Part shown: positions 1-64,000 of the stretch, piece by piece
Layout of the letters: every line of letters starts with the position of its first letter
Position numbering within the stretch: the stretch's first letter is position 1
Assembly: GCF_001715975.1 (NCBI RefSeq)
Contig: NZ_MARB01000002.1
Span: forward strand, 1 to 64,000
Source: Candidatus Thiodiazotropha endolucinida
Lineage (GTDB): Bacteria > Pseudomonadota > Gammaproteobacteria > Chromatiales > Chromatiaceae
Reading direction: 5' to 3'
DNA: 64,000 bases
The notes under the pieces: model-generated
The model's database searches: none
The model's input: the letters and a program-made list of their open reading frames with translations, nothing else
What the model was told of the DNA's origin: nothing
Program-made: the position numbers and the translations under genes

Positions 1-364
1 TTCCTTTACCTGCATTGGCTCTAGCACCGTCCCATAAAAAGCCATCAAGCAACGCTCTTTTGCCATGAAGCCGGATTCGATAAACAAACAGCAGTCACCT
101 ATAAGAGTTTTGATCCTTGGCATCCTGCTCATTGTTACTCTCCATCCACACCATCGGCATATAAGTATGGGGATAGCGGGAAACACTGCCGTAATGGCCC
201 TGACGACAGTAGTCATTGTAGCGGTTGGTTTCGCCATTATCATCTATGCACCGGCCGCCACAATTAGGAAATACAAAGCTGAACCTTCCGTAAATGCCCT
301 AGTGACATCAATTGATGTATGCTAAGCATGCAGAGTCTGGGATACAAGTAACGGGAGAGAACCG
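1..364. other. 5' edge region with a doubtful small ORF
   Basis: This stretch precedes lptM and holds no gene I can name. One forward ORF at 65-325 would encode 86 residues with two hydrophobic segments, around residues 14-26 and 39-62. It has no recognisable family and no clear ribosome binding site ahead of its ATG. It may be a small membrane protein or chance coding. The stretch is more AT-rich than the genes that follow. Confidence 0.3.
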
Positions 365-499
365 GTGCCAATACAACTGCAACTAAAAATTCTATTGTTG
401 GCGCTACTCCTGATCATCACTGCATGCGGCCAGAAGGGACCGCTCTTCATGCCGGATAAGGTGCAACACGATAAAACGGCAGAAGCGCCAGGTTCATGA
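365..499 (+). CDS. lptM: LptM-like (YifL) LPS-assembly lipoprotein
   Basis: A 44-residue lipoprotein starting at GTG 365. GGGAGAG lies about 8 bases upstream as ribosome binding site. The N-terminus is a short signal with a long Leu/Ile stretch, ending in the lipobox I-T-A-C. The mature protein begins [10 protein letters not shown], matching the CGxKGPLY/FxP start of the LptM (YifL) family. In E. coli LptM binds the outer-membrane LptD-LptE machine and helps its disulfide maturation. The stop codon overlaps the dapF start (ATGA), and lptM immediately before dapF is a conserved gammaproteobacterial order. The family assignment is strong because motif, size and position all agree. Confidence 0.85.
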
Positions 500-1326
500 A
501 ACTCCATTTCACTAAAATGCACGGTCTCGGCAATGACTTTGTGGTAATCGATGCGATCAGTCAATCCATCGATTTATCACCAAAGACACTGCAAAAACTG
601 GCAGACAGGCACTTCGGTATCGGTTGCGACCAAATATTGCTGATCGAACCCCCCGAATCGACCGATACCGATTTCTATTATCGGATCTACAATGCCGATG
701 GCTCAGAAGTCGAGGCTTGCGGCAATGGCGCACGGTGCTTTGCCCGCTTTGTCAAAGAGAAGGGGCTGAGCACAAAATCTTCAATCCCGGTCGAAACCCT
801 GGCAGGTAAGATTTCCCTGCGACACTTGGCTGACGGCCATGTGGAGGTCGACATGGGCGCTCCCATCTTCGAGCCTGCATTGATACCCTTTACAGCGCCA
901 CAACAGGCAAATACCTATCTCCTGGATGTCGACGATCAACAGGTATCATTGTCTGCGGTATCGATGGGAAATCCACATGCGGTGCTCATCGTACCCAGTG
1001 TCGATCAGGCGGATGTGGCAAAACTGGGACCATTGATCGAGAATCATCCCAGATTCCCGCATCGCACCAATGTAGGCTTCATGCAGATCGACCGCACCAC
1101 AGAGATCCGATTGCGTGTGTTTGAGCGCGGCACCGGAGAAACGCTGGCCTGTGGCTCAGGCGCCAGCGCAGCCGTAGCAGCCGGCCGCCGGCTTGGTCTG
1201 CTTGATGAAGAGGTCTTGGTACACCTACCTGGCGGCGATCTTGTGGTAAAGTGGCACTCAGAAGGCCAACCCGTACTTATTGAAGGTCCGGCAGAGATCG
1301 TGTACGAAGGAACCATCGACCTATGA
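496..1326 (+). CDS. dapF: Diaminopimelate epimerase
   Basis: 276 residues, the usual DapF length. It interconverts LL- and meso-diaminopimelate without a cofactor, supplying lysine and peptidoglycan synthesis in the cytoplasm. The two active-site cysteines of the thiol pair are present: Cys75 in EACGNGARC and Cys219 in [10 protein letters not shown]. The N-terminal F[10 protein letters not shown] signature is intact. The start overlaps the lptM stop by 4 bases and the end overlaps the DUF484 gene start by 4 bases, so the genes are probably translationally coupled in one operon ending in xerC. Confidence 0.97.
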
Positions 1327-2018
1327 AACAAAAAGCCCCTAAAGAATCTACACAAGTGGATGAACTGGAAGAACAGGTGGTCGAATACCTGAATCACCAC
1401 CCCGATTTCTTCGCTAACCACCCGGAACTGCTTGGCAAGATCGAGATACCTCACGAAAGCGGTGCGGCTGTCTCTCTGATCGAACGCCAGGTCGAGGCGC
1501 TGCGCAGCCAGCTTCAAGAGTCTCAACAAAAGCTCTCGGAACTACTGGAGGTTGCGCGAACCAATGGTCAGTTACAGGATCGCATGCACCGGCTGACCCT
1601 GGAACTGATCGATGCCGCCACCTTCGAAGAGGTCTTGAATGCACTGGAAGATGAGTTGCATGACGATTTCAAGGCCGATGCCGTGGAGTTGAGACTTTTC
1701 TCCGCCAGTAATATCGATGAGCATCTGGACGAGACCCTGAGTGGTCAAACCGACACATTTGAACAGTTCTTCAGTCAAAATCAACCGATCTGCGGAAAAC
1801 TCGACCAGGATCAACTCGACTATATCTTCGGTACCGAAGGTGATCGAATCGCCTCTACTGCATTGATCCCGTTGAAGAGCGAGGGGGTGCTCGGTCTGCT
1901 CGCCATCGGTAGCTGTGATGCCGATAGGTTCGCCCCTCATCATGGCACCGAATTTCTCACCCGCCTTGGGGAGATAATCAGCCGCACCCTGCAGGCCGTC
2001 TCCCTCCCCGGTATTTAG
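1323..2018 (+). CDS. DUF484 family protein
   Basis: 231 residues, DUF484 family (a GAF-related fold), function not established. The N-terminus carries the typical family opening with V-x-x-Y-L and H-P-D-F-F (about residues 21-31). A predicted coiled coil spans about residues 50-90, followed by a GAF-like C-terminal half. The gene sits between dapF and xerC with a 4-base overlap to dapF and a 5-base gap to xerC, the arrangement known from Pseudomonas and E. coli (yigA position). The tight linkage to xerC suggests co-expression; a link to recombination is guesswork. Confidence 0.9.
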
Positions 2019-2023
2019 TATCC

Positions 2024-2941
2024 GTGTCCTCTCCCAGCAGCCTGCAACTCCAGGAGTGGATAGCGCTTTATTTTGACTACCTGCGGCATGAACGACGCCT
2101 TTCGCCCCGCACCCTGGAGAGCTACAAACGTGATCTGAAAGCGGCTATGGCCTGGCTGGAGCAGCAACAGTTAACCCGCTGGGAAGAGATCACTCAACAC
2201 CATATAAGGCACTACATCGCGACACGACACCGGGTGGGACTGGCGGCCAAAAGCCTGCATCGCGAACTCTCCAGCCTGCGCGGACTGTTTAATTTTCTCA
2301 TTCGGGAACAGCAGCTTGATTCCAACCCGGCACTCGGTGTCCGCGCACCCAAGGTAAGGCGCAAGCTGCCTGTCACCCTCGACCCGGATCAGGTCAGTCG
2401 CCTCTTGGATATCACTGACGACTCCCCGGTCGCTGTCCGCGATAGAGCGATCATGGAACTTTTCTATTCATCCGGACTCCGCCTGGCGGAACTGGTAAAT
2501 CTCAATCTGCAGGATATCGACCTCAAGGAACAGCTGGTCGAAGTCACTGGCAAGGGGGCGAAAGCGAGACGCCTGCCCGTGGGTAAAATTGCCAAACAGG
2601 CCCTTGAGCAATGGTTTGCGATCAGGCCGCAAATGGCGACTGAGGATGAGATTGCACTCTTCGTCGGCGTACGGGGCAGGCGAATCAATCGCAGCACCAT
2701 TCAGCGCCAACTCCATGCCTGGTCCGTCGCCCAGGGAACACCCCGCAATGTCCACCCTCATCTGCTGCGTCACTCTTTCGCCACTCATCTGTTGGAATCG
2801 TCCGGCGATTTACGCGCCGTTCAGGAACTGCTGGGGCATGCCAACATCAGCACCACCCAGATATATACCCATCTTGACTTTCAACACCTGGCCGATGTCT
2901 ATGACCGGGCCCACCCCAGAGCCAAGAAGAAGCGGGATTGA
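2024..2941 (+). CDS. xerC: Tyrosine recombinase XerC
   Basis: 305 residues. XerC works with XerD at the dif site to resolve chromosome dimers. The N-terminal SAM-like core-binding domain covers about residues 9-95 and the catalytic domain about 115-300. The active-site set is complete: Arg153 in SGLRLAE, Lys177, His246 and Arg249 in HPHLLRHSFATH, His272 in LLGHANI, and nucleophile Tyr281 in IYTHLD. GTG 2024 is used as start, 5 bases after the DUF484 stop. Position after dapF-DUF484 identifies it as the housekeeping XerC rather than an island integrase. Confidence 0.95.
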   Translation: MSSPSSLQLQEWIALYFDYLRHERRLSPRTLESYKRDLKAAMAWLEQQQLTRWEEITQHHIRHYIATRHRVGLAAKSLHRELSSLRGLFNFLIREQQLDSNPALGVRAPKVRRKLPVTLDPDQVSRLLDITDDSPVAVRDRAIMELFYSSGLRLAELVNLNLQDIDLKEQLVEVTGKGAKARRLPVGKIAKQALEQWFAIRPQMATEDEIALFVGVRGRRINRSTIQRQLHAWSVAQGTPRNVHPHLLRHSFATHLLESSGDLRAVQELLGHANISTTQIYTHLDFQHLADVYDRAHPRAKKKRD

Positions 2942-2963
2942 GACGGCGAATGGTATGTAAACA

Positions 2964-2980
2964 GTGTTAACAGGCCCTAG
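2964..2980. repeat. Dispersed palindromic repeat, single arm
   Basis: One arm of the dispersed repeat (reverse orientation, GTGTTAACAGGCCCTAG) between convergent xerC and the LysR gene. The CTA at 2977-2979 is the TAG stop of the minus-strand LysR gene, so the repeat supplies that stop. Other copies are at 17535, 45670, 48737 and 55624. Confidence 0.75.
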
Positions 2981-3912
2981 CGGCTTTTACCTGGATCAGC
3001 ACTCTCCGTGGCGCTTTCCATGCGTGCGGACGCAGCCCGAAACAGATCGATAAACCGCTGTTGATGATTACGTAGATATTTATCCCTTCGATAGCCGATT
3101 TTCGTCACCTCCCAGGGAAACAGGTGATTCAATTCCCGCATCCCCAGGTCTCGGTCCTTTTCACGCTCATAGGCCAATTCCGCGATGATGCCGATCCCCA
3201 AGCCCTCTCTGACGTAGGTCTTGATCACATCGGTGTCTGTGGCACTCAAGACCACATGCGGCATCAGCCCTGCATTGCTGAATGTATCATTCAGATGCCC
3301 ACGGCCCGTAAACCCGACTACATATGTGATGATCGGGTATCTACAGAGCGCTTTGAGGGTAATTTGCTTGCGTTTAAACACTGCATGTAAATCTGGCGCT
3401 ATGAGACAGCGATTCCACCGGTTGCAGGGTATCGCCAGCAGCGCCGGGTTGTTGCTCAGCGCTTCGGTACAGATGGCAAAATCCACTTTGTCCTGAACCG
3501 CCATGTCGACCAGCTGCTGCGGCCTGCCCTCCAGTATCTGGAGCTCCACTTTCGGGTAAGCCAGGCTGAACTGCCGGATGACCGGCGGTAGCACGTAACG
3601 CGCCTGTGTATGGGTAGTGCCGATACGCAGGGTACCGACATCCTCGGAGACATGATCCTGACCCACCGCCAGGATATTGGCCGTATCGGCCTGGATGTTG
3701 CGCGCATAGTGCAGGACCCTTTCCCCTGCCTCAGTCAAACCAACCAGTCTTTTACCCTGGCGCAAAAATAGTCTTGTACCCAGGTTCGCCTCAAGCTGTT
3801 TGATGTGCTGTGAGACAGCGGGTTGAACCAGATGCAGACTCTGCGCTGTCCGGCTCACGCTGTAATCGTATTCAACCAGGAGCACCAATGACTTAAGTTG
3901 CCGGAGATCCAT
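2977..3912 (-). CDS. LysR-family regulator, CysB/Cbl-like
   Basis: 311 residues. An N-terminal winged helix-turn-helix (about residues 1-60, with QPAVSQHIKQLE as recognition helix) is followed by a periplasmic-binding-like effector domain. The effector domain resembles CysB: TTHTQARYVLP near residue 100 and TDTDVIKTYVREGLGIGII near 225 are close to the CysB segments that contact sulfate/thiosulfate or acetylserine. The family controls sulfur assimilation in enterics. Here the gene is divergent from a 2-oxoacid:ferredoxin oxidoreductase operon, so it may control that operon instead of, or besides, sulfur genes. That role is inferred from position only. Confidence 0.85.
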   Translation of the reverse strand: MDLRQLKSLVLLVEYDYSVSRTAQSLHLVQPAVSQHIKQLEANLGTRLFLRQGKRLVGLTEAGERVLHYARNIQADTANILAVGQDHVSEDVGTLRIGTTHTQARYVLPPVIRQFSLAYPKVELQILEGRPQQLVDMAVQDKVDFAICTEALSNNPALLAIPCNRWNRCLIAPDLHAVFKRKQITLKALCRYPIITYVVGFTGRGHLNDTFSNAGLMPHVVLSATDTDVIKTYVREGLGIGIIAELAYEREKDRDLGMRELNHLFPWEVTKIGYRRDKYLRNHQQRFIDLFRAASARMESATESADPGKSR

Positions 3913-4228
3913 ATCATTAATATTTATATATATGCACTATATATTATTTTACATTATTAATTGGCCTGTAGATACTTCGCCCCCGTGGATTCGGATACAA
4001 TCTGAATTCACACCAACAAGAGCGCCACACAGCCAAAACCCATCGGCTGTTACAACAGAAAGCGCTCATGTTATGCAGCACAATAACTCGCGCCGGTATT
4101 TTTCCGGTGACAAGAACAAGCACGCATCATCTTTTTGTTCATCAGGTGTACGGATTCACCCAATCCGTCAGGTTCGTCCGTCTGCTCACAAGGCCGCCGG
4201 ATAATCTACCTCACAGGAGAAAAGACAC
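3913..4228. promoter_or_regulatory. Divergent intergenic region, LysR / oxidoreductase operon
   Basis: 316 bases without a gene. Next to the LysR start lies a strongly AT-rich stretch (3914-3960) with alternating TA runs and ATTAAT near both ends, a likely promoter and regulator-binding zone. A TACAAT hexamer at about 3995-4000 could be a -10 for the rightward operon but lacks a clear -35. AGGAG about 10 bases before ATG 4229 is a good ribosome binding site. The ORFs here in other frames look like chance. Confidence 0.45.
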
Positions 4229-4813
4229 ATGTTTCAGATCCGCATCCACGGACGCGGTGGCCAGGGGGTCGTCTCTGCCGCCGAAATGCTCTCCGTCGCC
4301 GCTTTCCTCGAAGACAAACATGCCCAGGCGGTACCGAGCTTCGGCTCCGAACGCATGGGCGCCCCGGTGGTCGCCTTCTGCCGTATCGACGATCAGCCGA
4401 TACGTCTGCGCGAACCGGTACTCGAACCGGATATCCTGATCATCCAGGATCCGACACTGTTCAATGCCATCGACGTCTTCAACGGCCTCACCGAAGACGG
4501 CCATCTGCTGATCAATACCGGCAAGACCATCGAAGAGCTCGGTATCGAAAATGCTGTTGAACACCTGCCCGACGGACACGTCTGCACTGTGCCCGCCACC
4601 GACATCGCACTGACCCATGTCAAACGTCCGGTGCCTAACGCGGTCCTGCTCGGCGCCCTCTCGGCGGTCACCGGAGTGATCAAAATCGACTCGGTTATCG
4701 AGGCGATCGAGACCAAGTTCCCCGGTAAGGTGGGTCAGACCAATATCACCGCGGCCAAGGTCGCCTACGCGATGGCGCAAACTTCGGCGCTGCAGGAGGC
4801 GACCCATGCTTAA
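4229..4813 (+). CDS. 2-oxoacid:ferredoxin oxidoreductase, gamma subunit
   Basis: 194 residues, gamma-domain (POR/KOR gamma) protein. The opening RIHGRGGQGVVSAAEML is the family glycine-rich signature. The gamma subunit helps bind CoA in the pyruvate/2-oxoglutarate:ferredoxin oxidoreductase complex, which makes acyl-CoA and CO2 with reduction of ferredoxin, or runs in reverse as a carboxylation. It is the first gene of a tight four-gene operon with an 8-base overlap to the alpha gene. The substrate cannot be fixed by eye. Confidence 0.9.
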   Translation: MFQIRIHGRGGQGVVSAAEMLSVAAFLEDKHAQAVPSFGSERMGAPVVAFCRIDDQPIRLREPVLEPDILIIQDPTLFNAIDVFNGLTEDGHLLINTGKTIEELGIENAVEHLPDGHVCTVPATDIALTHVKRPVPNAVLLGALSAVTGVIKIDSVIEAIETKFPGKVGQTNITAAKVAYAMAQTSALQEATHA

Positions 4814-6062
4814 GCAGATCGAAGGTTCACACGGTATCGCGGAAGCGGTGGCCCTGTGCCGCCCCGAGGTAATCTGCGCCTATCCCATCACCCCCCAGAC
4901 CCACATCGTGGAGGACCTGGGGACGATGGTGAAGAGCGGAAGCCTGAAACAGTGCGAGTTCATCAACGTGGAGTCGGAGTTTGCGGCTCTCTCCGTGGCC
5001 ATTGGCTCCTCCGCTGCCGGCGCCCGCTCCTACACCGCCACCGCCAGCCAGGGCCTGCTCTATATGGCCGAGGCGGTCTACAACGCCTCCGGTCTCGGCC
5101 TGCCCATCGTGATGACGGTGGGCAACCGGGCCATCGGCGCACCGATCAACATCTGGAACGATCAATCTGACTCCATGTCCATGCGTGACGCCGGCTGGAT
5201 CCAACTCTTCGCCGAGACAAACCAGGAAGCCTTGGATCTGCATATCCAGGCCTTTCGCATCGCCGAGAAGTTGAGTATGCCGGTGATGGTCTGCGTCGAC
5301 GGTTTCATCCTCACCCACGCCTACGAACGGATGGATATACCCGAGCAGGAACAGGTGGACCGCTTTCTCCCTCCTTTCGAGCCGCGTCAGGTGCTCGATC
5401 CGGCGGAGCCGATCTCCATCGGCGCCATGGTGGGACCTGAGGCCTTCACCGAAGTGCGTTACCTGGCCCACCACAAGCAGATGCAGGCCCTGGAGCTGAT
5501 CCCGGAGATCGCCGAGGAGTTCAAAACCATCTTCGGCCGCGACTCGGGTGGACTCATCTCCAACTACCGGACAGAGGATGCTGAGACTATTATCGTCACC
5601 CTCGGTTCGGTGATCGGCACCATCGCGGATGTGATCGACACGATGCGTGATGCGGGACACAAGATCGGCGCCATCTCCCTCCGTTGTTACCGGCCCTTCC
5701 CCAAGGAACTCCTGCGAAACGCACTGCTGGAGTGCCAACGGGTTGTGGTGTTCGAGAAATGTCTGGCGGTGGGCATGGGCGGCATCGTCGCCAACAATGT
5801 CCGCATGTCGACCCGTGGCTTGAGTACGCCTGTCTACACCGTCATCGGCGGACTCGGTGGACGCCCCATCACTCGCAAGTCACTCACCGATCTGTTTGAG
5901 AGGGCGATGCAGGACGATTTGGAAGAGACCAGCTTCCTCGATATCAAGTGCGACATCGTGGAACGGGAGCTGGCGCGGGAGCGGGCACACACCCGTTCCG
6001 GATCTGCGGCGGAAAACATCCTGCGTGAGGTTGGCGTGGTCGACGCCGCCAAGACAGCCTGA
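4806..6062 (+). CDS. 2-oxoacid:ferredoxin oxidoreductase, alpha subunit
   Basis: 418 residues, alpha subunit with the pyrimidine-binding domain (about residues 10-240, including CAYPITPQTHIVEDL and a SQGLLYMAEA segment) and a transketolase-C-like domain (about 255-370). It pairs with the beta subunit to bind thiamine diphosphate. The CAYPITPQTHI motif is typical of pyruvate:ferredoxin oxidoreductase alpha chains, which favours pyruvate over 2-oxoglutarate, but this is only suggestive. It overlaps the gamma gene and is followed 11 bases later by the beta gene. Confidence 0.92.
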   Translation: MLKQIEGSHGIAEAVALCRPEVICAYPITPQTHIVEDLGTMVKSGSLKQCEFINVESEFAALSVAIGSSAAGARSYTATASQGLLYMAEAVYNASGLGLPIVMTVGNRAIGAPINIWNDQSDSMSMRDAGWIQLFAETNQEALDLHIQAFRIAEKLSMPVMVCVDGFILTHAYERMDIPEQEQVDRFLPPFEPRQVLDPAEPISIGAMVGPEAFTEVRYLAHHKQMQALELIPEIAEEFKTIFGRDSGGLISNYRTEDAETIIVTLGSVIGTIADVIDTMRDAGHKIGAISLRCYRPFPKELLRNALLECQRVVVFEKCLAVGMGGIVANNVRMSTRGLSTPVYTVIGGLGGRPITRKSLTDLFERAMQDDLEETSFLDIKCDIVERELARERAHTRSGSAAENILREVGVVDAAKTA

Positions 6063-6073
6063 GGAGGAGCGAC

Positions 6074-7066
6074 ATGCCACATCAACAAGTGAAATTCTAT
6101 CAAACTGGCACCCTCACCGTGGGCAATCGCCTGCTCGACGAGGCCCAGCGTACGGTGCAGGCGACCATGGACCGCTCCAACTCCCTCGACTCCGGCCACC
6201 GCGCCTGTCAGGGGTGCGGCGAAGCCCTGGGCGCGCGATACGCCATCGATGCCGCCATGCGCGCCACCGACAACCAGCTGATCGCCGCCAATGCAACCGG
6301 CTGTCTGGAGGTCTTCACCACCCCTTATCCTGAGTCGGCCTGGCGCATCCCCTGGATGCACTCTCTGTTCGGCAACGCCCCCGCCGTCGCCACCGGCATC
6401 GCCGCGGCCATGCGGGTCAAAGGGAAGGAGAATGTACGGGTCATCGCCCAGGGAGGCGACGGCGGTACCACCGATATCGGTTTCGGCGCGCTCTCCGGCA
6501 TGTTCGAGCGCAACGATGACGTGCTCTACATCTGCTACGACAACCAGGCCTACATGAACACCGGGGTACAGCGCTCCTCCGCCACACCCGGCTCGGCGCG
6601 CACCGCCACCACCATGCCGGTGGGTCCGGAACCCGGGGCCGATTTCGACAAGGGTAAGAATCTACCCCTGATCGCCATGGCCCACGGTATTCCCTACGTC
6701 GCGACCGCCAGCGTAGACCGGCTGCATGACCTGGAAGCCAAGGTGGAAAAGGCCATGTCGATCCGGGGCGCCCGATATATCCAGGTTTTCGTGCCCTGCC
6801 CCCTGGGCTGGGGCTCCAAGCCCGCGGATACGGTGAAGATCGCCCGGCTCGCCGTGGAGAGCGGACTCTACCCCCTGTTCGAGGCGGAGTACGGTGAAAT
6901 CACCGCCTCCACCAAGATCCGCCGCAAAGTTCCGGTATCGGACTACCTCAAACTACAGCGCCGCTTCGCCCACACCCTGAAGAACGAGACACAGTTGGCC
7001 CAGCTTCAGACGGTGGCGGACAATAACATCCGCCGTTTCGGCCTCATCGACGAGCAGGGAGACTGA
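6074..7066 (+). CDS. 2-oxoacid:ferredoxin oxidoreductase, beta subunit
   Basis: 330 residues, thiamine-diphosphate-binding beta subunit. ACQGCGEALGAR near residue 44 begins the cofactor and [4Fe-4S] ligand pattern. The ThDP motif is GGDGGTTDIGFGAL near residue 130, followed by YDNQAYMNTGVQRSSATP. Further cysteines in NATGCLEV and VFVPCPLGW complete the usual cluster ligand set for this family. The MNTGVQ-S-ATP segment is characteristic of pyruvate-type enzymes. AGGAGG-type binding site precedes ATG 6074. It forms one complex with the two upstream genes. Confidence 0.92.
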   Translation: MPHQQVKFYQTGTLTVGNRLLDEAQRTVQATMDRSNSLDSGHRACQGCGEALGARYAIDAAMRATDNQLIAANATGCLEVFTTPYPESAWRIPWMHSLFGNAPAVATGIAAAMRVKGKENVRVIAQGGDGGTTDIGFGALSGMFERNDDVLYICYDNQAYMNTGVQRSSATPGSARTATTMPVGPEPGADFDKGKNLPLIAMAHGIPYVATASVDRLHDLEAKVEKAMSIRGARYIQVFVPCPLGWGSKPADTVKIARLAVESGLYPLFEAEYGEITASTKIRRKVPVSDYLKLQRRFAHTLKNETQLAQLQTVADNNIRRFGLIDEQGD

Positions 7067-7068
7067 GC

Positions 7069-8691
7069 ATGAAAAAACCCTTTGCGATTACCCTCGACGT
7101 GGGCAGCAGTCTGCTCAACAAGACCGGTTCCTGGCGTACCGATCGGCCGGTCTACCTGGACCGCCTGCCTCCCTGTAACAACGCCTGTCCGGCAGGCGAG
7201 AATATCCAGGCCTGGCTCTACCATGCGGAAGAGGGCCACTACGAAAAGGCCTGGCGGGAAATCATGCTCAACAATCCTTTTCCCGCCGTCATGGGACGGG
7301 TCTGTTACCACCCTTGCGAGAGCGCCTGTAACCGGGTCCACGTGGACGACGCGGTGGGCATCAACTCGGTGGAACGCTTTCTCGGCGACCAAGCCCTGCG
7401 CCAGGGCTGGAAGGTCGAACCGGGTCGGGACACCGGCAAGCGGGTGATGGTGGTCGGTGCCGGTCCGGCCGGACTCGCCTGCGCCTACCACCTGTGCCGC
7501 TTCGGTCACCAGGTTACCGTCTACGAGGCCTCCCCCCAGGCCGGCGGCATGGTGCGCTACGGCATCCCCAAGTACCGCATGCCGCGGGAAAAGCTGAAGG
7601 CGGAGATTCAGCGTATCGAGGCGATGGGGGTGGAGATCGTGCTGAATACCCGCATCGACGACATCCAGGGCTTCAAGCAAGCCAATGGCTTCGATGCGGT
7701 ATTCCTCGCCATCGGCGCGCAGCAGGCCAAACGGATCGAAATCCCCGCCGACGACAGCGTACCGGTGCTCGACGCCGTCAGCCTACTGCGTTCGGTTGAG
7801 GAGGAGGAGCATGTGGCGCTGCGTGGCCATGTAGCGGTCTACGGCGGCGGCAACTCCGCCATCGACGTGGCCCGCACCGCCATCCGCATGGGGGCGACCC
7901 GGGTCACCCAGGTGGTCTTCGAGGCGCGCGAGAAGATGCCGGCCCATGAGATGGAGATCCGTGAGGCCCTGGAAGAGGGGGTGGAGATCCTGCCCTTGCG
8001 GGCGATCCGGGAGATCCGGGACGGCAGCCTGCAGTTGGAACTGATGGTCGACAGCGAAGCGCAGTGGCCTCAACCGTCAGGTCAGTTCGAGCCGTTCGCT
8101 GCGGACGTAGTGATCCAGGCCCTGGGCCAGCGGGTCGAGACCGATCTGCTGACACCCCTGGAGGGGGTCAGGATCGAAGCAGACTCGGTACAGGTCGACC
8201 GACAGATGATGACCGGCGCCGAAGGCATCTTCGCCGGCGGCGACATGGCGCCCTCCGCGCGCACGGTGACCACTGCCATCGGCCATGGCAAGCATGCCGC
8301 CCGCAGTATCGATGCCTGGCTCAAGGGGGAGACCTACATCAAACCCGATAAACACGAGATTGCCGACATCGCCAAAATGAACACCTGGTACTACTCAGAC
8401 GCCCCCCGCACGGTACGGCCGATGCTCGACATCGTCCGGCGTCAGAGCGGATTCGCGGAGGTGGTGGGCGACCTGGACGAGGTCAATGCCGCCTACGAGG
8501 CACGCCGCTGCATGTCCTGCGGCAACTGCTTCGAGTGCGACAACTGCTATGGCGTCTGCCCCGACAACGCGATCACCAAGCTGGGGCCGGGCAATCGATT
8601 CGAGTTCAAGTATGACTACTGCAAGGGGTGTGGTATGTGCGCCGCGGAGTGTCCTTGCGGTGCAATCAAAATGGAACCCGAGAATATCTGA
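7069..8691 (+). CDS. NAD(P)/FAD oxidoreductase (GltD-like) fused to two-cluster ferredoxin
   Basis: 540 residues. The N-terminus carries cysteines 36, 40, 79, 83 and 87, like the Fe-S region of the glutamate synthase small chain. An FAD motif VVGAGPAGLACAY lies near residue 126 and an NAD(P) motif VYGGGNSAID near residue 260. The C-terminal about 60 residues contain two ferredoxin clusters: CMSCGNCFECDNC and YCKGCGMCAAECPCG. It has no glutamate synthase partner; it follows the beta subunit by 2 bases. The probable job is to pass electrons between NAD(P)H and the ferredoxin pool of the 2-oxoacid oxidoreductase, replacing a separate delta (PorD) subunit. That role is inferred from fusion and operon. 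Confidence 0.85.
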   Translation: MKKPFAITLDVGSSLLNKTGSWRTDRPVYLDRLPPCNNACPAGENIQAWLYHAEEGHYEKAWREIMLNNPFPAVMGRVCYHPCESACNRVHVDDAVGINSVERFLGDQALRQGWKVEPGRDTGKRVMVVGAGPAGLACAYHLCRFGHQVTVYEASPQAGGMVRYGIPKYRMPREKLKAEIQRIEAMGVEIVLNTRIDDIQGFKQANGFDAVFLAIGAQQAKRIEIPADDSVPVLDAVSLLRSVEEEEHVALRGHVAVYGGGNSAIDVARTAIRMGATRVTQVVFEAREKMPAHEMEIREALEEGVEILPLRAIREIRDGSLQLELMVDSEAQWPQPSGQFEPFAADVVIQALGQRVETDLLTPLEGVRIEADSVQVDRQMMTGAEGIFAGGDMAPSARTVTTAIGHGKHAARSIDAWLKGETYIKPDKHEIADIAKMNTWYYSDAPRTVRPMLDIVRRQSGFAEVVGDLDEVNAAYEARRCMSCGNCFECDNCYGVCPDNAITKLGPGNRFEFKYDYCKGCGMCAAECPCGAIKMEPENI

Positions 8692-8741
8692 TTCGTCATC
8701 TTGCCAGGGAAGGCTTTTTTCATAGAATGCCACACAATCGT

Positions 8742-9749
8742 TTAGTCTGTATTTGAGAGGTCATGAATCACTTTTGAAGCCTTCTCACGCTGGCGGGCAA
8801 TCAGTGCCAATGGACGAAAGTCCGCTTCAAACGCACCCAATCGCATTAAAGTGTGTGACACGGGCACGCCCGCCACGACAGGATATTCATGATTCAGCTC
8901 AGCGAACAGGCGCTGGCTGTCAAACCCGGCCAGAAACTCCAGGAAATCGATCGCCAATTGAGGGTGCGGCGAATAATGAGTGACCCCACCACCACTGATA
9001 TTCACATGCACGCCAGTTTCTGGCCAGACCCGGGACACCCGGTTTGCGACTTCCCGATCCCTCTCATTGTCGCTGTCCAACATCATGGCAAAATAGTAGC
9101 TGTTGACCACCGCCACATCGCATTCCCCCTTCGCTAACGCACGCACCTGATCACGATCCCCCCCCTGTGGCGGTCTGGCAAGATTGAAGATGACCCCGCT
9201 CAACCACGCTCTCACTCGCTTCTCGCCCCAACGCGCGAGCAGGGCGGCGATCAATGACTGATTGTAGACGTGCTTCAAATCACGCATGCAGACCCGTCCC
9301 TCGAGCGCGGAAGATGATAGATCCGCATAGTCCCGCAATTCAAACCGGGGGATACGACCGGGGACATACAGCAGCATCCGGGCGCGCAGGGAGAGTCCGT
9401 ACCAAAAGCCCTGAGGGTCTCTATATTCAGCCGGGATCAGGCTGCTGAGCAGCTGAGATTGCTTTGCCTGCAACAGACCCATCTCCCTTGCAGCTTCCAA
9501 TACACCGATATCAGCCGTCAGCAGCAGATCCGCCGGAGACGCATCACCCTCCTCAGCCAGGCGCTGCAACAGTGTATCGGATTTATCCTGAACATACCGG
9601 ACCGCTACCCCTCTCGATGCCTGATAGGCCTGCAGGAGGGGTGCCATCAACGCCTGTTGGCGGGAACCGTAGATAACCAATGATTCATCGGACGCTGAGA
9701 TCGGTGTGACGAACAGCGTGACTATGAGGATTATGCAAAGTCTGATCAT
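8742..9749 (-). CDS. Periplasmic solute-binding protein (Fe3+/AfuA-type family)
   Basis: 335 residues from ATG 9749. This start gives a clean Sec signal (MIRLCIILIVTLFVTPISA) and overlaps the upstream diguanylate cyclase stop as ATGA. An in-frame start at 9770 would spoil both. The mature protein reads as an extracellular solute-binding protein of the iron(III)/AfuA-FutA type: LVIYGSRQ at the N-terminus, LLLTADIG near residue 80, and the Y-Y pair in AVVNSYYFAMM that often contacts iron. No permease or ATPase gene is adjacent. Its only partner is the Cache-GGDEF gene, so it more likely presents a ligand to that sensor than serves transport. The ligand is unknown. Confidence 0.8.
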   Translation of the reverse strand: MIRLCIILIVTLFVTPISASDESLVIYGSRQQALMAPLLQAYQASRGVAVRYVQDKSDTLLQRLAEEGDASPADLLLTADIGVLEAAREMGLLQAKQSQLLSSLIPAEYRDPQGFWYGLSLRARMLLYVPGRIPRFELRDYADLSSSALEGRVCMRDLKHVYNQSLIAALLARWGEKRVRAWLSGVIFNLARPPQGGDRDQVRALAKGECDVAVVNSYYFAMMLDSDNERDREVANRVSRVWPETGVHVNISGGGVTHYSPHPQLAIDFLEFLAGFDSQRLFAELNHEYPVVAGVPVSHTLMRLGAFEADFRPLALIARQREKASKVIHDLSNTD

Positions 9750-11305
9750 GGTGTTTCCGGCCTTTTGCATTCGTCGTCGTAGTAGCGGTCACGCCCATCC
9801 TCCTTCGCCTTGTAAAGCAACTCATCCGCCCGTTGCAGGAGATCTTCCAAGGTACCCCCTTTCCGATAGTGGGCGACACCGGCACTCGCCGTGATTTTAA
9901 GCTTTCGGATGGGACCACGAAAATGCAGACATTTGAGCCGCTCAAGGATTCGGTGCACCAAGTGGGCCGCATCACACTCATTACATGCGTTGATGATCAC
10001 CAGAAACTCTTCACCGCCATATCGGACCGGTATGTCACCCTGGCGCACCTCAGAAGCGATAGCCTTGCCTACCGCACGCAATACCTGATCGCCCGCCCGA
10101 TGACCGAACTCGTCGTTGACCTGCTTGAAGTGATCGATATCGATCATGGCCACCGAAATAGTATTCACCTGACCGCGACCGATCCGGCTGATCTGGGCAT
10201 TGGCGGCATCCTCCATATAACGCCGGGTATAGAGACCGGTCAGAAAATCGTGGATAGCCGCGGCCTTCAAATCTTTCAGATAACGATACCTCTGATTCAT
10301 ATAAAGTGCCGTCAGAAAGAGCAGCGCGCTCAGCAGGAGGCTGGCAGTCACGGCAAAGTAGACATGCTCTTTTACATCTTTGGTCGGTTTGAAAACATGC
10401 ATCTCCCATCCACGGGAGAGTAATAGCGTGGCCTGTGTCAGGTACTCCACCCCATCATCGAGAACCACCAGTTTAGAGACACCGTCCCAGTATCGCTCCT
10501 CTCGCATCGGCAAAAGCGTGAAAAGAGAATCCGCATAGCGCTTGAACCGGCTTATCTTCTCGATTGTTGAGGTGGTTATAGGTCGCAGACTCTTCAAGTG
10601 CCAGCGTGATTCACTGGTGAGAAAGATCACACCCTCCCGATCGGCCACCAACAGGCGTAGATCCAGGTCGGAGAAGAGCAGGCCCAACTCGTCCAGTGTG
10701 ACTTTGATCACTGCAACACCAATGATCTGATCCGATCCGGGATCGAGAACTGGACGGGCGACATAGTAGCCCAACACGTCGGAGGTCGTGCCAATCGCCA
10801 CGTCGCGCCCCATCAGGCCTTTTGCAGCGCGTTGGAAATAGTAGCGAAAGCCGTAATTATTGCCGACAAAGGTCTTCTCCGCTTGCCAGTTGCTGGCGGC
10901 AAGGGTATTACCGCCGAGATCCATCACATAGATGGCGCTGGCACGCACCTCCTCGTTGAGTGTCTGGAGATAGGTATTCGCCACGCTGACGATCTTTTTA
11001 TCCCGGGAATTTCTAAGCAGGGCGCCCACCTGTCGACTTGCGGCTACGGAACCGACAAGCCGGTCATAACCGGTCAGGTAGTCCTCCAGCTTGCGCGCAA
11101 AGATCATTAGATCATTTTCTGTCTCCTCGGCCAGCCCCGTCAATCCATGCTGGCGGGTGAAATGGACGCTGGCCCAAAGCAAGAGCGGAGCCAGGATGCC
11201 AAATATCAGCAGGATGAACAGATAGTGATGTCGTTGTCTGAAGGTCATTGTGTTATCTAACGTATCTGGCGCACGCATTACTCTTAATCTTAGAGTGTGG
11301 ATCAT
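9746..11305 (-). CDS. Membrane diguanylate cyclase with DctB-like double Cache sensor
   Basis: 519 residues. Membrane segments at about 28-47 and 316-337 enclose a periplasmic double Cache domain. It carries the DctB-type motifs FVGNNYGFRYYFQ (146-158) and TTSDVLGYYVARPV (173-186), which in DctB bind C4-dicarboxylates. The cytoplasmic GGDEF domain has an intact active site GGEEF (430-434) and an inhibitory RxxD site (RQGD, 421-424), so it should make c-di-GMP with product inhibition. No phosphodiesterase domain is present. The start could be ATG 11305 (GGGA upstream) or ATG 11248. The downstream gene overlaps by 4 bases and encodes a periplasmic binding protein. Confidence 0.88.
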   Translation of the reverse strand: MIHTLRLRVMRAPDTLDNTMTFRQRHHYLFILLIFGILAPLLLWASVHFTRQHGLTGLAEETENDLMIFARKLEDYLTGYDRLVGSVAASRQVGALLRNSRDKKIVSVANTYLQTLNEEVRASAIYVMDLGGNTLAASNWQAEKTFVGNNYGFRYYFQRAAKGLMGRDVAIGTTSDVLGYYVARPVLDPGSDQIIGVAVIKVTLDELGLLFSDLDLRLLVADREGVIFLTSESRWHLKSLRPITTSTIEKISRFKRYADSLFTLLPMREERYWDGVSKLVVLDDGVEYLTQATLLLSRGWEMHVFKPTKDVKEHVYFAVTASLLLSALLFLTALYMNQRYRYLKDLKAAAIHDFLTGLYTRRYMEDAANAQISRIGRGQVNTISVAMIDIDHFKQVNDEFGHRAGDQVLRAVGKAIASEVRQGDIPVRYGGEEFLVIINACNECDAAHLVHRILERLKCLHFRGPIRKLKITASAGVAHYRKGGTLEDLLQRADELLYKAKEDGRDRYYDDECKRPETP

Positions 11306-11459
11306 CCATTTCCCATACTGGATCTCAACTCAATTGGCATATTAGAGAACCACTCGTACAAACCTGACATGAACAATGCCCACACTCCAATTGAGATGGA
11401 ACCTAATCATAGGCAACGCCACGGTGGTAAGAAGGTCAGGGCATTTACAGCCGACTCAT

Positions 11460-14321
11460 TCAGAGAGGGAATACAAACCTCGGCCTTAACCAATAGACCA
11501 TCAACGGCAATACTGTGAGGGCGATAAAGACATCCATGATCAGCGCCTCCGAAATATAGAGGCTCACCGACCAGAGGTTTGCCAGTTCGGTATTCATCAG
11601 GGGGATAAAGCTGCTGAGCAGCACAACCATGGAGATAATGATCGCCGATCCGGTGGTGGCCTGTGTCTTGCGCAGGGCCGCCTTCCAGATGCCGCCATTG
11701 GCCTGATACTCTTCCCGCAATCGGGAAACCATGTAGACGCCATAATCGACACCCAGCCCCATGGCGATGCTCAAAGCCACCTGTACGTGAAACGCCAGAT
11801 TTGCCGACCACTCGCCGATGGAGGACATATAGGCGCCAAGACCGTACTGAGTCATCAGGGTAATGAAACAGAGACCGATCAGGATAAACGCCACCACCCA
11901 AGACCTGAACATCAACAGAGTCATGATGAAGACTGTGACCGATGTCGCCACCGGGGCGTTTAGCCACTCTTTAAACGCGACATCGCGGGTCGCCTCGGTC
12001 ACCCCGAGAAAGCCACCGATCGCGGCCTTACCCGGTATGGTGTCATCGGTAATGATACTGCGCCCCTCTTCATTCGGTATTTGAATCGTCTCGTTAGCCG
12101 CAATGCCGAATCGCAACTGATCCATCCCGGGATCGTCCTGATGGGTGTTGATGTAGCTCTGGAAATCGACGATGGTACGGTGTGTCTCCACTGGATCCAT
12201 GGTATTGACAAAGCCGACAATCACACCCTCATCCCAGTTTCGTGTGTTGACAAAACTATCCAGATCCCCGGCCCCCGCCCCGGTCACCAACATGCCGTTG
12301 TATAACTGTACCGTCTCATCCGGGTCAGGCAGGTAACCCTGTCCACCTTTGGTGCGATAGGCGTATGGAAACTGTTTTATATGTGCCAGGGTCGGTATGG
12401 CATGAAGATTCATATGGCCCAGCGGAGGCTCCAGCGGCGGTGTATTGAGGATCATGTTCAGCGTTTTTACAAACTGTACATAAGAGATGGTGTAACCGAT
12501 ATTGGGGTGGCCACGCAGCCAATCCTCAAATTTCGAAAGCGCTTCGAGCACGGTCGCATCATTAAACACCCCCTGAGGGGGATCTTCCTGCTCATCGAAA
12601 CAGCGCTCAGGCCCGATGACCCGGCGACCCTCCCGGTCCCAGGCATCGAGTCCGCAAGTTGGCAGGGTTCCCGCTTTGGAACGCACCAGAAGGTTGGCCG
12701 TGATAACACCAGGCATCTGGCGGGAAAGGGTCCGCAGATCCGCAATCGGCTTCACTTCACCACCATCTCCCAGCAGCTCACCCAACAGGTAGTGATCCTT
12801 GAATGCCGCACGCGGATAGTGGATACCTTTTTCCACACCGGGCATGATGTCGAACTCGTCCTGGATACGGGCCACTTCCGGATCGCTTCTACCCGCCTCA
12901 CCGGCCATGACTGCGGTAAAGCCGCGGCCTAATTCCGCATAGTGTGCTGAGAGTAACCAGACGGCGATCACCGCCACCACCGGCACCCATTTCCAGCGGC
13001 CTGTGATCAGGGCCGTCAGCCCTGACGCCAGCCGTAACTCCCAGCCGCGCTCATGTTCATGACTATGGATGGTGGGGGGAAAGGTCAGCATCAGAAGAGG
13101 TATCAGTGTCGTGGTGGTCAGAATCAGCGTCGACATACCGAAGATGCCGAAATAGGCGTAGGCCTTATAAAAAGAGATATCGACAAATGAGATGGCGAAA
13201 AAGCCGTGCAGGTCGGTCCCGATAGAGAGTGCCGCGGGTACGATTGTCGAACGTATCGATCGATATGCCGCCTCCTCCTTGTCGCCGGTCTGTCCCAGCT
13301 CCTGCATGAAACGCCGGGTGATCTGCATCGAGTGGCCGATACCGATGGCCAACAAGAGCATCGGCGTCAACGCCATCATGGTGGTCAGTTTGAATTGTGT
13401 GAAGCCCATCAGTCCGAGCGTCAGGATGATCGTCATACCGACGCCCAGCAGGGGCAGCACTGCACAGCTCCAATGGCGAAACTCATACCAGAGAATCAGC
13501 AGGATAATCAGCAGCGAGACAGCGAACAGCCACGCCTTGTCCCGTAGTTCCTGTACCATGGTCGCCAGGAAATAGGGTTCGCCGGATATGGTGAACTCCA
13601 CCCGGTCGCCGTAGCGCGACTGGTAATCGGCCATCAGCGCCTTCATATCGGCAATCCAGCTGAGATGGTTCTGTTTCAGCTCATTACTGAAATCGCCGAT
13701 GATAAATGTCCCCATAGGCCGGCACTGCTGATGCAACCGAGCCATGGATGCAGTGCTGATCTCGCCATCCGCCCCCACCATGTCACACTTTTCACCGGAT
13801 CTATCCTGGTAGTAGAGCAGCAGGGCCTGCAGCACCAGATGCTTCTCCAATCCCTGACGCAGATAGGCAATCTGGTTGTGCTGTTCAAACGGATTGTCCG
13901 AGAGGCCGTTGGCCGGCAGCAGGCGGCTGAAATCGAGACTTCCCCCTGGATCGATACCGATATTGCGCAACTTCGGCGAGGGCAGGCCGACAAAGTTACC
14001 GCTGTTGGCGTAATCGAGCGCAGTCACGTCACGGTAAAACGCTTGGACCATGCGAATAAACCAAGGCTGATAGATATCGCCCTGCTTGATCTTCATGCCC
14101 CATACCATGAGATTGCCCATACCGTAGGTCATCTCCGTGTAGAGATTGGTCGCAATGTAAGGGTTGGAGAGGGGGAGCAGGGAATCCGGATCATTGCGCA
14201 GGTTGACCTTGTCGATATAAAAGGCCGCCCAGATTGTGGTGGCGAAACAGAGCGTGATCACAGCCCAGCGGTATTTCAGCACAAAACGTGCATAGCGGTC
14301 CGCATAGTTGCCGTTAGCCAT
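11460..14321 (-). CDS. RND/MMPL superfamily exporter
   Basis: 953 residues from ATG 14321 (a TTG lies one codon earlier). Two repeated halves each have one membrane helix, a large periplasmic loop and a five-helix block. The first block, about residues 255-425, includes MALTPMLLLAIGIGHSMQ; the second is about 790-950, with ALSIAMGLGVDYGVYMVSRLREE. This is the hydrophobe/MMPL branch of the RND family, driven by proton-motive force, not the AcrB branch. The preceding gene, 17 bases away, encodes a LolA-like periplasmic protein, the usual partner. Cargo is probably lipidic but unknown. Confidence 0.85.
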   Translation of the reverse strand: MANGNYADRYARFVLKYRWAVITLCFATTIWAAFYIDKVNLRNDPDSLLPLSNPYIATNLYTEMTYGMGNLMVWGMKIKQGDIYQPWFIRMVQAFYRDVTALDYANSGNFVGLPSPKLRNIGIDPGGSLDFSRLLPANGLSDNPFEQHNQIAYLRQGLEKHLVLQALLLYYQDRSGEKCDMVGADGEISTASMARLHQQCRPMGTFIIGDFSNELKQNHLSWIADMKALMADYQSRYGDRVEFTISGEPYFLATMVQELRDKAWLFAVSLLIILLILWYEFRHWSCAVLPLLGVGMTIILTLGLMGFTQFKLTTMMALTPMLLLAIGIGHSMQITRRFMQELGQTGDKEEAAYRSIRSTIVPAALSIGTDLHGFFAISFVDISFYKAYAYFGIFGMSTLILTTTTLIPLLMLTFPPTIHSHEHERGWELRLASGLTALITGRWKWVPVVAVIAVWLLSAHYAELGRGFTAVMAGEAGRSDPEVARIQDEFDIMPGVEKGIHYPRAAFKDHYLLGELLGDGGEVKPIADLRTLSRQMPGVITANLLVRSKAGTLPTCGLDAWDREGRRVIGPERCFDEQEDPPQGVFNDATVLEALSKFEDWLRGHPNIGYTISYVQFVKTLNMILNTPPLEPPLGHMNLHAIPTLAHIKQFPYAYRTKGGQGYLPDPDETVQLYNGMLVTGAGAGDLDSFVNTRNWDEGVIVGFVNTMDPVETHRTIVDFQSYINTHQDDPGMDQLRFGIAANETIQIPNEEGRSIITDDTIPGKAAIGGFLGVTEATRDVAFKEWLNAPVATSVTVFIMTLLMFRSWVVAFILIGLCFITLMTQYGLGAYMSSIGEWSANLAFHVQVALSIAMGLGVDYGVYMVSRLREEYQANGGIWKAALRKTQATTGSAIIISMVVLLSSFIPLMNTELANLWSVSLYISEALIMDVFIALTVLPLMVYWLRPRFVFPL

Positions 14322-14338
14322 CAATCATGCAAAAGCCG

Positions 14339-15307
14339 CTACGGCTTCCTGGTTCTGTTGTAATTCTGCAATGTCTTTTCGGACCAGAAACTATCCGGCA
14401 GATCCACATTGAGTGAGATGGTACTGCGGGGCACATAGACAAGACTGTCCTTACCGTCCCCATGGGTGATCGCATAAATATAGCGCGGATAGGCGATCCG
14501 GGGATCCGGTTGATCCAGGGACTGCCAATCGATATATACCGTCTTAACCTTTTCATCGCCTTTATAATAGACAGTTCGATAGAGGGCGAATGTCTCTTTA
14601 TCGATATCACTGACATGGTAGTCATACCACCAATTGTGAAATTTGGTGGTGCTTTTCAGATGGTATACCGGTTTGCCTTTGTGCCCGCACTGGGGCGCGG
14701 GCAGGTCGCGTGTATAGCGGGTCTGCTCCCAGCGTTGCAGCTGCATGACGGCCAGACACTCCTGCATAACGCCTTCGCCAAGAAGTTCGTGGGTTTCATC
14801 CTCTGGCCGACGCAGCACCAACTCACCATAGGTCAGATTGGTGCCGAACCAGACATCTTCATGGGATGGCTCGTTGATACGCCTGATCTTACGCAGTGCG
14901 GGCAACCACATCGATATCAGATTGCCCTTTTGCGGATCGGTGTAGCGTGTGAACAGCACCCCGGTGCCCTTGGTCTTGCCCGAGGTCAGGATCGCCATCT
15001 GCTGACTCGCTATGGCAGGGTCTTGCGGAACATTATTGACATAGGTGTCGAAGGTCTGAACTCCAGGCACCCTGTTGCGGCTACGCATCGCCTGCGGCGC
15101 TCGATTGACAACCAATGCAACCTCCCGGCCACTGCGCTTGCTGAGCGCATTCTTTACCAGTCCGCCGTGCGCCGCGACATAGACCTGCCCGGCTATCTCA
15201 TGGGCGTTCAAAGACGATGGCACCGGTCGGCCTGAATCGTCTGCCGGTGCAGTCGAGGCAAAGCAGACCATGCAAAAAAACGCAATTCTGATGGGCCTGA
15301 TAAACAT
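14339..15307 (-). CDS. Outer membrane lipoprotein-sorting (LolA-like) protein
   Basis: 322 residues from ATG 15307, chosen because it begins directly with a signal peptide (MFIRPIRIAFFCMVCFASTAPA). The reading frame continues upstream to 15448, but that would bury the signal. The mature part matches the LolA-like family often called outer membrane lipoprotein-sorting protein and seen beside RND exporters: W-L-P-A-L-R-K-I-R-R near the middle, then SHEDVWFGTNLTYGE and IDWQ. Such proteins have a lipid-binding beta fold. Operon position before the exporter suggests it carries or hands over the exporter's hydrophobic cargo. The actual substrate is not known. Confidence 0.75.
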   Translation of the reverse strand: MFIRPIRIAFFCMVCFASTAPADDSGRPVPSSLNAHEIAGQVYVAAHGGLVKNALSKRSGREVALVVNRAPQAMRSRNRVPGVQTFDTYVNNVPQDPAIASQQMAILTSGKTKGTGVLFTRYTDPQKGNLISMWLPALRKIRRINEPSHEDVWFGTNLTYGELVLRRPEDETHELLGEGVMQECLAVMQLQRWEQTRYTRDLPAPQCGHKGKPVYHLKSTTKFHNWWYDYHVSDIDKETFALYRTVYYKGDEKVKTVYIDWQSLDQPDPRIAYPRYIYAITHGDGKDSLVYVPRSTISLNVDLPDSFWSEKTLQNYNRTRKP

Positions 15308-15466
15308 ACGCGTGACTCTGCCATGGATACCGACGTCAAACAAGGAAGTGAAATCCCTAATATTTTTGAAATTCAATGACAGTGAGAGATCACTCCGGAG
15401 GGATTGAAGGATACTGAAATGTAGCCTCCCAAACCTTGTGCGAATCATGCTCGAACGGTTGTCGAT

Positions 15467-15495
15467 TTTTCACCGGCCCCCACCTCAGGTACAAT
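15467..15495 (+). promoter_or_regulatory. Probable sigma-70 promoter of hslV
   Basis: A -35-like TTTTCA (15467-15472), a 17-base spacer and a -10-like TACAAT (15490-15495) end 31 bases before the hslV start. Spacing is ideal and the -10 matches consensus at five of six positions. A sigma-32 heat-shock promoter, expected for this operon in E. coli, could not be read with confidence, though a CCCCCAC run lies in the spacer. Confidence 0.45.
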
Positions 15496-15526
15496 CGCCC
15501 CCTCATTAAATACTCTCGGGATCGGC

Positions 15527-16072
15527 GTGGAAAACTTCAGAGGCACTACCATTCTATCAGTCAGGCGTAACGGTAAAGTGGTTATCGGTGGCGACGGCCA
15601 GGTCTCGCTTGGCAATACCGTCATGAAAGGCAATGCGCGTAAAGTGAGGCAGCTTTATAAAGGAAAGGTCATTGCGGGCTTCGCCGGCGCCACGGCAGAT
15701 GCATTTACCCTGTTTGAGCGTTTTGAGGGCAAACTGGAGAAGCACCAGGGGCACCTCACCCGCGCAGCCGTTGAAATGGCCAAAGACTGGCGCACCGACC
15801 GGGCGCTGCGCCGACTGGAGGCCTTGCTGTGCGTCGCCGACGAGGAGACTTCGCTGATCATCTCCGGCACCGGTGACGTGATCGAACCGGAGCATAACCT
15901 GATGGCGATAGGTTCCGGCGGCAGCTTCGCCCAGGCCGCAGCCCGCGCACTGTTGGAAAACACGGAACTCGGGGCCCGCGGGATCGTCGAAAAGGGACTC
16001 GGTATCGCCGCCGATATCTGTATCTATACCAACCATAACCTCGTACTGGAAGAGTTGGACAGCAAAACCTAG
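15527..16072 (+). CDS. hslV: ATP-dependent protease peptidase subunit HslV
   Basis: 181 residues, N-terminal-nucleophile peptidase. The propeptide MENFRG precedes the TT pair, so Thr7 becomes the catalytic N-terminus after processing. The Gly-rich segments [16 protein letters not shown] and [16 protein letters not shown] are typical of HslV. It forms a two-ring dodecamer degraded-substrate chamber opened by HslU. It begins at GTG 15527 and is followed by hslU after 49 bases. Heat-shock control is usual for the family but not proven here. Confidence 0.96.
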
Positions 16073-16121
16073 ATCGCTCACCAGGTATTCTGAGTCGGAC
16101 CATAATTTGCGGAAATCATTG

Positions 16122-17459
16122 ATGTCGGAAATAACCCCCCAACAGATCGTCGCTGAACTGGACAAGCACATTATCGGCCAGACTGACGCCAAGCGCGCCG
16201 TGGCTATCGCCCTGCGCAACCGTTGGCGTCGCGCCCAGGTTTCCGAGAGCCTGCGCAATGAGATCACGCCAAAAAACATTCTGATGATCGGCCCCACCGG
16301 CGTCGGCAAGACAGAGATCGCTCGACGCCTGGCCAAACTGGCCAACGCGCCTTTTCTCAAGGTGGAAGCGACCAAATTCACCGAAGTCGGTTATGTCGGC
16401 AGAGAGGTCGATTCTATCATCCGCGAATTGACCGACTCTGCCGTCAAAATGGTGCGGGAAGGTGAGATGGCCAAGGTTTCCGGTGAAGCCAGTCAGGCCG
16501 CCGAGGAGCGGATTCTAGACGCCTTGCTGCCCTCACCCTCCAGCTCGGGTTGGGGCGACAGCGAGACCAGTTCGGGGATCTCCGATGCGACCCGGGAGAA
16601 ATTCCGCGACAAACTGCGAAGTGGCGGGCTTGACGACAAGGAGATCGATATCGAGGTCAACGCCACCCCGGTAGGGGTCGAGATCATGGCGCCTCCCGGT
16701 ATGGAGGAGATGACCAGCCAGTTGCAGGGCATGTTCCAAAATCTGGGGAGTGGCTGCACGCGACGCCGCAAACTGCGCATCAAGGATGCATTCAAGGTCC
16801 TGAGTGACGAAGAGGCGGCCAAGCGCATCAATGAAGAGGATCTCAAGTTGCGGGCGCTGGAGATGGTGGAGCAACATGGGATCGTCTTTATCGATGAGCT
16901 GGATAAGGTAACCAGCCGTGCCGAGACCCGGGGAGCGGACGTCTCCCGCGAGGGGGTGCAACGCGATCTGCTGCCCCTGGTGGAGGGATGTACCATCTCC
17001 ACCAAACACGGCATGGTCAAGACCGATCATATTCTGTTCATTGCATCCGGCGCCTTCCATCTCGCCAAGCCATCCGACCTGATCCCCGAGCTCCAGGGCC
17101 GATTACCTATCCGGGTGGAGTTGTCCGCACTCACGACCGATGATTTCACCCGCATCCTTACCGAGCCGGACGCCTCGCTCACCGAGCAGTACCAGGCCCT
17201 GCTGGAGACGGAAAATGTGCGCCTGAGCTTTAGCAAAGCGGGTATACGCCGCATTGCGGAGACCGCCTGGCAAGTGAATGAAAGGACAGAGAATATCGGC
17301 GCACGCCGCCTGCATACAGTGATGGAACGCCTGCTGGAGAGTATCTCTTTCATGGCCTCGGAGCATGCCGAAGAGACCATTGTCATCGATGAGAACTATG
17401 TCGATGATCAACTCTCACAGCTGGCGGCGGACGAAGATCTGAGTCAGTACATTCTATAG
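16122..17459 (+). CDS. hslU: HslU ATPase/unfoldase of the HslVU protease
   Basis: 445 residues from ATG 16122, which has GCGGAAA upstream and gives the usual start [10 protein letters not shown]; a TTG at 16107 is less likely. Walker A is GPTGVGKTE near residue 57, Walker B VFIDELDK near residue 250, and the I-domain lies about residues 110-235. The C-terminus ends EDLSQYIL, the tail that inserts into HslV pockets to activate it. The length equals that of E. coli HslU. It forms one operon with hslV. Confidence 0.97.
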
Positions 17460-17534
17460 GGCTTACAGACCAGATCACCCTGTACCAACCGGGTATAGTC
17501 GGTTCGATCCGGGGATAGAATGCAGACTGGCAGT

Positions 17535-17550
17535 TAGGGCCTGTTAACAC
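17535..17550. repeat. Dispersed palindromic repeat, single arm
   Basis: One forward arm, TAGGGCCTGTTAACAC, in the 107-base gap between hslU and the DUF971 gene, ending 16 bases before the latter's ATG. No partner arm is visible nearby. The rest of this gap contains a GGTTCGATCC string that resembles a tRNA T-arm but has no tRNA around it. Confidence 0.7.
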
Positions 17551-17566
17551 AGAGTGAGAGTAAACC

Positions 17567-17935
17567 ATGTCACATCCCAATCCGACTGAGATCCATCTGC
17601 ACAAGCAGTCCCGTGTTCTGGAAATCAGCTTCGACGATGGCAGTAAATTCAGTTATCCCGCGGAGTATCTCAGAGTATTTTCCCCCTCTGCCGAGGTGCA
17701 GGGCCATGGACCCGGGCAAGAGGTCTTGCAGGTCGGCAAAGAAGAGGTGAATATTGCCCATATCGATCCTGTGGGAAACTATGCCATCTGTCTACACTTC
17801 GATGATGAGCACAACACCGGCATATACTCCTGGGATACGCTCTATCAGCTCGGCCTGAACTACGAGCGGAACTGGCAGGATTATCTGCAACGGCTGAAAA
17901 CCGCCGGGTATGAGCGCAAAGCGCCCTCGGCTTAA
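17567..17935 (+). CDS. DUF971 domain protein
   Basis: 122 residues, almost entirely the DUF971 domain (related to the N-terminal domain of gamma-butyrobetaine hydroxylase). Family landmarks are LEISFDDG near residue 18, FSYPAEYLRVFSPSAEVQGHG near 27-46, and the closing GIYSWDTLYQLG. The family has been linked to Fe-S or iron handling, but no biochemical role is settled. It commonly lies beside hslVU and ubiE in gammaproteobacteria, as here. Confidence 0.9.
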   Translation: MSHPNPTEIHLHKQSRVLEISFDDGSKFSYPAEYLRVFSPSAEVQGHGPGQEVLQVGKEEVNIAHIDPVGNYAICLHFDDEHNTGIYSWDTLYQLGLNYERNWQDYLQRLKTAGYERKAPSA

Positions 17936-17999
17936 ACGACAGACGCTGGCGGTGGTATAGATCTGCCCGGATACGGCCCGCTTAGACAGGTATAGATTG

Positions 18000-18749
18000 A
18001 TGAAGGATGAGAAGACCACACATTTCGGCTATCAGGACGTTCCTGTCGGTGAGAAGGCTGGCAGGGTTCGCCAGGTTTTCGATTCGGTTGCCAATAAATA
18101 TGACCTGATGAACGACTTGATGTCTCTCGGAATACATCGTCTGTGGAAACGTCAAACCATCGAGCTTTCAGGCGTCCGCAAGGGGCACAGGGTATTGGAC
18201 CTGGCTGCCGGCACTGGAGATCTTTCAGCCAGGTTCAGCGGCCTGGTGGGTGATGACGGACTGGTGGTCTTCTCCGACATCAATGCCGCGATGCTGCAGG
18301 TCGGCAGAGAGCGCATGGAAGACCAGGGACGGGTCGGTAATTTGCATTATGTACAGGCCGATGCTCAGTATCTGCCCTTTCCCGACAACCATTTCGATTG
18401 CGTCACGATCGGCTTCGGTCTGCGCAATGTCACCGATAAACAGCTGGCGCTGAATACAATCTTCCATAGCGTAAAACCGGGTGGACGCCTGTTGGTGCTG
18501 GAGTTCTCCAAACCCACCCATCGCGCCCTGGAGAAGGTCTACGATCTCTACTCGTTCACCCTGTTGCCGAAAATCGGCAAACTGATCACCGATGACGAGG
18601 AGAGCTATCGCTATCTGGCCGAGTCCATCCGCATGCACCCGGACCAGGAGACACTCAAGGGTATGATGGAGCATGCCGGCTTCGAACGCTGTGACTATTT
18701 CAATCTGACCGGAGGTGTTGTGGCTATTCATCGGGGCTATAAACTCTAG
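18000..18749 (+). CDS. ubiE: Ubiquinone/menaquinone C-methyltransferase UbiE
   Basis: 249 residues from ATG 18000 (a TTG at 17997 is the preceding codon). Class I SAM-dependent methyltransferase that methylates the benzoquinol ring in ubiquinone synthesis. The SAM motif I is [12 protein letters not shown] (about residues 65-76). The N-terminal [19 protein letters not shown] and the later [17 protein letters not shown] are UbiE family signatures, and FGLRNVTD is motif II. It is followed by ubiJ and ubiB, the conserved ubiquinone cluster. Confidence 0.97.
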
Positions 18750-18827
18750 GTATTATCGATCGATGTTGCCCGCCAGCCCTCAGATAATCCCCCTCGCAGT
18801 GACACCGGATCGCAGGAAGAATCTGCC

Positions 18828-19457
18828 ATGACCATTACCGCGGCTCTCTCTGCAACCCTCGAAGCGCTTTTGAATCAGGCCATTCACCTCGATCCGGAGA
18901 CTCCCGCCCGGCTCACACCCATGCATGGCAAGGTGATCCGGTTGGACCTGCTGGGCATGGGAGCCCCCCTCTATCTCATCCCCGACCCGAACGGTATCCA
19001 GGTCCTGAATGATTACGAAGGTCAGGCCGACTGCAGTTTACGCGGTTCTCCCTTCGACCTGATGCGTATGCGCGGTACCAGAAAGAGCGCGGACCAACTC
19101 TTCAAGGGCACGGTCGAGATTGAGGGTGATACCGCACTTGCACAGCAATTCGGCGCCCTCCTGGCTGATCTTGATATCGACTGGGAGGAGCAGCTTTCGC
19201 GCGTTACCGGCGATATAGCCGCCCACGAAATAGGCAAGCTGGTGAAATCTGCGATCAGCTGGGGACGCTCAGTAAACAGAACCACAGAACAGAATCTTCA
19301 GGAGTATCTCCAGGAAGAGCTGCGCCTGCTTCCTTCCCGACATGAAATATCCACCTTCCTCGATGAGATCGACCGGTTGCGCGATGACGCGGACCGGCTC
19401 GAGGCCCGGGTACAGCGACTGAGGCAGCATCTGGATGATAAGGACAAGGCCTCGTGA
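18828..19457 (+). CDS. ubiJ: Ubiquinone biosynthesis accessory factor UbiJ (SCP2 domain)
   Basis: 209 residues. The N-terminal two-thirds form an SCP2-type lipid-binding domain (about residues 15-115). The C-terminal part is a helical coiled coil (about 165-205). UbiJ with UbiK organises the soluble Ubi complex that hydroxylates and methylates the quinone head. GCAGGAAG precedes the ATG. The stop overlaps the ubiB start in GTGA. Position between ubiE and ubiB confirms the call. Confidence 0.93.
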
Positions 19458-21112
19458 TTCACCCCTCCCAGGCCATCCGGCTGATCCACATTAACCTTGT
19501 ATTGCTGCGCCATGGCCTGGATGAGGTCATCCTCGCCACACATCTGTTCCGGCCGATTCGATTTCTTATCTACCTATCTCCCTGGTTCTGGTTTCGCAAG
19601 GATCGCTCACCCTATCCGGTCCGTATCCGTCGGACGCTGGAGGATCTCGGACCCATTTTCGTTAAATTCGGCCAGATTCTCTCCACACGGCGAGACCTAT
19701 TGCCCGATGACCTGGCGAATGAGTTGGCCAAGCTGCAGGACCGGGTACCACCATTCCCGGGAGAGAAGGCCAGAGCCATAATCGAGAAGGCCTATGGCCG
19801 GCCCATCGACGAGCTACTGGAGGCCTTCGATGAGCAACCGCTCGCCTCAGCGTCCATTGCACAGGTGCATACAGCTCAGTTGAAGGATGGAAAAAAAGTG
19901 GTCGTCAAAGTTTTACGACCACTGATTGAAAAAACCATCCGACGGGATGTGGATCTGCTCTACACCATCGCCCGGTTGGCTGAAAAATATTGGAAGGAGG
20001 GTCGTCGTCTGAGACCGGTGGAGGTCGTTCAGGAGTATGAGAAGACCATATTCGACGAATTGGACCTGATGCGCGAGGCAGCCAATGCCTCCCAATTGAG
20101 GCGCAATTTTATCAACAGCGACGCCCTCTATGTCCCGGAGGTCTACTGGGATCTGACCCGACAGAATGTATTGGTCATGGAGCGTATCAGCGGTACCCCC
20201 GTGGGTGACATCGATGCATTGCGGCAACAGGGCATCAGCATGAAATTGCTTGGGGAGCGAGGTGTCGAGATCTTCTTCACCCAGGTCTTCAAGTACAACT
20301 TCTTTCATGCCGACATGCACCCCGGTAATATCTTTGTCGAACCCAACGGCCGTTATATCGCTGTCGACTTCGGCATCATGGGAACCCTGACCGAGGAGGA
20401 TAAGCGCTACCTGGCGGAAAATCTGTTGGCTTTCTTCAACCGTGACTACAAACGCGTGGCTCAACTCCATATCCAATCGGGCTGGGTACCCGAAGTAACC
20501 CGGGTCGAGGAGTTCGAATCGGCTATACGCACGGTCAGTGAACCGATCTTCGAAAAACCACTGAGTGAGATTTCATTTGGCCATTTTTTGCTTAGGCTGT
20601 TTCAAACCGCCCGACGATTTGATATGGAAGTTCAGCCGCAACTGGTATTGTTGCAGAAGACCCTGCTCAACATAGAGGGCCTGGGGAGGCAACTCTATCC
20701 TCAGCTCGACCTCTGGACCACCGCGAAGCCGTTTCTTGAACGCTGGATGAGCGAGCAGATCGGACGCCGGGCCTTCGTCGGCAAGCTTAAACAGAACCTG
20801 CCTGAAATTGCCGAACACCTGCCCGATTTACCTAAAAAGCTGAATAAGATCATCGACGATGCGGCATCCGGCCGAATTGAGCTCAAATGGAAATCAGATG
20901 AACTCGACATGCTGCGCAAACAGCTGCGCCAAAACCACCGGAATACCATCACCACCATTGCAGGAGGGGCCATGCTGCTAAGCGGCTCTCTGCTGCTGGT
21001 ATTTGGCAGTGGCGGATTGCTGCCAATAACCCTGGCCACCGTTTTGGGAACGGGGTTGGGTGCAGGTGGAGGTTTTCTGCTGATAAAAGGCTGGTTCGAT
21101 ACGGCAGACTGA
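19454..21112 (+). CDS. ubiB: UbiB protein-kinase-like ATPase of ubiquinone biosynthesis
   Basis: 552 residues, ABC1/ADCK/UbiB family. The KxGQ-type motif is present in [23 protein letters not shown] (about residues 75-96), with an atypical kinase ATP site [17 protein letters not shown] and metal-binding [11 protein letters not shown] and VDFGIMG segments. Two hydrophobic helices at the C-terminus (about 495-545) anchor it to the inner membrane. It is proposed to extract quinone precursors from the membrane for the Ubi complex. The start is GTG 19454, coupled to ubiJ by 4 bases. Confidence 0.96.
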
Positions 21113-21227
21113 ATACCACCGCAATCAGGCAACAGCCACGAATTCCAACCCTTGGCGATAGCGGAAATTTGATCCATCATTATCTGTAGAGCAACAAGAA
21201 TTGGCACCCAGATCCAAGGAGTCAGCC

Positions 21228-21758
21228 ATGTCACCTTCGACACCCCAAGATCCCTTTGATCGTTTGGCCTCAGCCTACGATAAAATGCTGAATGAGGTAC
21301 ACAAAGCGGCGGAGTCCGCCAGGGAGAATACCCTTCCAGGTATCAAGGAGTACTTGGCGGATGCCAGAGAGAAATTGATCGAACTGGGTGAGCTCAGCCG
21401 GGAGGAAGCGGAGAAGGTGTCTGGTTACATCGAGCGTGACATGAAGGATGCGGCCAACTACCTGCTGGAGACCGGTGAGCAGCTCTCCGCCTGGTGGCGC
21501 TTCGATGTGCAGCAGGTGGAAAACCGCTTGTTTGAAATGTTCACCGGGGTTGCCGATCAAACCAAGCTGGAGCTGGCGAAACTCGCCGAACGGGCCAGCC
21601 AATCGTCACTCTATCACACTGGCGAGGTTACGGGGCCCGGAACCCTTGTCTGCACAAGCTGCAACAAGGAGATGCACTTCAAAAAAACCGGACACATCCC
21701 ACCCTGTTCCGGCTGCAAGGGCACCGAATTTAAACGCTCCTCAATGTCAAAGGGGTAG
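21228..21758 (+). CDS. YbeL-like zinc-ribbon protein (DUF1451)
   Basis: 176 residues from ATG 21228, with AAGGAG 9 bases upstream; a TTG at 21201 is a poorer start. A helical N-terminal part (about residues 5-115) precedes YHTGEVTGPGTLVC and a zinc ribbon with Cys142, Cys145, Cys160 and Cys163. The layout matches E. coli YbeL (DUF1451), whose function is unknown. The TAG stop is the first three bases of a short repeat found again at 21815. Confidence 0.85.
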   Translation: MSPSTPQDPFDRLASAYDKMLNEVHKAAESARENTLPGIKEYLADAREKLIELGELSREEAEKVSGYIERDMKDAANYLLETGEQLSAWWRFDVQQVENRLFEMFTGVADQTKLELAKLAERASQSSLYHTGEVTGPGTLVCTSCNKEMHFKKTGHIPPCSGCKGTEFKRSSMSKG

Positions 21759-21829
21759 CGCAGCGAACAACGAGCAGAAAACGCTGATTCGGATATTCTC
21801 TTCTTGTGGCCGGCTAGCGCAGCGAACAA
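21756..21829. repeat. Direct repeat TAGCGCAGCGAACAA, two copies
   Basis: A 15-base direct repeat lies at 21756-21770 and 21815-21829. The first copy supplies the stop of the zinc-ribbon gene and the second abuts the stop of the convergent DUF4124 gene. The second copy continues GTAGAACGCG; a related sequence (three mismatches over 21 bases) occurs at 28889-28909, before the metallophosphoesterase gene. Confidence 0.55.
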
Positions 21830-22122
21830 GTAGAACGCGTAGTCCGTTTGGTTCGCCTCTTCTTAACAACCCTACTCGCCTTTTTTCTGCTTCGTTTGGT
21901 TGTGTTGGCACGCTTGATCGTCGGCACCTTGCGCATATTCACCGAACTGAAACTGTCGCTATTGATAGTGGCCCGCCGGCTTCCAGGAGGAGGAGGGGAT
22001 TGTGTGTAGTTCAACTTGCCCTGCTCATCGTACCATTTATACATGGCGGCCTGAGCAGGCAATACCGAGAGAAGCAGAAGAGGGCCGAAGATTAATCCTA
22101 AGCAGTAGTTAAGCCTATCCAT
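21814..22122 (-). CDS. Small DUF4124 protein with basic tail
   Basis: 102 residues from ATG 22122 (the frame opens at 22143). A signal peptide covers about residues 1-25 (ending LPAQA). It is followed by a short DUF4124 domain: MYKWYDEQGKLNYTQSPPPPG. The last 40 residues are very rich in Arg and Lys. DUF4124 proteins are small exported proteins of unknown function, common in sulfur-oxidising and related gammaproteobacteria. This is one of three in the window; the others are at 35975 and 58856. Confidence 0.7.
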   Translation of the reverse strand: MDRLNYCLGLIFGPLLLLSVLPAQAAMYKWYDEQGKLNYTQSPPPPGSRRATINSDSFSSVNMRKVPTIKRANTTKRSRKKASRVVKKRRTKRTTRSTCSLR

Positions 22123-22250
22123 GAAGTGTGATTCCCATGTCACAGGTCCATGTCTATTACCTTACGTTTTTTGGGTATTTATGACAAACGAATATTATTC
22201 CCAAGCAACAGAAAGCATGACTTAGCTGTTTACAGTCACTACCCAAGTCT

Positions 22251-23660
22251 CTACTTCTTCCTGGATTTGGAACGCTTGGATTTAGTTTTTTTCACCGCTG
22301 TTTTCTTGCCGGATGAAACCTTTGCCGTCACTTTTTTCAATCCGGTGTTCTTAGGGGTCCTCTTTTTGGCCACGCCCTTGGTGGAAACCCTCTTCTTTGC
22401 TTTTGCTTTCACTTTCGCGCGCTTTTTTACCGCCTTGCCACGCTGCCGTAGAGCTGTTCGATCGGACTTGGCCGATACCTTGCTGCGTTTCTTGGTACTT
22501 CCGGTTGTGCCTTTTGCCTTTTTCCCGGTTGACGGCCTTGTAGCAACCTTTTTTGTCGCGACCTTCTTCTTTGGAGCCACTTCAGATTTCGGCATCTTCT
22601 TCTTGCTTGGCTTCTTCTTGCTTGGTTGCTTTTTTACCGGCTTTTTCTGCGCAGTCCGATGAGTGCTTGATTTCTTTTTAACCGCGCGTGACTTTGCCGC
22701 TGTCCGTGTGCTCGACTTCTTTTTGGAAGCCTTTTTCTTAGCCACTTGCCTGGCAGCCGGCTTTTTTTTGCTTGTCTGCTTCCTGGCTGCCCGTTTCGTA
22801 TCAGTCTTCTTTCGGCTCGCCTTTTTCTTCGCCACCTTGATCGGAGCAGGAACCTTTTCCTTCTTCTCCCGGCTTGCAACAGTCACAGGAGCCACTGTCT
22901 CTGCGGCAGATCGGGTGGTTGCTTCTTCAAGTACCAGGCTCTTATCGCTCTCCTCTGTACGCTCCTCGAGTACCGGCGGAGCTTCAATCGAGGCATCCTG
23001 ACCGGATTGCCGGCTTCCTTCATCGATCGTCTTGCAGATAAGCTGGAAAACCTGATGGATCTCGCCATTGCCGTCAATCTTGACCAATTTACCCTGCTTC
23101 CCATAGTGGGTGATCAGGGGCGATATCAGATGGTCGAAGACGTGAATTCGACTGCTGACCGTCTCTTCGTTGTCATCCGACCTTTGGTGCAGGCGTCCAC
23201 CACAGACATCACACACACCATCAACAACCGGAGGGTTCCTATAGATGTTGTAGAGCAGCCCGCAACTGCGGCAGGTGCGTCGCCCCACCAGGCGCTCCAT
23301 GAGGGTGTCTGTCTCAATATCGATCAGCAGAATCAGGTCTAAGGGTTGATCGATCTCGATCATCAGTTCATCGAGAGTCAGCGCCTGCAGGAGATTTCTG
23401 GGAAAGCCGTCCAGTACGAAACCATCCTGGAGTTCAGTTTTCAGCAACCGCTCACGCAGCAGTGCCAGGACTATATCCTCAGTTACCACCCTGCCGGCTT
23501 CCTGCAGTCCTTTAATTTCGAGACCCAGTGGCGTCCGCTTCAGCACAGCATCCTTCACCAGCTCGCCCGTCATCACTGGGGATAGGCCGTATTTATCAGC
23601 CAGCAGGTCTGTCTGTGTCCTCTTACCCGACCCCGGTGCCCCCAGTATTACAATTCGCAT
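22251..23660 (-). CDS. Adenylate kinase-like protein fused to lysine-rich histone-H1-like tail
   Basis: 469 residues. Residues 1-215 read as adenylate kinase: P-loop GAPGSGKRTQ (7-16), DGFPRN at 84-89, a zinc-type lid with Cys130/133/150/153, and RSDDNEETVSSR for phosphate contacts. Two oddities: the P-loop has Arg14 where Gly is usual, and the AMP-site Arg of TGxxxR is Lys36. Residues about 216-265 are an acidic/neutral linker. Residues about 266-469 are almost only Lys, Ala, Ser, Arg, Thr with repeated KKK-x-S blocks, like bacterial histone-H1-like proteins that bind nucleic acid. Adenylate kinase is normally about 215 residues, so the tail doubles it. Activity and role are unknown; a housekeeping adk may lie elsewhere. 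Confidence 0.8.
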   Translation of the reverse strand: MRIVILGAPGSGKRTQTDLLADKYGLSPVMTGELVKDAVLKRTPLGLEIKGLQEAGRVVTEDIVLALLRERLLKTELQDGFVLDGFPRNLLQALTLDELMIEIDQPLDLILLIDIETDTLMERLVGRRTCRSCGLLYNIYRNPPVVDGVCDVCGGRLHQRSDDNEETVSSRIHVFDHLISPLITHYGKQGKLVKIDGNGEIHQVFQLICKTIDEGSRQSGQDASIEAPPVLEERTEESDKSLVLEEATTRSAAETVAPVTVASREKKEKVPAPIKVAKKKASRKKTDTKRAARKQTSKKKPAARQVAKKKASKKKSSTRTAAKSRAVKKKSSTHRTAQKKPVKKQPSKKKPSKKKMPKSEVAPKKKVATKKVATRPSTGKKAKGTTGSTKKRSKVSAKSDRTALRQRGKAVKKRAKVKAKAKKRVSTKGVAKKRTPKNTGLKKVTAKVSSGKKTAVKKTKSKRSKSRKK

Positions 23661-23997
23661 CCCCTGATATCTCCAACGCTACAAACAAAAAGTTGTTTTT
23701 CCTTTTATTACAGCTATTTAAGCTGGATCTCGTAGACACCCACGATATTTTTTCGCTTAATCCGGCCACCGTTGCTACAGGTACTCTTCATGCATAATTC
23801 CACTGTCAGATCCCTTTGTCGGGTGTATCAATTAAGAAAATCCATGGCTCCATCCAAGTTTTGCATTAGCCGCCAGCTGTGAGCTTGGGTAAGCTAATCC
23901 AAGATTTCCCGCAAAGTCAACGGACTTTGTGTACTAAACAGATCAATTAGATTATTCTTCTCTGCCTCATGCAGTGACCTAATGCAGAGTGGCCTTC
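23661..23997. other. Intergenic region, no gene seen
   Basis: About 337 bases between the divergent adenylate-kinase-like gene and the next forward gene. It is AT-rich compared with its neighbours and should hold promoters for both directions. I see no hairpin with a T tract, no RNA gene and no convincing ORF. Confidence 0.4.
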
Positions 23998-24342
23998 ATG
24001 CCTGAAATTCCAGATATAACAGAATCTGAACACTGGATCATCGAAACCACGTTGACTGAACGTTACGGAGGTAAAGTTGAAACCCAGATTGCAGATGCCG
24101 AGATACGCCTGATGCCCTCCGATCGAGAGCTATCGAGCTGTCCGGTCATCTATTGGAATCAAGAGGGCTGCAATTTCATTGTTTTCAAAACCGGCAGCCG
24201 CAAATACCGCTGCCAGTTTTTCTACCGGGGTTATCAACAGTATGGCACCGGTGTCGACGAATACGACGACCTCACGGAATGCATCGTCTCCCTGCTGCAG
24301 GCTCAGGCCGATCATGCGGCAAGAGAGAGAGGTGACCTATAG
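23998..24342 (+). CDS. Hypothetical protein
   Basis: 114 residues from ATG 23998; a GTG at 23989 is also possible. No signal peptide or membrane helix is visible. The sequence is acidic, with an aromatic middle section (YWNQEGCNFIVFKTGSR, then FFYRGYQQYGTG). I do not recognise a family. It lies 62 bases before pfp and points the same way, so it could be co-transcribed with pfp. Coding is likely because the codon pattern resembles that of its neighbours. Confidence 0.6.
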   Translation: MPEIPDITESEHWIIETTLTERYGGKVETQIADAEIRLMPSDRELSSCPVIYWNQEGCNFIVFKTGSRKYRCQFFYRGYQQYGTGVDEYDDLTECIVSLLQAQADHAARERGDL

Positions 24343-24404
24343 AGGCCATTGATACGTACCCGGATTTTTAAATAGATATCAATAAACTAAGGGGATCATA
24401 ATAA

Positions 24405-25661
24405 ATGACTGCTAAAAATGCCTTCTATGCCCAATCGGGCGGGGTCACCGCGGTGATCAATGCCTCCGCTTGCGGGGTTATCGAAACCGCCCGCCAACAC
24501 CCCGATAAGATTGCCAATGTCTACGCCGGACGCAATGGCATCATAGGCGCGCTTACCGAAGACCTGATCGATACCAGCGCCGAATCGGCTGAGGATATCG
24601 CTGCTCTCAAACACACGCCTTCCGGCGGTTTCGGGTCGTGCCGTTTCAAGCTGAAGAGCCTGGAAGACAATAAAAGGGAATACGAGCGCCTGATTGAGAT
24701 TTTCAAGGCCCACAATATCGGCTACTTCTTCTACAACGGCGGTGGTGATTCGGCCGACACCTGCTACAAAGTCTCCCAGCTGTCTGAAAAGATGGGTTTC
24801 CCGGTACAGGCGATTCATGTACCCAAGACGGTGGACAACGACCTGCCGATTACCGACAACTGTCCGGGTTTCGGTTCGGTAGCCAAGTATATCGCCGTCT
24901 CCACACTGGAGGCATCTTTCGATGTACGCTCAATGGCTGCCACATCGACCAAGATATTCGTGATCGAAGTCATGGGCCGCCATGCCGGCTGGATCGCCGC
25001 TGCCGGCGGTTTGGTTGAGGACAACGGCATACCGGTTGTCATTCTCTTCCCAGAGGTGGAATTCGATCAGGAGAAGTTTCTCGCCAAGGTCGACACCAAG
25101 GTCAAGGAACACGGTTACTGTTCCATCGTGGTCTCGGAGGGTTGTCACTGGCCGGATGGTAAATTTCTCGCCGAACAGGGTACTCGCGACGCCTTCGGCC
25201 ACGCCCAGCTGGGTGGCGCCGCTCCCGTGGTCGCCAACATGATCAAATACGCCCTGGGTTACAAATTCCACTGGGCCGTGGCCGACTACCTGCAGCGGGC
25301 CGCCCGTCACCTTGCATCGGCCTCTGATGTCGAGCAGGCCTATGCCTTGGGCAAGGCGGCAGTGGAGAAGGCATTGGAGGGTAAAAACTCCATCATGCCC
25401 ACAGTGGTGCGGGAGTCTTCCAGCCCATACAAATGGAGTATCGGCGAAGCCCCCCTGAGCGAGGTGGCGAATGTCGAAAAGATGATGCCGATGGAGTTCA
25501 TCACCGATGACGGATTCGGCATCACGGCCGCCTGCAAGGAGTACCTCTATCCTTTGATCAAGGGCGAGGCCTATCCTCCCTACACTGAAAACGGCATGCC
25601 AGACTATGTCACCATGAAGGGTGTGGCGGTACCCAGGAAACTGGACAGCTTTGAACTTTAA
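24405..25661 (+). CDS. pfp: Pyrophosphate-dependent 6-phosphofructokinase
   Basis: 418 residues. It reversibly phosphorylates fructose 6-phosphate using pyrophosphate. The phosphofructokinase motifs are YAQSGGVTAVINAS at the N-terminus, NGGGDSADTC near residue 105 (an Asp here marks PPi rather than ATP use), PKTVDNDLP near 145, and EVMGRHAGWIAA near 188. AAGGGG precedes the ATG. In several thiotrophic symbionts the same enzyme also acts on sedoheptulose-1,7-bisphosphate and ribulose 5-phosphate in a PPi-saving Calvin cycle; that wider role here is inferred from the adjacent hppA. A terminator follows directly. Confidence 0.95.
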   Translation: MTAKNAFYAQSGGVTAVINASACGVIETARQHPDKIANVYAGRNGIIGALTEDLIDTSAESAEDIAALKHTPSGGFGSCRFKLKSLEDNKREYERLIEIFKAHNIGYFFYNGGGDSADTCYKVSQLSEKMGFPVQAIHVPKTVDNDLPITDNCPGFGSVAKYIAVSTLEASFDVRSMAATSTKIFVIEVMGRHAGWIAAAGGLVEDNGIPVVILFPEVEFDQEKFLAKVDTKVKEHGYCSIVVSEGCHWPDGKFLAEQGTRDAFGHAQLGGAAPVVANMIKYALGYKFHWAVADYLQRAARHLASASDVEQAYALGKAAVEKALEGKNSIMPTVVRESSSPYKWSIGEAPLSEVANVEKMMPMEFITDDGFGITAACKEYLYPLIKGEAYPPYTENGMPDYVTMKGVAVPRKLDSFEL

Positions 25662-25672
25662 TCTAAATCAAT

Positions 25673-25696
25673 AGGGGCTTAAAAGCCCCTTTTTTT
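25673..25696 (+). terminator. Rho-independent terminator after pfp
   Basis: A stem AGGGGCTT / AAGCCCCT with a two-base AA loop is followed by eight T residues. It starts 12 bases after the pfp stop. It would separate pfp from hppA, or attenuate read-through to hppA, which begins 127 bases later. Confidence 0.9.
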
Positions 25697-25823
25697 GTGC
25701 GCCCAACCCTGCCAGAATGGTCTGCTGATCGAAACCGGCCTGACCGGACTGCGTCAGGGCTCAGGTGGTGTAAATGAATTGTTACCAGAACCCATTTCGT
25801 CTATCTCATTGGAGGATGTATAA

Positions 25824-27863
25824 GTGAACACAGAACTAATCTTCGCCCTAGCCTGTGCGGTTGCCGCGCTTGCCTATGGCTTCCTATCCGTAAAATGGAT
25901 ACTTGCGCAGCCCGAAGGCAACGAGAAGATGCGAGAGATAGCCGGCGCCGTACAGGAAGGCGCCAAGGCCTACCTCAACCGCCAATACACCACTATCGGT
26001 ATCGTCGGCGTAATCCTGTTCGTCATACTCTGGTACTTCCTCGGAACCGCGACTGCGGTCGGTTTCGCCATCGGCGCCGTCTTCTCAGGCCTTGCCGGCT
26101 ACATCGGCATGCATATTTCCGTTCGCTCCAATCTGCGCACGGCTCAAGCTGCCGACAACGGCATCAACGCGGCGCTGCAGATCGCATTTCGCGGCGGCGC
26201 CATTACCGGCCTGCTGGTTGTCGGACTTGGACTGTTGGGTGTGGCCGGTTACTACGCCATTCTCATCGCCATGGGGGTCGAGGATCCCCTGCATCCCCTG
26301 GTTGGCCTGGCCTTTGGCGGTTCGCTGATCTCCATCTTCGCCCGACTTGGTGGCGGTATCTTTACCAAAGGCGCCGATGTGGGTGCCGATATCGTAGGCA
26401 AGGTTGAAGCGGGCATCCCCGAGGATGACCCCCGCAACCCCGCGGTTATCGCCGATAACGTGGGTGATAACGTGGGCGACTGCGCCGGCATGGCAGCCGA
26501 TCTGTTCGAAACCTACGCCGTTACCGTGGTTGCAACCATGCTGCTCGGCGGTCTGCTGATGGCCGATGCCGGCACAGCACCGATACTCTATCCGCTTGTA
26601 TTGGGCGGTGTCTCCATCATCGCGTCCATCGTCGGTACCTTCTTTGTCAAGGCAAAGGACACAGACACCAACGTCATGCCCGCTCTTTATAAGGGTTTGA
26701 TCGTATCCGGTCTCCTCGCCGCCATCGCCTTCTACTTCGCCACTGACATGATCATGGACGGAGTCGGCGGTTTCAACACCATGCAGCTGTTCGGTTCTGC
26801 CATGATCGGCCTGGTTCTGACCGCCGCGATGGTAGTGATTACCGAATACTACACCTCTACCGAGTTCTCGCCGGTGCGTCAGATTGCCCAAGCCTCCACC
26901 ACAGGTGACGGCACCAATGTCATCGCCGGCCTGGGCATCTCCATGAAGTCCACAGCTGCGCCTGTGATTGCGGTGTGTGCCGCAATCTGGGGTTCATACG
27001 ACCTGGCCGGACTCTACGGCATCGCCATTGCGGCGACCGCCATGCTCTCCATGACCGGTATCATCGTTGCACTGGATGCCTATGGCCCGATCACAGACAA
27101 CGCCGGCGGTATCGCCGAAATGGCTGAACTGGATGAGAAGATCCGCAATATCACCGACCCCTTGGATGCCGTGGGCAATACCACCAAGGCCGTCACCAAG
27201 GGCTATGCCATCGGTTCCGCCGGTCTGGCCGCCCTGGTGCTGTTTGCCGACTTCACCAGCACCCTGGAGCACGCAGGCAAGACCATCAGCTTTGAACTCT
27301 CCGATCCAGCGGTATTGATCGGTCTCTTCATTGGCGGACTTGTCCCCTACCTGTTCGGTTCCATGGCCATGGAAGCGGTTGGCAAAGCCGCCGGCGGCAT
27401 TGTCAACGAAGTGCGTCGCCAGTTCCGGGAAAAACCCGGCATCATGGATCACAGCGAGAAACCGGATTACGGACGTGCTGTGGACTTGCTGACCAAAGCG
27501 GCCATCAAGGAGATGATCATCCCATCGCTGTTACCGGTATTGATGCCGATCGTAGTGGCCCTGGGCATCGGGTGGCTGATGGGCGGTGACGCCGGCGCCA
27601 AGGCGCTGGGCGGCCTGTTGATCGGCACCATCGTCACCGGCCTGTTCGTGGCCATCTCCATGACCGCCGGTGGCGGTGCCTGGGATAACGCCAAGAAGTA
27701 CATCGAAGACGGCAACCACGGTGGTAAGGGTTCGGATGCCCATAAGGCGGCGGTCACCGGCGACACGGTAGGCGACCCCTACAAGGATACCGCCGGTCCC
27801 GCGGTCAATCCGCTGATCAAGATCATCAACATTGTTGCCCTGCTGATCGTGCCTATTCTCTAG
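25824..27863 (+). CDS. hppA: Proton-translocating pyrophosphatase (K+-independent type)
   Basis: 679 residues, about 16 membrane helices. It couples PPi hydrolysis to proton pumping across the inner membrane, or makes PPi in reverse. The catalytic loop reads [20 protein letters not shown] then [20 protein letters not shown], and the C-terminal motif is [16 protein letters not shown], all intact. In [10 protein letters not shown] the Lys after GNTT marks the K+-independent subclass (Ala in K+-dependent enzymes). GGAGG lies about 10 bases before GTG 25824. It is placed between pfp and ppa, so membrane energy, PPi and sugar phosphates are linked in one locus. Confidence 0.97.
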
Positions 27864-27889
27864 CAGAGCCAGCGCTGTCAACACGCACG

Positions 27890-27912
27890 GGGGAGCTTCG
27901 GCTCCCCTTTTT
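27890..27912 (+). terminator. Rho-independent terminator after hppA
   Basis: A perfect seven-base stem GGGGAGC / GCTCCCC with a TTCG tetraloop and five T residues, 27 bases after the hppA stop. Confidence 0.93.
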
Positions 27913-28276
27913 CGTAACGGCCCCTACCTGGTCGTACGGATACCTGACACAAAATTCACAAACCGTAAATGGACGCCATACCTGGACAAAAAACCGTTGA
28001 TCAGCATCTCCTGAATTGTGGTAATTGGTGTTCAAGGCTGCCGTACAAATTACTTTCTCACTCATCGGGCCCGGAAGCGCCTGTGCGGCCTGATTAGATG
28101 CGGAAACCCGGATAATTCCACAATCCTACTGTGGACATCAGTTTGAACATTTCGCAATCTCACACAGGCTTTGGGCTAGACACCCGACGAGGTTATCCGT
28201 AATCTTCACACCTCACACGAATTCCGGCCCGCCTGCCGGATATAGTCAGCTACGATCAACCGCAAGGGTCTCAAAT
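27913..28276. other. Intergenic region upstream of ppa
   Basis: 364 bases without a credible gene; the minus-strand ORF here looks like chance. A small stem CCACA / TGTGG lies near 28120-28136, and CCGG-rich inverted bases precede a TATAGT hexamer at about 28242 that could be part of the ppa promoter. GCAAGGG lies just before the ppa ATG. No RNA family was recognised. Confidence 0.35.
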
Positions 28277-28825
28277 ATGAATCTGGACCGAGTCGCCTCA
28301 GGAAACAATATTCCTGATGAAATCAATGTCATTATCGAAATCCCGTCCAACGCCGATCCGGTCAAATATGAGGTGGACAAGGAGACAGGCGCCATGTTTG
28401 TCGACCGCATCCTGCGCACCGCCATGCACTATCCGGCCAACTACGGGTATATCCCACACACGCTATCTGACGATGGAGACCCCTGCGACGTGATGGTACC
28501 CACCGCTTTCCCGTTGATCCCTGGCTCTGTGATCCGCTGCCGACCGGTAGCCGTTTTGAAAATGACCGATGAATCCGGTGATGACGCCAAGGTCATTGCG
28601 GTACCGGCGGATGACGTTTCAAGTCGCTGGAGACATGTCAAATCGGCGGACGACATGCCTGAGGAACTGATGGAACGCATTGCCCACTTCTTCGAACATT
28701 ACAAGGACCTCGATGAGGGTAAGTGGGTACGTGTTAAGGGCTGGGAAGGTGCCGAGGCCGCCAAAGAGGAGGTCAGCAACTCGGTACAGATGTACAAAGA
28801 CGCACCGGAAAAACCGAACTTCTAA
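28277..28825 (+). CDS. ppa: Soluble inorganic pyrophosphatase, family I
   Basis: 182 residues, normal length for the family. It hydrolyses cytosolic PPi to two phosphates with Mg2+. The metal-binding signature is DDGDPCDVMVPT (about residues 74-85), and the substrate Lys/Tyr residues lie in KYEVDKETG and MHYPANYGYIP. It shares a locus with the membrane pyrophosphatase and PPi-dependent phosphofructokinase, which is notable because a soluble pyrophosphatase would drain the PPi those enzymes use. Separate regulation is therefore likely. Confidence 0.96.
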   Translation: MNLDRVASGNNIPDEINVIIEIPSNADPVKYEVDKETGAMFVDRILRTAMHYPANYGYIPHTLSDDGDPCDVMVPTAFPLIPGSVIRCRPVAVLKMTDESGDDAKVIAVPADDVSSRWRHVKSADDMPEELMERIAHFFEHYKDLDEGKWVRVKGWEGAEAAKEEVSNSVQMYKDAPEKPNF

Positions 28826-28888
28826 ACCATGAACGGCCGGCCCTTCATGGCTAAGTTTACTCCCCTATATCCCGTATATCCCGGTACT

Positions 28889-28909
28889 GCAGCGAGGAAG
28901 TAGTACGCG
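28889..28909. repeat. Diverged copy of GCAGCGAACAAGTAG-type repeat
   Basis: GCAGCGAGGAAGTAGTACGCG differs at three of 21 positions from the sequence at 21819-21839. It ends directly at the ATG of the next gene, and its GAGGAAG probably serves as ribosome binding site. Confidence 0.4.
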
Positions 28910-29449
28910 ATGAAAATCTGCATTCTCTCTGACAGCCACGATCATATTCCCTTGCTGGAAGCCGCTGTTGAGGCGGCCAAGGCCGAGGAGGCGGAAGCTG
29001 TTTTGCACTGTGGCGATGTGGTCGCGCCGAGTACGCTACACTGTCTGGACAAGTATGACTTGCCGGTTCATGTCATCCATGGCAACAATAGCGGTGATCT
29101 CTATACCCTGGGACGGCTTGCAAGCCGGGATGAGAACAATTTTCACTACCACGGCATGGATGCCGCGGTCGAATTGGCAGGACGTAATATCTTTCTCGTC
29201 CACTATCCCCACTACGCAAGAGCCATGGCTGCAACCGGTGACTGGGACCTGGTCTGTTGCGGGCATAGCCATAAATTAAAAATCGAGCAACTCGTGAATA
29301 TCAAAGGCAGTGTCACCCATTTGGTCAATCCCGGTACGATTGGTGGTGTCGGAAAATCACCGGCAACCTATGTCATGGCAGACCTGGAGAATATGACCTT
29401 TGAATCGCGAGAGGTTTCCAAGCAGATTGAGCTTGACGCTGGACAATAG
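28910..29449 (+). CDS. YfcE/MJ0936-type metallophosphoesterase
   Basis: 179 residues, calcineurin-like phosphoesterase of the compact YfcE/MJ0936 type. Metal ligands are visible: Asp8 and His10 in LSDSHD, Asp37 in HCGDV, the Asn of HGNNSGD, and the GHSHK motif near residue 120. NPGTIGG closes the domain. Relatives hydrolyse phosphodiesters in vitro, with no settled physiological substrate. It stands between ppa and moaC as a single gene. Its stop TAG opens a 10-base match (TAGGGCCTGT) to the dispersed repeat, probably a remnant. Confidence 0.85.
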   Translation: MKICILSDSHDHIPLLEAAVEAAKAEEAEAVLHCGDVVAPSTLHCLDKYDLPVHVIHGNNSGDLYTLGRLASRDENNFHYHGMDAAVELAGRNIFLVHYPHYARAMAATGDWDLVCCGHSHKLKIEQLVNIKGSVTHLVNPGTIGGVGKSPATYVMADLENMTFESREVSKQIELDAGQ

Positions 29450-29548
29450 GGCCTGTCGGCGCTGTTTAGCCGGAAAAGCGCCAATCAAGGCCCGAGGAGA
29501 GTCGTTTGGTTGTTCAAACTCTGTTGTCCATGAAGGACAGGAGCACTC

Positions 29549-30028
29549 ATGACTGATTTCACTCACTTCAATGCCGCCGGTGAGGCCCATATGGTCAATG
29601 TCGGAGACAAACCATCGACCAGGCGCAGGGCCATCACAGAGGGCCGTATCACCATGCAACCCGAAACACTGCGGATGATTTTGGAAGGTAGCCATAAAAA
29701 GGGAGACGTGCTCGGTGTCGCACGCATCGCCGGCATTATGGCCGCCAAGAGGGCGCCGGAACTGATTCCCCTATGCCACCCGCTTTCACTGACCAAGGTT
29801 GAGATCGACCTTCGTCCAGATGAGAGCGAGAATGCAATCCACTGCCATACCCACGTGGAAAACGTAGGCCAGACCGGTGTTGAAATCGAAGCCTTGTGCG
29901 CGACCCAGATCACCCTCCTGACTATCTATGACATGTGCAAGGCCGTTGACAGGGGCATGATAATCAGCGACATTCGGCTGACGGAAAAGAGCGGGGGAAA
30001 GTCGGGCGAGTGGAAAAAAACCGACTAA
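29549..30028 (+). CDS. moaC: Cyclic pyranopterin monophosphate synthase MoaC
   Basis: 159 residues. It converts the MoaA product (3',8-cyclo-dihydro-GTP) to cyclic pyranopterin monophosphate in molybdenum cofactor synthesis. Conserved segments are [29 protein letters not shown] (with the active-site His), and [15 protein letters not shown] plus [17 protein letters not shown] lies 8 bases upstream of ATG. No other moa gene is in the window, so it is isolated from the rest of the pathway. Confidence 0.96.
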
Positions 30029-30139
30029 AGTTAAAAACAATCCTGCCGCACTAAGTTGTACGGCTGCGTGATCCCTGTCACAATGCCGGGATTTTCTGTT
30101 GTCAAATCAGACATTACTCGCAGGCATAGGGAAGCAGTT

Positions 30140-30595
30140 ATGAGCAAATTCGTAGAATGGTCCGACGCACTCAGTGTCGGCATTGAAGAAATCGATGAAC
30201 AGCACAAGATGCTCGTCGAGCTCGTCAACAAGATGCATGAAGCCATTCATCAACGCCATGGCAGTGATGTAGTGAAGAGTATCCTGGGTGATCTGGCTGA
30301 CTACACGAGGATCCATTTTGCGGTTGAAGAGAGCTTGATGCGAATCCTCAACTACCCTGGTTATGAAGACCATAAAGAGATACATGAAGAGCTGCTCCAG
30401 TCCGTGGCAGACCTGCAAGAAAAAGTAGCCACCGGCAAGACCGCCATCGGTTTTGAGCTGATGCACTTTCTCAAGACCTGGCTGACCAAGCACATCATGG
30501 AAGAGGACATGCAATATAGCGGCTTTTTCCTCAAGGCAGGCGCTCAACCCAGGTTGAGCAAAAAATCCTGGATCCAGCGACTCTGGAGCAGCTGA
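30140..30595 (+). CDS. Bacteriohemerythrin
   Basis: 151 residues from ATG 30140 (AGGGAAG upstream); the longer frame from 30056 adds an unlikely leader. It is a four-helix oxygen-binding protein with a non-heme di-iron site. All seven iron ligands can be placed: His22, His59, Glu63, His78, His82, His118 and Asp123. Such proteins bind O2 for sensing, storage or delivery in microaerobic bacteria. No signal peptide is present, so it is cytoplasmic. It lies just ahead of engB with no clear functional link. Confidence 0.93.
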
Positions 30596-30638
30596 CCCAA
30601 ACAGCCGCCATGGCATTTCGAGACCTAGTAGCAATGCC

Positions 30639-31262
30639 ATGAATCCCTATTATCACCGGGCCCATTTCCTGAAAAGTGCGGCCCGACTTTCCCAATCCCC
30701 GACAGACAGCGGTTTCGAGGTGGCGTTTGCCGGACGCTCCAATGCCGGAAAATCCAGCGCCCTGAACGCCTTATGCGGACAGAAATCTCTGGCACGAACC
30801 AGTAAAACACCAGGCAGGACCCAACTTCTGAATTTCTTCTCTTTGGACAGCGACCGTCGGCTGGTAGATCTGCCGGGCTATGGCTATGCCAAGGTCGCGG
30901 AATCGATCAAAAAAGAGTGGCAAAAGACACTTGCACACTACATCGAACAACGGCAATGTCTCAGGGGCATGGTTTTATTGATGGATATCCGTCATCCGCT
31001 GACAGCGTTCGATCTGCAGATGTTGCAATGGAATACCTACCATGGCCTGCCGACACACATCCTCCTGACCAAGGCCGACAAACTCAAGACCGGCGCTGCC
31101 AAAAACACCCTGTTGAAGGTCAAAAAGGAGCTCGGTGATCGCCCGGAGATCTCAATCCAACGCTTCTCCGCATTGAAAAAACAGGGCATTGACGAGTGCC
31201 ACCGGGTGCTGGACCTGTGGTTCGAACTGGAACCGGACTCGAACACAAACCCATCCCCCTGA
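30639..31262 (+). CDS. engB: Ribosome biogenesis GTPase EngB (YihA/YsxC)
   Basis: 207 residues, TRAFAC GTPase required for 50S assembly. G1 is GRSNAGKSS (about residues 32-40), G2 the TPGRT segment, G3 [10 protein letters not shown], and G4 TKADKLK. It is convergent with polA across a hairpin-rich gap. The engB-polA pairing is conserved from E. coli (yihA-polA) to Pseudomonas. Confidence 0.96.
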
Positions 31263-31302
31263 CCGCAACCTGCTGGTCGCTGACTGCTGGCCGCTGGCCG
31301 CT

Positions 31303-31348
31303 AAAAAAAAGAAAGCCCCATCAGCCTAAGGGGAGAGACTGACGGGGC
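31303..31348 (-). terminator. Rho-independent terminator downstream of polA
   Basis: On the minus strand, a ten-base stem (GCCCCGTCAG with CTGATGGGGC, one G-T pair) and a 14-base loop run into a 12-base T-rich tract. It ends transcription of polA or of the small RNA candidate, and on the other strand its A-rich side gives little termination for engB. Confidence 0.88.
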
Positions 31349-31425
31349 CGGATCTTCCCGGATGGGGTCACCGGGAAGGATGGGTCGCAAAGGGAGGAAA
31401 AGCGACCCTCGTCGTACGACTTACA
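31303..31425 (-). ncRNA. Candidate small RNA between polA and engB (Spot 42/ErsA position)
   Basis: Read on the minus strand after polA there are three successive hairpins. The first is GGGTCGC / GCGACCC (31382-31408) with a CCTCCC-containing loop. The second is CTTCCCGG / CCGGGAAG (31354-31378). The third is a GC-rich stem GCCCCGTCAG / CTGATGGGGC (31315-31348) followed by TTTCTTTTTTTT. The last is a terminator. E. coli Spot 42 (spf) and Pseudomonas ErsA both lie between polA and engB/yihA in this orientation. Position and structure suggest a related regulatory RNA. The promoter is uncertain: it might also arise from the polA 3' end. Confidence 0.5.
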
Positions 31426-31455
31426 GCTAGATAGACTGGTGAATTTATATAAAGT

Positions 31456-34158
31456 TCAATGCGCCTGATCCCAGTTTTCGCCGACCCCGACATCCACCAG
31501 TAAGGGCACTGCCAAACTGGCCGCCGTCTCCATAAAATTCGCAATAATGCCTTTTGCTTCAGTGACATAGGATTCTTCGACTTCCAGCACCAGCTCATCA
31601 TGAACCTGCATAAGAAGTCGCGCGGGCGGTGTACTGGCCAGTATCCAAGCGTCTACAGCCAACATGGCGCGTTTGATGATATCAGCCGCACTCCCCTGCA
31701 TCGGCGCATTGATCGCCGTACGCTCCGCCGCCGTCCTGCGTTGATGATTTTTTGCGTTGATATCAGGCAGGTAAAGACGGCGGCCGAAAAGGGTCTCGAC
31801 ATAACCCTGATCATGGGCCAGTTCACGCGTCCGATCCATGAATGCCTGCACGCCGGGGTAGCGTTTGAAATAGAGATCCACATAGGCCTGGGCCGCGTTT
31901 CTCTCAATACCCAACTGACGCGCCAGACCAAATGCTGACATACCATAGATCAAACCGAAGTTGATCGCCTTGGCAGAGCGTCGCTGTTCCGTTGTCACAC
32001 GGTCCAGCGGCTCTTCGAAAACCTCCGCCGCAGTAGCCCGATGGATATCCATGCCTTCGGAAAATGCTCGCAGAAGCCCTTCATCCCCTGACAGATGGGC
32101 CATGATCCTCAATTCTATCTGGGAGTAATCCGCTGCCAGCATCTTCCAGCCCGGTTGCGCTACAAATGCCCGGCGAATGCGCCTGCCAGCCTCTGTGCGT
32201 ACGGGAATATTCTGCAGGTTGGGGTCGGTGGAGGAGAGTCGTCCTGTTGCCGCCACCGCCTGGTGGTATGAGGTATGTACTCGTCCGGTCTGCGGATTGA
32301 CCATTTCAGGCAGTTTGTCCGTATAGGTCGATTTGAGCTTGGAGAGACCGCGATGCTCCAGAATCACTGCCGGCAGCTCATGCCCCTGTTCCGCCAATTC
32401 GACCAACACCGATTCCGCCGTTGAGGGCGCCCCCTTGGGTGTCTTTGTAATCACCGGGAGTGCCAGTTCGGTGAAGAAGACCTCCCCAATCTGCTTCGGT
32501 GAACCCAAATTGAAACTATGGCCGGCAAGGGAATAGGCCTTCTGTTCGAGTTGGTGCATACTGCTTGCCAACTCATCGCTCTGCTTACGCAGCATACTGC
32601 TGTCGATAGCCACACCGGTTCGCTCCATCCTCGACAACACCGGAATCAACGCCACCTCAAGTTCCGTCAATAATGATGTTAGTAAAGGCTCACTTTCGAA
32701 TTTCGGCCAGAAATAATTATGCAGGCGAAGGGTAATATCCGCATCTTCAGCCGCATATGGGGCGGCTAACTCCAGATCAATTTGATTAAAGGTCAACTGC
32801 TTCTTGCCTTTGCCGGCTATCGTCTCAAAGTGGATTGTCTCATGTTGCAGATAGCGCTTGGCCATGGAGTCCATGTCATGCCGTGTAGCTGTGGAATCGA
32901 GCACGTAGGATTCGAGCATGGTGTCATACGCGATGCCGTGCATATCGACGCCGTAACGGGCCAATACACTCATATCGTATTTCAGGTTTTGACCCACCTT
33001 TTTCAGTTTTGGATTCTCTAACAGCGGCTTCATGTAAGTAAGCACTAACTCACGTGGCAGCTGAGTTGGCGCACCCGGATAGTCGTGACCAACAGGGACA
33101 TACGCTGCCTCGCCAGGGCGTACCGCAAATGAGAGCCCGACCAGTTCGGCCTGCATATAGTCGAGACTGGTGGTTTCCGTATCGAAGGCGAACAAGCCAT
33201 GGGCCTCCAGCTGCGCGATCCATCTTTTCAACGCCGGCTCACTCAAGACTGTCTCATAGTTTACAGCGGTCTGTTCCGCTGCCTGCTGTGGCTCATCCGT
33301 TTCCACGTCATCCAGGGTTGCGAGCAGGCGGTTCGATCCCATCCATTGATAGTGACGCCGTAATTCAGCACTGTCCTGCTCAACCGGTCGGTAATCAGTT
33401 GGACTCATTTCAAGGCTGACATCGAGCTTTATGGTTGCCAGTTCACGGGAGAGCGGCAATTGTGTCAGACTGGCGCGCAGATTCTCGCCGATCTTACCCT
33501 TGATCTCATCCGCATGAGCGATCAGATTATCCAGGGTGCCGTAGATATTCAGCCACTTTGCCGCGGTTTTAGGACCACACTTCGGAACACCCGGTATATT
33601 ATCAACCGTGTCACCTACCAGGGCCAGGTAGTCAATAATCTGGTCGGGCCTGACACCGAACTTGTCCAATACCCCCGCCATATCGGTGGTGGTCTCTGAC
33701 ATGGTGTTGATCAGCGTGACGCGTTCATTCACCAGCTGTGCCATATCCTTGTCGCCGGTGGAAATCATAGTCTCTATCCCCTGTTCCGTGGCCTGTCGCG
33801 CCAAGGTGCCGATCACATCGTCCGCCTCGACCCCAGGTACCACCAGCATCGGCAAGCCCATCGCCCGAATGATCGCATGCAGAGGCTCTATCTGATCGCG
33901 CAGATCGTCCGGCATAGGGGGGCGATTGGCCTTATACTCCGGATAAATCTCATTTCTGAAACTGCCGCCGGGTGCATCGAATACGACCACCATATAGTCG
34001 GGATCAAAATCGCTGATCAACCGACGCAGCATGTTCAGTACGCCGACAATCGCACCTGTTGGTTCACCTTGCGAGTTACTGAGGTCGGGCAGGGCATGAT
34101 AGGCGCGAAACAGGTAGGAGGAGCCATCGACCAGGACAAATTGGGATGATTTAGACAT
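31456..34158 (-). CDS. polA: DNA polymerase I
   Basis: 900 residues from ATG 34158 (an in-frame ATG at 34176 adds six residues; neither has a strong binding site). It fills gaps and removes RNA primers. Three domains: 5'-3' exonuclease (about 1-290, starting FVLVDGSSYLFRAYHALP), 3'-5' proofreading (about 320-490, with FDTETTSLD intact, so proofreading is probably active), and polymerase (about 510-900, motif A DYSQIELR, motif B RRSAKAINFGLIYG, motif C HDELVLEV). It is convergent with engB, with the RNA candidate between. Confidence 0.97.
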   Translation of the reverse strand: MSKSSQFVLVDGSSYLFRAYHALPDLSNSQGEPTGAIVGVLNMLRRLISDFDPDYMVVVFDAPGGSFRNEIYPEYKANRPPMPDDLRDQIEPLHAIIRAMGLPMLVVPGVEADDVIGTLARQATEQGIETMISTGDKDMAQLVNERVTLINTMSETTTDMAGVLDKFGVRPDQIIDYLALVGDTVDNIPGVPKCGPKTAAKWLNIYGTLDNLIAHADEIKGKIGENLRASLTQLPLSRELATIKLDVSLEMSPTDYRPVEQDSAELRRHYQWMGSNRLLATLDDVETDEPQQAAEQTAVNYETVLSEPALKRWIAQLEAHGLFAFDTETTSLDYMQAELVGLSFAVRPGEAAYVPVGHDYPGAPTQLPRELVLTYMKPLLENPKLKKVGQNLKYDMSVLARYGVDMHGIAYDTMLESYVLDSTATRHDMDSMAKRYLQHETIHFETIAGKGKKQLTFNQIDLELAAPYAAEDADITLRLHNYFWPKFESEPLLTSLLTELEVALIPVLSRMERTGVAIDSSMLRKQSDELASSMHQLEQKAYSLAGHSFNLGSPKQIGEVFFTELALPVITKTPKGAPSTAESVLVELAEQGHELPAVILEHRGLSKLKSTYTDKLPEMVNPQTGRVHTSYHQAVAATGRLSSTDPNLQNIPVRTEAGRRIRRAFVAQPGWKMLAADYSQIELRIMAHLSGDEGLLRAFSEGMDIHRATAAEVFEEPLDRVTTEQRRSAKAINFGLIYGMSAFGLARQLGIERNAAQAYVDLYFKRYPGVQAFMDRTRELAHDQGYVETLFGRRLYLPDINAKNHQRRTAAERTAINAPMQGSAADIIKRAMLAVDAWILASTPPARLLMQVHDELVLEVEESYVTEAKGIIANFMETAASLAVPLLVDVGVGENWDQAH

Positions 34159-34382
34159 AAGCAGCGGAAAATCCATATAAAATTTTGCTTGAAGATAGTA
34201 GCTAAATCAGACCCTTTTGTCGCCAGTTTCACAAACCTGCCGTGTGACCGCACTATGTCCTACTATTTTTCTTGGTTTTTCCGAAAATCTGATCTATCTT
34301 TTTAGAGCATGGACTCAATCGAGCCCCTAAAACTATAAATGCATGAAGCTAAAACGAACGACCATCACCACTGGAGACGACC

Positions 34383-34727
34383 ATGCCCGAAATGAACCCA
34401 ATGGCTGTCGAGAACAGCAACACACCGGAAGGTTTCGATGAGTGGACCGAAGAGCAGGCGATTGCCTTGGCTTCGGAAGAGAATATCGAGTTAACTGATG
34501 CGCATTGGGAGATAATCCATTTCCTGCGCCACCACTGCGAAGAACATGGCACCACCTGCAGCGCCAGACTGGTGCTTAAGGCGATGACAACACAAGTCAA
34601 GGATCGAGGCGGCAAAAGATATCTCTATACGCTCTTTCCAAGGGGCCCGGTAGTCCAAGCGTGTAAGATTGCCGGTATTCCACTGCCACCCTACTCACTG
34701 GACCTTTCATTCGGCAGTGTGCACTGA
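34383..34727 (+). CDS. DsrC/TusE/RspA-superfamily protein lacking the C-terminal cysteine
   Basis: 114 residues. The fold family is clear from LTDAHWEIIHFLRHHCEEHG and the C-terminal RGPVVQACKIAGIP. Cys94 matches the inner cysteine of the DsrC arm. The penultimate cysteine, expected 10 residues later, is replaced by Tyr104, and the protein runs on 10 residues to SVH. True DsrC carries sulfane sulfur as a trisulfide between two arm cysteines, and TusE needs the last one, so this protein should not do either job in the known way. A regulatory (RspA-like) role is more likely. It is a single gene with its own terminator. Confidence 0.85.
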   Translation: MPEMNPMAVENSNTPEGFDEWTEEQAIALASEENIELTDAHWEIIHFLRHHCEEHGTTCSARLVLKAMTTQVKDRGGKRYLYTLFPRGPVVQACKIAGIPLPPYSLDLSFGSVH

Positions 34728-34753
34728 CAAAATTCTCAACACCTAAGCTTACA

Positions 34754-34775
34754 AGGGGCGACCAGCCCCTTTTTT
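34754..34775 (+). terminator. Rho-independent terminator after the DsrC-like gene
   Basis: A five-base GC stem GGGGC / GCCCC, loop GACCA, then six T residues, 27 bases after the stop. Confidence 0.85.
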
Positions 34776-34913
34776 AATGCCAATCCGTTAACACTACCTG
34801 CCATATATTCCTCAAGATGTGGCCGTTTCGGTCGCAAACGAGGGAAACCGAAAGATCCGGAAAGATAATCTCCACCAATAATCAGGGACAATAATAAGTC
34901 GGTACAGATTACC

Positions 34914-35969
34914 ATGCTCAATTCACACTGCTTCAGATTGGATGCAGCGGATGAGGCCAATGAATGGCATACCCAGGCAACGGACCTGCTGATTCGTTAC
35001 AACATTCCCATTACACCTGTCTGTTACCATGTTGCCTATGAGTATGTCACTCAGCGTCATGGTGAATTAACACGAATAATCGATGCCCAGCTCAACAAAA
35101 CCGGCCATCTGGACAGCCATTTTCTGTTTCATTTGTTTGAAAATCTCTGCCTCGAGGGCGCTGAAAACGACAAGCTGGACGACCACCTGGCTGACCTGCA
35201 CAATCTACTATTCAAGGTTCTCGAAGGAGTGACAAACAACTGTAGCCAAACCGATCTCTTCAGCGAGACCCTGCTAAATCAGAGCCATGCATTGGATGCC
35301 AATCCCAGTCTCGAAGATCTGCGCGGCATAGCACAGACCTTGATGCAGGCCACCACACAAGCGATGCAAAACAATCGTATGTTGCAAGACCACCTCGAGT
35401 CGGCCGAAGAGCAGAGTCTGTCACTGCAATCCGAAGTGAAAAAGCTACGCGATGAGATATCCACTGACGCGCTGACAGGATTGTTCAATCGGCGTGCGCT
35501 CAACAAACGTATGCACGAACTGGTCGAGGCGCACAACGGTGCATCCACCCCTTTTTCCATACTGATGCTCGATATTGACCATTTCAAACGGTTCAATGAC
35601 AACTTCGGCCATGTGATCGGGGATGAAGTTATTCGCCGTGTCGGACTGATCATGAGAGACCAGTTGCGGGATGTGGACTTTCCCGCGCGCTATGGTGGAG
35701 AGGAGTTTACCGTGCTTCTGCCGGGAACGGATATCACCCATGCAATAAGCATCGCCGAAACGATCCACCAGTCGGTTGCTAAACTGATACTGATTAAGAG
35801 AAGCACCAAAGAGAAACTGCCATCGGTTACGGTTTCGGTGGGCGCTGCCAGCTGTCGCAGGGGAGACAGTCCCGAGACCCTGCTCGAACGTGCCGATCAG
35901 GCCCTCTACCAGGCCAAAGAGGAGGGGAGAAACCGGATTGTCAGCGAGGCGGAAATCACCTATATGTAA
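34914..35969 (+). CDS. Soluble diguanylate cyclase
   Basis: 351 residues, no membrane segment. The N-terminal about 165 residues are helical and unassigned, ending in a coiled coil (about 150-180) that joins the GGDEF domain. The active site is GGEEF (261-265) and an inhibitory RxxD site (RDVD, 252-255) lies five residues before it, so it should make c-di-GMP and be inhibited by it. Similar N-terminal helical domains occur in cytoplasmic cyclases with unknown input. It is a single gene between the DsrC-like gene and a convergent DUF4124 gene. Confidence 0.9.
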   Translation: MLNSHCFRLDAADEANEWHTQATDLLIRYNIPITPVCYHVAYEYVTQRHGELTRIIDAQLNKTGHLDSHFLFHLFENLCLEGAENDKLDDHLADLHNLLFKVLEGVTNNCSQTDLFSETLLNQSHALDANPSLEDLRGIAQTLMQATTQAMQNNRMLQDHLESAEEQSLSLQSEVKKLRDEISTDALTGLFNRRALNKRMHELVEAHNGASTPFSILMLDIDHFKRFNDNFGHVIGDEVIRRVGLIMRDQLRDVDFPARYGGEEFTVLLPGTDITHAISIAETIHQSVAKLILIKRSTKEKLPSVTVSVGAASCRRGDSPETLLERADQALYQAKEEGRNRIVSEAEITYM

Positions 35970-35974
35970 CCCCT

Positions 35975-36448
35975 TCACCGACACCAGCGCGTGATATCGG
36001 CTTTAAGCCGTTTTATATGCCGCGCACGCTCTTGCTCGCTCAGATAACGCCGCTCACCGTCATTGCCTAAATTATAGATACCTGTCGCCCGAAGATGGGA
36101 ATTGTAGCGGTCTTTGGCGCGCACGCAGTTCTGCTTGCGTCTTTTCCGCTCAGCCAGTTGCTTCTGCTTTGCCTCTTTCTTCTCCGCACGCTCCTCTGCA
36201 TAGACATCCAGCATGCGCCGCATCTCCATCTGCCTGTCATGTTGTCCCGCCGCTGGCTGGGGACTCTCCTGTTCCCTGATCCTTATCTCTGTGGATTCCC
36301 CCGTCACCGGCCGGTCACTGAAGTGCACACGACCCTGCTCATCCACCCATTTATAGACCTCCGCCTGCAGTTGTAAGCCCGCCATCAACAGTACAAACAG
36401 CAGAGATTGCGTAAACAGCCGTGGTAATTTACTTGTTGTATCCAACAT
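35975..36448 (-). CDS. DUF4124 protein with charged helical tail
   Basis: 157 residues with a signal peptide (about residues 1-29) then DUF4124: VYKWVDEQGRVHFSDRPV. A long charged helix (about 70-105, rich in Glu, Lys, Arg) follows, and a C-terminal part contains two cysteines (NCVRAKDRYN and TRWCR) that might form a disulfide in the periplasm. AAGGAG precedes the ATG. It is convergent with the diguanylate cyclase with only a 5-base gap. Function unknown. Confidence 0.8.
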   Translation of the reverse strand: MLDTTSKLPRLFTQSLLFVLLMAGLQLQAEVYKWVDEQGRVHFSDRPVTGESTEIRIREQESPQPAAGQHDRQMEMRRMLDVYAEERAEKKEAKQKQLAERKRRKQNCVRAKDRYNSHLRATGIYNLGNDGERRYLSEQERARHIKRLKADITRWCR

Positions 36449-36676
36449 CTGAGCAGCTCCTTGCAGATATATCTATCACCCTCGTGTCTTTACCGTTCCG
36501 CTTGTGGCGCGTACTGGCTAATTCACCGGCTTAGGGCCAGTCTACCTCAATGATGACATCTATCGTAATGAATGGCTCGGTCTGAATTGAGCATTTGTGA
36601 ATGGGGATTATACCCCTCCATATACGGCTTTCTGAACTGAATTTGATCAGCGGGATGATGGGAACTGAACCGGATA

Positions 36677-36702
36677 TAAAAAAAGGGCGCCGAAGCGCCC
36701 TT
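36677..36702 (-). terminator. Rho-independent terminator after amtB
   Basis: On the minus strand, AAGGGCGC, loop TTCG, GCGCCCTT and a run of T residues, 27 bases past the amtB stop. The other 250 bases up to the DUF4124 gene hold no gene. Confidence 0.92.
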
Positions 36703-36728
36703 AAAGGGAGGATCATCCAACAGATGTA

Positions 36729-37991
36729 TTACAGACCTGAACCCCGGTTTCCGGTGAACTCAGGATAGGCCTCCAGTCCACACTCGCCGAGATCGACACC
36801 TTCGTACTCTTCCTCTTCGCTGACCCTGATACCCATCACAATTTTAAGGATCAGCCATACCACGAGGCTGGCGACGAACGTCCAGGCAAAGATTACTCCC
36901 AAACCGAGTAACTGCGGTCCGATTGAGGCATCGCTATTGGTCAGAGGAACCGCAATCAAGCCCCACATGCCGACCACGCCATGCACCGAAATAGCACCCA
37001 CCGGGTCGTCGATCTTGATCTTGTCCATTGTGATGATGGAGAAGACCACAAGCAGGCCGCCAACAGCGCCGATCAGGGTTGCTTCCAAAGGAACCGGTGT
37101 CAACGGCTCGGCCGTGATTGCCACCAGACCTGCCAACGCACCGTTGAGCGCCATGGTCAGATCCGCTTTACCAAACAGCGCACGTGCGGTAAGCAGCGCC
37201 GCCACTACGCCGCCGGCTGCGGCTGCATTGGTGTTGACGAAAACTGCGGCGACAGCATTGGCTTCGCCGATATCTGAGATCTTCAGCTCGGATCCACCAT
37301 TGAAGCCAAACCAACCCAGCCACAGGATGAATGTACCCAACGTGGCCAATGGCAGGTTGGCACCGGGTATGGCATTGACTCGACCATCGGCAGTGTACTT
37401 GCCTTTACGGGCTCCCAGCAGAATGACGCCCGCCAGGGCTGCTGCTGCGCCACAGAGGTGTACCACGCCAGAACCGGCAAAATCGCTGAAACCGGCAGCA
37501 TCCAGAAAACCGCCGCCCCATTTCCAGTAACCCTGCAGCGGATAGATGACACCGGTCATTACCACGGCAAACAGCAGGAAGGCCCAGAGCTTCATCCGCT
37601 CGGCCACGGCGCCGGAAACGATGGACATGGCGGTGGCGACGAAGACCACCTGGAAAAAGAAGTCTGACATACCGGAATAGTAGGTCTCGCCATTGCTGGC
37701 CAGCACATCTTCGACACTGTTGTCGCCACCGAACATAAAGCCCAGGTCGAGCGCCGGAAAATAGCCGTTGCCGTCCCCCGGGTACATGATGTTGTAGCCC
37801 ATCAACATATACATAATGCAGGCGATGGCGAACAGGGCGACGTTCTTGGTCAGGATTTCAGCGGTATTCTTGGCTCGCACCAGACCGGCCTCGAGCATGG
37901 CGAAACCAGCCGCCATCCACATGACAAGCGCGCCGGATACCAGAAAGTAGAAGGTATCCAGTGCGTAACTGAGTTGTGTAATCGCTTCCAC
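36729..37991 (-). CDS. amtB: Ammonium transporter AmtB
   Basis: 420 residues from GTG 37991, which has GGAGAG 6 bases upstream; a TTG at 38003 lies before that binding site and is unlikely. Eleven membrane helices. Typical Amt segments are MWMAAGFAMLEAGLVRAKN, GSGVVHLCGAAAALAG (with one pore His), WLGWFGFNGGS, and ISVHGVVGMWG (second pore His). It moves ammonium into the cell and is blocked by GlnK when nitrogen is plentiful. The gene lies 30 bases after glnK, the standard operon order. Confidence 0.96.
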   Translation of the reverse strand: MEAITQLSYALDTFYFLVSGALVMWMAAGFAMLEAGLVRAKNTAEILTKNVALFAIACIMYMLMGYNIMYPGDGNGYFPALDLGFMFGGDNSVEDVLASNGETYYSGMSDFFFQVVFVATAMSIVSGAVAERMKLWAFLLFAVVMTGVIYPLQGYWKWGGGFLDAAGFSDFAGSGVVHLCGAAAALAGVILLGARKGKYTADGRVNAIPGANLPLATLGTFILWLGWFGFNGGSELKISDIGEANAVAAVFVNTNAAAAGGVVAALLTARALFGKADLTMALNGALAGLVAITAEPLTPVPLEATLIGAVGGLLVVFSIITMDKIKIDDPVGAISVHGVVGMWGLIAVPLTNSDASIGPQLLGLGVIFAWTFVASLVVWLILKIVMGIRVSEEEEYEGVDLGECGLEAYPEFTGNRGSGL

Positions 37992-38021
37992 GATACTCTC
38001 CAAATAAATGTTGCTAGTGAG

Positions 38022-38375
<354 letters not shown>

Positions 38376-38376
38376 T

Positions 38377-38398
38377 CAGCCCGTCACTGAACGGGCTG
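38377..38398 (-). promoter_or_regulatory. Hairpin in the glnK leader
   Basis: A perfect eight-base stem CAGCCCGT / ACGGGCTG with a six-base loop lies between torF and glnK, ending about 8 bases before the glnK ribosome binding site. It has no T tract on the minus strand, so it is not a classic terminator. It could stabilise the downstream mRNA or act as a processing point. Confidence 0.5.
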
Positions 38399-38430
38399 TA
38401 CATCAAATAGTTAACTCAAGCCGATTTGTC

Positions 38431-39108
38431 TCAGAAGCCTTTGCTCCAAGAGATGAAGAAACGCATATCGGAGTCTTCACCGGCAGCGTCCGTGTCATCG
38501 AGATCGGTGTCAGAGACGCTCAGGGTAACGTCGCCGAAATCACCGGTGGCCTTGGTCAGGTCGACCTGATAGTGGGTGTAGTCCTCTAAATCATCATCGC
38601 CATCGCCATCCGGTTCGACGAAACCGACCGTCAGGCCGATGGAGAAGTCCTGCGGCAGGTCAAAGCTGGCGCCCAGATAGTAGTAGAGATCCTCTTCGAT
38701 AACCTCGACCGCATCCTCCGCAGAGAAGACATAGTTGAGACCGGCGGTGAGAAACTGCCAGCTGCCACTCACGGCAAGCTCGGTGAAATCAGATTCTGCG
38801 TCGCTTGAATAGGCGTAATGGATCAGGCCGACATCATAGCCGAAGTCGCCCACCTCGCCGGCGTAACCGCCATACAGGTCGAGCTCATAATCGTCCCAGG
38901 CCTCAGACAGCCAGGTACCCGCATAGAGACCCGACTCGCCAGACCAATCGAAGCCACCGGACAATGCGGTGGTGTTGTCGGTCTGGGTCAACCCGCGCCA
39001 GATGTAGTTACTGGTAACACCGATATTGGTGCTGACTTCCGCCGCAGCGATGGACGATAGCCCTAACATCGCAACGCCACAGGCTTGGGCAAGACGGTTC
39101 ATCTTCAT
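38431..39108 (-). CDS. TorF-family putative outer-membrane porin
   Basis: 225 residues. The signal peptide ends IAAAE (about residue 24) and the mature protein begins with the family opening VSTNIGVTSNYIWRGLTQT. Alternating aromatic strands and the final Phe (SWSKGF) mark an outer-membrane beta barrel. The TorF family (TIGR02001) commonly precedes glnK-amtB in gammaproteobacteria. Proposed role: passage of a small nitrogen compound through the outer membrane; substrate unproven. Confidence 0.9.
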   Translation of the reverse strand: MKMNRLAQACGVAMLGLSSIAAAEVSTNIGVTSNYIWRGLTQTDNTTALSGGFDWSGESGLYAGTWLSEAWDDYELDLYGGYAGEVGDFGYDVGLIHYAYSSDAESDFTELAVSGSWQFLTAGLNYVFSAEDAVEVIEEDLYYYLGASFDLPQDFSIGLTVGFVEPDGDGDDDLEDYTHYQVDLTKATGDFGDVTLSVSDTDLDDTDAAGEDSDMRFFISWSKGF

Positions 39109-39195
39109 CGTTATACTTCCTCTTAATCAATTAGAAACATGGGTTAATCAGTTAACTCGACTCATAGCTTGACGAGGCGAAACTACTGCTGTCTT

Positions 39196-39212
39196 TTCAG
39201 ACTTCGTGCCAA
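39196..39212 (-). promoter_or_regulatory. Probable sigma-54 promoter of torF-glnK-amtB
   Basis: On the minus strand the sequence reads TTGGCACG, four bases, CTGAA. The -24 box is perfect. The -12 box matches TTGCA at three of five positions and has A where the invariant C is expected, so it would be weak or needs checking. It lies about 88 bases before the torF ATG and downstream of two NtrC-like sites. Confidence 0.5.
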
Positions 39213-39316
39213 CTTTTCCAACCTGTTGAAATTGCAGGAAATACCCAATAATTGGTAGGCATGATGCTGACCGGTTCACATGGCCGTGCATGGTTTGTGA
39301 TCACAACCGATCCCCT

Positions 39317-39346
39317 TGCACCAGACCTGTGCACCGGCTTGGTGCG
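39317..39346. promoter_or_regulatory. Two overlapping NtrC-like enhancer sites
   Basis: TGCACC-N5-TGTGCA (39317-39333) and TGCACC-N5-GGTGCG (39330-39346) match the NtrC consensus TGCACC-N5-GGTGCA at 11 of 12 fixed positions each. They lie about 105-150 bases upstream of the probable sigma-54 promoter, the normal enhancer distance. The rest of the 389-base gap (39109-39497) holds only the ubiK leader. Confidence 0.6.
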
Positions 39347-39497
39347 AAATGGCCGGATCGATATATCTGCGGGTGGATCGATGAACCAGCGCTGTTCCAT
39401 CTATCAATCCTGCAAGGGGAATTTCGCCACAAAGATTATCCGGAACCGCGTCCTCTTTCGCTGGACAAAGGGGTCGTCACTGGCTATTGTCTGCCGC

Positions 39498-39743
39498 ATG
39501 ATTGATCCGAAACTTATCGATGAACTGACGACCCGGCTTTCGGCGACAATGCCCAGCGGTATCCAGGCATTACAGGCCGATGTGGCAAAAAACATACGCG
39601 CCACCCTGGAGTCCGGACTTGCCAAGCTCGACCTGGTGACCCGCGAGGAGTTTGAGGTTCAGCAGGCGGTTCTGGCACGTACACGTGAGAAGCTTGAGCG
39701 GCTGGAGATACAGATCAAGGAACTGGAAGATAAAACCGGCTAG
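39498..39743 (+). CDS. ubiK: Ubiquinone biosynthesis accessory factor UbiK
   Basis: 81 residues from ATG 39498. The frame is open upstream to 39252, but only this start gives the family N-terminus MIDPKLIDELTTRL. It is a BMFP/YqiC protein: an amphipathic first helix (about 1-45) and a C-terminal coiled coil (about 48-78) that trimerises. UbiK with UbiJ supports the Ubi metabolon. It lies 45 bases before comM, a common gammaproteobacterial pair. Confidence 0.9.
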   Translation: MIDPKLIDELTTRLSATMPSGIQALQADVAKNIRATLESGLAKLDLVTREEFEVQQAVLARTREKLERLEIQIKELEDKTG

Positions 39744-39788
39744 CGCTTCATCAGCATCGGATCGAACGCTATTCCAAGGAAGGAATCT

Positions 39789-41300
39789 ATGTCACTCGCC
39801 ATTCTCTATTCCCGCGCTCAAGAGGGCGTACAAGCACCCCTGGTCACCGTGGAAGTCCATCTCTCCAACGGCCTTCCGGGCCTCTCCATCGTCGGTTTGC
39901 CCGAAATGGCGGTGCGTGAGAGTAAAGACCGGGTCAGAGGGGCACTGATCAACAGCCAGTTTGAGTTTCCCGCCCGGCGCATCACCATCAATTTGGCGCC
40001 TGCCGATCTGCCGAAAGAGGGGGGGCGATTCGATCTGCCCATTGCCCTCGGCATCCTGGCCGCCTCGAATCAATTGACGATGGACCCCTTGAGCCACTAT
40101 GAGTTCAGCGGCGAGCTTGCCCTGTCCGGCGAACTGCGCCCGATCAGCGGCATACTGCCTGCAGCGCTCACCGCGCGCGACGCCGGGCGCTCCCTGATCC
40201 TGCCGCAACAGAATGCCGGTGAAGCGGGACTGGTCAACGGACTCCAGTGCTATCCGGCCAGCCACCTCCTCGAAGTCTGTTCACACCTCAACAGTGTCAA
40301 CCCGTTGGCACAATACAAAAGCACGCACGGTATCGAGGCGAGTGAAAAGAGCCGACTCGATATGGCCGATGTCTACGGACAGAGTCATGCCCGGCGCGCC
40401 CTGGAGATCAGCGCCGCCGGTGCCCACTCACTGCTCTATATCGGTCCGCCCGGCACTGGCAAGTCGATGCTTGCCTCCCGCCTGCCGGGAATCCTGCCCC
40501 CTATGAGCGAGGAGGAGGCGCTGGAGTCCGCAGCCATTCACTCGGTGGCCAACAACAGGGCTTTCCAACCCGCCCAGTGGCGTCAAAGACCCTTCCGCGC
40601 CCCCCATCACACGGCCTCGGCGGCGGCCCTGGTCGGCGGCGGCAGCAATCCGAAACCCGGCGAAATCTCCTTGGCGCACCGCGGCGTGCTGTTCCTGGAC
40701 GAACTCCCCGAATTCGATCGGCATACCCTGGAGGTATTGCGCGAACCCCTGGAAAATGGTCGCATCACCATCTCCCGCGCCAACCGCCAGGTCGACTACC
40801 CGTCAAGGTTTCAGCTGATCGCGGCGATGAACCCCTGTCCTTGCGGCCACCTGGGAGACGGCAGCAACCGCTGTCACTGTACTCTCGACCGCATCACTCG
40901 CTACCGCATGCGCATCTCGGGTCCCCTGCTGGATCGCATCGACATGCATGTGGAGGTGCCCAGGCAGCCGCTGCAGATCAACCGTCAATCGCCGCAGAGA
41001 CAAGAGGAGTCGAGCGAGACCATTCGCCGCCGGGTCATCGATGCCCGCGAAATACAACTCGACCGGCAGGGCTGCACCAACCAGGTCCTGCAAGGCGTGC
41101 ATATCGAACAGGTGGCCGCCCCGGATAAAGCGGGCAACGAGCTTTTACACCGGGCCATCGAAAAGCTGGGGCTGTCTATGCGGGCCTACCACCGCATCCT
41201 CAAGGTGGCGCGTACCATCGCCGACCTGGAGGCGAGCCCTAAGGTGGAGACAGCGCATATCAGTGAGGCGATTGGATATCGGCGTTTGGACAGGAGCTAA
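39789..41300 (+). CDS. comM: ComM/YifB family AAA+ helicase
   Basis: 503 residues. The Mg-chelatase-like N-terminal domain (about 20-140) is followed by the AAA+ core: Walker A GPPGTGKSM (near 219) and Walker B FLDELPEF (near 301), with a zinc-type CPCGHLGDGSNRCHC in between and the C-terminal Mg-chelatase domain to the end. ComM is a hexameric branch-migration helicase that extends integration of transformed DNA. The last 59 codons (41121-41300) are repeated at 42783-42962 after a small island. GGAAGG precedes the ATG. Confidence 0.95.
   Translation: MSLAILYSRAQEGVQAPLVTVEVHLSNGLPGLSIVGLPEMAVRESKDRVRGALINSQFEFPARRITINLAPADLPKEGGRFDLPIALGILAASNQLTMDPLSHYEFSGELALSGELRPISGILPAALTARDAGRSLILPQQNAGEAGLVNGLQCYPASHLLEVCSHLNSVNPLAQYKSTHGIEASEKSRLDMADVYGQSHARRALEISAAGAHSLLYIGPPGTGKSMLASRLPGILPPMSEEEALESAAIHSVANNRAFQPAQWRQRPFRAPHHTASAAALVGGGSNPKPGEISLAHRGVLFLDELPEFDRHTLEVLREPLENGRITISRANRQVDYPSRFQLIAAMNPCPCGHLGDGSNRCHCTLDRITRYRMRISGPLLDRIDMHVEVPRQPLQINRQSPQRQEESSETIRRRVIDAREIQLDRQGCTNQVLQGVHIEQVAAPDKAGNELLHRAIEKLGLSMRAYHRILKVARTIADLEASPKVETAHISEAIGYRRLDRS
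41121..41300 (+). repeat. comM 3'-end copy A
   Basis: These 180 bases encode the last 59 residues of comM and its stop. A second copy lies at 42783-42962 in the same orientation. A hand alignment without gaps gives about 30 differences in 180 bases (about 83% identity); only four change the amino acid. Confidence 0.9.
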
Positions 41301-41346
41301 CTCAGTAGCTTTATAAAGACTGTCTTGAAAACACTTCGTGTTTAAG

Positions 41347-41715
41347 CTAATTGGATTGAATTAAAGGCTCCCATCTAGCAGAATTTTCTGGTAATTCAGA
41401 TTTACCTAATTTCCAACACAAACTTAAAGTATCCTTCAAATTGTTGTTACTATCTAAAATTACTTTTTCGAGTTTTGAAAAATACGCTTCAAAGTGATAC
41501 TCGAGAAGATGCTCTAAAAGGCAAGTTGCCACGGCAGTCCTTAGGTCCTCATCACTGCTAGATCCGTGTTTCAATATAATAGGCCACACATGATCTGGGA
41601 GGTACATTGCATAGTCTGTAAGTGTCGCCGCAGCACTCCAACGCACATCGTTATCAGTTTGCCGTTCTAATTCAGGTAGCAAGTTTAGATCACAAATACT
41701 GTGAGAATTTGTCAT
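41347..41715 (-). CDS. HEAT-repeat-like hypothetical protein in the comM island
   Basis: 122 residues, markedly AT-rich and with different codon use from comM next door. The helical pattern with R-W-S-A-A-A-T-L and D-E-D-L-R-T-A-V-A-T-C-L-L-E-H-L resembles two or three HEAT repeats. No signal or membrane segment. Small HEAT proteins often serve as protein-binding partners or immunity proteins, but nothing here proves such a role. It belongs to the island flanked by the two comM 3' ends. Confidence 0.55.
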   Translation of the reverse strand: MTNSHSICDLNLLPELERQTDNDVRWSAAATLTDYAMYLPDHVWPIILKHGSSSDEDLRTAVATCLLEHLLEYHFEAYFSKLEKVILDSNNNLKDTLSLCWKLGKSELPENSARWEPLIQSN

Positions 41716-41819
41716 AACGCATCTTCTGTTTCAGACCATTTTTTTATCGAAAGAAGATTTATCGGGTCTTCCCAACTACTATTATTTATATTAAATATTT
41801 TTCTATAAATCGTAAATGA

Positions 41820-42386
41820 TTACCGAATAGAACTACTGGCACTTTTATCCTTTACCCTTAGCATGATGTGGGCGCCAATTAAAAATATCAACGCCAATAA
41901 TATAATCGTGATCGTGATTAGCATAGTTACGATAAAGACCCGATAAGCATAATCCCTTGATGTCAAACAGTCATTGTATAATTCACAACTATATTGCTTA
42001 TCCTCTATCACTACGTCATCTCCCTTACCTTCATTATCTACTGCATCTGGGCCGGCGGAATATATTTCGAATTTCTTCCCGTCTTCAATAATATTATAGA
42101 CATAGTTGTTCCCCCAGTAGTCTCGTGGCAGCCGGTTTAGATAACGTTTCTGATTAGAATCATTCTTTTGCTTAGCATTGTTAGCTAAACTAATGAGTCC
42201 CTCTTCCGCACTTGGAAGTTGTTTATGGTCTTGCCAATATTCATTGACAGCATCCTTCAAATATCTTATATCGCTCTTGCTTTTTCCTAACCAATACCCA
42301 TGACTATCTACATTCGGCATAGTTGCCACCATTCCAATTATTGAGACAATTAATATCGGTAGTAACCATTTAAAATATTTTTTCAT
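41820..42386 (-). CDS. GspG-like domain protein with two membrane segments
   Basis: 188 residues, AT-rich. Residues about 1-23 form an N-terminal membrane anchor or signal. Residues about 40-125 match the core of major pseudopilins (GspG): A-V-N-E-Y-W-Q-D-H, L-P-S-A-E-E-G-L, YLNRLPRDYWGNNYVY, and S-A-G-P-D-A-V-D-N-E-G-K-G-D-D, close to the calcium-site motif of GspG. It lacks the prepilin cleavage motif and conserved Glu5, and it ends with a second membrane helix (about 150-175). So it is not a normal pseudopilin; the domain seems to have been moved to a membrane protein. Function unknown. Confidence 0.55.
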   Translation of the reverse strand: MKKYFKWLLPILIVSIIGMVATMPNVDSHGYWLGKSKSDIRYLKDAVNEYWQDHKQLPSAEEGLISLANNAKQKNDSNQKRYLNRLPRDYWGNNYVYNIIEDGKKFEIYSAGPDAVDNEGKGDDVVIEDKQYSCELYNDCLTSRDYAYRVFIVTMLITITIILLALIFLIGAHIMLRVKDKSASSSIR

Positions 42387-42520
42387 AAGTATAAACTCGT
42401 ATGAAGGTCATACAGGCTACGCCAATAACCATCAGTTAAATAGGACATCCACCCTAAATTTGCCAAAAACAAACCAATATGGCGATCTCTCGTTAGTCCT
42501 CGATATCAAGGAGCGATATC

Positions 42521-42715
42521 ATGCCCAAGCCAAGGAAAGTCCAGGTATCAATGGAAACCACCCCTTATTACCGCTGCGTCTCCCACTGTGTTCGTCTCGC
42601 CTTTCACTGCTGCGTTGATTCACATACCGGCAAGAGCTATGAACATCGGCGCCAGTGGATCGTCGATTGGATGAAATTGTTGGCGGAGATCTTTGCTATC
42701 GACATCTGTGCCTAA
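42521..42715 (+). pseudogene. Truncated Y1-type (IS200/REP-like) transposase fragment
   Basis: 64 residues matching only the N-terminus of Y1-type transposases: P-K-P-R-K-V-Q-V-S, YYRCVSHCVRLAF, then HRRQWIVDWMKLLAEIFAIDICA. Complete relatives go on to an MSNHYH-type catalytic motif near residue 75, which is missing because a stop follows at 42713. It is a remnant without activity. It lies just before the second comM 3' end. AAGGAG precedes its ATG. Confidence 0.75.
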
Positions 42716-42782
42716 GCAGTTGCATAAATAGGACCCCCACTCTTAATTTCTGCTGGAATTGGACATCGTGAAGTTTTTCACG

Positions 42783-42962
42783 CCGGACAAGCAGGGCAAC
42801 GCACTACTGCACCGGGCCATCGAAAAACTTGGTCTGTCGATGCGCGCCTACCACCGTATCTTGAAGGTGGCGCGCACTATCGCCGACCTGGAGGCGAGCC
42901 CGGAGGTGGAGACCCCGCATATCAGCGAGGCCATAGGTTATCGACGTCTGGACAGAAGCTAA
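42783..42962 (+). pseudogene. comM 3'-end copy B (fragment)
   Basis: The last 59 codons and stop of a comM gene without the rest. It begins at CCGGACAAG, the same point where copy A starts to match (CCGGATAAA at 41121). Differences from copy A are nearly all in third positions, so it came from, or was until recently part of, a functional comM. An in-frame ATG at 42759 gives a 67-codon ORF, probably meaningless. It marks the right edge of the island. Confidence 0.85.
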
Positions 42963-42981
42963 GCGTGGATAACGGTAAAAG

Positions 42982-43530
42982 TCAGCGCACCAGCCCTTGC
43001 TCTACCTGGTCTCTGGTTTCCCGGCCGCTCAGTTGCTCGATCAGCTCCAGGGCGAAATCCATTGCCGTGCCCGGCCCCCGGGAAGTGATCACCCGGTCGT
43101 CGCTGATGACCCGTTCAAGCTGTACATCGACCTGGGGCAGATCCATATTGTCCAGCACCCCCGGATAGCTGGTCGCTCGCCGTCCCTGCAACAGGCCGGC
43201 GCCGGCCAGCACCTTGGGTGCGGCACAGATTGCGGCGGTGAACTTGCCTTGTTGATTGAGGCGTTTCAGCATCTCATGGATGCGGGGATCCGCATCGAGG
43301 TAGTCGGCGCCAGGCAGGCCGCCGGGCAACACCATCATATCGAACGCCTGATCCATGACGGCATCGAGGGTGGTATCCGGCACCAGGGTGATGCCTCTCG
43401 AGGCCTTCACCGGCCCGTCTTTAAGGCCGGCGGTAACCACCTCGATATCGGCCCGTGTCAGTAGATCTGTGATGGTGACTGCTTCGAGCTCTTCGCATCC
43501 TTCGGCAAGGGGGACGAGTACGCGTGCCAT
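42982..43530 (-). CDS. DJ-1/PfpI family protein (YajL-like)
   Basis: 182 residues, normal length for DJ-1/YajL. The nucleophile elbow cysteine is Cys102 in AAICAAPKVLA, with the partner Glu in AEGCEELE (residues 9-16), and SRGPGTAMDFALELIE near the C-terminus. Relatives act as protein/nucleotide deglycases or redox chaperones; the exact activity is debated. GGGAGG lies 8 bases before ATG 43530. Its start overlaps the 3' end of the upstream gene by 73 bases, so the pair is probably co-transcribed. Confidence 0.9.
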   Translation of the reverse strand: MARVLVPLAEGCEELEAVTITDLLTRADIEVVTAGLKDGPVKASRGITLVPDTTLDAVMDQAFDMMVLPGGLPGADYLDADPRIHEMLKRLNQQGKFTAAICAAPKVLAGAGLLQGRRATSYPGVLDNMDLPQVDVQLERVISDDRVITSRGPGTAMDFALELIEQLSGRETRDQVEQGLVR

Positions 43531-44291
43531 AGTGGCCTCCCGCTATTGATCAGTTCAGAGACAGGTACCAGCTCAACACCCTGTCGTTTTAGTTTAGGCA
43601 ACTCTTCTTGAAGTACGCTCAGGGTTTGAGGGTAGGGATGGGCAATACCGATCGCATGACCCTGAGAGCGCGCCTTGAACAATAATTGTTCCAACTGACG
43701 CCTGATTTCGGCCTCTTTCGGTGTATTGTCGAGAAACACGTGCCGTCGTGAAGCGGCAATCAGATTTTTACCGGCAACGCGTTCAGCGACTGTGGCGTCG
43801 GTGGTTCGACTATCGATGAAATAGAGCCCGCTGGCGCGCAACTCGCTCATCAGCCAGCGCATCGCCGTGGGATCCCTGGTCAACAGGCTTCCCATATGGT
43901 TGTTGACCCCTGCGACATAGGGAACGGACGCAATATTGCGTTGCAGGGTATGGATGAATCGCTCCCTCGACATAGCCAGGGTCAGTGCCCCATTGCCCAA
44001 GGGATTGCCGTTGTCCGATTCCATGGGCTGGTGCAGCATGACCTCTTTATTCGAGGCGTGCGCCTTGCTCGCCAGCTGCCAGGCAAAAGGGGTTTGCGGC
44101 AGAAAGGAGTAGGTCACCGCCCCCGGCAGGGCCAGCGCGCGCTCCCCCGCATCCTTCTGGTTTCCCAGGTCGTCGATGATCAGGGCTATCTTCACCGGGT
44201 TCGGTGATGCGGTATCGCCCTCATCCGCCATACCGACCGATGTGGTTGCAAACAGGCATATCGAGCAGATCAGTAAACCAAGGCGATGCAT
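43458..44291 (-). CDS. Divergent polysaccharide deacetylase family protein (YibQ-like)
   Basis: 277 residues from ATG 44291 (AAAGG upstream); a TTG at 44312 coupled to the ctpA stop is the alternative. A signal peptide ends near residue 22 (SVGMA). The domain is the divergent polysaccharide deacetylase family (YibQ, DUF610), with ALIIDDLGN, EVMLHQPMES, NNHMGS and FIDSRTT segments. In E. coli yibQ lies next to envC and gpmI, as here with ctpA between. It is probably exported and cell-wall related; the substrate is unknown. Its 3' end overlaps the DJ-1 gene by 73 bases. Confidence 0.88.
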   Translation of the reverse strand: MHRLGLLICSICLFATTSVGMADEGDTASPNPVKIALIIDDLGNQKDAGERALALPGAVTYSFLPQTPFAWQLASKAHASNKEVMLHQPMESDNGNPLGNGALTLAMSRERFIHTLQRNIASVPYVAGVNNHMGSLLTRDPTAMRWLMSELRASGLYFIDSRTTDATVAERVAGKNLIAASRRHVFLDNTPKEAEIRRQLEQLLFKARSQGHAIGIAHPYPQTLSVLQEELPKLKRQGVELVPVSELINSGRPLWHAYSSPLPKDAKSSKQSPSQIY

Positions 44292-44308
44292 CGCTGGCCT
44301 TTCTCCAC

Positions 44309-45646
44309 TCAACTTGTGGTTTTCTTGCTACGCAGAATGGCCAGACCCTTGAGCAGATTCAGTGCCTCACCCAACTGATAGTCTTTCTTGACCATATCCC
44401 GGTTCTCATCGGCCTGACTCTCTTTATTCTCTTCACTCTTTTTCGTCCCTTTCCCATTTCCGTTTCCATTGAGAAGATGACCGGAAAGATTCGACTCCTT
44501 GATCGGCTTGACCTGGGTATCCTCCGCTTTCGAAACGGTCAGGTCCTCCAGTTCGATATCGGGTTCGATCCCTTCCGCCTGGATCGAACGCCCGGAAGGG
44601 GTGAAGTATCTTGCGGTCGTCAACTTGACCGCGGCAGTGTCGGTAATGGGAATGATGGTCTGCACCGAACCCTTGCCGAAGGTGCGGCTACCCATGATGA
44701 CGGCGCGATTCTGATCCTGCAGTGCGCCCGCCACGATCTCCGAGGCCGACGCCGAGCCTTCATTCACCAGAACCACAATCGGTGCACCATCGAGAACATC
44801 ATCCGGCGCCGCTTCGAAGCGTAGCTGGGAATCGTTCTCTCTCCCCTCCGTGTAGACGATCAATCCGGACTCCAAAAAGGCATCGCTGACGGAAACGGCG
44901 GCATTCAATACCCCGCCAGGATTGTTTCTCAAATCCAGCACCATGCCCAGCAGTGACCCTTCCACTTCGCCTTTCAGTCTATCAAGGGATTTCAGCATGT
45001 CACTGGTGGTATTTGTCTGGAACTGGGAGATGCGCAGATAGGCAAAACGTTCATCCAGAAGACGGCTCTTGATACTGACGACCCGGATGATGTCGCGCAC
45101 CACGATAATCTTGAGCGGCTTCTCTTCCCCCTTCCGCACGATGGTCAATTCGAGCGAGGTGCCGGGTTTCCCGCGCATCAGGGCGACCGCTTCGTTCAAG
45201 CTGAGCCCTTTGACCGGGGTGTCATCGAGGCGAACAATCAGGTCACCGCTACGGACCCCCGCACGCTGAGCGGGGGTGTCGTCAATGGGGGAGATCACTT
45301 TGACGAAGCCGTCTTCCATGCCCACTTCGATACCCAGGCCGCCGAATTCGCCCTTGGTGCCCACCTGCAGCTCTTTATAATCATCCGCATCCAGATAGTT
45401 GGAATGAGGATCGAGACCGGAAACCATGCCGCGAATCGCGTTCTCCAGAAGCACCTCATCCTCAACCGGCTCCACATAGTTGGCCTTGATGCGCCCGAAG
45501 ATATCGGCAAATGTACGCAGCTGTTGCAGGGGCAGGCTCTCCAGCTCCTCTTTCGCCAGTGTCTGAAATGCGGTCAGTGAGAGACTGACACAAACTATAA
45601 TCAGACCAAGACCTCGCAGAGAAGCTTGTCTTACTACTCTTATCAT
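44309..45646 (-). CDS. ctpA: Carboxy-terminal processing protease (S41 family)
   Basis: 445 residues. The signal or anchor covers about residues 8-31, the PDZ domain about 100-185, and the S41 protease core about 200-375. The catalytic dyad is Ser300 in EGSASASEI and Lys325 in TFGKGSVQT. A C-terminal extension (about 385-430) is rich in Gly, Asn, Lys and Glu. Such periplasmic proteases degrade or trim cell-wall hydrolases and lipoproteins. It follows envC, a murein hydrolase activator, in the same direction, which fits a shared cell-wall role. Confidence 0.93.
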   Translation of the reverse strand: MIRVVRQASLRGLGLIIVCVSLSLTAFQTLAKEELESLPLQQLRTFADIFGRIKANYVEPVEDEVLLENAIRGMVSGLDPHSNYLDADDYKELQVGTKGEFGGLGIEVGMEDGFVKVISPIDDTPAQRAGVRSGDLIVRLDDTPVKGLSLNEAVALMRGKPGTSLELTIVRKGEEKPLKIIVVRDIIRVVSIKSRLLDERFAYLRISQFQTNTTSDMLKSLDRLKGEVEGSLLGMVLDLRNNPGGVLNAAVSVSDAFLESGLIVYTEGRENDSQLRFEAAPDDVLDGAPIVVLVNEGSASASEIVAGALQDQNRAVIMGSRTFGKGSVQTIIPITDTAAVKLTTARYFTPSGRSIQAEGIEPDIELEDLTVSKAEDTQVKPIKESNLSGHLLNGNGNGKGTKKSEENKESQADENRDMVKKDYQLGEALNLLKGLAILRSKKTTS

Positions 45647-45669
45647 CTGTTTTACCTATTAACTTACAG

Positions 45670-45704
45670 CTAGGGCCTGTTAACACTCATCCAATCGGCC
45701 CTAG
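45670..45704. repeat. Dispersed palindromic repeat, short form
   Basis: CTAGGGCCTGTTAACA opens the element and GGCCCTAG closes it, with only 11 bases between, so one arm is shortened. It occupies most of the gap between envC and ctpA. The final TAG on the reading of the complementary strand lies just beyond the envC stop. Confidence 0.7.
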
Positions 45705-46999
45705 CTCAATGGTTGTACGGCAGTTTGTCCAATAGCCAAAGGCATCACCGGCGTTGACCCTTGAAAAGTGTGAGTGATTGCATAAAAAGATAGTTCCTTT
45801 TGTCTGATTTTACGTCCCCAATCGGCAATTTTTCTGCCTTTTATGCGCTGACACCACTGGATCGGGTTTTTCGGCTGTCCATTGTGTCTGATGCCGAAAT
45901 AGACCCCGGACGATGTCCGGCCGCCACTGTTGCCCACCTGGGCCACCACCTCTCCCGGCTCAACCCACTCGCCGGTCTCTTTGAAGAGGCTCTGGTTGTG
46001 GCCATAAAGGCTCATGTAACCGTCGCCGTGATCGATGATCAGCAACAACCCGAAACCCCGCAACCAATCGGCGAAGGCGACCCTGCCGTGGTGAATGGCG
46101 TGAACCTCCTGCCCTTCCGGAGCCGCGATGAGCACCCCGTCCCACTTGAGTTTACCCACTTCCCGCTCCGACCCGAAGCGCGCCACCAGCCTGCCGCGGG
46201 AGGGCCAGGGCAGTTTGCCTTTACGGGAGTTGAAGGGAACATGAGCGGTGGAGTCGAGGGGGATGTCAGAGAGCGCCTGCTGGATCTGTGCAAGCAGCGA
46301 TCGAAGTTGCTTCTCATCCGACTTGAGACCATCCAGCTCCGCCCCTTTGTCCTTCAAGCGCTTGTTGAGACTCGCGATGATCTTCTTTCGTCCGGTCCTG
46401 GCCGATTCAAGCTGTCGTTTCTGGTTTTGGTTCTTTGACAACAGCTGTTGCAAACGCTGCTCTTCCTGAGCTATCTCCCGCTCGATGCTCCGTAGATGCC
46501 GCAGACTCTCTTTGATTGTGTTCATCTGCTGCACACGGGCCGAGTTGAAATAATCGTAGTACACCATAATACGACTGACTACCGCGGGATCCTGCTGATT
46601 GAGTAGTATTTTCAACTTTTCCTGCCGCCCCATGGCATAGCCCGCGCGTAGCTGCCGCTCAAGCGAGGCACGGTGCTGATCCAGGTGAAGGCGTGCATCG
46701 GCACGCTCACTTTCAAGCCCGGCAAGACGGCGCTTCTGTCGGTTCAAACTCTGTTCCGTCACCCGGATTCGGCGGGCAAAGTCTCCAATCTGCTTCTCTG
46801 TATTTTGCAGGGCCTGGCTTTGTTGCTCCCACTTGCCATGGGTTGAGCGTAACTGTTTCTGCAGTGATTGGATGCGTTCTTTTACCTGCTCCAGTTTGGC
46901 TCTGGCCTCTTGTTCGGACTCCTCTGCGATAATGGGGTGGGATAAGAGGCTAAGCATCAATCCCAGTGAGAGAACCATCAGGCCGCTCGCCCGCCCCAT
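45701..46999 (-). CDS. envC: EnvC-like murein hydrolase activator (degenerate LytM)
   Basis: 432 residues. A signal peptide ends near residue 25 (PIIAE), a long coiled coil spans about 28-250, and a LytM/M23 domain about 280-395. Zinc-binding residues of active M23 peptidases are missing: the first histidine site reads KLKWDGVLI, and the final HxH site reads VYFGIRH. This is the EnvC condition: no hydrolase activity of its own, but activation of amidases at the division site under FtsEX. GGGAGG precedes the ATG. It follows gpmI by 3 bases, the conserved order. Confidence 0.92.
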   Translation of the reverse strand: MGRASGLMVLSLGLMLSLLSHPIIAEESEQEARAKLEQVKERIQSLQKQLRSTHGKWEQQSQALQNTEKQIGDFARRIRVTEQSLNRQKRRLAGLESERADARLHLDQHRASLERQLRAGYAMGRQEKLKILLNQQDPAVVSRIMVYYDYFNSARVQQMNTIKESLRHLRSIEREIAQEEQRLQQLLSKNQNQKRQLESARTGRKKIIASLNKRLKDKGAELDGLKSDEKQLRSLLAQIQQALSDIPLDSTAHVPFNSRKGKLPWPSRGRLVARFGSEREVGKLKWDGVLIAAPEGQEVHAIHHGRVAFADWLRGFGLLLIIDHGDGYMSLYGHNQSLFKETGEWVEPGEVVAQVGNSGGRTSSGVYFGIRHNGQPKNPIQWCQRIKGRKIADWGRKIRQKELSFYAITHTFQGSTPVMPLAIGQTAVQPLS

Positions 47000-47002
47000 C
47001 TA

Positions 47003-48559
47003 TCAAACCTCCCGCGTAAAGTTAATCAATGGATGACCTTGCATCTCATCAGGTTGAGCCAGTCCCATGATTTTCAGCAGCGTTGGCGATATATCGCACA
47101 AGGCGCCGCCCTCCAGCAGTTCCGCATTGCCCCGGCCAACATAAACCAACGGTACCGGATTGGTTGTATGCGCCGTGTGCGGCTGATGATTCTCATGGTC
47201 TTCCATCTGTTCGGAATTACCGTGATCCGCAGTGATCAGCAGTTCACCGCCTGCCAGACGAATGGCCTTCAAAACCCTGCCCAGACAATGGTCCAGGGTC
47301 TCGATGGCGATTTTTGCCGCCTCATATTTCCCGGTGTGCCCCACCATGTCACTATTGGCGTAATTGCAGATGATGACATCATGTTTGCCATCCCCAATCG
47401 CCGTCACCAGATGATCGGTGACCTCCTCGGCGCTCATTTCAGGCTTCAGATCATAGGTCGCCACCTTGGGCGACGGCACCAGGATACGCTCCTCCCCCTC
47501 AAACGGCCGCTCACGACCGCCATTGAAGAAGAAGGTGACATGGGCATATTTCTCCGTCTCGGCCAGTCGCAATTGGCGCAACCCCTGCTTGGAGATGGTT
47601 TCACCGAATACATTACGCAACTTTTCCGGAGGGAATGCGACCGGTATCTCGAAGCGTTTGTGGTAGCGGGTGAGACTGACGAACTCACCTAGACTGGGAC
47701 TTTGCTTGCGTTCGAAACCCGCAAAGTCCTCTTCGACGAAGGCGCTGGTCAACTGACGGGCCCGGTCTGCGCGGTAGTTGAGAAAAAACACTACATCGTC
47801 ATCACCTATGGTTACCGGTTCCTCTCCGGCAGGCACGATAGACGTAGTCTTGACAAACTCATCACTCTCTCCCCGTAGATAGGCATCAAGCAGGCCTTGT
47901 CGGGCATCTTCCACCTGATAGTTCGCCTTACCCGCCACAAGCAAATCGTAGGCCTGTTCGGTTCGATCCCAGCGGTTGTCACGATCCATAGCGTAGTAGC
48001 GACCGCTAAGGGTTGCGATCCGTCCTCTGCCCAATTCGGCAAAAACAGCGTTCGCCGCAATGATCGAAGCCTCGGCACTCTTCGGCGGGGTATCCCTACC
48101 ATCCAGAAAGGCATGAAGATAGACATGTTCCGCCCCCCGCTCAACGGCCAGCTTGATCATGGCATGAATATGTTCCTCGTGGCTATGGACGCCACCGGGA
48201 GAGAGGAGCCCCATGATATGTATCGACTTTTGCCTGGCGATTGCCTTGTCAACCGCTTCAGTGAGGGTCTTGTTAGTAAAAAAAGAGCCTGTCCTGATCG
48301 AGCGGCTGACCCGGGTAAACTCCTGGTAGACCACCCGTCCAGCCCCCAGGTTGAGATGACCCACTTCGGAGTTACCCATCTGCCCTCCCGGGAGACCGAC
48401 AGAGGCCCCGGACGTATTGATAAGGGTGTGAGGCTGCTCACGCCAAAGGCGATCCCAAACCGGCGTAACTGCATTGTCAATGGCGTTGGCTTCCGTGTCC
48501 TCGCTATAACCCCAGCCATCAAGGATGATCAGGGCAACCGGTTTGGGTCTCTCCGTCAT
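47003..48559 (-). CDS. gpmI: 2,3-bisphosphoglycerate-independent phosphoglycerate mutase
   Basis: 518 residues, full length. It interconverts 3- and 2-phosphoglycerate using two Mn2+ ions. The N-terminal metal motif is LDGWGY (residues 14-19). The nucleophile Ser lies in [17 protein letters not shown]-terminal metal ligands are in [12 protein letters not shown] and [11 protein letters not shown]. It begins the envC-ctpA run on the minus strand and is divergent from the rhodanese-secB-gpsA run, the E. coli yib order split by an extra repressor gene. Confidence 0.96.
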
Positions 48560-48736
48560 TATTTGTTCTCTGAATATCTACTACTCATGATTAGGCCAAT
48601 CGCCCATTAAATCACCAATCCCCGAAGCAAGCCAGAATCCACGGGAAGTCGGGATTAGCATGCCAGAATCGCGCACTGATTAACCGGATAATATAAAGGG
48701 GTTCTCATTCGGTGGAAAAACAGCGTATTATTGTAT

Positions 48737-48833
48737 TAGGGCCTGTTAACATTAATCCGATGGGCTCTGTCGCGCCTTGCCGGATTGACGATCGTCCCGG
48801 GAGGGCCGACTGGATTAGTGTTAACAGGCCCTA
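48737..48833. repeat. Dispersed palindromic repeat, complete 97-base element
   Basis: Arms TAGGGCCTGTTAACATTAATCC (48737-48758) and its near-perfect inverse (48812-48833, one mismatch) flank 53 bases. The element could fold into a long hairpin and looks like a small non-coding mobile element. It fills the promoter side of the ArsR-type gene, ending 24 bases before its ATG. The whole gap between gpmI and that gene is 298 bases. Confidence 0.85.
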
Positions 48834-48857
48834 GTTACTGGTAAAAAGGCTGGTTTC

Positions 48858-49217
48858 ATGGAAAACAAATACGACAAAAGCACCCAACCCCTCAATCTCC
48901 AGGAGACAGAGGGGATGGAAAATCTATTTGCCACCGATGAAGACGTCGACCGTGCTTCGCGCTCACTCAAGGCCATGTCCCATCCGTTGCGCCTGAAAAT
49001 ACTTTGTACTCTGGGCGGCCAGGAGGTGAGTGTACAGGATATTGTGGAGCAGGTAGGCACTTCACAGAGCAATATCTCTCAGCATCTTGCCATACTACGG
49101 GATAAGGGCATCCTCGCATCCCGAAAAGACGCCAATCGCGTCTATTACCGGGTCAGCGATTTTCGAACCCTTAAACTGATCGGAATGATGCGCGAGGTCT
49201 TCTGCACACACAGCTGA
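48858..49217 (+). CDS. ArsR-family repressor with SqrR/BigR-type cysteine pair
   Basis: 119 residues. Winged helix-turn-helix with ALSHPLR-like opening (KAMSHPLRLKIL, 38-49) and recognition helix SQSNISQHLAILR (69-81). Cysteines are Cys50 and Cys116, 66 residues apart, the same spacing as Cys41 and Cys107 of Rhodobacter SqrR. In SqrR, BigR and YgaV this pair forms a tetrasulfide link with sulfane sulfur and releases DNA. No metal site like CxCxxC of ArsR is present. The next gene is a rhodanese, a likely target. The sulfur-sensing role is inferred from cysteines and context. Confidence 0.85.
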   Translation: MENKYDKSTQPLNLQETEGMENLFATDEDVDRASRSLKAMSHPLRLKILCTLGGQEVSVQDIVEQVGTSQSNISQHLAILRDKGILASRKDANRVYYRVSDFRTLKLIGMMREVFCTHS

Positions 49218-49372
49218 AGGCTGATTCTGCCCGTTCCCGCCTCAGGCGGGCTGTCGCTGATTAGTGATGTCGAATCATTTCTCATGGTTATCGGCAATCA
49301 GCCCTTAACCCTATTGCCCTCCTGTTATAAACTCTCCCCCCCTTGATAGATTAATCTGCATAAGAGGCACCA

Positions 49373-49795
49373 ATGCAACAGCTCATCGAATTCACGATGA
49401 ATCACTGGATACTCGTCCTTACGTTTGTCGTAGTGGCCGGATTCCTGATATTCAACCTGCTTGTCGGTGACAAAAACGCCGTCGATCCCGTCGCCGCAAC
49501 TGAGCTGATCAACCATCAGGATGCCGTGGTGGTGGATGTAAGACCGGCAGCCGACTTCAACAAGGGTCACATCATCAATGCGATCAGCATACCCAGTAAC
49601 GGTTTCGCCAATCAGATAGGTGTACTCAATAAATACAAGGAGAAACCGATAATTATCAGCTGTCGCTCCGGTGCCCAGTCCTCTGCAGCCACTGCGCAAC
49701 TGAAAAAAGCCGGATTCGAACAAGTTTACAACCTGAAAGGGGGTATACTTGCCTGGCAAAGTGCGAATCTTCCCATTACCCGGAAATCCAAGTAG
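49373..49795 (+). CDS. Membrane-anchored rhodanese (YibN-like)
   Basis: 140 residues. One N-terminal membrane helix (about 11-31) anchors a single rhodanese domain (about 40-135). The catalytic loop is CRSGAQS with Cys97. It should move sulfane sulfur on the cytoplasmic face of the membrane; natural donors and acceptors are unknown. AGAGG precedes the ATG. It is the YibN equivalent of the E. coli gpmI-yibN-grxC-secB-gpsA order; grxC is absent here. Confidence 0.9.
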   Translation: MQQLIEFTMNHWILVLTFVVVAGFLIFNLLVGDKNAVDPVAATELINHQDAVVVDVRPAADFNKGHIINAISIPSNGFANQIGVLNKYKEKPIIISCRSGAQSSAATAQLKKAGFEQVYNLKGGILAWQSANLPITRKSK

Positions 49796-49817
49796 CCCCA
49801 CCTCATAGGAAGCAGTC

Positions 49818-50294
49818 ATGACAGATGCCAAACAAGACGAACAGAATCGAGAATTCGCCCTGCAGCGAATCTATACCAAGGATATCTCATTCGAAACACC
49901 AAACACGCCGGCGGTTTTCCAGCAAGAGTGGAAACCGGAGACCGGCGTAAACCTCAACACTGAGGTAAACAAACTCTCTGACACCGCATATGAAGTGACG
50001 CTCTCTGTCACGGTGACCACTAAGGTGGGAGACAACACGGCCTACCTGGTAGAAGTCAAGCAGGCGGGGATCTTCAGCATCGCAGGCTTTCCCGATCAGG
50101 AGATGGGCCCGCTGCTTGGCGCCTACTGCCCGAATCAGCTGTTCCCCTTTGTACGCGAGGCCATCTCCGACATTGTCATGAAGGGAAGTTTCCCGCAGTT
50201 GGTGCTGCAACCGGTCAATTTCGATATGTTGTATGCACAGCATCAACAGGAGTTGGCGAAAAAGGCACAGGCCGAGAGCGAAGCCCAGCACTAA
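49818..50294 (+). CDS. secB: Protein-export chaperone SecB
   Basis: 158 residues, tetrameric chaperone that keeps exported proteins unfolded and passes them to SecA. The first strand IYTKDISFETPNTP and the C-terminal YCPNQLFPFVREAI-type segment are family signatures. AGGAAG precedes the ATG. It lies 22 bases after the rhodanese and 54 before gpsA, the conserved order. Confidence 0.97.
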   Translation: MTDAKQDEQNREFALQRIYTKDISFETPNTPAVFQQEWKPETGVNLNTEVNKLSDTAYEVTLSVTVTTKVGDNTAYLVEVKQAGIFSIAGFPDQEMGPLLGAYCPNQLFPFVREAISDIVMKGSFPQLVLQPVNFDMLYAQHQQELAKKAQAESEAQH

Positions 50295-50348
50295 GCCGAA
50301 TGGTTACTTGGTAACAGGCCCTTATGAACTCGAAGCGAATTCAGCGCC

Positions 50349-51359
50349 ATGGATGAGCCGAATAACAGTACCATCGCGGTACTCGGGGCCGGATCCTGGG
50401 GAACAGCCCTGGCGATACTGCTCAGCGGCAACGGCTACAGGGTCAGCCTATGGGGTCATCTGCAAGAGGAGATCGAGGCGCTGATCCGGGACCGGGAAAA
50501 CAAGCAATACCTCCCGGGGGTTGGATTTCCACCGTTGCTTCATCCTGAAATCGAATTGCACAAGGCCTTACACGGCGCTTCAGAGATCCTTATCGCCGTA
50601 CCCAGCCACGCCTTTCAAAGTGTTGCCTCCAACATAGCCCCCTTGCTGCAAGCCCAGCCCGGCATCACCTGGGCAACCAAGGGTTTTGAGCCGGAAACAC
50701 AGCAACTTTTGAGCGAGGTTGCCGCCGAACGGTTGCCCGGTCGAGAGCTGGCTGTCGTCTCCGGACCGACCTTCGCCGGCGAGGTGGCGAGGGGATTACC
50801 CACCGCTGTCACTGTTGCAGCCACTACAACAGAACACGCGGAACGCATTGCCGAACTCCTCCACGCCCCCTGGTTTCGTGCCTATACCAGCGATGACCTG
50901 GTCGGGGTACAGGTAGGCGGCGCCAGCAAAAACGTCCTTGCCATTGCGGCCGGTATCGCCGACGGACTCGGGTTTGGCGCCAACACCCGAGCTGCATTGA
51001 TCACGCGCGGGCTGACTGAGATCATGCGGTTGGGCCTCAAACTCGGCGGCAGGCAGGAGACCTTCATGGGGCTTGCCGGACTGGGCGACCTGGTATTGAC
51101 CTGCACCGACAACCAATCCCGCAATCGCCGCATGGGCCTGGCCCTTGCCGAGGGTCTCTCCATGGAAAAGGCCCGGTTGAGTATCGGGCAGGAAGTGGAA
51201 GGGGTACACGCGGCCCAGGAGGTCTACGCCCTGTCGCAAAGGCATGGCGTGGAGATGCCGATATCCGAGCAGGTCTATCGGGTGCTGTATGAGGGATTGG
51301 CGCCTAAAGAGGCCGTGCACAACCTGCTGGAGAGGCGGCAAAAGGCCGAAGGTCTGTAA
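50349..51359 (+). CDS. gpsA: NAD(P)+-dependent glycerol-3-phosphate dehydrogenase
   Basis: 336 residues. It reduces dihydroxyacetone phosphate to sn-glycerol 3-phosphate for phospholipid synthesis. The nucleotide-binding loop is VLGAGSWGTALA (9-20). The substrate segment GGASKNVLAIAAG contains the catalytic Lys, and GLAGLGDLVLTC is typical. It follows secB as in E. coli; cysE does not follow. Confidence 0.96.
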   Translation: MDEPNNSTIAVLGAGSWGTALAILLSGNGYRVSLWGHLQEEIEALIRDRENKQYLPGVGFPPLLHPEIELHKALHGASEILIAVPSHAFQSVASNIAPLLQAQPGITWATKGFEPETQQLLSEVAAERLPGRELAVVSGPTFAGEVARGLPTAVTVAATTTEHAERIAELLHAPWFRAYTSDDLVGVQVGGASKNVLAIAAGIADGLGFGANTRAALITRGLTEIMRLGLKLGGRQETFMGLAGLGDLVLTCTDNQSRNRRMGLALAEGLSMEKARLSIGQEVEGVHAAQEVYALSQRHGVEMPISEQVYRVLYEGLAPKEAVHNLLERRQKAEGL

Positions 51360-51392
51360 TTCAATGCCGGAAACCCCTCAATCCAAATCCAA

Positions 51393-51857
51393 TCAAACTC
51401 CTCCCTCGAAGCCCGCTTGACGCCAGGCCTCATAGAGAATCAACGAGACCGCGTTGGAAAGATTCAGGCTACGACTGTGCGGCAGCATGGGAATACGGAT
51501 ACGTTGAGTCGCTTCCAATCCGCCCAGCAGATTTGCCGGCAGGCCCCGACTCTCCGGACCGAACAACAGCGCATCACCGGGTAAAAATGTCACATCCGCA
51601 TAGCAGCGCTGCGCCTTGGTGGTGCAGGCATAGAGATTTTTCGGCGCAATCCTCTCCATAAACGCCTCGATGGTCTCAAACTCCCCGACATCGGCCCACT
51701 CCCGGTAATCGAGCCCGGCCCGCCGCAGCCTTTTATCATCCAGATCGAAGCCCAGGGGGTGAATCAGATGTAATTTACTGCCACTATTGGCACAGAGGCG
51801 TATGATATTACCGGTATTCGGTGGAATTTCCGGCTCGTAGAGTACAACATGAAACAC
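51393..51857 (-). CDS. trmL: tRNA (cytidine(34)-2'-O)-methyltransferase TrmL
   Basis: 154 residues, SPOUT-class methyltransferase with a trefoil knot. It methylates the ribose at the wobble position of certain leucine tRNAs. Family segments are EPEIPPNTGNIIRLCANSG (8-26), LLFGPESRGLP near 97, and the knot IPMLPHSRSLNLSNAVSLILYEA near 121-143. The start is GTG 51857. It is convergent with gpsA; in E. coli trmL is likewise near gpsA-cysE. Confidence 0.93.
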   Translation of the reverse strand: MFHVVLYEPEIPPNTGNIIRLCANSGSKLHLIHPLGFDLDDKRLRRAGLDYREWADVGEFETIEAFMERIAPKNLYACTTKAQRCYADVTFLPGDALLFGPESRGLPANLLGGLEATQRIRIPMLPHSRSLNLSNAVSLILYEAWRQAGFEGGV

Positions 51858-51891
51858 TCCTCACCCCCGGCTGGAGAAAAAGAATAGATTG

Positions 51892-52860
51892 ATGAACAAT
51901 AGCGGCCCCTCAACCCTGCAGACAGCGTTCTGTGGACTTAAATTCAATTCACCCATTGTACTGCTCTCAGGATGTGTCGGTTTCGGCGAAGAGTACACAA
52001 GGGTGAGCGGTTTTAGCAATCGGGATGCCGGCGCCGTCTGCCTCAAAGGGACCACCCTGGAGCCACGCCTGGGCAATCAACCCCATCGAGTCTATGAAAC
52101 ACCGGATGGTATGTTGAATGCAATCGGACTACAGAATCCCGGTGTCGATCATGTCATCAATGAGATTCTTCCCTCCCTCGACTTCACCGAGACCCGTTTC
52201 ATCGCCAACGTCTCCGGCTCCACGGTGGAAGAGTATTTTGAAGTCACCCGGCGTTTCGACGACTCACCCATCGATGCCATAGAGATCAATATCTCATGTC
52301 CCAACGTCAAGCAGGGCGGTGTCGCTTTCGGTAACGATCCGGCGATGTCGGCACGCGTGGTGGAGGCGTGCAGAAAGGCGACACGCAAGCCACTGATCAC
52401 AAAACTCTCGCCCAATCAGACAGATATAGCTGCCAATGCAAAAGGGTGTATTGAGGCGGGGAGTGACGCTTTCGCCGTCATCAACACCCTGATGGGCATG
52501 GCGATCGATATCGATAGCCGTACCCCCCTGATAGGCAATAACCAGGGCGGCCTTTCCGGGCCGGCGATAAAACCGGTGGCGCTGTTGAAGGTCCATCAGG
52601 TCTATCAAGTCTGCCGCGATCACAATATCCCCATCATCGGCCAGGGGGGGATTGCTTCGGCAGAGGATGCCCTTGAGTTCATGATCGCAGGCGCCAGTGC
52701 TGTCGGTGTGGGCACAGCCCTTTTTTATGATCCGTTAATTTGTAAAACTATCAATACTGGGATTATGCGCTATATGGAGCGCCACAAACTGCAATCAGTC
52801 GATCAGCTCGTCGGGACACTGCAGTTGAACCAACAACCGACCGCAAAATGTGGTTGCTGA
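51892..52860 (+). CDS. Dihydroorotate dehydrogenase-like protein, class 1B type
   Basis: 322 residues from ATG 51892 (a TTG at 51889 precedes). FMN barrel with the class 1 cysteine: Cys136 in EINISCPNVKQGG. Class 2 enzymes of gammaproteobacteria have Ser there and a membrane-binding N-terminus, both missing here. Lys52 (CLKGTT) and IIGQGGIASAEDALEFMIAGASAVGVGTA match class 1B PyrD. A class 1B enzyme needs the PyrK electron-transfer subunit, which is not adjacent. It may be a true PyrD or a related dihydropyrimidine-type oxidoreductase. Confidence 0.85.
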   Translation: MNNSGPSTLQTAFCGLKFNSPIVLLSGCVGFGEEYTRVSGFSNRDAGAVCLKGTTLEPRLGNQPHRVYETPDGMLNAIGLQNPGVDHVINEILPSLDFTETRFIANVSGSTVEEYFEVTRRFDDSPIDAIEINISCPNVKQGGVAFGNDPAMSARVVEACRKATRKPLITKLSPNQTDIAANAKGCIEAGSDAFAVINTLMGMAIDIDSRTPLIGNNQGGLSGPAIKPVALLKVHQVYQVCRDHNIPIIGQGGIASAEDALEFMIAGASAVGVGTALFYDPLICKTINTGIMRYMERHKLQSVDQLVGTLQLNQQPTAKCGC

Positions 52861-52878
52861 AAAAGGATAGTCTTAAGC

Positions 52879-54135
52879 ATGAGTGAGATTGTCGTACACC
52901 CCACACCTGAAATCCTGAAGCGGTTTCATCCCCTGGATCAACTCAACGACATTCAACTTGAGCTGCTTGGTCGTTCCATACAGATCCATTCAGCCGGGCG
53001 GGGTCTTAAGATCCTGGAGCAGGGAGATATCACGCCATTCAGCCTCTACCTCATCAAAGGCAAGTTACGGCTTCTCTCCACTGACGGCCGGGTCACTGAG
53101 ATCCTCGATGACTCCCCTCAGGCACAGAGCCCCATCGCCAATTTGATCCCCAGACGCTACACCGTAGAGGCCATGTCCCCAACGGACTACCTGGTGATCG
53201 AAAACAGTCTGCTTGAGGGCCTTTTGAATGACGATGAAGGGTTTACCGCGACCGAGTTAGGCAGCGATAGCCAAATCATAGATCCGATACTTGCCGAAAG
53301 CAGGATGACACAGGTCCTGCTCGATGACCTCAATACCAACCGACTGGTATTGCCGAGTCTACCCGATGTGGCCGTACGTGTTGGCCGGGCTATGCGGGAC
53401 GAAACAACCAATGCGAGAAAACTGGCCAATATCGTCCAGACCGATCCGGCGATTACAACCAAGCTCGTGCGTGCCGCAAACAGTCCTCTCTATGCCGGTG
53501 TGACGCCGGTCGACTCCTGTGCCGCCGCGATCGTCCGCCTGGGCGCCGACACGACCCATAAGCTGGTCCTGACATTCGCATTGAGAGAGTTGTTCAATAC
53601 ACATTCGAGTGTCTTGAAAGAGCAGATGCGCCGGTTATGGGAGCATAGCGTCAAGGTGAGCGCTATCTCTTATGTCCTAGCCAAAATCTCCGGTCGCTTC
53701 AATGCCGAGCATGCCCTGCTTGCCGGACTACTGCACGATATCGGCAACGTGGCAATTCTCAGCTACGCGGAAAACTATACCGAGGTCGCCAATGACAATG
53801 AAAAGCTGGCGCAGGTAATGCACGATCTACGTGGCCCCATCGGTAGCGAGATACTGCGTAGCTGGGGCTTCATCGACGACCTGATACTGGTTACGGAAGA
53901 GGCGGAAAACTGGTTACGGGAGCATGGAGGGGAGGGGGATTATGCTGACCTGGTCATCGTTTCCCAACTGCATACCTATATCGGCAGTGATGAGATGAAG
54001 CATCTGCCGACCCTTGATCAGGTCCCTGCTGTAAAACGGCTCAATCTGGGTGAGTTGACACCAAAACTCAGTCTGAAGATCCTGGACAAGGCGGAAGAAA
54101 AGATTGCCCGCGCCAAACAGATGCTGACGGCCTGA
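52879..54135 (+). CDS. Cyclic-nucleotide-binding/HDOD domain signalling protein
   Basis: 418 residues. The N-terminal domain (about 15-115) resembles a cNMP-binding/CRP-type sensor: ILEQGDITPFSLYLIKGKLRLL. The HDOD domain covers about 155-345, with LPSLPDVAVRV, the IVQTDPAITTKLVRAANSPLY segment and HDIGNVAIL. The HD-like part lacks a full metal set, as usual for HDOD, so it is probably regulatory, not a phosphodiesterase. No membrane segment. It follows pyrD by 18 bases, but a functional link is not obvious. Confidence 0.88.
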   Translation: MSEIVVHPTPEILKRFHPLDQLNDIQLELLGRSIQIHSAGRGLKILEQGDITPFSLYLIKGKLRLLSTDGRVTEILDDSPQAQSPIANLIPRRYTVEAMSPTDYLVIENSLLEGLLNDDEGFTATELGSDSQIIDPILAESRMTQVLLDDLNTNRLVLPSLPDVAVRVGRAMRDETTNARKLANIVQTDPAITTKLVRAANSPLYAGVTPVDSCAAAIVRLGADTTHKLVLTFALRELFNTHSSVLKEQMRRLWEHSVKVSAISYVLAKISGRFNAEHALLAGLLHDIGNVAILSYAENYTEVANDNEKLAQVMHDLRGPIGSEILRSWGFIDDLILVTEEAENWLREHGGEGDYADLVIVSQLHTYIGSDEMKHLPTLDQVPAVKRLNLGELTPKLSLKILDKAEEKIARAKQMLTA

Positions 54136-54139
54136 GATC

Positions 54140-55162
54140 TTATCCGAGCATGGCAGCCAATCCACGAGTGTCGTGATTGCTGTCGAGTACGATCTTCATG
54201 GTCATTGTCAAAGGCACCGAGAGAAACATACCCACCGGCCCCAGTATCCATCCCCAGAAGACCAGGGAAATAAAGACGATCAGCGGCGATAACCCCAGGC
54301 CTTTTCCCATGAAGCGCGGTTCAATGACATTTCCCACCAGGCTGTTCACCACCAGGTATCCCACAGCCGTCCATAGACTCGCCTGTGGTCCGAACTGAAT
54401 CAGTGCCAGCAGTACCGCCGGTACCGCGGCGATGATGGAGCCGATATTGGGTACATAGTTGAACAGAAACGCCAGCACTCCCCAGAGCACCGGATAGTCG
54501 ATATCCAATATCCACAACCAGACACCGATCAAAATGCCGGTCAACATGCTGGTCGAGGTCTTGATCACCATATACTGCTTGATACTGGATGTGATTGCCT
54601 TCACTCTGGCCAGTGATCGCTCGGGACTTTCCGCGTGATTTTTCAATTTTGCCTGGAATGCATTCGCCTCCAGCAGCATAAAGATCACGGTAATCAGGAT
54701 CAGGAAGGCCTGGGTCAGTACATTGCCGAGGCCGCCCATCAACTTGCCGGCCATCGCCATCGCCTTCGCCGGATTGAAATAGGTCGTGATGGTCTGAACA
54801 TTGAGTTCCACACCCAGGGTGGAGAGCCAGGTGACAAAGTTGGTGCTTTGCAGCTTTAAACTCTCCTGGTACTTGGGCAGATTGTTGGTGAAGTCATCCA
54901 ACGACCCGCCGACCAGCCAGGCCATCAGCACGCCTGTCACTATGATCATACCGACGACCAGTATCATCGCCAGACCGCCGGGCACGCCTTTCCCCTTCAG
55001 AAAAAACAGCGGTGGCGCAGAGATAACGGCGATAAAAAGAGATAACAGAAAAGGGATGAGTAATGTATCGGCCGCCTTCATACCCGCCACAACCACCACG
55101 AATGCAGCCATGGACAGCAGAAAACGGGAGGTGGGCGAAAATTGGTGTGGCTGCACGTTCAC
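54140..55162 (-). CDS. AI-2E family (PerM/TqsA-like) membrane protein
   Basis: 340 residues with about eight membrane helices. Family landmarks are DTLLIPFLLSLFIAVISAPP near the N-terminus, LFNYVPNIGSIIAAVPAVLLALIQFGP near 240-266, and NVIEPRFMGKGLGLSPLIVFISLVFWGWILGPVGMFLSVPL near 280-320. Some members export autoinducer-2, others are Na+/H+ antiporters, so substrate is open. It is convergent with the HDOD gene, leaving 4 bases between stops. Confidence 0.9.
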   Translation of the reverse strand: MNVQPHQFSPTSRFLLSMAAFVVVVAGMKAADTLLIPFLLSLFIAVISAPPLFFLKGKGVPGGLAMILVVGMIIVTGVLMAWLVGGSLDDFTNNLPKYQESLKLQSTNFVTWLSTLGVELNVQTITTYFNPAKAMAMAGKLMGGLGNVLTQAFLILITVIFMLLEANAFQAKLKNHAESPERSLARVKAITSSIKQYMVIKTSTSMLTGILIGVWLWILDIDYPVLWGVLAFLFNYVPNIGSIIAAVPAVLLALIQFGPQASLWTAVGYLVVNSLVGNVIEPRFMGKGLGLSPLIVFISLVFWGWILGPVGMFLSVPLTMTMKIVLDSNHDTRGLAAMLG

Positions 55163-55196
55163 TGCTTATTCGTTATATCAGGCGCTTGCGGGATTG

Positions 55197-55595
55197 CTAC
55201 TTAAATTCAGGAAGTTGGCTGTTCAAATACCATTTTTCCTGCGCTTCATCGTAGAGCCACTCCTGCTGATCCGCGATCTCCTTTACGACCTGGCTCTCCT
55301 GAAACACAAATTGGATAACCGCAGTCTGAACAGCACGCTTATCACCCAGCATGGTCGGTCCCTGAATCACCTCATAACCGGTTACCCTGATATTCGCACG
55401 CCCCGGGGTTCTGTCCGTCGCAGCATGTTCCGGATCTTGAAACTTCGACGCATGTTGACCTGAACTCCAACGTACGGTCGCCTCGTAGCTGCGTAATGTG
55501 TCTTGCAACGTTTGTGCGCGTTTACGCTCCCCCAAGGTCTGGCATGCCGTGAGCAGGCTTATCAACGCAATGGTGATGATTAATCTATGTGACAA
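55197..55595 (-). CDS. Hypothetical lipoprotein
   Basis: 132 residues. The start is TTG 55595, supported by AGGAGG 8 bases upstream. The signal peptide ends in lipobox L-L-T-A-C (Cys18), so it should be a lipoprotein, and Gln follows the Cys, suggesting outer-membrane sorting. The mature part resembles small proteins of unknown function with IQFVFQESQVVKEIADQQEWLYDE and a final W-Y-L-N-S-Q-L-P. It lies just downstream of the cysC gene in the same direction, across the palindromic repeat. Confidence 0.75.
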   Translation of the reverse strand: MSHRLIITIALISLLTACQTLGERKRAQTLQDTLRSYEATVRWSSGQHASKFQDPEHAATDRTPGRANIRVTGYEVIQGPTMLGDKRAVQTAVIQFVFQESQVVKEIADQQEWLYDEAQEKWYLNSQLPEFK

Positions 55596-55623
55596 CGATT
55601 TTTCCTCCTGAAGGCGAAACGAT

Positions 55624-55647
55624 CTAGGGCCTGTTAACAGGCCCTAG
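55624..55647. repeat. Dispersed palindromic repeat, perfect 24-base palindrome
   Basis: Two arms CTAGGGCCTGTTAAC joined head to head at the central GTTAAC give a perfect 24-base palindrome between cysC and the lipoprotein gene. Compared with the 97-base copy at 48737, the middle part has been lost. It has no T tract, so it is not an obvious terminator. Confidence 0.85.
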
Positions 55648-55658
55648 GCAACCGGCCG

Positions 55659-56267
55659 CTATACCACCTTGGTGGGTATCACACCTCGCTGTTCCAGTGC
55701 CTCGATCAACTCATGAACGCACTCCTGTACTGTCCGATCCTGAGTCTCTATGACTATCTCAGGTTTATCCGGCACATCATAGGGCGCGGAAATTCCGGTG
55801 AAGTTCGGTATCTCGCCCGATCGCGCCTTTTTGTAGAGCCCTTTTACATCCCGGGTCTCACACACCTCCAGAGGACAGCTTACGTAAACCTCAATAAAAT
55901 CCCCGTGAGGAAACAACCCTCTGGCTCGCTCCCTGTCTTCACGAATGGGCGAGATAAAGGCTGTAAGGGCGATCACACCCGCATCCACGAACAGCTTTGC
56001 CATCTCCCCGATTCGACGGATATTTTCACTCCTGTCTTCGGTACTGAATCCAAGATCGCGGCACAAGCCATGACGAACGTTGTCTCCGTCGAAGACATAG
56101 GTGCGACACTCCCTCTGGTGCAGCTCCTCCTCCAGCGCATGGGCCAGTGTTGACTTGCCGGATCCTGAGAGCCCTGTAAACCACAGCAACTTGGCCCGGT
56201 GCCTGTTCATCTTTTCACGCCGTTCACGTGTGACCGTCGCTTCATGCCAGACAATGTTTTTGTTCAT
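55659..56267 (-). CDS. cysC: Adenylylsulfate kinase
   Basis: 202 residues from ATG 56267; a TTG at 56276 is unlikely. It phosphorylates APS to PAPS. The P-loop is GLSGSGKST (32-40). The typical opening NIVWHEATVTRERRE, then DGDNVRHGLCRDLGFS and FISPIREDRERAR are present. It is a stand-alone CysC without CysN or CysD beside it. PAPS could serve assimilation or sulfation. Confidence 0.95.
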   Translation of the reverse strand: MNKNIVWHEATVTRERREKMNRHRAKLLWFTGLSGSGKSTLAHALEEELHQRECRTYVFDGDNVRHGLCRDLGFSTEDRSENIRRIGEMAKLFVDAGVIALTAFISPIREDRERARGLFPHGDFIEVYVSCPLEVCETRDVKGLYKKARSGEIPNFTGISAPYDVPDKPEIVIETQDRTVQECVHELIEALEQRGVIPTKVV

Positions 56268-56419
56268 CACGCTCAATCCACCACTCCAAGTCAGTTGCCT
56301 ACGCTACCTGTAAATTGGAAATCAGGCAAACGCCATACAAAATTCAAGCGAATTATCCACACTCTCCAATGCAGAGGCTGTTAGAATGGCAGGCTTTTGT
56401 AACTGAATGACATAACACC

Positions 56420-57616
56420 ATGCCCCAGACAGATCGGGAACCACAACGGGAAGTGATTCTTGGCGATAGCAAGATAACCCTTTTGGGCACAGCCCACGTA
56501 TCGCGCTCAAGCGCGGAAAAGGTTAAACAACTCCTTGAAACCGGTGACTACGATGCGGTGGCGGTAGAGCTGTGTCCAAGCCGTTACAATGCGCTGATCA
56601 ATCCGGACGACCTGGCAAAAATGGATCTGCTAAAGGTCGTCAGGGAGAAAAGGGTGATGATGGTGATGGCGAATTTAGCCCTCGGCGCCTATCAGCAAAG
56701 GCTGGCCGACCAGTTCAACATCTCCCCCGGAGAGGAGCAGAGGGAAGCTATCCGCCTTGCCCGGGAATCCCATCGCGACCTGCTGCTGATCGACAGGGAG
56801 ATCAGCACCACACTCAAGCGGGTGGCAGGCAATCTTTCATGGTGGAAGCGGTTTGCCCTCTTCACCGGCATCCTCGGCACCATTCTGTCCAAGGAGGAGG
56901 TCTCCGAAGAGGAGATCGAGCATCTGAAAGAGGGAGATATTCTCGAGACGACCTTCGCCGAATTTGCCGAAGACCGCCAAGACCTCTACCTACCGCTGAT
57001 CGACGAACGCGACCGATATATGGCCGCCAGATTATTGCAGGAAGTCACAAGCAAAGGGCATGAAGATCTGTTGGTTGTAGTGGGCGCCGGTCATATGAAC
57101 GGTATCGCCAACTACCTGCAAAATCCTACCGCCACTCCTGATGAGCAGATCAGGCAACTCGAACAGGAACCCAAACCCAGTCGCTGGCCGAAGCTGATTC
57201 CATGGATCATCGTGGTATTGATACTGAGCGGCTTTATTATCGGCTTTCAACGCAGCCCATCATTGGGTTGGCAGCTGGTGGTCGACTGGGTCCTGATAAA
57301 CGGCGGCTTGTCCGCCCTGGGCGCTTTACTCGCCGCCGCCCATCCGTTGACCGTCTTCACCGCTTTCTTCGCGGCACCGCTGACCTCACTGAATCCGACC
57401 ATTGGCGCCGGCATGGTGACCGCCGCCGCTGAGCTGTTTCTACGCAAACCGACAGTTGCCGACTTCGCGCGTCTGCGCAACGACACCACATCATTTCGTG
57501 GTTGGTGGAAAAACCGGGTCTCCCGAACCCTGTTGATTTTTCTTTTCAGTACCCTGGGTTCGGCGATTGGCACCTATGTCGCCGGATTCAGGATTTTCGA
57601 ACGCCTGGTCGATTGA
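56420..57616 (+). CDS. TraB/PrgY-family membrane protein
   Basis: 398 residues. The TraB domain (about 10-235) begins ITLLGTAHVSRSSAEKV and contains VAVELCPSRYNAL and VVVGAGHMNGIANYL, the conserved His/Glu segments of the Tiki/TraB fold. The C-terminus holds four or five membrane helices (about 253-395). Enterococcal relatives (TraB, PrgY) inhibit peptide pheromones; plant and animal members sit in organelle membranes. Its bacterial housekeeping role is unknown. It is a single gene divergent from cysC and convergent with cca. Confidence 0.88.
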   Translation: MPQTDREPQREVILGDSKITLLGTAHVSRSSAEKVKQLLETGDYDAVAVELCPSRYNALINPDDLAKMDLLKVVREKRVMMVMANLALGAYQQRLADQFNISPGEEQREAIRLARESHRDLLLIDREISTTLKRVAGNLSWWKRFALFTGILGTILSKEEVSEEEIEHLKEGDILETTFAEFAEDRQDLYLPLIDERDRYMAARLLQEVTSKGHEDLLVVVGAGHMNGIANYLQNPTATPDEQIRQLEQEPKPSRWPKLIPWIIVVLILSGFIIGFQRSPSLGWQLVVDWVLINGGLSALGALLAAAHPLTVFTAFFAAPLTSLNPTIGAGMVTAAAELFLRKPTVADFARLRNDTTSFRGWWKNRVSRTLLIFLFSTLGSAIGTYVAGFRIFERLVD

Positions 57617-57626
57617 GCCGCCATCC

Positions 57627-58856
57627 TCAATCGACGGCTGCTTCGAGCGAGTTCATTACGTCACTTATACGCTTAATCCTCTCTCGACGAATCGCATCGC
57701 CTAACAACCTGCCCATCAGCGTAGGATCAAGGGTTGCCGATGACACCTCTGAGGCAACCTGGTAGATGCGCATCAGATCATGCGCTTGAGGGTAGGGACG
57801 TTGCCGAAAACCCAGTCGTCCCTGGTAATCTGCCTGACACACCAGGATGAATTGCTGTAAGCGCTGCGGTTGGCGAAAGGCATCCAATCCAGCAAGCAGT
57901 TTCAGAACCGTTTTCGGCTTTAAATCGTATAATCGATGCAGATATCCATGAAATGTGGCACAACGGCAGGCCAGTTCGCGAAAACGGGTCGGCGCCTTAA
58001 TACGACTGCAAAACCGTTGAATCGCCTTTACGCCGCGAGCCTCATGGCCATAGTGACTTGGCAATATTTGCTCTGGGGTGGTCGCCTTACCCAAATCGTG
58101 GGTAAGCGTGGCGAACCTGACTTCCGGATCATCACTCAAGTCAACGGCGACCTGTAGCGCCAACATAGTATGTTCACCGCAATCCACCTCCGGATGCCAA
58201 TGCTTCGGCTGGGGAACGCCCCACAGCGCATCGATTTCCGGAAACACCCGTTGCAACGCCCCCACCCCTCGCAAAGTCTCGAAAAAGGATCTGGGACATG
58301 GCTCGCCAAGCGCCCCGGACAGCTCTTGCCAAACCCGCTCCGGAACCAGCTTGTCAAACCTCCCGGCCGCCACCATTTCAACCATCAGGGCCTCAGTCTC
58401 AGGCGCCACGGTAAAGCCGAAATCGGCATAGCGTGCCATGAAACGGGCGACGCGCAGAATGCGGATGGGGTCATCGACAAAGGCATCGGAGACATGACGA
58501 AGCAGGCACCTTTGCAGATCTTCACGGCCGCCGAAAGGATCGATCAGCCGTCCCTGCTCATCCTCTGCCATGGCATTGATGGTGAGGTCACGCCGGGCAA
58601 GATCCTGCTCAAGGGTGACCGGACCATCGTCGGCGAAGTCGCCTTTGGCGCCATCCGCAGATCGTCGACTGCGGGCAAGCGCATACTCCTCATGGGTTTC
58701 GGGATGGAGATAAATCGGAAAATGGCTGCCGACCTGCTGAAATCCCCGGGCCAACATGATATCGGGATCGGCGCCTACAACGACAAAATCACGCTCCTTG
58801 ACCGGCCTGCCCATGAGCCTGTCTCTGACGGCCCCGCCTACCAGATAGGTCTGCAT
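57627..58856 (-). CDS. cca: Multifunctional CCA tRNA nucleotidyltransferase
   Basis: 409 residues, class II nucleotidyltransferase that adds or repairs the 3'-CCA of tRNA. The opening YLVGGAVRDRLMGRPVKERDFVVVG holds the nucleotide-binding and catalytic Asp residues. The RNA-binding middle contains RILRVARFMARYADFGF. The C-terminal HD domain (about 225-330, LTHDLGKATTP and YGHEARG) adds phosphatase/phosphodiesterase activity as in E. coli. Its ATG overlaps the stop of the upstream DUF4124 gene in TGATG, so translation is probably coupled. Confidence 0.96.
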   Translation of the reverse strand: MQTYLVGGAVRDRLMGRPVKERDFVVVGADPDIMLARGFQQVGSHFPIYLHPETHEEYALARSRRSADGAKGDFADDGPVTLEQDLARRDLTINAMAEDEQGRLIDPFGGREDLQRCLLRHVSDAFVDDPIRILRVARFMARYADFGFTVAPETEALMVEMVAAGRFDKLVPERVWQELSGALGEPCPRSFFETLRGVGALQRVFPEIDALWGVPQPKHWHPEVDCGEHTMLALQVAVDLSDDPEVRFATLTHDLGKATTPEQILPSHYGHEARGVKAIQRFCSRIKAPTRFRELACRCATFHGYLHRLYDLKPKTVLKLLAGLDAFRQPQRLQQFILVCQADYQGRLGFRQRPYPQAHDLMRIYQVASEVSSATLDPTLMGRLLGDAIRRERIKRISDVMNSLEAAVD

Positions 58857-59326
58857 CAGTAGCCGCGGATTTCCTTGAAATTTTTCCGTGCGGCCTCGAC
58901 TTTATCCTCCGCCTCTTTGATGCGGTCGAAATATTCGGGTTTGATGCGGCTTCTTCCACCGCTCAAATATTGTCGATCATCATCGCCAAGCTCCTTGGTC
59001 CGTTCCAGATCGGCTTCAGCATCTTCCAGCTCCTCGCGCGCCTTGGATAACCGCTCTTCTCGAGAAGCCTTCTTCTCCAGACGTTTTGCCCTGGCCTCTT
59101 CCATTGCCTTGCGGATGGCCGCATTGCGCTCCTCTGTATCGAGTCTCGATGCCTCGGAGGGACCCGGCTGGATTTCGATCTTCTCTACCGTACTGTCTGT
59201 CTTCGGCGGTGTATCGGTATAGGTCACATTACCCTCGGCATCCACAGACCGGTAGACATCTCCCGCTTGCAGCAGGGCCGGCAAGGCCGCTATCAACGAT
59301 GCCAGAACTGTTATACGTATATCCAT
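58856..59326 (-). CDS. DUF4124 protein with long charged coiled coil
   Basis: 156 residues. A signal peptide (about 1-21, ending LLQAG) is followed by DUF4124: VYRSVDAEGNVTYTDTPP. Residues about 60-152 form a highly charged helix rich in Glu, Lys, Arg, Ala, probably a coiled coil. GAGG precedes the ATG. It is coupled to cca, an odd partner for an exported protein. It is the third DUF4124 gene of the window. Confidence 0.8.
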   Translation of the reverse strand: MDIRITVLASLIAALPALLQAGDVYRSVDAEGNVTYTDTPPKTDSTVEKIEIQPGPSEASRLDTEERNAAIRKAMEEARAKRLEKKASREERLSKAREELEDAEADLERTKELGDDDRQYLSGGRSRIKPEYFDRIKEAEDKVEAARKNFKEIRGY

Positions 59327-59753
59327 GCTAATCCTCGACTACGCGGTTGATGACCTATCTCATGCCTGAGTGTGGACTACACACACTGCAGGCACCATGA
59401 TTTTGAGCAACCACTGTTCGCGTTTGATCTAAACGTTAAGAGGCCCGTACTCATTAGACAACAATCTTTCGCTTCATTCATGAATCATTGAGTTCAGTCA
59501 TGGCTATCATAGGGTCTTCCCGTGATCGCTCACAAGAGATAACTTCAGCAGCAAGCGACAAGTTACTGCTGTCATTTCCCCCGGGATTGGCCTACAGTCT
59601 CTCGAGATGGCCACAGTATCCTTCGCAAGATTGTGTAAATCCAGGAAGAAAACGACTGGTTTGTGCTTGTTATCGCTACATACTGGACTCTAAATTGATA
59701 GATTAGAAATCCAGGGGTTCCATATCTGACAATGCCGAGGGGAGACATTAGAT
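59327..59753. other. Intergenic region, no gene supported
   Basis: 427 bases upstream of the PilZ gene. An ORF of 72 codons at 59488-59706 has no family resemblance, a composition unlike its neighbours and no ribosome binding site, so I do not call it. GGGGAG near 59740 is the ribosome binding site of the next gene. No repeat or hairpin of note was seen. Confidence 0.4.
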
Positions 59754-60077
59754 ATGAATGACTTTATCGAGAAGCGCGACTTTTATCGGATGGTGGTGGA
59801 TGGCGAGGTCCGATACCGTATCGAAGGCGAGAGTCAGGTCTCCACCGGCAAGGTAAAGAATCTCAGCAATTCAGGCCTGCTGATGAGCTCCGACAGGGAG
59901 ATGGCACCCGGCACCAAGATAACCATTGCCATCATACCGGGTCATTCCATCACGCCCCCTCTGCTGGCGGATGCAAAGGTAATTCGCAGCGATTCCGCCG
60001 AGAGCGATCAATTCAATATCGCCTGCAGTATCGACCGCATCCTGACGGAGAGCGACACCGGCCCCGATTTTCCCTGA
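59754..60077 (+). CDS. PilZ-domain c-di-GMP-binding protein
   Basis: 107 residues, almost only a PilZ domain. The c-di-GMP-binding signature is present in both parts: RxxxR at residues 8-12 (RDFYR) and NxSxxG at 36-41 (NLSNSG). A single-domain PilZ protein can act as a receptor for the c-di-GMP made by the two diguanylate cyclases in this window, though the actual partner is unknown. It is convergent with the cytochrome c' gene, with one base between the stops. Confidence 0.88.
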   Translation: MNDFIEKRDFYRMVVDGEVRYRIEGESQVSTGKVKNLSNSGLLMSSDREMAPGTKITIAIIPGHSITPPLLADAKVIRSDSAESDQFNIACSIDRILTESDTGPDFP

Positions 60078-60078
60078 T

Positions 60079-60549
60079 TCAGTTTTTGTACTTCTTATGG
60101 CAGGCCTTACAGGCTTTGCCCGTCGTCTCCAAAGCCTTGCCAAGGGACGCCTTATCTCCATTGACAGCGGTTTCACTCAGGCTCCTGGCCGCCTCTGCCA
60201 GTTTCTGATACTTGGCTTCGAAGTCATCGAATTCCATCCAGATTTCCGGCAGCGCATCACTCTCCTCAGATTCTGAATCCTCGGGAAAGCCTGGCAACAG
60301 ATTCAGCCCGGAGGCACTTGCCAGGTCTTTTGCATGATGGGCGAACACCTTTTGGTCGAACGGAATCTTGCCTTTCATCATGTTGGACATCGCCTTCATA
60401 TTCCAGCCGAAGACATTCATCACGCCCTGACGGTATTCGACCGCCCTCTCTATGTCATCGGCCCAGGCTACCGGCGATGCGCATATCAACGATGACGCCA
60501 GCGTCAAGGAGAGCATACTCCCAGTGATACTTTTGTTTTTCCACTTCAT
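60079..60549 (-). CDS. Cytochrome c'
   Basis: 156 residues from ATG 60549, with GGGGGA upstream; the longer frame to 60663 would hide the signal. The signal peptide ends AWA (residue 30). The four-helix class II cytochrome has the C-terminal heme motif CKACH (147-151) and the R-Q-x-V-M start of helix 1 with the possible axial Met44. It is periplasmic. Such proteins bind NO and protect against nitrosative stress. An acidic insertion (91-99) is unusual. Confidence 0.9.
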   Translation of the reverse strand: MKWKNKSITGSMLSLTLASSLICASPVAWADDIERAVEYRQGVMNVFGWNMKAMSNMMKGKIPFDQKVFAHHAKDLASASGLNLLPGFPEDSESEESDALPEIWMEFDDFEAKYQKLAEAARSLSETAVNGDKASLGKALETTGKACKACHKKYKN

Positions 60550-60684
60550 CGAAAATCCCCCATGAATCGACAGGATGATGTATTGATAAATTCTATAATT
60601 GTAAACTGAAGGGCCATTCTTTTTTAGGCTACAATAGTCGATCTGATTGTTACCTCGCCACACGCCTCCTGACCCTAGACCGAT

Positions 60685-63600
60685 ATGCAGCCATCGCCAC
60701 GAATACGTGAGATTCCTTACAACTATACGTCCTTCTCTGACCGGGAGATCGTCATCCGGTTCCTTGGCAAGCCCATGTGGGAACTGATCGAGGAGCTACG
60801 GGGAACTCGCCGCACCGGACGCTCTGCAAGGATGCTGTTTGAAGTACTTGGCGATATGTGGGTTATCAGCCGCAATCCCTACCTCCAGGACGACCTGCTC
60901 GACAATGAATCACGTCGAGAGGCCCTGATCGGGGCGTTGAAACATCGCCTTGATCAATTCGAAAACCGCGCCAACGGCAATCAGAAGGCCTTGACCCTGT
61001 TGCTTGCGGCACGGGAAGCCGTGAACAGCTTCGATCGGCGATTTGACGAACTGATAGCGTTACGCCGCAGCAGCAAGACCAATCTCATCGGTTTGACCCG
61101 GCCAGACAACGTGGATTTCAGTGGATTCGCCCGTGTCTGCCATGCCACGGACGCAACCGACTGGCGGGTAGAGATACCCTTCGTTGTGATCACTCCCGAC
61201 TCCGAGCAGGAGATCGCCCCCATCGTCAAGGCATGCATCGATTCCGGATTGACGCTGATCCCCCGTGGCGGAGGTACGGGGTACACCGGCAGCGCCGTAC
61301 CTCTCGATCCCCATAGCGCCGTAATCAATACCGAAAAACTCGATTTCATCGATCAGATTGAGTATCGCGCATTGCCCGGTGTCGATGACAAGATCCCGAC
61401 CATCCGTGTCGGCGCCGGTGTCGTTACACGCCGTGTTTCCGAGATGGCGGAGGCAAACGGTCTCGCCTTCGCGGTCGATCCCACTTCCCAGGATGCCTCG
61501 ACCATCGGCGGTAATATCGCCATGAACGCGGGCGGAAAGAAGGCGGTGCTCTGGGGTACTACCCTCGATAATCTCGCCAGCTGGCGCATGGTGATGCCCA
61601 ATGGTGAGTGGCTCGAGATCGAGCGCCTCAACCATAATCTTGGCAAGATCCATGAACAGGAGGAGGTACGGTTCCGGCTTACCCGCTATCAAAGCGGCAA
61701 CAATACGCCGGAAGCCGAACCAAAGATCCTCAGCATGCCGGGAAGCGCCTTTCGCAAGGCGGGTCTCGGTAAGGATGTCACCGATAAATTCCTAGCCGGG
61801 CTTCCCGGTGTTCAGAAAGAGGGCTGCGACGGCCTGATCACCTCGGCACGTTTTATCCTGCACCGGATGCCGCAACAGGTACGCACCCTGTGCATGGAGT
61901 TTTTCGGCAGCGACATCGGTAAGGCAGTACCTGCCATCATCGAGATCAAGCGCTATCTCGACAGGCACGATGAGGTTCAACTGGTCGGCCTGGAACATCT
62001 GGATGAGCGCTACTTGAAAGCGGTCAAATACTCCACCAAGGCACCCCGCCATGAGCATCCGAAAATGGTGCTGTTGGCCGATATTGCCAGTGACAATGAA
62101 GAGAGGCTGGAGCACACGGCCACAGAGGTCATACGCATGACAGAGGCCCGGGAAGGGGAGGCCTTTGTCGCCAGCAGCCCGGAGGCGCGCCGCAATTTCT
62201 GGCTCGACCGCGCCCGCACGGCAGCGATTTCAGCCCATACCAACGCCTTCAAGATCAACGAGGATGTGGTCATCCCACTGGACAAGCTGGCCGACTACAG
62301 CCGCGGCATCGAACGTATCAATATCGAGGAGTCGATCAAGAACAAGATTCGAATCGCCGAAGAGGTTATTGCCTATCTCGCCGGTGACCACTCAATGCGC
62401 AAACCGGATGACGATTTTGAGACGAGTGACGAAAACCGCTCCATCCTACAGGCGAAGCTCGATCTGGCGCGGGAGGCGGTGACACAGGCCCGCCAACGCT
62501 GGCACTCGCTGCTCACTCAGCTCGACGCCCCCGCCGACGCCCATGGCGCACTCTTAGACGAGGCTGTTCAGCGCACAGTCCAGCCCGGTGACCGATTGCT
62601 CGACCTGCTGCTCAGACGCGACCTGGTGGTCTCTTACCGCAACGAAATCGCCACCCGCCTGGATGAGATATTCTCCGGGCAGGAGGTACGCCGAATCCGC
62701 CGGGCGATGCGTGATATCCACGCCCGTCTGCGAGATTCCCGCCTGTTCGTCGCCCTGCACATGCATGCCGGCGATGGCAATGTGCACACCAATATACCTG
62801 TCCACTCAGACAACTATGCCATGCTGCAGCAAGCAGACCGCATTGTTGACCGTATAATGGATCTGGCGATCTCTCTCGGTGGGGCGATTTCGGGAGAACA
62901 TGGCATCGGCCTCACCAAACTGCAATACCTGGAAGCGGATAAACTCACCGCTTTCGCTGAATACAAACAGGAGGTCGACCCCCAGGGCCGGTTCAATCGC
63001 GGCAAGTTGATCGAGGGTGCCGATCTGGAGATGGCCTATACGCCCTCGCTGCGCTTGCTGGAACAGGAGGCCATCATCCTCGAAGAGAGTGAATTGGGCA
63101 CACTCAACGACGAGATTAAGCACTGTTTGCGATGTGGTAAGTGTAAACCGGTCTGCATGACCCACATACCCCGCGCCAATCTGCTCTATTCTCCCCGCAA
63201 CAAGATCCTTGCCACCGGTCTGATCGTGGAGGCCTTTCTCTACGAAGAACAGACCCGTCGCGGTATCTCCATGCAACACTTCGCTGAGATGAACGATGTC
63301 GCGGACCACTGCACGGTCTGTCACAAATGCGAAAACCCCTGCCCGGTCAATATCGATTTCGGTGAAGTGACGACAATGATGCGAAAAATCCTCGTGGACC
63401 GGGGTAAAAAGCGCAGAAACCTCGGCACAGCCGCCGCGTTGACCTTTCTCAACATCACTCACCCCGCCGCCATCCGCTGGCTACGCAAGGGATTGGCGGA
63501 ATGGGGCTTCAAAGGGCTCAATCTCGGTTACACCCTGGCTGGCAAGGCCGGTATGCGCAAGCCCAAAAACCAACCACCCAAAGCCACCACAGGAACACCA

Positions 63601-64000
63601 AAGCCCCAGGCAATGGTGGTGGAGATGGTGCAAAAACCGATACGGGTCGAACCGCTCAAACTGACCCTGCGGGATGCCCTGAAGCTGGAGACCACAGACT
63701 CTGTGCCGATTCTGCGCAACCCAAGAAAGGTCAATGAAGAGAGTGATGCGATTTTCTATTTTCCCGGTTGCGGTTCTGAGCGTCTGTTCAGTGAAATCGG
63801 TATGGCCACCCTTGCCATGCTTTGTGAACTGGGGGCGGAGACGGTCCTGCCGCCCAGCTATCTCTGTTGCGGCTATCCGCAAACCGCAGCCGGCCTCCAC
63901 GAACGCGGACATCGCATCACCACCGAGAACCGGGTCCTCTTCCACCGTATTGCCAATACCCTGAACTACATGGATATCAAGACCGTGCTGGTCTCATGCG
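60685..64000 (+). CDS. Large FAD-linked Fe-S oxidoreductase (DUF3683 type), cut by window end
   Basis: At least 1105 codons from ATG 60685, open at the window end. The N-terminal domain (about 1-150) is DUF3683. It is followed by an FAD-binding type 4 domain with [12 protein letters not shown] near 193-204 and [19 protein letters not shown] near 271-289, and by the FAD oxidase C domain with [12 protein letters not shown] near 692. Two [4Fe-4S] sites are at Cys814/817/820/824 and Cys876/879/882/886. A CCG-type domain starts near residue 1028 ([18 protein letters not shown]). This is the D-lactate/glycolate dehydrogenase-like family of about 1280 residues. The substrate is unknown, probably a 2-hydroxy acid, and electrons probably go to the quinone pool. 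Confidence 0.9.

Follow-up and report, generated by a model that had tools for sequence, protein, structure and literature searches.

Codon 350 of comM as a landing site for serine-recombinase elements, and a possible decayed case with two comM 3' ends in Candidatus Thiodiazotropha endolucinida

In the window (the whole 64,000-nucleotide stretch of Candidatus Thiodiazotropha endolucinida DNA analysed here), an intact comM is followed by an AT-rich insert and then by a second comM 3' end in the same orientation (Table 1). Which of the two ends is the host's own, and how did the other arrive? The host is a marine symbiont-type bacterium and comM a DNA-uptake gene. With the last 180 bases of comM (copy A) as query, a search of the whole genome returned two places: the query itself and 42783-42962 (within copy B; 83%, E 5e-49). 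The repeat covers comM nt 1333-1512, and its copies are 83.3% identical over 180 sites, the 30 differences comprising 24 synonymous and six nonsynonymous ones (Nei-Gojobori; dS 0.99, dN/dS 0.05). The original prediction, made from the sequence, had reported this repeat, its ~30 nearly all synonymous differences, a protein difference of four residues in 59 (which inspection of the translations bears out) and the AT-richness of the intervening DNA (34-43% GC; 0.34-0.45 in 400-bp windows vs 0.62-0.66 across most of comM), and all four were reproduced.

Table 1. Coordinates of comM, its two 3' ends and the intervening features in the window.
Feature	Position	Strand	Remarks
comM (YifB/Mg chelatase-like AAA ATPase)	39789..41300	+	503 aa, intact, chimeric; TIGR00368 667 bits
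TG at comM nt 1048-1049 (codon 350, NPCPCG)	40836..40837	+	uninterrupted in the window
Switch interval from host-like to foreign, working comM nt 1103-1122	40891..40910	+	two-rate breakpoint fit
Copy A, working comM 3' end, foreign	41121..41300	+	nearest G006 (98/98 for nt 1121-1512)
HEAT-like gene, 122 aa	41347..41715	-	DUF6869 E 2e-4, HEAT E 0.005, both sub-threshold
GspG (T2SSG)-like gene, 188 aa	41820..42386	-	T2SSG 59 bits vs cut-off 21
Relic of multi-copy Y1-like transposase element	42437..42749	+	bounded by 25-bp direct repeats
Copy B, stranded comM 3' end (nt 1300-1512)	42750..42962	+	open frame; adjoins DJ-1-like gene
DJ-1/PfpI-like gene, conserved right neighbour	42982..43530	-	named from its sequence

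The names predicted for the insert's genes held to different degrees. That of the GspG-like gene was confirmed by a domain match above cut-off; its translation has hydrophobic stretches near both termini, and its remaining matches in the genus are at most 36% identical. The HEAT-like gene, with domain matches below threshold, occurred in two of 22 genus genomes, those of the window and of G020, where it is frameshifted and lies beside the second comM tail. The transposase relic, with direct repeats at 42437-42461 and 42725-42749 (84%) around an ORF remnant at 42521-42715, had no Pfam match; a G020 ORF of 351 aa aligned with it at 52% and is itself a weak match to Y1_Tnp, short of the cut-off (E 0.0095). 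The right neighbour encodes what we take, from its sequence, to be a DJ-1/PfpI-like protein.

Copy A is a foreign comM end, because identity to the sister genomes G020 and G004 drops from 95.5-96.2% over comM nt 1-1047 to 77-79% over nt 1121-1512, and because the 3' tree joins the window with G006 (98/98). The 5' tree groups the window with G020 and G004 (100/100); AU tests told against window+G020+G004 in the 3' part (p 6e-5) and against window+G006 in the 5' part (p 0.002). Mere hypervariability of the tail was considered as an explanation and rejected: among 153 same-genus pairs (G023 and G024 omitted as too distant, the 5'/3' gap being generally larger in more distant pairs), six were strong outliers, four of them G016 with its own group and two the window, with 17-23.5 points between the 5' and 3' parts, against at most 4.9 points in 11 close control pairs (at least 86.9% identical in the 5' part; window, G016 and the pair G020-G004 excluded). 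Both strong-outlier genomes have a second comM tail; the pair G004-G020, both with extra tails, drops mildly (98.0 to 90.6 in the 3' part). Since the 3' tree puts the G016 working tail beside its own group with weak support (66/58), its foreign origin is argued from identity, while the gene-body end of the window is foreign by identity and tree. When placement of the G016 tail outside its own group was tested, sets without the stranded tail were rejected (p 0.015 and 0.036), and the set with the stranded tail is a branch of the best tree, at the same weak support.

Copy B took no firm position in the 3' tree, and a resident-type ancestry, with G004, G020 and tail 3 of G020, was not rejected (p 0.25); it differs from G004 by 13%, though the genomes differ by ~5%. 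Aligned with the comM of G004 or G020 it extends left of the repeat to 42750, that is, to comM nt 1300 and not to the nt-1048 junction that relatives have. The two same-orientation copies within 1.7 kb might suggest that the comM end was duplicated in tandem and AT-rich genes then inserted, a course we find scarcely credible: the sister placement of A and B, which the original prediction had named as telling against itself, was rejected (AU p 0.0057), dS between the copies is ~1, and A groups with G006.

Three relatives, G020, G014 and G016, each have a host-type comM tail that lies stranded past an island and starts exactly at nt 1048 (codon 350, NPCPCG). From the TG onwards each is collinear with an unoccupied relative in which comM is continuous: G020, from tail 3 to the DJ-1-like gene, with G004 (97.7%, 2162 bp); G014 with G005 (96.7%, 3.7 kb), G018 being a further continuous case; and G016 with G002, at 83.0% for 182 bp from the TG and at 92.3% for the 2485 bp that follow. 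G004 and G015, moreover, are without the HEAT/GspG insert of the window. Empty sites do exist among relatives, against the other objection that the original prediction had anticipated. Working end included, comM tails numbered four in G020 and two each in G004, G016 and the window; G052 had two stranded tails, and no working comM was found there. The junction consists of a conserved 21-bp arm (GGCARRAARGCWACGC), five bases and the TG, lies by an HTH gene (decayed in G016) and was present in six genomes of three families. The arm occurred in three of 22 genus genomes, and among 40 relatives the HTH gene was found in those same three; HTH matches were obtained in 13 of 369 class genomes, where three full-length ones sit on a comM tail and the other ten genomes showed no comM within the small loci fetched. 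The contig of G021 breaks at the TG, which may be an assembly accident. Giant genes were seen in G020 (CARDB and transglutaminase domains) and in G016 (Teneurin/RHS domains), each with small AT-rich neighbours.

In another family, a 35-kb element of G328 splits comM at the same base, nt 1048, and carries at its left end a large serine recombinase with Resolvase and Recombinase domains. The arms of this element are dyad-symmetric at 14 of 21 positions, which 4 of 20000 shuffles reached. The best NCBIfam match of the recombinase was CcrB, far below cut-off; the matches listed from phages and plasmids were all distant (identity 30% or lower), and its first 120 residues found G328 only among 369 class genomes (E 1e-20). 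With the G328 protein as query, a serine recombinase at comM was found in none of the 22 genus genomes, a search that a very divergent one could escape. Given the relatives' tails at nt 1048 and the G328 element at the same base, codon 350 of comM is a landing site for serine-recombinase elements. Across the order, where 192 of 210 genomes searched had a comM match, two-piece matches in G398, G447, G448, G449, G454, G463 and G524 break off and resume at other codons, and among the matches listed, 11 short-frame comM stretches from 10 genomes were without the arm.

We lean, by a little, towards comM being a repeated landing site of such elements, with tail replacement and stacking, and towards the window being a shrunken case. 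Their enzyme would be a large serine recombinase with a distant likeness to CcrB, which would exchange strands at the TG within codon 350 (ATGAAYCCN-TG-YCCNTGYGG). Arrivals in the genus would fuse the 5' part of the host gene in frame to a foreign comM 3' end, preserving a full reading frame, and would push the previous 3' end downstream, behind the cargo; judged by sequence likeness, this cargo may comprise polymorphic-toxin-like giant genes, a toxin-antitoxin-like pair and small AT-rich genes. Because the rebuilt comM holds the site again, events could stack. In the window, copy A would be the newly acquired working end and copy B the older, stranded one, with the HEAT-like gene, the GspG-like gene and the Y1 relic as presumptive remnants of cargo, and the island is probably a decayed case of a comM-site element. 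A recombinase of this kind would have made the junctions of the genus, the window's own island would have come by the same route, and its new comM end would have been carried in by the element, not grafted by homologous recombination. The original prediction that copy A is element-borne and copy B original thus stands as to the foreignness of A; carriage by an element is what we infer, and a host-type copy B is compatible with the placement test.

Plain homologous recombination with a related strain, the alternative already offered in the original prediction, is a serious rival, because the window's island is without a recombinase gene (ORF list, Pfam) and neither an attachment arm nor the HTH gene was found in the insert or its genome. 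A crossover near nt 1110 would have brought in the foreign 3' end and the genes downstream, the other end would have been joined illegitimately near nt 1300 by the Y1 relic, and the resident end would have been left behind, with no need of a site-specific recombinase. We regard this as possible, if doubtful. A two-rate fit against G004 put the switch at nt 1103-1122 (dlnL 56.5), ~220 nt 5' of the visible repeat and away from the nt-1048 core; copy B adjoins the transposase relic, and its resident-type ancestry was not rejected. However, nt 1048-1102 is so highly conserved that the exact core was disfavoured only weakly (P 0.01-0.08), and homologous recombination alone leaves unexplained both the one-base junctions with a common arm in three relatives and the second tail in both outlier genomes, although G004 and G020 also have one and drop mildly. 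When DNA just 3' of comM from six genomes was compared with the relatives in a search for donors, with comM itself and the Y1 relic set aside as shared stretches, the sharing pairs were window-G020 (HEAT unit, 84%), G004-G020, G015-G021 and G004-G015.

Several observations also weigh against the recombinase-element explanation: i) searches of the window's genome turned up neither a recombinase nor an arm or HTH gene, and those of the 22 genus genomes no G328-like recombinase at comM; ii) the one complete element observed, that of G328, does no more than cut comM, and a replacement end is absent; iii) breakpoint fits gave no confirmation of an exact exchange at the TG core, the best-fit points being nt 1103-1122 in the window, 1018-1047 in G020 and 1164-1189 in G016, with resolution limited by the conserved region (in G016 the breakpoint is blurred by nt 1048-1163, conserved even in distant pairs); iv) G004 and G020 both have extra tails, yet their 3' drop is mild; and v) copy B is more distant from G004 than the genomes are. 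The prediction of comM as an island target holds in the relatives with empty sites, while the window's own island has none of the three marks and a copy B that starts at nt 1300.

In cycles of breakage and repair, a serine-recombinase element would first have broken comM; the gene would then have been mended by homologous recombination with the comM of a relative, stranding the old end. The broken comM of G328 and the G020 breakpoint, inside the stub on which the repair would draw, fit this course, as does the restored transformability of A. baumannii after AbaR removal: according to PMC7508600, comM-cutting islands lower transformation, and AbaR removal with comM restoration gave about 300- to 1000-fold recovery. 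We nevertheless judge it improbable, since the simplest repair would delete the whole element via the right flank, and the best-fit breakpoints of the window and G016 lie beyond the stub, that of G016 being limited by the conserved stretch.

A remnant of an AbaR/Tn6022-like (Tn7-family) island is very improbable. Tn6022 and Tsy also land in comM, and Tsy likewise has a small HTH protein, but they do so with Tn7-type or tyrosine recombinase machinery, hit the Walker B region and interrupt the gene (PMC10293859, PMC7508600). That target corresponds to codon 301 of the window's comM, as against codon 350, so the predicted AbaR parallel extends to the gene and not to the position. G540, a member of the family, does have a TniB/TniQ element in comM at ~codon 285; the window's comM is full length and uncut, and neither a Tn7-type gene nor an ORF like the tyrosine recombinases Tsy YRec and TnsF was seen in its insert (ORF list, Pfam).

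A closer likeness to the recombinase-element reading is offered by the ssrA-specific islands of Dehalococcoides, which, as PMC3146451 describes them, have a CcrB-like serine recombinase gene that lies beside the target and runs into it in antisense. Each of their stranded repeats has a foreign motif on its left, and the islands stack in tandem downstream of one gene. There, however, the target is an RNA gene, the repeat 20 bp and the recombinase sits by the target, whereas here the target is a protein gene, the stranded end ~460 bp (nt 1048 to stop), and no recombinase was found in the genus's stacked loci. Wolbachia sr1WO prophages share a large serine recombinase, a magnesium chelatase gene as target (compared here at the level of the gene) and HTH_XRE genes at the element's 3' end, but split the gene and carry phage as cargo (PMC9203015). 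Large serine recombinases are known to target magnesium chelatase genes: in one study, 12.4% of the site-specific integrases predicted are reported to hit such genes (Durrant et al., PMC10083194); stacked or replaced gene ends are not described in the accessible part of that paper.

Serine recombinases in magnesium chelatase genes and stacked ssrA islands are already known, and stacked comM ends look new as a variation on these: nothing on them appeared in the literature searched by title and abstract opening. We would advance tentatively that the elements carry a 460-bp replacement comM 3' end, land without breaking this gene for the transformation helicase, and stack, the stranded ends recording every arrival. 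If so, cargo would ride on a gene that, through its product, favours the uptake of more DNA, and in a symbiont lineage comM would stay whole even as islands land at that same codon. As short tags, the stranded ends would then serve to count and order island arrivals, name donors and test whether selection keeps comM alive, and the codon-350 site with the arms would form a directly testable serine-recombinase pair. Weak extra tail pieces were also seen in L086, one of 80 comM loci checked.

The last 180 bases of comM occurred at two places in a search of the window's genome, in the same orientation and at 83% identity, as the original prediction had described. Its AT-rich interior was likewise recovered: GC content in 400-bp windows was 0.34-0.45 between the working 3' end (copy A) and the stranded one (copy B), against 0.62-0.66 across most of comM. 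Divergence between the copies was, as foreseen, mostly synonymous (dN/dS 0.05), so both had been working gene ends while they diverged. A tandem duplicate, with copy B as sister of copy A, was rejected (AU test, p 0.0057).

Within an alignment of comM rows from 20 genomes, nt 1-1047 of the window were 95.5-96.2% identical to the same-genus genomes G020 and G004, the level also seen in the compared neighbourhood of comM (mostly 94-96%), while identity dropped to 77.3-78.6% over nt 1121-1512. Among all 153 pairs of the 18 same-genus rows (G023 and G024 excluded), the six strongest outliers in 5' versus 3' identity (z -3.9 to -5.7; next pair -1.7) were those of G016 with G002, G008, G009 and G010, plus the two window pairs (with G020 and G004). 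Both outlier genomes (the window's and G016) carry a second comM tail, as do G004 and G020, between which identity fell only mildly, from 98.0% (5') to 90.6% (3'). Moreover, the 5' tree joined the window with G020 and G004 (support 100/100) and the 3' tree joined it with G006 (98/98), and AU tests rejected window+G004+G020 for the 3' part (p 6e-5) and window+G006 for the 5' part (p 0.002). Thus identity, trees and AU tests indicate that copy A derives from a G006-like lineage. The predicted foreignness of copy A therefore held; for copy B as the original end, a grouping with G004, G020 and G020 tail 3 was compatible with the AU test (p 0.25) on a copy of just 180-213 bp. The working tail of G016 was 64-67% identical to the G002/G010/G009/G008 group (5' part, 87-90%) and stood in the 3' tree on a long branch beside this group with weak support (66/58), so that the tree alone is no proof of foreign origin.

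Features and gene orders at the comM locus
Genome	Part	Position	Content
Window	Y1-like transposase relic	42437-42749	two 25-bp direct repeats at flanks
G004	locus		comM, gene pair, comM tail fragment nt 1419-1505, DJ-1-like gene
G020	left		intact comM, decayed tail nt 1383-1512, the window's HEAT-like gene in frameshifted form, transposase-like ORF
G020	middle		1046-aa and 2592-aa ORFs, HTH gene, comM tail from nt 1048
G020	right		gene pair, tail fragment, DJ-1-like gene, all as in G004
G016	locus		intact comM, small ORF, 2778-aa Teneurin/RHS-like ORF, decayed HTH gene, comM tail from nt 1048, 719-aa ORF
G014	locus		contig opening with repeated sequence and HTH gene, then comM tail from nt 1048

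When the proposed comparison with related genomes was run, uninterrupted relatives were collinear with the stranded tails from comM nt 1048: i) G020 with G004 up to the DJ-1-like gene (97.7% over 2162 bp); ii) G014 with G005 (96.7%) and G018 (96.1%) over 3.7 kb, the G005 match still starting at the TG (nt 1048-1049) when the query began 121 bases earlier; iii) G016 with G002, at 83.0% for the first 182 bp and at 92.3% for the following 2485 bp, which reach into the 719-aa ORF; the counterpart of this ORF (719- to 742-aa) directly follows comM in G002, G008 and G009. The stranded tails clustered with G004 (G020 tail 3, 95/87), G002/G010/G009/G008 (G016, 100/99) and G005 (G014, 100/88), and by these sequences they belong with the host lineage. 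In G021 one comM contig ends, and another begins, at the same TG. The gene pair of G004 is presumably toxin-antitoxin/GNAT-like, and the giant ORFs of G020 carry transglutaminase (1046 aa) and CARDB, CarboxypepD and FG-GAP (2592 aa) domains.

The comM start of G014 sits on another contig, cut at about codon 25; the ends of its contigs C256 (L140) and C49 (L139) bear the same 80-odd bases, inverted, which would fit a deletion with one repeat element at each of its edges in this reduced 2.6-Mb genome. Elsewhere in the genus comM was not found in G012 and ran into a contig end at codon 25 in G017 and at codon 72 in G019 (L143, L141), gaps that would fit repeated comM ends failing to assemble. G015 C1 (L115) holds different cargo between comM and the DJ-1-like gene (which we take to be oleate hydratase-like, patatin-like and GGDEF-like genes), and a search there for a second comM tail found none.

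Left of the stranded tails, the arm GGCARRAARGCWACGC, 5 bases, TG and comM follow one another in G020, G016 and G014 and also in G198, G052 and G328, which belong to two further families of the class, and a reverse-strand HTH gene adjoins this junction in all six, decayed in G016. Its protein was matched in 13 of 369 class genomes. Full-length matches occurred in three of these (G052, G198, G328), each on a comM tail at the codon of the other junctions; the loci retrieved from the remaining 10 were small and showed no comM. G052 contig C90 (L169; 911-3168) bears two successive HTH-comM tail units, an independent stack in another family, with tail ends nearly identical by eye.

A larger comM island with a recombinase, of the kind that the original prediction proposed to look for in other strains, was found in G328, where 35 kb separate comM codons 1-351 and 346-502. 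At the left junction, a serine recombinase gene (Resolvase and Recombinase domains) has 505 codons outside comM, its 3' end running antisense into comM; its matches to the CcrB, XisF and CcrC models all fall short of the model cut-offs. With the flanks joined at the TG, comM is open over 511 codons, and the arms are inverted copies at 14 of 21 positions, reached by 4 of 20000 shuffles. The cargo, probably defence genes, includes a multi-ubiquitin, E2 and ThiF/JAB-like set, a DUF6527 gene and a mad8-like protein (C23:88766-97534; L171).

One comM base borders a serine-recombinase element in G328, and in three same-genus genomes a host-type comM end that starts at this base has been left on the far side of an island. 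The body of comM nevertheless runs into a full 3' end in G020, in G016 and in the window, where this end is clearly foreign. By analogy with the ssrA islands of Dehalococcoides, the end may have been carried in by an integrative element: those islands have a foreign motif left of each copy of the target's 3' end and stack at one gene (PMC3146451). Homologous grafting of a foreign comM 3' end is a strong rival, since the best-fit exchange points lie away from nt 1048 (nt 1103-1122 in the window, 1018-1047 in G020); yet the nt 1048 core is disfavoured just weakly in the window (P 0.01-0.08), and in G016 (fit nt 1164-1189) strong conservation of the region prevents a distinction.

As for the window's own island, predicted to be a decayed integrative element, arm, HTH gene and recombinase were searched for in the window and none was found, and copy B starts at comM nt 1300, directly after the Y1-like relic. 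Copy A and the HEAT-like gene are collinear with G020 tail 2 and its HEAT-like gene (84%), and the gene was found in just these two of the 22 genus genomes, so the favoured reading is a stack like that of G020 which deletions have shortened. Stretches related to the relic occur elsewhere in the genome and genus, e.g. G000:C46 and G000:C12.

Serine recombinases using Mg-chelatase genes (PMC10083194; PMC9203015), other comM-directed elements (PMC10293859) and islands stacked at a single gene (PMC3146451) are already described; no account of stacked or replaced comM ends with comM left whole came up in searches of open-licence papers. A second, different type of comM-directed island is present in the same family: comM of G540 (contigs C48:1-32118, L281 and L228, and C28, L282) is interrupted near codon 285 by a 31-kb element that encodes TniB, TniQ and a Mu-type transposase and has SspD/F/H-like defence genes as cargo.
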